Part shown: positions 1 to 22,674 of the stretch, in pieces
Layout: the number at the start of each line of letters is the position of its first letter
How positions within the stretch are numbered: the first letter of the stretch is position 1
Virus record (IMG/VR): IMGVR_UViG_3300025012_000293
Location: 1 to 22,674 of that record
Source: a virus
Length of the DNA stretch: 22,674 bases
Direction: 5' to 3' (one strand)
The notes under the pieces: generated by a model
Seen by the model: only the letters and a program-made list of their open reading frames with translations
The model's database searches: none
Told to the model about the DNA's origin: nothing
Made by a program: the position numbers and the translations under genes

Positions 1-354
1 GGGGTGCTCGTGGTCGGCGAGGTGATATCGTTTCCGGATCCTGCGCCGGGATTGAGGCAGGGTCTGGTCGATTATTCAACCGCACGAGAGTTGTCGAATG
101 GGGCATTTTATTATCGTGATCGCGACCGGGTGAGGACGTTTTCTTTTGAGCTCGGGGTTGACACTCAGACATATTTTTACCGAATGATGCGCGATATTGC
201 CCAGTTTTACGGGATGAATCCGATGATGATGCTTTTGGTTGATTCAGGTGGTTCCGAGTGGGTGGTTTACGGCCGGCTGGCATCCATGCCGAGTGGGACA
301 CATATAACCTGGGCCAGATCTGCAATACAAATTGAACTGATAGAGGTGATCTAA
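1..354 (+). CDS. Partial phage structural (tail-type) protein, C-terminal part
   Basis: The frame is open to the left edge of the window, so this is probably the 3' end of a longer gene; a GTG at position 4 could be a start but has no visible upstream context. About 116 residues are visible. They are rich in aromatic residues and alternate short strand-like stretches, ending in IQIELIEVI. There is no signal peptide or membrane segment. The stop codon overlaps the next ATG (TAATG), so the two are translationally coupled. A tail or baseplate role is inferred only from position before a tail-fibre-like gene and the lysis genes; I do not recognise the family. Confidence 0.6.
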   Translation, partial: GVLVVGEVISFPDPAPGLRQGLVDYSTARELSNGAFYYRDRDRVRTFSFELGVDTQTYFYRMMRDIAQFYGMNPMMMLLVDSGGSEWVVYGRLASMPSGTHITWARSAIQIELIEVI

Positions 355-896
355 TGTCAGCAAAAGGCTACAAGTATTCATCACTCACCGGTGGCGGGGC
401 CGGGGCGCTCGACAGCCTGGACGGTGCGGCATTACTCGACGGCGATTTTGCCATGGTGATGGCAGGCGGGGTTCTCTACAATTATGTGCTTGATGAAGAT
501 TCCGGTCTGGCTGAGTCGAGCCCTGCCATCATCGCTCCGGACACCAATGCCGGGGTGAAGCGGTGGATAATGCTGCAATCTTCAGCCGCGATCGGGTTTG
601 GCCAGACATGGCAAACACCGACCAGGTCTGCAAACGTCGTATATCAGAACACAACCGGAAGGGCTATTCAAGTTTCCATGACCATGGCGTGCTCGGCCTA
701 CACGACCGGAACCGGGGGCCTATATGTTGGGCCAACAAGCTCGCCCGCTGTACTGATTGGGGGTGGGTCGCAAGGTCAAGCCGAGGCGTATCCCAGGTCT
801 TTTTTTGCGTCCGCTATTGTCCCAAATAATTATTACTACACCGTCGCGACAAACAGCGGCATGGCAGTATCTGAGTGGCATGAGCTTAGACAATAG
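354..896 (+). CDS. Putative phage tail appendage / decoration protein
   Basis: This 180-residue protein starts at the ATG that overlaps the upstream stop. The N-terminal half (about residues 1-75) is Gly/Ala/Asp rich. The C-terminal half (about residues 80-180) begins near WQTPTRSANVVYQNTTGRAI and looks like a beta-sandwich: alternating Thr/Ser/Gly strands, then a VGPTSSPAVLIGGG stretch and a YYYTVATNSG stretch. Such domains are common in receptor-binding or decoration proteins at phage tail ends. No enzymatic motif is visible. The tail-appendage role is an inference from composition and from position downstream of a likely structural gene. Confidence 0.65.
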   Translation: MSAKGYKYSSLTGGGAGALDSLDGAALLDGDFAMVMAGGVLYNYVLDEDSGLAESSPAIIAPDTNAGVKRWIMLQSSAAIGFGQTWQTPTRSANVVYQNTTGRAIQVSMTMACSAYTTGTGGLYVGPTSSPAVLIGGGSQGQAEAYPRSFFASAIVPNNYYYTVATNSGMAVSEWHELRQ

Positions 897-918
897 AAAA
901 TCCATAACAGGAGCCAAA

Positions 919-1632
919 ATGACGAAAATACTGATTGCAGTTCTGATGTTGACGCTGGCTGGGTGCTCCAGCACCATCAATTTCGTCAGCGTTGAGGCTG
1001 ACAACGGCTCGATGGTTCTCGGGGCTGATGTTTCCACGCCGATTACCCAGGACGCGTCGGGGGAGGGCGCTTTTGCCACTCAGGGTGCAGCCGCAGCTCT
1101 TGGCACAATGTCCGACCTGATCGGCAAGTACATCCCTGACTTGTCTCAGCGCACCGAGAATATCACCACGCCGCCGGCGAAACCCGCCGAGCCGGCCAAT
1201 CCTGTGGTGCCACCTGTCGCCCCGTCCGTGCCGGGTGAAATAGACGACGGTACGGGCGCGGTGTCTCCAGAAGAAACGAAACCGAGCGATGATCTTCTTT
1301 ATCAGCAAAGCTCCACCTATACCAGCTACGGGGTCCGCAATCAAGGACGGCAGGCGTGGCGGATCCCCAGGAGCGGCAAAGACCTGGGTTCGGGGCCGAT
1401 CAAGTTTGCCTTCTCGAGCGGGAAGACCTTCATCGTCAAAAACCCCTTGAAAAACTGCCGGGACCAGGAGAACTGCAGCCGCAACTCGAAAGCGGCCATG
1501 TACGGTTTTGTCTACAAGCCGGGAATCGGGCCGAATGGCGAGGGTGATGATAATACTGGGACCGACCATGGCGGCATCTATCTCCATGCACCGTTCGGTG
1601 ACAGCAGCAAAACTGTGACGATGTACTGGTGA
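919..1632 (+). CDS. Putative outer-membrane-type lipoprotein
   Basis: The chosen start is ATG 919, preceded by CAGGAG at 908-913; an in-frame start further upstream would overlap the previous gene and bury the signal peptide. The 237-residue protein begins MTKILIAVLMLTLAGC, a classic lipoprotein signal with an LAGC lipobox and Cys16 as the lipidated residue. Residues about 85-115 form a Pro/Ala-rich linker (repeated PAKPAEP- and VVPPVAP-type segments), followed by a C-terminal domain with two Cys (KNCRDQENC) and a GGIYLHAPFG stretch. Phage lipoproteins can be outer spanins or superinfection-exclusion factors. This one is much longer than usual outer spanins and its function is unknown. Confidence 0.75.
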   Translation: MTKILIAVLMLTLAGCSSTINFVSVEADNGSMVLGADVSTPITQDASGEGAFATQGAAAALGTMSDLIGKYIPDLSQRTENITTPPAKPAEPANPVVPPVAPSVPGEIDDGTGAVSPEETKPSDDLLYQQSSTYTSYGVRNQGRQAWRIPRSGKDLGSGPIKFAFSSGKTFIVKNPLKNCRDQENCSRNSKAAMYGFVYKPGIGPNGEGDDNTGTDHGGIYLHAPFGDSSKTVTMYW

Positions 1633-1669
1633 TGGCAGCAAGAAAGTAACAATCTACTACTGAGGTCCA

Positions 1670-1987
1670 ATGGTGAGTGAGCAAGAAATAGAAAAAGAAA
1701 TTCAGGAAAAAGGATTAAACGCGCCAAGGCTCACGTCGGAACTTATTGACGCTGTTATTGTTAATGAGACATACACCGTCTTGCCGAGCGGCAAGGCGAT
1801 GGTGTGCGAGCTTACTCTAGAAAATGGGTTCACAGTCCGAGGGGAATCGGCTTGTGTCTCTAAGGATAATTTTAATTTTGAAATAGGCAGCAAGATATCC
1901 AGGGAGAATGCCAGGAATAAAATATGGGAGCTTGAGGGGTATCTGCTGCAGCAAAAACTGTATTACGACTCCCAGTGCGACAGATGA
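1670..1987 (+). CDS. Phage Gp49-like family protein (N4 gp49 / Sf6 gp66 type)
   Basis: This 105-residue protein matches what I know of the N4 gp49/Sf6 gene 66 family. The core runs from IVNETYTVLPSGKAMVCEL through LENGFTVRGESACVS and FNFEIGSKISRENARNKIW to ending helices with LLQQKLYY. The paired ENGF-V-GES and GxxxARxKIW elements are the family signature. The family is frequent in phage genomes and has no firm biochemical role. It is about the usual length, with a short acidic leader (EQEIEKEIQEKG). Its TGA stop overlaps the next ATG (ATGA). Confidence 0.85.
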   Translation: MVSEQEIEKEIQEKGLNAPRLTSELIDAVIVNETYTVLPSGKAMVCELTLENGFTVRGESACVSKDNFNFEIGSKISRENARNKIWELEGYLLQQKLYYDSQCDR

Positions 1988-2070
1988 CGACCTGTAAAAA
2001 CTGTGGACACCGATACCAAGGCGGATTCTGCCCGGTGTGCTTGATGCCAAATGATGAGTGCGAGGACTGA
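1984..2070 (+). CDS. 28-residue zinc-knuckle-like microprotein
   Basis: A 28-residue reading frame starts at an ATG overlapping the stop of the Gp49-family gene (ATGA) and ends in TGA at 2068-2070. It reads MTTCKNCGHRYQGGFCPVC then an acidic tail ending ECED. The two CxxC pairs, CKNC and CPVC, are spaced like a small zinc ribbon. The ATGA coupling and the cysteine pattern argue that it is a real gene despite its size. Its function is unknown. Confidence 0.55.
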   Translation: MTTCKNCGHRYQGGFCPVCLMPNDECED

Positions 2071-2096
2071 GGCTGACGAGTCTCCCCGGAGGGAAG

Positions 2097-2291
2097 ATGA
2101 AACGATTTAGGTGTCCTGATTGTGAAGACTATGATGATGTTGAGGATGAAGTAAAAGGCATGATCTGTGAATGTGGAGGGGCTATGGAATTAGATAAGCC
2201 TGACCTTTTTGATGAAGTTGAATACATCGAGCCGTGCATGATTTGCAGAAATAGAAATACCAAGAAGTGTGGGGAATGCTGCCGGGAATAA
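2097..2291 (+). CDS. Small acidic zinc-ribbon-like protein
   Basis: ATG 2097 is preferred over an upstream in-frame start because GGAGG lies at 2088-2092 just before it. The 64-residue product begins MKRFRCPDCEDYDD. It has CxxC pairs CPDC, CECGG and CMIC, and ends with CGECC; the remainder is strongly acidic. This suggests a small metal-binding protein with two zinc sites. Similar Cys-rich microproteins are common in phage accessory regions. No function is assigned. Confidence 0.65.
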   Translation: MKRFRCPDCEDYDDVEDEVKGMICECGGAMELDKPDLFDEVEYIEPCMICRNRNTKKCGECCRE

Positions 2292-2312
2292 ATCTCTACT
2301 GGAGGTTTGCCG

Positions 2313-2501
2313 ATGAGAGTCATAGCAGAGGCAAGTCTGAAAATGAGCGACAAGGATGAAAATGGACTGCACCATGTCAAAGATCGATATTGCCAGGAGG
2401 CTGGTTCATGCTTCTCATTCGACGCCAACGGCCGGGCCGGGAAATGTTGTGACCGGTTCCGGAAACTCTCAACTGGTGTGAAAATATGCGTAAAATTATA
2501 G
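2313..2501 (+). CDS. Small hypothetical protein, Cys-containing
   Basis: The start is ATG 2313, with a perfect GGAGG at 2301-2305 seven bases upstream. The product has 62 residues. It begins MRVIAEASLKMSDKDENG and has a central YCQEAGSCFSF segment followed by GKCCDRFRKL, four Cys in about 20 residues. Its 3' end overlaps the start of the nuclease gene by 16 bases. No family is recognised; the strong ribosome binding site supports it being translated. Confidence 0.55.
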   Translation: MRVIAEASLKMSDKDENGLHHVKDRYCQEAGSCFSFDANGRAGKCCDRFRKLSTGVKICVKL

Positions 2502-2950
2502 CCCTCATCTTTCTTCTCGCCGCGGCAACAGTCCATGCCGACACCGGGACCGTGGTCCGGACCGTTGATGGTGACACAATCAAAATTGCGAATGAGCATG
2601 GCATTGCGACAGTGAGATTGTATGGCATCGACGCGCCGGAAAAATCTCAGGCATTCGGGCAGGCCGCCAGGGGGTTTACTTCTCAGATGGTCGAGGGGCG
2701 GGTGATCGATTACACCCCGATCGATACCGACCGATACGGCCGGACAGTCGCCATCGTCATGATCGGTACTCAATGCCTACAGGAGCAATTGATTTTCCAG
2801 GGCTATGCTTGGGTCTATCCGCAATATTGTAAAGAAAGATTCTGCCAGGCATGGACGACCCTGCAGGGCATCTCTGCTGGTAATCGGGTGGGGTTATGGA
2901 TCGATCCAGCACCGGTACAACCATGGGTATGGAGGAAACAAGCGCGATGA
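2486..2950 (+). CDS. Exported staphylococcal-nuclease-like (thermonuclease) protein
   Basis: This 154-residue protein has a cleavable signal peptide (MRKIIALIFLLAAATVHA, cleavage after Ala18) followed by an SNase domain. All catalytic positions of the family are visible: Asp30 in VDGDT, Arg44 in VRLYGIDAPE with Asp49 and Glu52, and Arg86 in DRYGRT. The family uses calcium to hydrolyse DNA and RNA. The signal peptide sends it to the periplasm or outside the cell, so it may degrade host or competitor nucleic acid during or after lysis rather than act in replication. Three Cys near the C-terminus may form a disulfide. Its stop overlaps the next gene's ATG. Confidence 0.9.
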   Translation: MRKIIALIFLLAAATVHADTGTVVRTVDGDTIKIANEHGIATVRLYGIDAPEKSQAFGQAARGFTSQMVEGRVIDYTPIDTDRYGRTVAIVMIGTQCLQEQLIFQGYAWVYPQYCKERFCQAWTTLQGISAGNRVGLWIDPAPVQPWVWRKQAR

Positions 2951-3342
2951 AATATTGGGATGGATATAAATTTGTTGTAGCCGAAGACTTTAGCGTTCAA
3001 ACAACAGTTTATGGTTATGACATCGTAGATAAGTTCTTCCATCTGCATCCTGATGGTAAACTTGATATCTATTTAGGCTATCCTTGGGATGGAAACAGCG
3101 GCCCTTTCCCCGACATCGGGTGGACCATTGAGGCTTCTTGCGGGCATGATATTCTTTGCGATTTGGTAAATAGTGGTAAATTACCTTTAGCAGAACAACC
3201 GAAGATAGATCAGTTTTATTATGATACAGTTGAACGCAAAGGCATGTGGCCTTTTATCGCCAGACAGATAACCTTGACGATACGATGGCACATGTTGAAG
3301 AAAGGATCGAAGCGGTTTAATCGAAAAGTTTATGAAGCCTGA
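2947..3342 (+). CDS. DUF1353-like phage protein
   Basis: ATG 2947 forms an ATGA overlap with the nuclease stop and has GGAGG at 2931-2935, so it is preferred over a start 51 bases upstream. The 131-residue protein contains the layout of DUF1353 proteins: a GYPWDGNSGPFPDIGWT segment, where the family usually has a WDGAS-type turn, then a SCGHDILCDLV segment with a conserved His-Asp, and later a basic WHMLKKGSKRFNRK tail. DUF1353 proteins are frequent in phage lysis or tail-end regions and have no firm function. Family assignment is by motif memory, moderately sure. Confidence 0.7.
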   Translation: MKYWDGYKFVVAEDFSVQTTVYGYDIVDKFFHLHPDGKLDIYLGYPWDGNSGPFPDIGWTIEASCGHDILCDLVNSGKLPLAEQPKIDQFYYDTVERKGMWPFIARQITLTIRWHMLKKGSKRFNRKVYEA

Positions 3343-3379
3343 ACAATCACAAGGTTGAATTGACGAAAAGGAATATTAA

Positions 3380-3871
3380 ATGCCAGAGAATGGAGGATTT
3401 ACCTTTTTTGCTGGAGCGGCCGGGGTATTCGGAGTAATTCTCGGGTGGGCCCTTTCACTTATTGGATTGGGCGGAAAGATCCAAAAAGAGAAAGGGGAAA
3501 TAGCCCGCGCGCACACGCGACTTGATGCCCATGATGTTAAATTTACGGCAAATGATCTGATCCTTTTTGATATGGCTCAAGTCAAGCTTCGGATTATTGA
3601 TTATGACCGCAGGTTTATTGAACTGGATAATTCAATTAAATCCGTCCTTAAGTTATTCGAAACCTCCGATGGTGAACCGAGATTCATTACCAAACCGACA
3701 TGTACTGATGCAAGAGAATTGTGCCACGAACGGTTTGAAGAGAAATTTGCCGCTGGTTCGGAGAGGTTTGGTCGACTTGAAGGGGAAGTTAAACAGGTTA
3801 AGGAAGCGCAAGAAAAGAATTTAGAAACGATCCTTAATGCAATCCAGAAAATAAAATCTGATGAGGCATAA
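3380..3871 (+). CDS. Membrane-anchored coiled-coil protein (possible lysis/spanin-type)
   Basis: This 163-residue protein has one N-terminal transmembrane helix (about residues 8-31, FFAGAAGVFGVILGWALSLI) followed by a long charged helical region with heptad-like spacing. Two Cys lie near residues 115-123 (TCTDARELC) and a Lys/Glu-rich helix ends the chain. A single N-terminal anchor plus coiled coil is the plan of inner-membrane spanins and of some phage tail or lysis helper proteins. No sequence family is recognised. The start has AAGGA about ten bases upstream. It sits two genes before the muramidase, which makes a lysis role plausible but unproven. Confidence 0.7.
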   Translation: MPENGGFTFFAGAAGVFGVILGWALSLIGLGGKIQKEKGEIARAHTRLDAHDVKFTANDLILFDMAQVKLRIIDYDRRFIELDNSIKSVLKLFETSDGEPRFITKPTCTDARELCHERFEEKFAAGSERFGRLEGEVKQVKEAQEKNLETILNAIQKIKSDEA

Positions 3872-3872
3872 A

Positions 3873-4604
3873 ATGATACTCAAAGATGGCAGTGAAACCC
3901 GAGACTCCCGTTGTGGCCTCATTTTCCAACCTGACCCAATCGCCAGACATCTTCTCTCTATGGCGGCACCGGACGGCGGGATTGACCTCAGTCAACGGGA
4001 ACTGATTAGTAAGTATCGGGTCAAGAAGTTTGGCGAGCCACTGCTCAATCAAGGGGAGTGGAGTGCTTGCGGTGGATTCGGCTTTGCTGCTTTTATGGAA
4101 CATGAACCGGGAATACGTACCCTTGGCGATGAGTGGGCGCTGCAGTTCTATTTCCGGGCGCAGGATAATGATATCTGGCCGGGGTCCGAGCGGCCTGGGT
4201 CCAAGCCCCTCAGCTATGGCACCTCAATTGCCGCTATTTTGCAGACCGCCGAGCAGGAGGGGCTGATCACAGAGTCCTGCAGGGCCTACACCGTCGATGA
4301 GGTTATCCGGGGCATTGATTACTACGGCAGTGCCATCCTCGGGCTTGAGTGGACCGAGGGGATGATGGAGCCCAGAAAAAAGGATGGCTTGAGCGTGCCG
4401 ACAGGAGAGATTGTCGGTGGCCACTGTACGGCCGGCACATTTATTAATCGACGCCGAAATATCATTGGTGGGCCGAACTCCTGGCCGGATTGGAATAAAA
4501 TTCAAAGAGGCTACTGGGTCATGGATCTTGATGACTTTGCCGAGGTGTTCCGGAATGGTGAGTGTGCCTTTGCAAGAAAAACGATTATTCAAGGGGGGAT
4601 ATAA
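3873..4604 (+). CDS. Papain-like (C1-type) cysteine protease
   Basis: The product is 243 residues from ATG 3873, which has GAGG at 3863-3866; an ATG at 3861 has no ribosome binding site. The papain catalytic plan is complete and in order: Gln60 and Cys66 in LLNQGEWSACGGFGFAAF (oxyanion Gln and nucleophile), His184 in VGGHCTAG, and Asn202-Trp204 in GGPNSWPDWNKIQRGYW, matching the family's HA...NSWG...GxGY region. There is no signal peptide and no long propeptide. C1 peptidases occur sporadically in phages. It lies immediately upstream of the muramidase with no gap, so it may help lysis, process virion proteins or act on host proteins. Fold assignment is confident; substrate unknown. Confidence 0.8.
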   Translation: MILKDGSETRDSRCGLIFQPDPIARHLLSMAAPDGGIDLSQRELISKYRVKKFGEPLLNQGEWSACGGFGFAAFMEHEPGIRTLGDEWALQFYFRAQDNDIWPGSERPGSKPLSYGTSIAAILQTAEQEGLITESCRAYTVDEVIRGIDYYGSAILGLEWTEGMMEPRKKDGLSVPTGEIVGGHCTAGTFINRRRNIIGGPNSWPDWNKIQRGYWVMDLDDFAEVFRNGECAFARKTIIQGGI

Positions 4605-5081
4605 ATGAAAATTTCTGATGTTTTACAAGTCGTAATCTACCCCGGGTTAGCTTTGCTCCCAAAGCAAATGAATTCTCCGGCTGCAATAGCCATGCTCTTA
4701 ACGATAGGCCTGCAGGAATCGAGATTTATTTATCGTAGACAAGTCGGCGGGCCGGCAAGAGGATTTTATCAATTTGAGAAGAAAGGTGGTGTAGCCGGGG
4801 TCCTGCTTCATCATCGCGGCGCTAGCCCACTGATCCGCGATGTCCTCGATCGGTTGCAGTATGATCTCGATCTCGATACCAGCTACGCAGCTATCGAACA
4901 TAACGATGCTTTGGCTACGGCATTCGCTCGTCTATTGCTTTGGACACTACCAGATGCCCTGCCTCAAAAAGACGAGTGCGAGCGATCCTGGGAACAATAC
5001 ATCGAGGCCTGGAGGCCAGGGAAGCCACATCGACAGACTTGGAATGAATTCTACAGGCAGGCATGGGGGATTTTTGAATAA
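4605..5081 (+). CDS. Lysozyme-like muramidase / transglycosylase-type endolysin
   Basis: The protein is 158 residues with a GGGG-rich ribosome binding site at 4593-4598. It contains IGLQESRFIYRRQVGGPARGFYQFE, the lysozyme-fold signature in which Glu38 of LQES is the likely catalytic acid and GPARGFYQFE follows as in phage lysozyme and lytic transglycosylase families. The remainder is helical and includes ATAFARLLLWTLPDALP. There is no secretion signal, so it would need a holin or another route to the cell wall. It probably cleaves the glycan strands of host peptidoglycan at the end of infection. Its stop overlaps the next start by one base (TAATG). Confidence 0.82.
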   Translation: MKISDVLQVVIYPGLALLPKQMNSPAAIAMLLTIGLQESRFIYRRQVGGPARGFYQFEKKGGVAGVLLHHRGASPLIRDVLDRLQYDLDLDTSYAAIEHNDALATAFARLLLWTLPDALPQKDECERSWEQYIEAWRPGKPHRQTWNEFYRQAWGIFE

Positions 5082-5296
5082 TGGGTAAAAATAACGCTGG
5101 TGAACTACTGACGCTAGAAATCAATAAAGCGCTTTGCAAGGACTGTAAAGAATGTGAAAAACTTCTCCCTAAATTCAGGTCTGTTTATAACGGGAAGATA
5201 AGTATTTCAGCTTGGGCTTATCAGAGAGAAGATGTTCGGAGAGGAGTCAAGTCGGTTGTTGAAGTTTGTAAACAGAAAGCCATTTCCTTATATTGA
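5081..5296 (+). CDS. Single-cluster [4Fe-4S] ferredoxin-like protein
   Basis: This 71-residue protein carries CKDCKEC (Cys19, Cys22, Cys25) near its N-terminus and a fourth Cys at position 63 in VCKQKAISLY. That is the layout of small single-cluster [4Fe-4S] ferredoxins, in which CxxCxxC lies near the start and a distant Cys precedes an xxAI motif. The Pro that normally follows the last Cys is replaced by Lys. The gene is coupled to the muramidase gene by TAATG. Electron transfer or iron-sulfur assembly for a phage enzyme would fit, but a zinc-binding protein of similar shape cannot be excluded. Confidence 0.6.
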   Translation: MGKNNAGELLTLEINKALCKDCKECEKLLPKFRSVYNGKISISAWAYQREDVRRGVKSVVEVCKQKAISLY

Positions 5297-5305
5297 GAAG
5301 AATTA

Positions 5306-5620
5306 ATGCAGTCTCCATTTCCAGCCTTGTTGGCATTATACCATATTGGAGTTATCGGAAAGATCGAGATAGATTACCGACATATGCATACCCATTTAAA
5401 TGATACGTATGTCCGCCTTCATGGGAATCTCGGCAGCATAGATGGAAGATGGGATGAGTACAAAGAGTTTCTTGAAGTGTCAGTGAATTGGAATAGTGTA
5501 GCGAATATCAAACCAGTTTATAGTAAGCAACTTGAGGCCTGGTATATTTTTGCCGAGACAGAAAAGAAAGAGTTGAAGGAATACGCCAGACTGAAAAAGA
5601 AGTTTAAGGGAATTTTATAG
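5306..5620 (+). CDS. Hypothetical protein
   Basis: The protein has 104 residues, with GAGAAGAA just upstream of ATG 5306. It begins with a weakly hydrophobic stretch (FPALLALYHIGVIGKIEI) and ends in a basic helix (KKELKEYARLKKKFKGIL). The middle is rich in Asn, Trp and Tyr. No family is recognised. It is the last gene of the + strand block and overlaps the first - strand gene by six bases tail to tail, with no clear terminator hairpin between the two blocks. Confidence 0.65.
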   Translation: MQSPFPALLALYHIGVIGKIEIDYRHMHTHLNDTYVRLHGNLGSIDGRWDEYKEFLEVSVNWNSVANIKPVYSKQLEAWYIFAETEKKELKEYARLKKKFKGIL

Positions 5621-5881
5621 CCTTTCCTGCTCCAATATTTTTTTGAGTAATCGCTCTGATCTCCTAAGTTGCCGGCGATGATTTTCAACTATTATCGTTT
5701 GTAAATTAATCAATTCAATTTGTGCCTCTTCCCAGGTATTCCGGACTTTGATGTAAGTTTCGTTCTTGGGAATAGCTTTGCCGGCGAGATAGATTGCATC
5801 TTCATTCTCCCGGATAATATCCACTTCAACAATTATGGGATCGACTTTATCCGACCACATTCTGATAATGTAGCGTTTCAT
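5615..5881 (-). CDS. Hypothetical protein, last gene of the early block
   Basis: ATG 5881 overlaps the upstream stop (ATGA) and has GGTGGGG just before it, so it is preferred over an ATG three codons earlier. The 88-residue product begins MKRYIIRMWSDKVDPIIVEV. It has an N-terminal strand-rich half and a C-terminal basic helix with heptad-like Leu/Ile spacing (NHRRQLRRSERLLKKILEQE). No family is recognised. It closes the - strand transcription unit. Confidence 0.65.
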   Translation of the reverse strand: MKRYIIRMWSDKVDPIIVEVDIIRENEDAIYLAGKAIPKNETYIKVRNTWEEAQIELINLQTIIVENHRRQLRRSERLLKKILEQERL

Positions 5882-6081
5882 TTGCCCCACCGTAAATCAA
5901 GTTCATGTGCTCTTTTTCTATCTCGTTGGCATCTTCTTATTTCTGCTTTCCAAATATCTAGCCAGTTTTCTGCTTGTAATATTTTACCCCAATTTATGTC
6001 TAATTTTGGATGAAATTCGTTCTTTTTAATTACAAAATTAAACCAGTAATAATCGTAAATAAATTTCCATATCTTTTTCAT
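5878..6081 (-). CDS. Small hypothetical protein, Trp/Lys rich
   Basis: The product has 67 residues, linked by ATGA overlaps to genes on both sides. It is unusually rich in Trp, Tyr and Lys (WKFIYDYYWFNFVIKKNEF; ENWLDIWKAEI). There is no membrane segment long enough to be sure of. No family is recognised. The DNA is AT rich compared with the SbcC-type gene upstream. Tight coupling at both ends supports real translation. Confidence 0.6.
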   Translation of the reverse strand: MKKIWKFIYDYYWFNFVIKKNEFHPKLDINWGKILQAENWLDIWKAEIRRCQRDRKRAHELDLRWGK

Positions 6082-6722
6082 TTTATCCTCTTGACTATCG
6101 TCTGCCGGCCTCGCATTGAAAACTCATAAATACAATCCGCCACTTCAAGCAGATCCTCCCGGCTGGCCCGCTCATCGGCAATCATCACAACCTGCAACCC
6201 CGGCCAGTTCTTTTCCGGCCTTGGCTTGCAAATCTCCGACAACATAGCCAAGGCTCGCCGATTGGCCTCTGCCCCCTTGAGATGCTTGAAGGGTTCATCA
6301 AGCCAGATACTGGCGCGGTTACGGGGCGATCTAAGGGACCAGAGAGCAGGGCGCAGAGCCAGGCCGGCAATATCGACGGAACCAAGGCCACTATTGTCCT
6401 TGGGATTGATCCTTGCCCCCTCCCGGACGAACCAGAAATCAACCTCAACTTTTTCCCGCCTGATTGTAAAGTCAACTGCGAAATCGTACGCGTCATCGAA
6501 TACCGATTGCAAGGCTAGCTTCGGCAATTCGGTTAATTGATACTTCAGTTCATCCTGAGTAGACTGAGCCGTTAACTGGATAATCACCTGCGCCTTTTCC
6601 GCATTGCGGAGTTCGCGACGGTGGGCTTTGGCAGCGGTTTGGGAGGCGGAAAGCTCCTCCTGGATTTTTTGCCGGCGACCTTTTAGTTGCTGTATTTTGT
6701 CTTTGAAGGGTTGCAGGTTCAT
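6078..6722 (-). CDS. SbcC/Rad50-like ATPase, C-terminal (Walker B) half
   Basis: ATG 6722 starts two bases after the previous gene's stop; the longer upstream frame is an overlap with the coiled-coil gene. The 214-residue product begins with a coiled coil (about residues 1-60, KDKIQQLKGRRQKIQEELSA), then the C-terminal half of a Rad50-type ATPase head. The signature region is DNSGLGSVDIAGLALRPALW and the Walker B is ASIWLDEPFKHL with the catalytic Glu after Asp. The H-loop position, usually a His in VSHxxE, reads MIADERA, so the His is missing. It has no Walker A of its own; that is in the gene at 8011-9045. The two halves must pair to form an ATPase that works with the SbcD-like nuclease. 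Confidence 0.85.
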   Translation of the reverse strand: MNLQPFKDKIQQLKGRRQKIQEELSASQTAAKAHRRELRNAEKAQVIIQLTAQSTQDELKYQLTELPKLALQSVFDDAYDFAVDFTIRREKVEVDFWFVREGARINPKDNSGLGSVDIAGLALRPALWSLRSPRNRASIWLDEPFKHLKGAEANRRALAMLSEICKPRPEKNWPGLQVVMIADERASREDLLEVADCIYEFSMRGRQTIVKRIK

Positions 6723-6723
6723 A

Positions 6724-6957
6724 TTATGACCAATCGTAATCCGCTTCAAGACTTTCAACCGCAGCCTCGATCTCGGTATTGATCTTTTTGATCTTCCGCT
6801 CTTCCTTGGAAATCTCCCGCTCAATATCCTCAGCAGTTTCACAATCCTCTGCCGCCATTTGTTTCTGAATCTGGGTCTTCTCCCCACGCAATTCTGCCAA
6901 TTCGGTTTTCCGTTTGGCGACTTTTTTTAACATATCTTGGATTTTTTGTTCGCTCAT
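6724..6957 (-). CDS. Short coiled-coil protein, likely third SbcC/Rad50 segment
   Basis: The 77-residue protein is almost entirely a charged amphipathic helix (KIQDMLKKVAKRKTELAELR and KEERKIKKINTEIEAAVESL) with one Cys. Its start overlaps the nuclease stop (ATGA), and its stop lies one base from the start of the Walker B half. Position and composition suggest a detached piece of the ascending Rad50 coiled coil. It carries no CxxC hook. It could also be an independent small coiled-coil partner. Confidence 0.7.
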   Translation of the reverse strand: MSEQKIQDMLKKVAKRKTELAELRGEKTQIQKQMAAEDCETAEDIEREISKEERKIKKINTEIEAAVESLEADYDWS

Positions 6958-7892
6958 TTCAACCCTTCATAATAATTCCATACCTTATCCCGGACCCCTT
7001 GGGTTATCAGGCCATCGCTGACCGCTGCCTCAAGATTATCGTGGAAGTTAATCCCAGATACAACTTGCTCGCCAAGCTTCTCTACAAAAGCATCCAGACG
7101 GTTTTCCTTGGCCTTCTTGATATCGATATAGTCTCGATTGATAACTCCTTCCTCAATTGGTACATGAACCCTTTTGATTGTATTAGTATCGGCAAACCAC
7201 AAAAAGACGCTGGGTTTAAAATCAATTTGGTCGGCATCATTCCGCATTAAAGAACCGGGATTGACAAGAACCCTTCCATTTTCTTCTCTGGTAAAGGTTT
7301 GATGATTATGACCGCAAACGATCAGGTCAAAGTCCGGGAGCAAATCCATCACTTCCTTGGCGGAATAACCGACGCACCCGGGGAAGGGTTCAAACTCTTC
7401 ATAGACCATGGCGTGGACAAGGGCGATATATTTTTCTTCAATTACGGGTCGAATTAACGGCTGTTTTATTTCCAAGCCCCAAGGATAACCAAAAAGATGA
7501 ATTTCCGCATCAACAGTTGTTTTCCATGGATATGTCACTTTTATAGCTCCGGCTCTTTGCAGTACTGCCATTGCCGAATTGGAATAATTATCGATTGATT
7601 TCCCCGGCAGGTCGTGGTTGCCTGGTATGGTATAAAACTTCTCCGGCAAATTCTCCATTGCCCAACCAAGCAACTCGTGGCTTGGGTTTGATTTGTACCG
7701 CTTATCAAAAAGATCCCCGGCATCAAGGATAGGACATCCATCATTCTCCATCTGCAATTGACAAAGCCATTTGATTTTCCTTTCCTGCGCCGCCCAGTGA
7801 TCATCTGTCCGGCAGGTCGGTTGAAAGGCCCTCAGTTCAATATCGGCGGTCAGGATGGCGTCGGCTTTTTTGGGCTGGTTGCTTCGTCTCAT
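6954..7892 (-). CDS. SbcD/Mre11-like metallophosphoesterase nuclease
   Basis: This 312-residue protein carries the calcineurin-like phosphoesterase motifs: DAGDLFD (Asp60, Asp63), PGNHD (Asn92, His93, Asp94), VHAMV (His160) and CGHNH (His195, His197). Motif I is unusual: it reads TADIEL, so the canonical DxH is Asp17-Ile-Glu19, and I confirmed the GAA codon on the reverse strand. The family forms the nuclease subunit of SbcCD/Mre11-Rad50, trimming DNA ends and hairpins with manganese. About 90 residues follow the last motif, probably the segment that contacts the ATPase coiled coil. It sits between the two halves of the split ATPase and overlaps both neighbours by ATGA. Confidence 0.92.
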   Translation of the reverse strand: MRRSNQPKKADAILTADIELRAFQPTCRTDDHWAAQERKIKWLCQLQMENDGCPILDAGDLFDKRYKSNPSHELLGWAMENLPEKFYTIPGNHDLPGKSIDNYSNSAMAVLQRAGAIKVTYPWKTTVDAEIHLFGYPWGLEIKQPLIRPVIEEKYIALVHAMVYEEFEPFPGCVGYSAKEVMDLLPDFDLIVCGHNHQTFTREENGRVLVNPGSLMRNDADQIDFKPSVFLWFADTNTIKRVHVPIEEGVINRDYIDIKKAKENRLDAFVEKLGEQVVSGINFHDNLEAAVSDGLITQGVRDKVWNYYEGLK

Positions 7893-8014
7893 GATCGATT
7901 CATTTCTCGTAAATTATTCATATTTTCAAAGAACCATTCAATCGGAACTCCCATTTTAAGGCAAGTTTTCGCATGATTGTAGTTATTTTGCCAGAAGATT
8001 TGAAAGCTGGTCAT
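7889..8014 (-). CDS. 41-residue microprotein between SbcC-N and SbcD genes
   Basis: The reading frame starts at an ATG overlapping the TGA of the Walker A half and stops at a TGA overlapping the ATG of the nuclease gene. It is preceded by a strong GGGAGGGAATT site. The product begins MTSFQIFWQNNYNHAKTC and continues through LKMGVPIEWFFENM. It fills exactly the gap between two essential partners, so it is very likely translated. The function is unknown; the sequence does not continue the coiled coil. Confidence 0.6.
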   Translation of the reverse strand: MTSFQIFWQNNYNHAKTCLKMGVPIEWFFENMNNLREMNRS

Positions 8015-9045
8015 AATTCCCTCCCACACTCACTACAAATATTCGGGATCTTCGCCTGCAGGTCTTTTAATTCAATTTCGACCTCGACAATCTCTTTCCC
8101 TATTATACTAAAATCGGACAATAATCTTTTCAGTTTTTTTACTCTGGTTGAAGATAATTCCAAGGCCCCAGTACTGGCCCTAATCTTTTCGAACCTTTCC
8201 TCGATCCCTTCAAAGTTTTCGGCCGCTTCCTTCCTTTTTATGGCGGCATTCAAAATCAGGATTCTCTTTAACTTCATAACCCGCGATTCCGCAGCCTGTA
8301 CCGCCTGTAATTTCGCTTTTAAACCCTCAAGCGTAGATTCGGCCGCAAGTAACCCTTCCTTGCCTGTAATCGCATCCTCAAGCGTTTTTAGGCCATCCCA
8401 CAATTTCTTCAGATTCTGAATCCTGGAGCCGGAGAAGGTTTGCAATTTTTGCATGGCATCAATCTGCCCGACCCGCTCTTCCATATCTTCGATATCGACA
8501 AACTCTTCCAGTTCCTTTTCCTTGGCTTCTGCCGTTGCCTTCTCCCCCTTCCATAATTTATCAAGCCGATTTACATCTTCCTTGGCATTGGAGAGGGTTT
8601 GTTCAATTTCATCCAAACCAGCAATCCGGTTGAGTATACGCCCGCGCTCCCCGGAAGTTTCGAACATGAGGAAGGCCCGTTCGATCTGGGTTTGCAAATT
8701 AACATCATCCAGATCCAGCAGAGTGGCTATATTGCCGGGGACTGAGGTGCCGGCATTGATCGGCTTCTCATCATTGAGTACATAGCTGTTTTCTGACTTA
8801 TCCCGGACCCTTTTGAGGATAAGGCCAGGGTTAATAAACTCGCCAGTGACGGTCGTTGTACCATCCCAGTACAGGGGTCTCATCCATTCGCCACCGGGAT
8901 TATTTTGGGTCAGCCATTTATAGGCCCGGAAAGAACCAGATTTTCCCCGGTCGGTTTCCCCGACAAAAACATTTAGGCCTGGGGAAAACTCAAAAAAGGT
9001 ATCTTTGTGGGACTCAAGATTTTCTATCCGAAGTGACTTGATCAT
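8011..9045 (-). CDS. SbcC/Rad50-like ATPase, N-terminal (Walker A) half ending in a zinc hook
   Basis: ATG 9045 is chosen: it overlaps the upstream stop by ATGA and has AAGG seven bases before it. The 344-residue product has a Rad50-type N-terminal ATPase head (KSLRIENLESHKDTFFEFSP), Walker A GETDRGKSG at about residues 31-39, and a Q-loop-like region. A long coiled coil runs from about residue 130 to the end. The chain stops right after CSECGREL, the CxxC zinc hook found at the apex of Rad50 coils, where an intact protein would turn back. The returning coil and the Walker B lobe are encoded downstream at 6724-6957 and 6078-6722. Zinc-hook dimerisation and ATP-driven clamping with the SbcD partner are inferred from the family. 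Confidence 0.9.
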   Translation of the reverse strand: MIKSLRIENLESHKDTFFEFSPGLNVFVGETDRGKSGSFRAYKWLTQNNPGGEWMRPLYWDGTTTVTGEFINPGLILKRVRDKSENSYVLNDEKPINAGTSVPGNIATLLDLDDVNLQTQIERAFLMFETSGERGRILNRIAGLDEIEQTLSNAKEDVNRLDKLWKGEKATAEAKEKELEEFVDIEDMEERVGQIDAMQKLQTFSGSRIQNLKKLWDGLKTLEDAITGKEGLLAAESTLEGLKAKLQAVQAAESRVMKLKRILILNAAIKRKEAAENFEGIEERFEKIRASTGALELSSTRVKKLKRLLSDFSIIGKEIVEVEIELKDLQAKIPNICSECGREL

Positions 9046-9227
9046 TTTTCTGCCTTGATGCATTTTGAAATACAGAAATTATTTTTATTTAGCCAATGGT
9101 GAAAATCTTTCGCAGAATAAATACACCCTTTTATTTTACATTCATCTTGTTTTGTTAATTGGGTGCAGTTTATTGATTTACAAAATTCTTTATTTTTATA
9201 TTTTATAACTTCAGCTGAACAAAACAT
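9042..9227 (-). CDS. Small Cys-rich protein
   Basis: ATG 9227 has a strong GGGAGGTGA site eight bases upstream and is preferred to a start 13 codons earlier inside the previous gene. The 61-residue product has seven Cys (MFCSAEV, EFCKSINC, DECKIKGC, NFCISKC) spread at regular intervals, plus a paired His (FHHWL). It overlaps the ATPase gene by ATGA. The pattern suggests disulfide- or metal-stabilised folding. No family is recognised. Confidence 0.65.
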   Translation of the reverse strand: MFCSAEVIKYKNKEFCKSINCTQLTKQDECKIKGCIYSAKDFHHWLNKNNFCISKCIKAEK

Positions 9228-9234
9228 TTCAAAC

Positions 9235-9714
9235 TCACCTCCCGTAAAATTTTGGCCTGATCCCATATTCCCGAAAAAGGCATTTTAATTTAACCGTCAA
9301 TATTCCTGACTTTGGATACTCAGGGAATTTTGCTTTACCAGAATATATTGCCTTCAAACTATTATACGAAGATTTCATCAATTTTGGGGCCTTTTCTTTT
9401 TCGCTCGGGTGAATAAATGGCTTGTGATCTTCTCGGAGGTAGTCTGCCGTCCTTGACAAGAAGTTTGGCAGGCGTACCCGGCTAATTCCATAACGCCGGC
9501 AATTATTTTCCATTTTCCCCAAAAAGGTATTGCAGGCCCGGCAGAGGACTCCGCGGATCTGGCCTGTGCCTTTTACTTTCTTTTTGTGCTCATGATCCAA
9601 ACAAATTTCATATTCATTTATTTGTCTTCGGCAGATGGGGCACCGACCATCCTGATCAAGGAGAATGTCGTTGCGGAGTTGGGGGAGTTCTGAATGCTTG
9701 AGTTGCTTGATCAT
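9235..9714 (-). CDS. Recombination endonuclease VII (Holliday junction resolvase)
   Basis: The 159-residue protein is about the length of T4 endonuclease VII. It has the zinc-binding pairs Cys25/Cys28 (CPIC) and Cys58/Cys61 (CRAC), and the beta-beta-metal active site Asp40-His41-x-His43 (LDHEH) with Asn62 (CNTFLGKMENN). These positions nearly coincide with the T4 enzyme's numbering. The family resolves four-way junctions, mismatches and branches before packaging. There is no good ribosome binding site before ATG 9714. The gene just upstream encodes an HNH endonuclease, so an insertion may have replaced the original leader. Confidence 0.9.
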   Translation of the reverse strand: MIKQLKHSELPQLRNDILLDQDGRCPICRRQINEYEICLDHEHKKKVKGTGQIRGVLCRACNTFLGKMENNCRRYGISRVRLPNFLSRTADYLREDHKPFIHPSEKEKAPKLMKSSYNSLKAIYSGKAKFPEYPKSGILTVKLKCLFREYGIRPKFYGR

Positions 9715-9720
9715 AAGAAA

Positions 9721-10155
9721 TTAAAAAAGAACCAATTGTCCAGCATCTTCCCTCATTTTTTTAATATCTCGTAATCGCCTTCTTTGAATTGCTTTATAAT
9801 TTTCTATTGGTGACATCTGTTCTAAATGATCAGGCCTTACGCATATTCGATTTCTACAGCCATGGTCTATATGCATCTGTTCTATTATTGGTCCGATAAA
9901 TAAAGCATAAGATACCCTATGCGCCCATTTAGTAGATCCTCCCGGAGTAGGACAACAAGGATAGCCATTATGGATTCTTCCTTTCCATTCCCAACAGCCG
10001 CAGATAGTAATATTGATAAACTTTAAAAATATTTTCAGATGCGCATCCTTCTCTTCATCTGGGATGCTATAGGGCTTGATGATCATCTTCCCACACTTGC
10101 CAAAATGCCCTGCTTGAATCTTCTGCTCTAATCTCTGTTGCGCCGTCAGCCACAT
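9721..10155 (-). CDS. Free-standing HNH endonuclease (HNH_3 type)
   Basis: The 144-residue protein has CWEWKGRIHNGYP at its front, AHRVSYALFIG in the middle, and the HNH core HIDHGCRNRICVRPDHLEQM followed by SPIENYKAIQRRR. This is the HNH_3 layout of phage homing endonucleases and HNH nucleases. The ribosome binding site AGGAAATC lies before ATG 10155, partly inside the upstream stop. It sits between two unrelated replication-block genes and is AT rich, as expected for a mobile free-standing homing gene. It would cut alleles lacking the insertion. Confidence 0.85.
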   Translation of the reverse strand: MWLTAQQRLEQKIQAGHFGKCGKMIIKPYSIPDEEKDAHLKIFLKFINITICGCWEWKGRIHNGYPCCPTPGGSTKWAHRVSYALFIGPIIEQMHIDHGCRNRICVRPDHLEQMSPIENYKAIQRRRLRDIKKMREDAGQLVLF

Positions 10156-10163
10156 ATGATTTC

Positions 10164-10553
10164 CTAAAATTGATTCGTAAATGGTATTGGTAATGTTCCG
10201 TACTGTTCAAAATATTCTATATCTTCATTTGACCAGGTATTGTCTTTTTGGATATTCTCGGCAATTTCGGTCAAATGGTCAAGGTATTTGGAGCAGGGCT
10301 TTTTCCCTTCGCCGAGGGCCTTCAGGGTAATCAGGATATTCGCTCTTTTAATGATAGTTTTTGCTTTCTTTTTACGATAATCATACTCATACGTTCTGCA
10401 AAAATCTTGGTACCACTTCGGGTTCTTGCTCACCACCGCCCTGCAACAACAACCATTTCGCGCTCGGTAAGTCGTAGATGGTACCAAGCAAACCTCAAGC
10501 TGATTACTCAGTAAATCATAATACATGAATGAATATGCCTTCTGCAGATCCAT
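10164..10553 (-). CDS. Hypothetical phage protein
   Basis: The product has 129 residues and starts at an ATG overlapping the exonuclease stop (TAATG). It has a GCCCRAV cluster, a basic central stretch (DYRKKKAKTIIKRANILI) and an acidic tail (NEDIEYFEQYG). There is no signal peptide or membrane helix. No family is recognised. Coupling to the 5'-3' exonuclease gene suggests a replication or repair accessory role, as an inference only. Confidence 0.65.
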   Translation of the reverse strand: MDLQKAYSFMYYDLLSNQLEVCLVPSTTYRARNGCCCRAVVSKNPKWYQDFCRTYEYDYRKKKAKTIIKRANILITLKALGEGKKPCSKYLDHLTEIAENIQKDNTWSNEDIEYFEQYGTLPIPFTNQF

Positions 10554-11383
10554 TACCGGAACATCATCTCCCAGTCATCGACTTTCTCCGCCAATTTCTC
10601 CAGGCCAAACAGATCGCAGATAGCCCCAAACCCTTCCGGGCTGAATTCATCCTTCTGGATCTCGACCGATTGTGTTTTCGGGAATGGTAAATTAACGAGG
10701 ATGCCATTTTTCTTTTTCATGGTCCGTTTTTCATCCTCAATAACCATGCTGACAATCGTATCTTTATTGAGAGTTCCGTTCAGGTATTTTAAAACTGTTT
10801 TCTCACCAACCATACTAATTCCGGGAATCTTATCAGAAGAACAACCAGCCAGGGCCTTAACAATCCGCCAGTCTCTTGGGGCAATGCCGTATTTCTTTCG
10901 GAAGGTCTTTTCATTCATTAAAGTTTTTGTCGCTGGGGAATACCAAGTACACTGATCAACCAATTGCAGAAGATCCTCATCACCGGTCAGGACGATTACT
11001 TGATGGGGATTATCTCTCACCAGCCTAGCCATGATGTCGTCCGCTTCAATGCCGGTTTGCTGGTAGATATTTTTGAACCCCATTGTCGGCAGGACAAGGG
11101 TTCTGATTGTAGATATCTGTTTGACTATTTCAATCCGTTCAAGTTTTTCTTTATGACTGGCTGGCGGTCTATTTTTATACCCGGGAAATATTTCTTTCCG
11201 GTAGTTCTTGCGGGAATCAAAACAAAAGAGCGGAGATGAAATACCAAACTTTTTACAATGGAAATAGATGGCCGTTAGGAAGGATTGAATAGCCCCGGTC
11301 CCGACCCCATTGTATTGCATATTGCCGGTTGAGTGGAATCCTCGCCAGCAAAAGAAATTGACATCAAAGGCAAGGTATTTCAT
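10553..11383 (-). CDS. 5'-3' exonuclease / flap endonuclease
   Basis: The 276-residue protein has the plan of the PolI-N/T5-D15 nuclease family: AFDVNFFCWRGF (Asp7), CFDSRKNYRKEIFPGYKNRP (Asp56 and the basic arch), GIEADDIMARLV (Glu113, Asp115, Asp116), VLTGDEDLLQLV (Asp135, Asp137) and GCSSDKIPGISMVGEKTVL with a helix-hairpin-helix. In the last motif the usual first Asp of GDxSDNIPG is Cys181, while Asp184 is kept. The protein removes RNA primers and 5' flaps. It starts at an ATGA overlap with the small upstream gene. No separate ribosome binding site is clear, so coupling is likely. Confidence 0.9.
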   Translation of the reverse strand: MKYLAFDVNFFCWRGFHSTGNMQYNGVGTGAIQSFLTAIYFHCKKFGISSPLFCFDSRKNYRKEIFPGYKNRPPASHKEKLERIEIVKQISTIRTLVLPTMGFKNIYQQTGIEADDIMARLVRDNPHQVIVLTGDEDLLQLVDQCTWYSPATKTLMNEKTFRKKYGIAPRDWRIVKALAGCSSDKIPGISMVGEKTVLKYLNGTLNKDTIVSMVIEDEKRTMKKKNGILVNLPFPKTQSVEIQKDEFSPEGFGAICDLFGLEKLAEKVDDWEMMFR

Positions 11384-11592
11384 GATCGCAGGGCTTTCAT
11401 TTCATTGAAGAGGGATAACATCGATTCATGGTGCCTTTCTTTGCTGGCGATCTCGGCCCGGATTATTATGTCATTTAAACTGAAAACATAGTCCTTGGCA
11501 ATTATCCCATTTGCAGAGCAGGCATCGGCTTTTCGTCGGCACTTTTCAATCTCTTTTAGAAACTGGATTTCGAAGTCAATTTTCTTTGACAT
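11380..11592 (-). CDS. Small helical protein downstream of the RecA-like gene
   Basis: ATG 11592 has a near-perfect AGGAGGTAAT site that also contains the stop codon of the RecA-like gene; a longer frame upstream lies inside that gene. The 70-residue product (MSKKIDFEIQFLKEIEKCRR onward) is mostly helical and charged with two Cys. Its stop overlaps the exonuclease start (ATGA). No family is recognised. Its position between recombinase and exonuclease suggests a recombination accessory factor. Confidence 0.7.
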   Translation of the reverse strand: MSKKIDFEIQFLKEIEKCRRKADACSANGIIAKDYVFSLNDIIIRAEIASKERHHESMLSLFNEMKALRS

Positions 11593-11593
11593 A

Positions 11594-12724
11594 TTACCTC
11601 CTTTTCGGCTTCCGATCCTTCTTGAATTTATCTTGGATCTCTTCCCACAAATCAATCACCGCCTCTTTCAATTCAAGCTCAAGGCTATCCTGCTCAATTG
11701 TTTCAATGGCATCTTCCAGACTGTTATCGCCAGTCCAGTATTTTGATCCTGGGGTGAACTTTTTCAGGTACTGGAGATTGGCTGTAATATCATCGATGCC
11801 GTAGTCAACAACAATCTGTATCTCCGCCGAACCCTTTTGGCCGGATACTGTATTCTTGATGATCTTAACTTTGGAACAATGGCCATACTCGACATATACC
11901 TTTTTGCCATTGATTGTTTTTTCATCCCGGAGCCTGGCCGCAGGGGATATCTCCAATCGAAGGGAAGCCGCATGCGGAACAGCATTGCCGCCAGGTGTTA
12001 CATATTTCGGATCAAAATCAGTCTTGGCTTTTTGGTTATCCCGGATCTGATTGCTACCAACGATCAACCATTTATTTGCTGTAATCTTCGGGGCAAGTTT
12101 CCTCATCCATTGGCTGAATTCTTTTGCCCTGGCAGATCCCCGCTTATCAATTTCCTCATCCCCCTTCTCCAATTCCCCACAGAGCTGGGCAAAAGAATCG
12201 ATGAAGACGCCGTTAATTGGTCGGTTATCAAGATCGAAGTCAGAGCAAGTATCCGAATCCCCACACTCCCGGCACTTCTTCTGACGGCGATTATACTGAC
12301 CAATACAAGGCGGGCCATCTGGATTCCAGGTCATAAGCGGAAGGAAGACATCAGCCACCTGATTTGGCACTCCGAACTCACAATCGTCGACAGTAAAATC
12401 AAATATCTCGGCAAACTTTTTACTCAGGCGGGCTTCTGCATCAAAGAACTTGACCTTGCCTTTCTGCCTCTGGATGCCACCGGCAATCTCCGACATCAAA
12501 ACGGTTTTGCCGCCTGAATTGGGGCCGTAGATTTCAACGAGGATGCCTCCAGGGATTCCACCGCCCCGGACCCGTTTGCCCATTATTTCCAAATCAAGAA
12601 GAGTCGATCCGGTAGAAATCACCCTGGAGATATCCCCATCGTATTTCTCCGGAACCGGGACTTCCTCTTCAAGATTTTCCTTGATTGCTTCAATGTATCC
12701 TTCATTTGGTGAATTACGCCGCAT
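11594..12724 (-). CDS. RecA/UvsX-like recombinase with a zinc-knuckle insertion
   Basis: The 376-residue protein has Walker A GPNSGGKT (residues 67-74), FFDAEARLSKKFAEIF (RecA's DAE region, 94-109), Walker B GVFIDSF (172-178), GSNQIRDN (223-230, L2-side NQIR motif) and TPGGNAVPHAASLRLEI (243-259). These are the RecA core motifs in order. The start has AGGA seven bases upstream. Between the DAE and Walker B motifs there is an extra segment with Cys140, Cys151, Cys154 and Cys160 (C-x10-C-x2-C-x5-C), not found in bacterial RecA. The tail is basic (KKDRKPKRR). It should coat ssDNA and catalyse strand exchange for recombination-dependent replication. It overlaps the upstream gene by 11 bases. Confidence 0.9.
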   Translation of the reverse strand: MRRNSPNEGYIEAIKENLEEEVPVPEKYDGDISRVISTGSTLLDLEIMGKRVRGGGIPGGILVEIYGPNSGGKTVLMSEIAGGIQRQKGKVKFFDAEARLSKKFAEIFDFTVDDCEFGVPNQVADVFLPLMTWNPDGPPCIGQYNRRQKKCRECGDSDTCSDFDLDNRPINGVFIDSFAQLCGELEKGDEEIDKRGSARAKEFSQWMRKLAPKITANKWLIVGSNQIRDNQKAKTDFDPKYVTPGGNAVPHAASLRLEISPAARLRDEKTINGKKVYVEYGHCSKVKIIKNTVSGQKGSAEIQIVVDYGIDDITANLQYLKKFTPGSKYWTGDNSLEDAIETIEQDSLELELKEAVIDLWEEIQDKFKKDRKPKRR

Positions 12725-13043
12725 AACGATTCCTGACCTCTTGGATGATTCGTTCGATATAATATTGAGATATTTTCTTCTGTTCCAACCAGATGCCGGC
12801 AGACCTCAAAAAGTCATCAAAATTGATATTTGTTTCGCAGTAATTGGCTACAACCCTTTCCGCAATTGCCCGGATTGAAGCATCAATATCTGAATGATCA
12901 ATTATGAGTTTAGCGAACATGGCAGAACGAGTAGTCTGGTGATGAAGGGAAAGAAGATCAAGTATTTCCAGTTGCTCCTTTGAAACAGAAGCGGAAATAA
13001 TGATCGGTTTGCCGATATTGAGCTTTATTTTTTTATCTGCCAT
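12714..13043 (-). CDS. Putative ribbon-helix-helix-like protein
   Basis: The 109-residue protein is preceded by AGGAA nine bases before ATG 13043. Residues about 12-48 (KPIIISASVSKEQLEILDLL then TTRSAMFAKLII) fit a ribbon-helix-helix: one short strand, then two helices with the second starting at a TTRS turn. The rest is helical and ends in a basic stretch (RIIQEVRNRYAA). It could be a DNA-binding regulator of the recombination genes or an accessory factor for the recombinase, whose start it overlaps. The fold assignment is tentative. Confidence 0.7.
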   Translation of the reverse strand: MADKKIKLNIGKPIIISASVSKEQLEILDLLSLHHQTTRSAMFAKLIIDHSDIDASIRAIAERVVANYCETNINFDDFLRSAGIWLEQKKISQYYIERIIQEVRNRYAA

Positions 13044-13061
13044 GACTTGAATTCCTATTTA

Positions 13062-13096
13062 AAAAGGGGCAAGAGGTTGATTCCCCTGCCCCTTTT
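13062..13096 (-). terminator. Rho-independent terminator after the ssDNA-binding gene
   Basis: A perfect 10-bp stem pairs 13062-13071 with 13087-13096 (AAAAGGGGCA against TGCCCCTTTT) around a 15-base loop. Read on the - strand it lies 27 bases after the SSB stop and the stem runs into TTTTTAAAT, the expected U tract. Because the stem also begins with A and ends with T, it could act on both strands. It leaves only 18 bases before the next gene. Confidence 0.75.
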
Positions 13097-13122
13097 CTAT
13101 TACCGATTGTTGAAGTTAACGG

Positions 13123-14412
13123 TTAATTTCCGGCTTCCATTTCCTCCTGGCGATCCATACAAGCATCCCATTTCGGGCAATCACTACATTCTGGTTTATT
13201 GTCGCAATCGATACCGAATTTATGGCCACTTGGGCATTCATCCTCATCATCGACCTTTGCTTTCCCCTTTCGGCCGGCAGCTGACTTACTCTCCTTTTCT
13301 GATCGCTTTTCCGCCGGTTTGCTTTGAGAATCAAACTCCGCTTCACAAGAATCAAAAACCTTGCACTTGGTGCATTTGCCCTTGGTATCGAAATCTTCAC
13401 CAAAGACGAACCCGTGCGGGCATTCATCTTCCGGTTCGACCTTGCGACCCCGGCGGGCAGGCCTTTCCGGTTCGGGCTCCGGCTCTTCCTGTTTTGCCGC
13501 CCTGGATCTCCTGGCCGGTTTTTCTTCCTCTTCCTCCGGCTCTGGTTCTGATCTCTGCCGGCGACCCCTGGCTGGCTTTTCTTCCGGCTCATCATCAGCA
13601 TCGGCTGACTTCCTGCGCCTGGCCGGCTTTTCTTCCGGCTTGTCATCTTCCTTGTCGTCACCTTCCTCATCAATCTCAAGGAAGATATTCTGTAGTTCCT
13701 TGTAAGATTTAACCAGAAGTACTTCATCCAGATTGATTACTTCATCAAGGATTCCTTCGTCAAGATCATCCCGTTCAATGAAAGAAATATTGCCCGCCTT
13801 CAAGAAATCATGACCATCAAAAGTTTCCTTCTCCCAGCGAACCCGGATATCAAAACCGCCTTCCAGATCCATAAAGGTCAGATATTCTTCATTGTCGGGG
13901 TCCATCAATTCTTTCTTGAATGGTTTCTCGAAGTTGGCATAAGAGAAGAACCAGAACATTGGATCGGACCACTTTTTGGTCTTGGGGTCCAGCACCTGTA
14001 TATTATACATGACCATATCCTGCGGCTTGGCTCGATCCGCTTCCTTGTCGGGGATCGAGGGATCTGCCTTGGCGGCGGAATAATACTCCATTATGGGGCA
14101 TGGTTTGCCAATCGACTTCGGGCTGATATATGGCTTCTTGTCGAGGCCGATTTGTCGAAAACGCTTGAATGGGCGTTTGTACCAGATATCGCCGGCAGGA
14201 GCCATCTCCCCATCCGGATGCTTCGGGTCGCTGACTACATAAGGTAGAATTCTGAGTGTGGCTTTGCCCTCCTCAGGGCTGTAAAATTGAGTTCCTTGCG
14301 GGATATTCTGGAACATCGTCCCGCCCCCACCTCCTGGTCCGGCTACCGCGGCGGCGGCTTTTGCCCGGTCCGCTGCCGAACCATACTTACGCTTTGTTTC
14401 TTTCCTTGCCAT
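13123..14412 (-). CDS. gp32-type single-stranded DNA-binding protein with repeat tail and two zinc-like modules
   Basis: The 429-residue protein starts at ATG 14412 with a strong AAGGAGGTAAG site. Residues about 30-245 form a gp32-like core (SPEEGKATLRILPYVVSDP, a PCPIMEYY segment, MFWFFSYANFEKPF). Residues 250-328 are an acidic/basic low-complexity tail built on an E-[KR]-PAR-x-R unit. Two copies of a module follow at 329-360 and 391-420: DECPxGxxFG, then C-x15-C-x2-C-x5-C (Cys331/347/350/356 and Cys393/409/412/418). T4 gp32 also has an acidic tail that binds partners but no such duplicated modules. The strong ribosome binding site and the following terminator suggest high expression. Confidence 0.85.
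   Translation of the reverse strand: MARKETKRKYGSAADRAKAAAAVAGPGGGGGTMFQNIPQGTQFYSPEEGKATLRILPYVVSDPKHPDGEMAPAGDIWYKRPFKRFRQIGLDKKPYISPKSIGKPCPIMEYYSAAKADPSIPDKEADRAKPQDMVMYNIQVLDPKTKKWSDPMFWFFSYANFEKPFKKELMDPDNEEYLTFMDLEGGFDIRVRWEKETFDGHDFLKAGNISFIERDDLDEGILDEVINLDEVLLVKSYKELQNIFLEIDEEGDDKEDDKPEEKPARRRKSADADDEPEEKPARGRRQRSEPEPEEEEEKPARRSRAAKQEEPEPEPERPARRGRKVEPEDECPHGFVFGEDFDTKGKCTKCKVFDSCEAEFDSQSKPAEKRSEKESKSAAGRKGKAKVDDEDECPSGHKFGIDCDNKPECSDCPKWDACMDRQEEMEAGN
13444..13638 (-). repeat. Low-complexity coding repeats in the SSB tail
   Basis: Four imperfect copies of a unit encoding E-[KR]-P-A-R-x-[RG]-R separated by acidic runs. At DNA level two copies (13568-13589 and 13619-13640) share about 22 bases with one difference. 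This is probably a recombination-prone segment that can change the length of the disordered linker. Confidence 0.7.
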
Positions 14413-14599
14413 CTGTACTTACCTCCTTATGGTTGTTTTGATTGCTTTGGGTATAACTATTCATTTCTTTTATGATATCGAACTGGCCCCGAAACCAAGC
14501 AGTCGAAGCCATTTTAACGACGATATAAAACCAGATGGGGAATGCTATCCAGATAAATACCCCCAATCCTACCGATTCCCAAACCGTAATATTATTCAT
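14387..14599 (-). CDS. Small single-pass membrane protein
   Basis: The start is taken at ATG 14599 (an ATG one codon earlier is equally possible), overlapping the end of the upstream gene. The 70-residue product begins MNNITVWESV. It has one transmembrane helix at about residues 8-27 (ESVGLGVFIWIAFPIWFYIV) followed by a hydrophilic, Asn/Gln- and Lys-rich tail. It overlaps the start of the SSB gene by 26 bases. Small membrane proteins in replication blocks may tether replication to the membrane, but nothing here proves that. A GGAG about 15 bases upstream is a weak ribosome binding site. Confidence 0.6.
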   Translation of the reverse strand: MNNITVWESVGLGVFIWIAFPIWFYIVVKMASTAWFRGQFDIIKEMNSYTQSNQNNHKEVSTDGKERNKA

Positions 14600-15170
14600 C
14601 ATCGACGGGTGGTCGACTTCTCCGCGCCCTCCTTTCCTCCCGCTTTTCGTCGACCTTGGCCCTGATAAGGCCATCAGTACTTTTGAGCTTCGCTTCCTCA
14701 ATTTTTTGAACCAATTCTTTGAGAGGTCGGGGAACCAATGGGGCCGAGAACCAACCGGCCAGGCTTAACTTCGTAGCCTCTTCAAGAATTGTTTTTCGGT
14801 TATAGGCTTTGCTTTTCTGGCCGTTGACAAGATCGCAAATATACTGAGCTTCGATCCATTCCGTCTTGGCTTCCAGGTAGTTGGGATTGGTCCGGTAATA
14901 GGCCTCAATGGTCGCCCCGGTGGCCTTTTGGCCCTTGCCAAGACATCCTTCGGGATCTTTGGAAACTTCCAGGACAAGAGTCGACCGCAAAAATTTGATT
15001 TTCTCTTCTGCCTTCCTGACCAGCTTCTCGCAATAAGCGGAGGCTTTGAGGTATTTATCAAGGACCGAATTCTGTTTGCCCCACTCAACATCGAGTTGGT
15101 CGAAGTCAATTTCCAGCTCGGCAGGATCGAGGCCAAACTTTTCGGCTATTTCATTTTCTGTTGTTTCCAT
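14592..15170 (-). CDS. Hypothetical protein upstream of SSB (possible recombination mediator)
   Basis: The 192-residue protein has AAGGA seven bases before ATG 15170. It is mostly helical, with DKYLKASAYCEKLVRKAEEK near the front, TIEAYYRTNPNYLEAKTEWI in the middle, then YNRKTILEEATKLSLAGWFS, and a very basic end (KREERRARRSRPP). Size, helicity and position beside a gp32-type SSB and a RecA-like protein recall recombination mediators of the UvsY kind. No convincing motif ties it to that family, so the role is an inference. Confidence 0.8.
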   Translation of the reverse strand: METTENEIAEKFGLDPAELEIDFDQLDVEWGKQNSVLDKYLKASAYCEKLVRKAEEKIKFLRSTLVLEVSKDPEGCLGKGQKATGATIEAYYRTNPNYLEAKTEWIEAQYICDLVNGQKSKAYNRKTILEEATKLSLAGWFSAPLVPRPLKELVQKIEEAKLKSTDGLIRAKVDEKREERRARRSRPPVDDE

Positions 15171-15188
15171 TTTGGGTTCCTTTTTAAT

Positions 15189-15366
15189 TGGTTGGAAATA
15201 GGCCGGAATCGAACCGGTCTGAACTGCTGTTCTTTTCCCCGTTATTTATCACTCATCGCCCCAGTCTCATTTGGAGTTTCCGGAATTTCCAAACTATCTG
15301 CGATGAGCCGTTGTTCTTTCCCCACGGGGTTAGCGGGGGAGTGGATACCATCCACTTCTATTTCCA
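15189..15366 (-). ncRNA. Candidate structured RNA with tRNA-like 3' domain
   Basis: On the - strand the element starts with TGGAAATAG (15366-15358) and ends with the exact complement CTATTTCCA (15201-15193), followed by A and CCA (15192-15189), like an acceptor stem with discriminator and CCA. Directly before the 3' strand is a T-arm: CCGG, loop TTCGATT, CCGG (15217-15203), with an A-C mismatch as the outer pair. Inside are AGTGGAT/ATCCACT (15356-15350 with 15346-15340), CCCCGT/ACGGGG (15329-15324 with 15242-15237), CTCATCGC/GCGATGAG (15307-15300 with 15259-15252), TTTGGA/TCCAAA (15293-15288 with 15275-15270) and GAAC/GTTC (15232-15229 with 15224-15221). No normal D or anticodon arm is seen. 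It lies in a 269-base gap with a TATAAT box upstream. It is too short for a usual tmRNA. Confidence 0.5.
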
Positions 15367-15389
15367 TATTTGAATTTATCTTCTACCCT

Positions 15390-15395
15390 ATTATA
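15390..15395 (-). promoter_or_regulatory. Possible -10 box upstream of the structured RNA
   Basis: The - strand reads TATAAT at 15395-15390, 23 bases before the first paired base of the RNA candidate. No good -35 hexamer is seen 16-18 bases upstream. A perfect -10 in the right place is suggestive only; AT-rich spacers produce such boxes by chance. Confidence 0.3.
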
Positions 15396-15439
15396 CTTTT
15401 TTCAATCAGTTTTCTGCTGATTTATTTTTGATTGACCGA

Positions 15440-15952
15440 TTAAAAAGGAACATCATCTTCCTCTTGCGCCTCTTTTTGATTACGAAATATTTGTTTTCTT
15501 TTGGTATATTTGTTACGATAAATCTTTTTGAAACATTCGAATATATCAACTCTATTTTGTTTTTCTTTGATAATATCGTCTCCGATGAATTTTGACATTT
15601 GAATAGCGGATGATCTCCAGGCCCGATAGTTAATTAAATCAGTTGGAGATATTATGTTGTATTTCTTATCGTTTATATTGATTATGATCGAATAAAATTC
15701 ATGTAATTGTTCACGATCACATGAGTCCCCGTGGCTTTGAATAAATAATTTCTTTTGTTGCCATATTTTTGAATATTTATCTTGGATATGGTCAAAAATA
15801 TCATTTAAATTATCCTTTTGAATAAGATAATCGTAATCTGATTTTTCTGTTTCAACTCCCCATGCCCTCGAACCAATAAATAGAGAAGATTCTTTTATTT
15901 TTTTTAAAAGATATCTTTTTACTTTATTATTTTCTTCAATAAAATTATTCAT
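15440..15952 (-). CDS. Nucleotidyltransferase-fold protein with SSB-like C-terminal tip
   Basis: The 170-residue protein contains FIGSRAWGVETEKSDYDYLI, the minimal nucleotidyltransferase signature: Gly27-Ser28, then Ser38-Asp39-x-Asp41 as the metal-binding pair. A third carboxylate may lie in INDKKYNII. Such proteins transfer a nucleotide to RNA, protein or small molecules. The chain ends QEEDDVPF, resembling the acidic DDDIPF tip of bacterial SSB that recruits repair and replication proteins. The gene is distinctly AT rich compared with the SSB and clamp genes, suggesting separate acquisition. GGGGAAA lies before ATG 15952. The substrate is unknown. Confidence 0.8.
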   Translation of the reverse strand: MNNFIEENNKVKRYLLKKIKESSLFIGSRAWGVETEKSDYDYLIQKDNLNDIFDHIQDKYSKIWQQKKLFIQSHGDSCDREQLHEFYSIIININDKKYNIISPTDLINYRAWRSSAIQMSKFIGDDIIKEKQNRVDIFECFKKIYRNKYTKRKQIFRNQKEAQEEDDVPF

Positions 15953-15964
15953 GTATTTCCCCGA

Positions 15965-18019
15965 TTAAAAAGGAATATCCGTTCGTTCATCATTGAAAAC
16001 CGCCTTATAACAAGCCAGGGTCAAACCTGCCTTTCCGGTATCATAAAACGGTTGGGAGAACTCATCCATGATCAAAAAGGCATGGAGGCTATTCTGTTTC
16101 AGGAGAATTGAATTACAATAACTCAAGACCAGCCGACGAATACCTTCTTCGTCCTGATCCTTCAAACCGCTCAGGATCTTCGCAATCTTTGACCAGGAGG
16201 TTTGACTTTTTGCCTTCAGGAGTTCCCGGCACAATTCAATCCCTTCTGAAGTAAAGCGTTCCTCCTCATCGATAATCTCCTGCGCCTGCTCTTCGGTCAA
16301 GCCGATTACCTTCTCCAGTAGCTTCATTGCATTGCGGGGATGACCATCAGCTTTTTCAACAATCATCTCCACGACCGCATCAGATACCGGGGATTTCTCC
16401 CGCCTGGCGGTTTTCTTAACAAGGCCGGCCATCAAGTCCGGTTCAATTGTTGATACCTCAAAGCTGGTACAGCGACCCCTGACGGTGGGTAATAAACGCT
16501 GCGGGTCGGTGGTGCAGAGAATGAAGTAAACATGGCTGGGGGCATCCTCAAGCATTTTCAGGATAGCATTCTGGGCCTTATTCTTTTCACTGGCCCCACC
16601 AGTCCCAAGCATGTGACAATTATGAACAGGAAACCCATTGACAAAATAAGATGGATGGGTTTCGACCTGCAAATCATACATTTTTATAAAGCCGCTATTT
16701 CTTTCTTTATCGCCAATAATACTTTGGAAAGATCGGTCATTACTTCCTCGTTTGTAAACCTCAGAATATTCCAACCTCTCCTCTTGAGTATTTTTGTTTT
16801 CTTTTGATCTTTTAAGATATTCTGTTTCAATTTGTGGCCAGATCCGTCTATCTCTATCCCTATTTTCAATTCCTGATTGCCGATATCTACCTTGTAGCAG
16901 GTCGGAAGATTCATGGAGGTAGTATATTCCTTCTTCTTCCCTTCTGGCATTCGATCCGCTAAAGGAATAGCAAGTTCCGTTTTCCAACCCAAGGCAATTG
17001 ATAATATTTTTTGAGATTCGCTTAATTTCCCATTGCCACCACGCTCTCCAGTCCAAATATTTAACGTTCCATTTATTCGCTTGGTTTCTTTTGCTTTTTG
17101 GATTGTTTTTTCGCAATGAGAAGGGTTTTTTAACTTCATTCTTTTGGATGATTCCATAGCCATTCTTTCTTTCGTGGCCAAATCCATAACCTCCCATGCT
17201 TTTTTGATTCCAATTGCCGCCTTCTGCCTGGCTTCTTTTCCATGAAGACCAATTCTTGTTTCTGGATGCTGACTTAAATATCGACCGAAGCATGCTTTTG
17301 AGCAATATTTTTGCTTGTTCCATTTTGCTCTGCCGGTCAATATTTCTTTGCATTGATGACATCTTAAAGGTTGATTCTCTTTCATTTTTTTCTCCTATAA
17401 TAGAATTTGCCGAACTTATGCTATTCATATTATAGGAATCATATAAATAAATCAAGTGAGAATTTTTTATATTTTCAGCCTTTACCCATCCATGATCAGT
17501 AAAAAATAAATGTTCTTTAGTAGTTATAATCGATTGTTTTTTAAAATTTAATTTTATTAACCTGGATAAAGGAATTGATTTTACCGCTGATGAAATTATT
17601 TTATCAACTCCATTCAATGAAACTAATTCATCTCCTGGAAATAATTTTTCAATTGCTTTTTCACCGCTTGGTGTTTTGATCATGGTACCGGCAGGAAAAC
17701 ACTCATCGATAAGCCAGACCCGGCAAGTGCTTTCCGGGTGCCTGGGCTTGAAGCGCATCTGATTCTTGATTTCCCGGACGGTATCAATACCATTGAATTG
17801 TGCAGAATCGATCTCCCGATAGTCATCGCTTTTGGCTCCGAGCATATCAGTTATGATTCTACCAATGGTTGTTTTCCCGCAGCCAGTCGGGCCTGAAATA
17901 AGTAAGGCATGGGGGAAGTTTTCCCGGCGATCAAAAAGGCCTTGAATGGCCGCAATGGTGGTTTTATTGCCGACCATCTGCTGCAGGGTTGCCGGGCGGA
18001 ATCTGGTATCAAGCGACAT
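15965..18019 (-). CDS. Clamp-loader ATPase (DnaX/gamma-tau type), intein-interrupted
   Basis: The frame encodes 684 residues with AAGGAG before ATG 18019. The N-extein (residues 1-106) has Walker A GPTGCGKTT and ends at VWLIDE in Walker B. The intein occupies residues 107-467. The C-extein (468-684) continues CHMLGTGGASEKNKAQNAIL, sensor 1 FILCTTDPQRLLPTVRGRC, and a helical collar. After splicing a 323-residue AAA+ protein with DECH-type Walker B would result, matching gamma/tau proteins without tau extensions. The SRC arginine-finger motif reads GRC. The protein ends ERTDIPF, close to the bacterial SSB tip. It should load the clamp encoded at 21439-22440 for the polymerase at 18518-21211. 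Confidence 0.92.
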   Translation of the reverse strand: MSLDTRFRPATLQQMVGNKTTIAAIQGLFDRRENFPHALLISGPTGCGKTTIGRIITDMLGAKSDDYREIDSAQFNGIDTVREIKNQMRFKPRHPESTCRVWLIDECFPAGTMIKTPSGEKAIEKLFPGDELVSLNGVDKIISSAVKSIPLSRLIKLNFKKQSIITTKEHLFFTDHGWVKAENIKNSHLIYLYDSYNMNSISSANSIIGEKNERESTFKMSSMQRNIDRQSKMEQAKILLKSMLRSIFKSASRNKNWSSWKRSQAEGGNWNQKSMGGYGFGHERKNGYGIIQKNEVKKPFSLRKNNPKSKRNQANKWNVKYLDWRAWWQWEIKRISKNIINCLGLENGTCYSFSGSNARREEEGIYYLHESSDLLQGRYRQSGIENRDRDRRIWPQIETEYLKRSKENKNTQEERLEYSEVYKRGSNDRSFQSIIGDKERNSGFIKMYDLQVETHPSYFVNGFPVHNCHMLGTGGASEKNKAQNAILKMLEDAPSHVYFILCTTDPQRLLPTVRGRCTSFEVSTIEPDLMAGLVKKTARREKSPVSDAVVEMIVEKADGHPRNAMKLLEKVIGLTEEQAQEIIDEEERFTSEGIELCRELLKAKSQTSWSKIAKILSGLKDQDEEGIRRLVLSYCNSILLKQNSLHAFLIMDEFSQPFYDTGKAGLTLACYKAVFNDERTDIPF
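16619..17701 (-). mobile_element. Intein in the clamp-loader Walker B site
   Basis: The intein is 361 residues. Block A is CFPAGTMIKTPSGEKAIEKL starting with the nucleophile Cys1; block B is TTKEHLFFTDHGWV, with Thr61-x-x-His64. Blocks F and G are YDLQVETHPSYFVNGFPVHN ending His360-Asn361, with Cys as the +1 extein residue. All residues for standard class 1 splicing are present. The insertion lies within LIDE/CH, the conserved ATPase core, a typical intein site. Between blocks (about residues 106-339) the intein frame has no recognisable endonuclease and is low complexity; the same DNA encodes a nuclease in the +1 frame. Confidence 0.9.
16684..17385 (-). CDS. DUF559/Vsr-like endonuclease nested in the intein in another frame
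   Basis: The 233-residue protein is read in the +1 frame relative to the intein, on the same strand. It starts at ATG 17385 with AGGAG at 17396-17392, six bases upstream. The N-terminus is a Cys4 finger (Cys9, Cys12, Cys28, Cys32; CHQC...KYCSKAC), then a basic helical linker. The C-terminal PD-(D/E)xK/Vsr-like core has Asp167, IEIDGSGH (Glu178, Asp180, His184), Asp193 and GWNILRFTNEEV, the hallmark order of DUF559 and of Vsr-like (EDxHD) homing endonucleases. It most likely cuts intein-free clamp-loader alleles to spread the intein. The frame fit, domain match and ribosome binding site make this clearly a real gene. Confidence 0.88.
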   Translation of the reverse strand: MKENQPLRCHQCKEILTGRAKWNKQKYCSKACFGRYLSQHPETRIGLHGKEARQKAAIGIKKAWEVMDLATKERMAMESSKRMKLKNPSHCEKTIQKAKETKRINGTLNIWTGERGGNGKLSESQKILSIALGWKTELAIPLADRMPEGKKKEYTTSMNLPTCYKVDIGNQELKIGIEIDGSGHKLKQNILKDQKKTKILKRRGWNILRFTNEEVMTDLSKVLLAIKKEIAAL

Positions 18020-18028
18020 TTTATCTCC

Positions 18029-18292
18029 TTAATTATCCATAAATGAACAAAATTCTTTTTCAATCCTTTTTTCCGCCCCTCGCCCAGGTGGTGAAGTTCG
18101 CAGGCGGGTATTTCTTTCCAGACCACACCAATAGAATTCAAGATGACCGTTCTTCAGGAGTTTTTCTTTCCATCCCTTCCGGATCTCATTATCTTTCCGG
18201 ATGGTAAACTCCTCAAGGGATTCGACGGTCTTGATAACTTTTTGTTTGCAATTGAAACAATCCCGGCAATGGAGTGACCAAAAAAGGCTCAT
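18029..18292 (-). CDS. Small hypothetical protein with CxxCxxC start
   Basis: The 87-residue protein starts at an ATG overlapping the upstream stop (ATGA). It begins MSLFWSLHCRDCFNCKQKVI, a Cys-x2-Cys-x2-Cys cluster, and has further Cys near YWCGLE and in the tail. The middle is basic (RKGWKEKLLKNGHLEFYW). It may bind zinc or another metal. No family is recognised. It lies between the polymerase and the clamp loader. Confidence 0.65.
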   Translation of the reverse strand: MSLFWSLHCRDCFNCKQKVIKTVESLEEFTIRKDNEIRKGWKEKLLKNGHLEFYWCGLERNTRLRTSPPGRGAEKRIEKEFCSFMDN

Positions 18293-18516
18293 AGTTTATT
18301 TCTACCATCTTGTTTTTTATTCCAGGGGTTGATTCCTGGATTTATGATTGATCCGTTATTTTTAATATCAGCCCATGACCATGCTTCGGCCCCTTCAATA
18401 TGAAGGTGAAAAGTTATCTCGCCATCTGGTAATTCTGGATGATTTGTTTCTCTTAATATTTTTTGAACTGCATTCGATATTTCTCTTTTTTGATTTACAG
18501 AAAATATAATATCCAC
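18289..18516 (-). CDS. Small hypothetical protein
   Basis: The 75-residue product has a GTG start one base after the polymerase stop, so translation is probably coupled. It begins MDIIFSVNQKREISNAVQKI. It has an acidic middle (NHPELPDGEITFHLHIEGAE) and an Asn/Gly/Lys-rich end. No membrane segment or Cys is present. No family is recognised. Confidence 0.6.
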   Translation of the reverse strand: MDIIFSVNQKREISNAVQKILRETNHPELPDGEITFHLHIEGAEAWSWADIKNNGSIINPGINPWNKKQDGRNKL

Positions 18517-18517
18517 C

Positions 18518-21211
18518 TCAAAAAATAAATAGTGATTTAAACTTCTTCAGATCATCCTTTGTCGTTACATAATCAGGATCAAATGCATTTATCTGGGTCA
18601 GGATTGCAGTTACATTTTTATTCACTCCCGGAATCTTTTCGCTTGGGGTCGATGAAAAAAAGCCTTTTCGCTGTTTCTCCCCGAGTTTGGCTGCGGCAAT
18701 CTTTTCGGCTACGGTTTCGCCAACCCCATTGATTGAAATAAACGGGGCATACAAATTTCCTTTCTTATCGCAATTCCATTTAATAGCATCTGAAATACCG
18801 ATTTTTGGTAGATTGATTTTCAAACCAAGCCGCCTGGCCTCCCTGATATATTCGATGTTTTTTGTCTTATCTCCAAGGGTCAGGCAGGAGGCAAGAAATT
18901 CATTGGGGAAATATGTTTTGCTATACATATCCCAATAGGTTATCATGGAATATTCTACAGAATGAGATAGGTTGAAGGAATACGAACCAGATTTTGACAT
19001 CATATCCCAGATTTGTATGGCTTTCTTTTCCGGCACCGTTCCTTGGTTTTTACATCCTTGCAGAAATTCTTCTTTATATTTATCAAAAGCAGCATTACCA
19101 AGACTCTTCCCGATAATCTTCCGAATCTTATTACAAGTGGCCATTGAAATGCCAGCCAATTGATTAACCGCTTTCATAACCTGCTCTTGATAAACGATTA
19201 CCCCGAATGTTTCCTCTGTCAGTTTATCAAAGATTGGATGGATCTTTTCAACCTTGGCTTTACCTCGTTTCCTCTTGGAATACAGCTCGGTCATTCCAGA
19301 TTGCATGGGGCCAGGACGCCACAGAGCCGTCACCGCATAGAGCATCTGGAAGTTCTCTACCCCGAGTTCCTTACAATAATTGGTCAGGCCATTTGATCCA
19401 ATTTGGAAGGCCCCGACCGTATTCCCCTCGGATATTTCGGCAAAGACTTTTGGATCATCAAAGGTAATTTTTTTGTAATTGATATCAATCCCGTGATTCT
19501 GCTTTACCATTCGCCGGCATTCATTCAGGATGGTCAAGGCTGAGAGACCAAGAATATCCAGTTTCATCAACCCACAATACTCTGCATTCCGCATATCCCA
19601 ATTAGCCACTATAGTGCCGGCCCGGGTAACTAGATTGCAATTGTGGCCTCCCCGGAGATCCTTTTCAGAGATGCAGACTCCGGCTGCGTGCTGGCCATGG
19701 CCCCTGATCTGTCCTTCAATGGATTGGGCCACCTCAATCACTTCCGGATATTTCTGGCCAAATCTCCGGCACTCCGGGACCTCATTGAAAGACTTCTCGA
19801 TCTCCTGGCCTACTTCGGCTTCTACCATCACTTTGGCAGCAAAGTCGACCTCTGATAAGGGGATATCGAAAACGCGGCTTACATCGCGAAGTACGCCCTT
19901 TCCTTTCATGGTCAGGAAATTGGAAAGACCGACTACATTATACTCCCCGTATTTATCAGAAAGATATTTACGGACATCGTCCCTCCGGATATCTTCAAAA
20001 TCCATATCGATGTCCGGTAAATCTTTCCTTTCTTCTGAGACAAATCGAAAGAACTCTGTACCATAAATGAGAGGGTCGCAATCAGTGATATACAAAAGGT
20101 AAGCAACAAGACAACCGCCTGCCGAACCACGACCAGGCCCGGTCATTACATTATTCTTTTGGCACCATTGAATAAGGTCCCAGACGATGAGGAAGTAGCG
20201 AACGAATTTCTTGGAGATGATCAGTTTCATTTCCATCTCAATCCGTTCTTTGTAGGGCTTCAGTTCCTCGAAAGTTCGTCCGCGAATTCTTCTTTTTAAT
20301 CCCTTGTAAACCATATTCTCAAGAAACAATAATTCCGATTCTTCATTAAATGATTTCTTGATACTTGGCAGATATACTTCCTGCTGCTCAATCCGGAAGT
20401 TCTCGCAAAGTCTGGCGACCTTGCCGGTCATCCTGATTGCCCTCCTGATCTCATGGTCAGTTAAAACTCCTTGATCCTGGAAGGCCTCGACCATTTCTTC
20501 TTCTGAACGGAGGAAGAGGCCGGTACAGTTAAATTTCCATCTATTCGGGTCATTCCAGGTTCTTTTCGATTGGATAGCCAGGAGCACTTCTTGATGTTTG
20601 GTTGCTTCGTTGGTCGGATAATGAGCATCGTTAGTGGCAACGATTTGAATCCCGAGTTCCTTGGATATCTTCAGGGCCAGTTTATTTACCTTTATCTGCT
20701 CGGGGATATCATGCGGCATAACCTCCAAGAAAACCCGATCCTTTCCAAGTGCTTCAATATAATCAAGGATCATCCAATTTTCGATATCAAGAAGCAGATA
20801 AGACATGGAGCAGGCCGAAAGGATTACCAGGCCGTCAATATGTTTCAGGAGGGTTTTATGGTCGATCCTGGGCCTGTGGTAGAATCCTTCAATATTTGCA
20901 ATAGTCAGGAGCTGCAGGAGATTCCGCCAGCCAGTTTGGTTCTCGACAAGAAAAGTAATATGATACCGAGTTTCCCCTTTCTGTTTCTGAGTCATATCCG
21001 GAACGAGATACATCTCTGCTCCGATAATTGGCTTTATGCCGGCTTCAAGGCATTGTTTCTGGTGTTCAATTGCTCCGTCGATATTTCCGTGATTGCTGAG
21101 GGCCAAATGAGTTTGTCCGAGTTCTTTGGCCAGGGCCGCGTATTGCTTGGAGGTTCCGACCCCATCAAGGACGGAGTACTCATTGTGGAGATGTAGGTGG
21201 CAGAAACTCAT
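18518..21211 (-). CDS. dnaE: C-family replicative DNA polymerase (PolIII alpha / DnaE-like)
   Basis: The 897-residue protein begins with an intact PHP domain (HLHLHNEYSVLDG at 5-17, SNHGNIDGAIE at 39-49, IIGAEMYLV at 62-70, TNDAHYPT at 193-200). The C-family palm follows: GPGRGSAGGCLVAYL (358-372), PDIDMDFED with catalytic Asp402 and Asp404, and KLDILGLSALTIL with Asp552. These positions nearly match E. coli DnaE. A helix-hairpin-helix (FISINGVGETVAEKIAAAK) lies close to the C-terminus. The protein lacks the OB-fold and tau-binding domain of the roughly 1160-residue cellular enzyme and ends KKFKSLFIF, which could be a clamp-binding tip. It is the main polymerase of the replisome. ATGA overlap couples it to the gene upstream. 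Confidence 0.95.
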   Translation of the reverse strand: MSFCHLHLHNEYSVLDGVGTSKQYAALAKELGQTHLALSNHGNIDGAIEHQKQCLEAGIKPIIGAEMYLVPDMTQKQKGETRYHITFLVENQTGWRNLLQLLTIANIEGFYHRPRIDHKTLLKHIDGLVILSACSMSYLLLDIENWMILDYIEALGKDRVFLEVMPHDIPEQIKVNKLALKISKELGIQIVATNDAHYPTNEATKHQEVLLAIQSKRTWNDPNRWKFNCTGLFLRSEEEMVEAFQDQGVLTDHEIRRAIRMTGKVARLCENFRIEQQEVYLPSIKKSFNEESELLFLENMVYKGLKRRIRGRTFEELKPYKERIEMEMKLIISKKFVRYFLIVWDLIQWCQKNNVMTGPGRGSAGGCLVAYLLYITDCDPLIYGTEFFRFVSEERKDLPDIDMDFEDIRRDDVRKYLSDKYGEYNVVGLSNFLTMKGKGVLRDVSRVFDIPLSEVDFAAKVMVEAEVGQEIEKSFNEVPECRRFGQKYPEVIEVAQSIEGQIRGHGQHAAGVCISEKDLRGGHNCNLVTRAGTIVANWDMRNAEYCGLMKLDILGLSALTILNECRRMVKQNHGIDINYKKITFDDPKVFAEISEGNTVGAFQIGSNGLTNYCKELGVENFQMLYAVTALWRPGPMQSGMTELYSKRKRGKAKVEKIHPIFDKLTEETFGVIVYQEQVMKAVNQLAGISMATCNKIRKIIGKSLGNAAFDKYKEEFLQGCKNQGTVPEKKAIQIWDMMSKSGSYSFNLSHSVEYSMITYWDMYSKTYFPNEFLASCLTLGDKTKNIEYIREARRLGLKINLPKIGISDAIKWNCDKKGNLYAPFISINGVGETVAEKIAAAKLGEKQRKGFFSSTPSEKIPGVNKNVTAILTQINAFDPDYVTTKDDLKKFKSLFIF

Positions 21212-21432
21212 TTTTTATCACATTTCCTACAATCGGATGATTTGCTTTTTGATGTAAAACACCACACTGGTTTTGGAGTATTTTGGTTAAAGTCAACCAA
21301 TTCTACAGTAAATCCCCTTTTTATCAGCGATCGAATATCACTTGCGCATCCAGCCTGCTGAAGTGGGGTATCAGCAATAGCCCCATATATTACAAATCCT
21401 TGTTTGCATTTCCCCAGATACATTTTTCCCAT
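21208..21432 (-). CDS. Small hypothetical protein between clamp and polymerase genes
   Basis: The 74-residue product has GGGTGATAT before ATG 21432, six bases after the clamp stop. It contains GAIADTPLQQAGCASDIRSL and an end with CFTSKSKSSDCRKCDKK, giving five Cys in all, the last pair as CRKC. It may be a small metal-binding replication accessory. No family is recognised. Its stop overlaps the polymerase start (ATGA). Confidence 0.65.
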   Translation of the reverse strand: MGKMYLGKCKQGFVIYGAIADTPLQQAGCASDIRSLIKRGFTVELVDFNQNTPKPVWCFTSKSKSSDCRKCDKK

Positions 21433-21438
21433 ATTATA

Positions 21439-22440
21439 TCACCCAACCAATGCAACTACATGCCTGAAATTATCCCCCTCGAACAACAAGGCCCCATTAC
21501 CGACAATGCATTTCCGCAAATTCTTGAGGATATCAATCAGGAAAGAAGGATCGACATCAAACTCGATTTTCTCTCCTTTATATTTACAATTGGCCGTTTC
21601 TTCCAGCCAGCCATAATCACCCTTGCCTTTGATGATCATAGTTCGGTCTTCGACCGTCACCGACACAAAATCACCACTTGCCGAATCTGCCGTGAATACC
21701 CCGGCTCGGTCCAGCATCTCCAGAACACCAGCCGGGAAATGAAGTTCCTTCCCTTTGACTTCAAGGAATTGTTCAACCTCGGGAAATTTGCCGGCCAGGA
21801 CCCGAGCCGAGAAAATTAAACCATCGTTGGCATGGAAATGAATCCAGCCGGGGGAATGAGACAGGCGCTTGACGTCATATTTGACCAAGAACTTGACAAC
21901 CGATGCCGGCAGCAGGATTGGTTCGGATTTGATCTCAGTATCAAAATTAACTTGAATGATCCGGAAATCATCGGAGGCAGTTACAACATCCCCGTCAATA
22001 TAGACGCAGGTCAAAAGGGGTTTGCTAAGATCCTTGGCGGCGCAGTAGCTGGCGATGGAAATGGCCTTCAGGAAGTTATCCGGCAGCTTGGTGAATTTGG
22101 TATGCTCGATATCCACTTCGTCCAGGGGGAGCATTATTTCGGCTTCCAGCTTGATCCCGGCTTTGCTCCGCTTGCCCTGGATGATCAATTCGTTTTCGAC
22201 GATACCAATTTCGATTTCCTCATCCTTGATCTTGGAAAGGAGAGAATATAATTCATTGGCCCTGACCGCTCCTTCGATCCCGGATTTAAATGGCTTCCAG
22301 ACCGATATCTCATCATTGAAAGTCGTGATTGAATCCCCAGTAAAAACAAAGCTGGTTGATTGCGCTATGATATCTTTAGTGGCGAGGCCTGGCTTTACTT
22401 CTTCCAGGGCGGCTATCAGATCCGTTCTTTTTAACTGCAT
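21439..22440 (-). CDS. dnaN: DNA polymerase III beta sliding clamp
   Basis: The 333-residue protein starts at ATG 22440 with AGGAG seven bases upstream. It shows the three-domain clamp layout: an N-terminal strand-rich domain (MQLKRTDLIAALEEVKPGL and RANELYSLLSKI), a middle domain with PLLTCVYIDGDVVTASDDFR (the DnaN VLNGVxLxxxxxxxxATDxxR signature), and a C-terminal domain with LPASVVKFL and FSARVLAGKFPEVEQFL. Cellular clamps are about 366 residues, so this is slightly compact. It should ring DNA and tether the polymerase at 18518-21211. Confidence 0.93.
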   Translation of the reverse strand: MQLKRTDLIAALEEVKPGLATKDIIAQSTSFVFTGDSITTFNDEISVWKPFKSGIEGAVRANELYSLLSKIKDEEIEIGIVENELIIQGKRSKAGIKLEAEIMLPLDEVDIEHTKFTKLPDNFLKAISIASYCAAKDLSKPLLTCVYIDGDVVTASDDFRIIQVNFDTEIKSEPILLPASVVKFLVKYDVKRLSHSPGWIHFHANDGLIFSARVLAGKFPEVEQFLEVKGKELHFPAGVLEMLDRAGVFTADSASGDFVSVTVEDRTMIIKGKGDYGWLEETANCKYKGEKIEFDVDPSFLIDILKNLRKCIVGNGALLFEGDNFRHVVALVG

Positions 22441-22593
22441 GCTCTTCTCCTATTAGGGCGTTGAATACGATAGTAGAACCGAAGTTATTCCCGAGTATAT
22501 GATGATATGATAAAAGGCGCTTATCGATTTTTAAAGCAGGAAGATCCGCCCCCCCTCATGACCTGGTGCGGTGCTTGCTAAGTATATTTTCAT
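22376..22593 (-). pseudogene. Frameshifted small phage gene (MKIYLA-type) at a G7 run
   Basis: From ATG 22593 the frame reads MKIYLASTAPGHEGG, then reaches a run of seven G (C7 on the + strand at 22549-22555), and stops six codons later. One added base in the run restores a 72-codon frame: ADLPALKIDKRLLSYHHILG, then NNFGSTIVFNALIGEEHA, running to TAA at 22378-22376. The two parts together look like a real small protein. The downstream part overlaps the clamp gene start. Possible causes are a sequencing or assembly error, a true frameshift, or slippage on the G run. I cannot tell these apart from the sequence. Confidence 0.55.
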
Positions 22594-22612
22594 GTAACCA
22601 ATTCCATTGAGA

Positions 22613-22641
22613 ATAACAAAATCTTCCGGGCTGGATTTCAA
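22613..22641 (-). promoter_or_regulatory. Weak sigma-70-like promoter for the replication block
   Basis: The - strand shows TTGAAA at 22641-22636 and TGTTAT at 22618-22613 with a 17-base spacer. A start site near 22606 would give a short leader to the small gene at 22593 and the sliding clamp. The -10 matches only four of six positions, so it may be chance. Confidence 0.3.
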
Positions 22642-22674
22642 AGAATGATAAAAGCCGCTTCCTCAAATCGGGGG

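Follow-up and report, generated by a model that had tools for sequence, protein, structure and literature searches.

The window, by which we mean the whole 22.7-kb virus record that was analysed, contains a clamp loader gene interrupted in its Walker B motif by an intein (DE/CH at the insertion point, with VHN as the last intein residues) and, inside this intein, a second complete gene in another reading frame (Table 1). The codons of the nested gene are offset by one nucleotide after those of the intein, i.e. it lies in the +1 frame. An AGGAG stands 7-11 nt upstream of its ATG and the nested frame is closed by a TAG (17395-17397) three codons ahead of this ATG, so that the nuclease frame is not read in from further upstream. 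The first-pass annotation of this DNA had described a 233-codon nuclease gene with its own AGGAG site, nested at +1 in an intein frame that stays open throughout, and we recovered both frames, the site and an intein frame devoid of stops. It had also placed the nuclease exactly between splicing blocks B and F; the gene is indeed inside the intein, but its last ~31 codons overlie the conserved strand that precedes block F.

Table 1. Positions of the clamp loader, the intein and the nested endonuclease gene in the window.
Feature	Position	Strand	Remarks
Clamp loader precursor ORF, 684 aa	15965..18019	-	N-extein 106 aa, intein 361 aa, C-extein 217 aa
N-extein	17702..18019	-	Ends at Walker B ...WLIDE
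Intein, 361 aa	16619..17701	-	Cys1 to His-Asn, then Cys+1
Intein block B, TTKEHLFFT	17498..17524	-	Invariant H64; coordinates counted from Cys1
Shine-Dalgarno AGGAG of nested gene	17392..17396	-	Within the intein frame
Nested endonuclease gene, 233 aa + stop	16684..17385	-	+1 frame
Domains of nested endonuclease			Cys4 finger at N end; DUF559/EDxHD domain at C end
Stretch with amino-acid-level constraint in both frames	16687..16779	-	Nuclease residues 203-233, intein residues 308-338
Intein blocks F and G, YDLQVETHPSYFVNGFPVHN	16619..16678	-	
C-extein	15965..16618	-	Starts at CHMLG

A second IMG/VR contig (L008), which may come from a related sample, is 100% identical to the window over 6637 nt that include both frames. 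A consensus scan for a separate promoter of the nested gene gave 5 promoter-like sites against 4.8 expected. The window has no Rfam match at the gathering score and no group I intron RNA was found around the nuclease, which speaks against a group I intron-encoded nuclease. Among the neighbours on the same strand, a 170-aa nucleotidyltransferase-like ORF with a weak RlaP match (15440-15952) adjoins the clamp loader downstream, and a DnaE-type polymerase III alpha of 897 aa, cellular forms of which are longer, is located at 18518-21211. A 429-aa protein (13123-14412) resembles phage single-strand binding proteins, has no PHROG match and carries two C-terminal repeats with a motif of the CPxGxxFG...CxxC type. 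Two neighbouring HNH-like ORFs of 159 and 144 aa, recognised by eye among replication genes (9235-10155), are possibly free-standing nucleases.

The nested protein matches the Pfam family DUF559 (PF04480) with an E-value of 1.5e-12. In the alignment of related nucleases, residues C9, C12 and C32 are invariant and C28 nearly so, D167, E178, D180 and H184 are invariant, and these motifs are kept in all aligned copies. The predicted structure (mean pLDDT 87) has the homing endonuclease I-Bth0305I (PDB 3R3P) as its best match, both by Foldseek (E 3e-3, prob 1.00) and by profile (E 9e-4). The predicted fold and the conserved acidic and histidine residues support an EDxHD (Vsr-like/DUF559) endonuclease, and the Cys4 finger and Vsr-like domain proposed by the first-pass annotation are in agreement with these data. 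For the outer frame, the Pfam models of intein splicing and of the Hint domain give scores just under the curated cut-offs; the end residues C1, H64, H360 and N361 are invariant and C+1 is present in the window. In the AlphaFold model of the intein both ends mostly have a pLDDT of 84-95 and residues 307-315 form a confident strand, residues 94-285 being mostly below 50. The nearest solved Hint fold is that of gp41-1, and the MchDnaB and RecA inteins also match. Judged by its splicing motifs and predicted Hint fold, the element appears to be a class 1 intein.

Using tblastn with the nested protein, we found matches in phage records within regions annotated as "DNA helicase" or as hypothetical. 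In all seven annotated phage loci that were inspected (Vibrio phages, including CP-T1, Pseudomonas phage MR14 and Corynebacterium phage phi673) the nuclease is unannotated and sits within an intact intein, at +1 relative to it, the intein being inserted in the Walker B motif of a helicase (DE/C...HN/CH, slashes marking the intein ends). Viral contigs and bacterial genomes were then scanned with the nuclease alignment and 103 loci, some of them near-copies, were classified. A stop-free frame spans the nuclease, always at +1, in 102 of these 103 loci, and the intein ends were found wherever the contig extends far enough; the sole exception (L074) is a free-standing nuclease without a surrounding intein. 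Among the host genes are those of clamp loaders, SF2 and SNF2 helicases and giant proteins with a methyltransferase domain, and the nested loci occur in viral contigs and in genome bins from many bacterial phyla. Weak DUF559 matches in genomes (L111-L139), which are short and often GC-rich, were used as rough controls only.

A second survey started from the intein and was blind to the nuclease: the N domain of helicase-type inteins alone was used for the scan (the N-domain alignment A2 being too variable to scan with), and 80 loci were obtained. The same nuclease lies at +1 in 68 of them, one of which (L175) is a deletion remnant. Of the others, six have an HNH nuclease at +1 and another has one at +2; an antisense Vsr-like nuclease occurs in a single locus, three are mini-inteins of 138-146 aa and one is cut by the contig end. 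The nuclease-blind survey thus agrees with the first, and the nesting is not an artefact of the search. An in-frame version of the nuclease was found in none of the 80 intein-first loci and nowhere in the nuclease-first set, and neither set contained a split form.

To measure how unusual the open intein frame is, we considered 86 distinct nucleases (<90% identical), the synonymous codons of which were either permuted or drawn from the codon usage of the host gene. No stop is observed in the intein frame of these 86 copies, compared with 762 (permutation) and 1101 (host usage) expected, and the remaining sense frame carries 1435 stops versus 1287 expected. A T at the third codon position never precedes an AA, AG or GA codon start (0 of 5098 positions), against 27% of 11263 positions elsewhere. 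For the window alone, 14.0 and 15.7 intein-frame stops are expected under the two models and none of 1000 draws reached zero under either; the ~11 chance stops estimated in the first-pass annotation were therefore of the right size. Free-standing relatives carry about the number of stops that the resampling predicts (9 observed versus 10.9 expected in L074, 8 versus 9.1 in L239 and 25 versus 21.4 in L240). In the HNH +1 family, the intein frame is open in every close member inserted at the TerL-like TGEGG site, with 0 stops versus 129 expected in 12 copies. An open frame arising as a by-product of chance or composition, with function in just one of the two, nuclease gene or intein, has a likelihood of several percent in a few short, GC-rich copies (L086, L099 and L107), but the zero count over the 86 copies and the 5098 at-risk wobble positions, together with the stops of the free-standing relatives, makes this explanation scarcely credible, and synonymous resampling rules chance openness out. 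Nor would an intein functional on its own account for nuclease motifs conserved in every aligned copy. Selected dual coding, which had been suggested for this one locus, is strongly supported far beyond it, by the absence of stops in the survey, by the controls and by constraint on both frames at the 3' end of the nested gene.

This last constraint was studied with 80 distinct nucleases, by holding the nuclease proteins fixed, resampling their codons so as to avoid intein-frame stops and comparing the conservation of the intein-frame residues, with the first ~200 codons as an internal control. The excess conservation of the intein frame has a mean z of 0.7 in the first half of the gene and reaches z 58 in the last ~31 codons, these scores ignoring shared ancestry. 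Facing the invariant Trp205 of the nuclease, the intein has Val in 70 of the 80 copies, and facing the invariant Arg209 it has Glu in 62 of 80, within a conserved run R-V-E-S-V/I-E-V/I-Y; the nuclease motif LGWxVLRFTN overprints an intein beta strand. The last ~31 codons are under amino-acid-level constraint in both frames. The low pLDDT of intein residues 94-285 and the confident strand at 307-315 point to a predicted disordered loop for the unconstrained part and place the constrained part in the Hint fold.

The preference for the +1 frame can be considered in the light of the genetic code. From the point of view of the nuclease, each intein codon consists of the third position of one codon and the first two of the next (N3/N1N2). 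A stop in the intein frame thus needs T at N3 before AA, AG or GA and, as NNC is a synonym of NNT throughout the code, there is no dipeptide for which a stop in this frame would be unavoidable. Intein-frame stops are removable synonymously, so that any nuclease could be cleared of them with its protein unchanged and the +1 relation is suited to nesting. By contrast, the other sense frame necessarily contains a stop wherever Met precedes Ile, Lys, Met, Asn or Thr. This argument bears on the accessibility of frames and is no proof of cause, and within a family shared ancestry likewise accounts for a large part of the constancy.

Other nested arrangements were also encountered. HNH nucleases are nested at +2 in L180/L241 and L242, the inteins of which belong to a different host gene and have an open frame (P ~0.02-0.04 each), and these rare copies contain no ATG-A junctions. 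HNH nucleases with several Cys pairs lie at +1 in TerL-like inteins (TGEGG site; L173, L177, L203 and L219-L238), where the HNH ORF continues across blocks F and G and ends near the end of the intein. Since two HNH families are likewise nested, one at +1 and one at +2, nesting would have arisen more than once. In a single case (L157, positions 4196-5086 on the minus strand of IMGVR_UViG_3300032046_000029) a 403-aa intein has a nested 296-aa nuclease with a zinc finger and a Vsr-like domain in antisense, codon-aligned, and the intein frame is open. This antisense arrangement requires the avoidance of TTA, CTA and TCA, which are avoided in 40 of 40 Leu/Ser codons (P ~0.008). On balance we consider it probable that dual-coding inteins are widespread and long-lived mobile elements that were formed several times, that the code steers the choice of frame and that the main family overprints. 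In such a multi-origin scenario, the nuclease kinds would be EDxHD at +1, HNH at +1, HNH at +2 and one Vsr-like in antisense; the synonymously clearable frames would be the same-strand +1 and the codon-aligned antisense; and the ~31-codon stretch, where the nuclease core motif meets the intein beta strand, would go beyond tolerated overlap.

Helicases of Vibrio siphophages show presence and absence of the element at one exact site among close relatives. The nested intein is found in 1.194.O, 1.088.O and K391, a 150-aa mini-intein occupies the same site in K389, K459 and PS65A.1, and the site is empty in 1.024.O, 141O35-1 and 1.251.O, which are exactly 1068 nt shorter with flanks 82-94% identical. 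Empty, mini-intein and nested alleles are what a homing cycle would give. In a 196-aa intein (L175, positions 4001-4588) just the C-terminal end of the nested nuclease is left, apparently after a deletion en route to a mini-intein. Nuclease distances correlate no less with those of the exteins (r 0.60) than with those of the intein N domain (0.43), a result compatible with exchange between nuclease and intein as well as with its absence, and the nuclease tree gains no firm root from the free-standing relatives, the branches being long.

Taken together, the locus is very probably a mobile intein with its homing endonuclease encoded apart, by a gene nested at +1. We propose that ribosomes starting at the clamp loader start codon would make an extein-intein-extein precursor, in which the Hint domain (intein residues 1-92 and ~288-361) would fold and the ~190 residues read through the nuclease gene would form an unstructured loop; the intein would then excise itself and rejoin the Walker B motif. 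Other ribosomes would begin at the internal AGGAG-ATG and release the nuclease as a free protein, which would cut intein-free alleles near the Walker B codons, repair copying the whole element in. Selection would be of two kinds. Along most of the nested gene, the intein frame need only be stop-free, and in the last ~31 codons each protein would need its own residues. In some copies, folding or splicing might suffer from the loop translated from the intein frame.

A Shine-Dalgarno-like motif with a start codon in the nuclease frame was found 80-112 residues after Cys1 in 66 of 105 loci (63%), versus 12% of control windows, and the clamp loader copies often have a full AGGAG or GGAGG ~100 residues past Cys1. 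This enrichment at the right place, about fivefold, makes internal initiation the preferred mechanism. A programmed ribosomal frameshift out of the intein frame, which would produce a fusion of extein, intein N domain and nuclease, could be suggested by the +1 relation fixed in all main-family copies, as well as by the 37% of loci that have no Shine-Dalgarno in this simple test, some with a long open nuclease frame upstream, the start codon being ambiguous in several GC-rich or giant-gene copies. The +1 relation has a further explanation in common descent and the code, and in the window a TAG shuts the nuclease frame just three codons ahead of the ATG, which has a canonical AGGAG, so that we regard frameshifting as very unlikely, particularly in the window.

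The preferred reading also supposes that the intein still splices. An out-of-frame HNH endonuclease, the ShiLan domain, has been described in a few mycobacteriophage methylases, in which the authors found neither splicing motifs nor a ribosome-binding site and concluded that it is no intein (Arsenault, Gosselin and Gogarten 2025, PMC11855218); a further example of this insertion has been reported (PMC12613952). Our search of the literature for a published precedent returned the ShiLan papers only, this HNH being the closest case. Such insertions exist, and splicing in our loci is predicted, so that one may ask whether the nested inteins have ceased to splice and retain the loop, as proposed for ShiLan, the nuclease being a simple selfish insert. 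This seems highly improbable, given that all intein-end residues (C1, block B His, HN and C+1) are conserved, that both Hint halves are confidently predicted, that the intein frame is constrained at a Hint strand within the overlap, and that the insertion splits Walker B, so that an unspliced ATPase should be dead. Both systems have an out-of-frame homing-type endonuclease in an insertion with an open host frame, but our loci differ by their splicing motifs and Hint fold, Shine-Dalgarno site, EDxHD nuclease, many host genes and a measured dual amino-acid constraint.

Large inteins with an in-frame endonuclease, such as PI-SceI, share with the nested inteins the Hint domain, the location of the nuclease between the two splicing halves (N and C) and a conserved insertion site in an essential nucleotide-binding motif. 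Intein homing endonucleases are generally regarded as in-frame domains; here, by contrast, a distinct gene, in a different frame and equipped with a ribosome-binding site, encodes the nuclease, and the protein is predicted to be made free of the intein. I-Bth0305I, an EDxHD homing endonuclease and the best fold match, is associated with a group I intron and not with the reading frame of an intein.

Fractured phage genes with split inteins and Vsr-like endonucleases have reportedly been described by Dassa et al. 2009, and the first-pass annotation had suggested that the window may hold an unbroken intermediate on the way to them. Such genes are said to be phage replication genes with a Vsr-like nuclease between the halves of the intein, and so to share with our loci the nuclease superfamily and the kinds of host gene; the nearest solved fold, gp41-1, is moreover a phage-type split intein. 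In fractured genes, though, the intein and its host gene are reportedly split, with the nuclease gene free between the parts, whereas in the window they form one 684-aa ORF. The nested arrangement is stable across phyla and host genes and is conserved over at least 86 divergent copies, no relative with a broken intein frame was found in ~100 loci (the free-standing L074 has no surrounding intein), and no split intein was found among the ~100 nuclease-found or the 80 intein-found loci. Loss leads instead to mini-inteins (L175, L190 and L204). It is therefore very unlikely that the locus stands midway between an intein that has received a nuclease and a fractured gene, the intein of which is split; a historical link to fractured genes, in either direction, is possible.

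The mobile intein belongs to a known kind of element, and what sets these loci apart is a nuclease that occupies a second frame as a separate, presumably functional gene. A nuclease can thus inhabit an intein without being fused to it, and in more than 100 loci and several kinds of host gene, terminase-like ones included, it constitutes a concealed second gene that the phage annotations examined do not record. For the study of same-strand gene overlaps in prokaryotes these inteins provide a natural and highly replicated system, which comes with a clear prediction on which frames can overlap and in which the free-standing relatives serve as controls.
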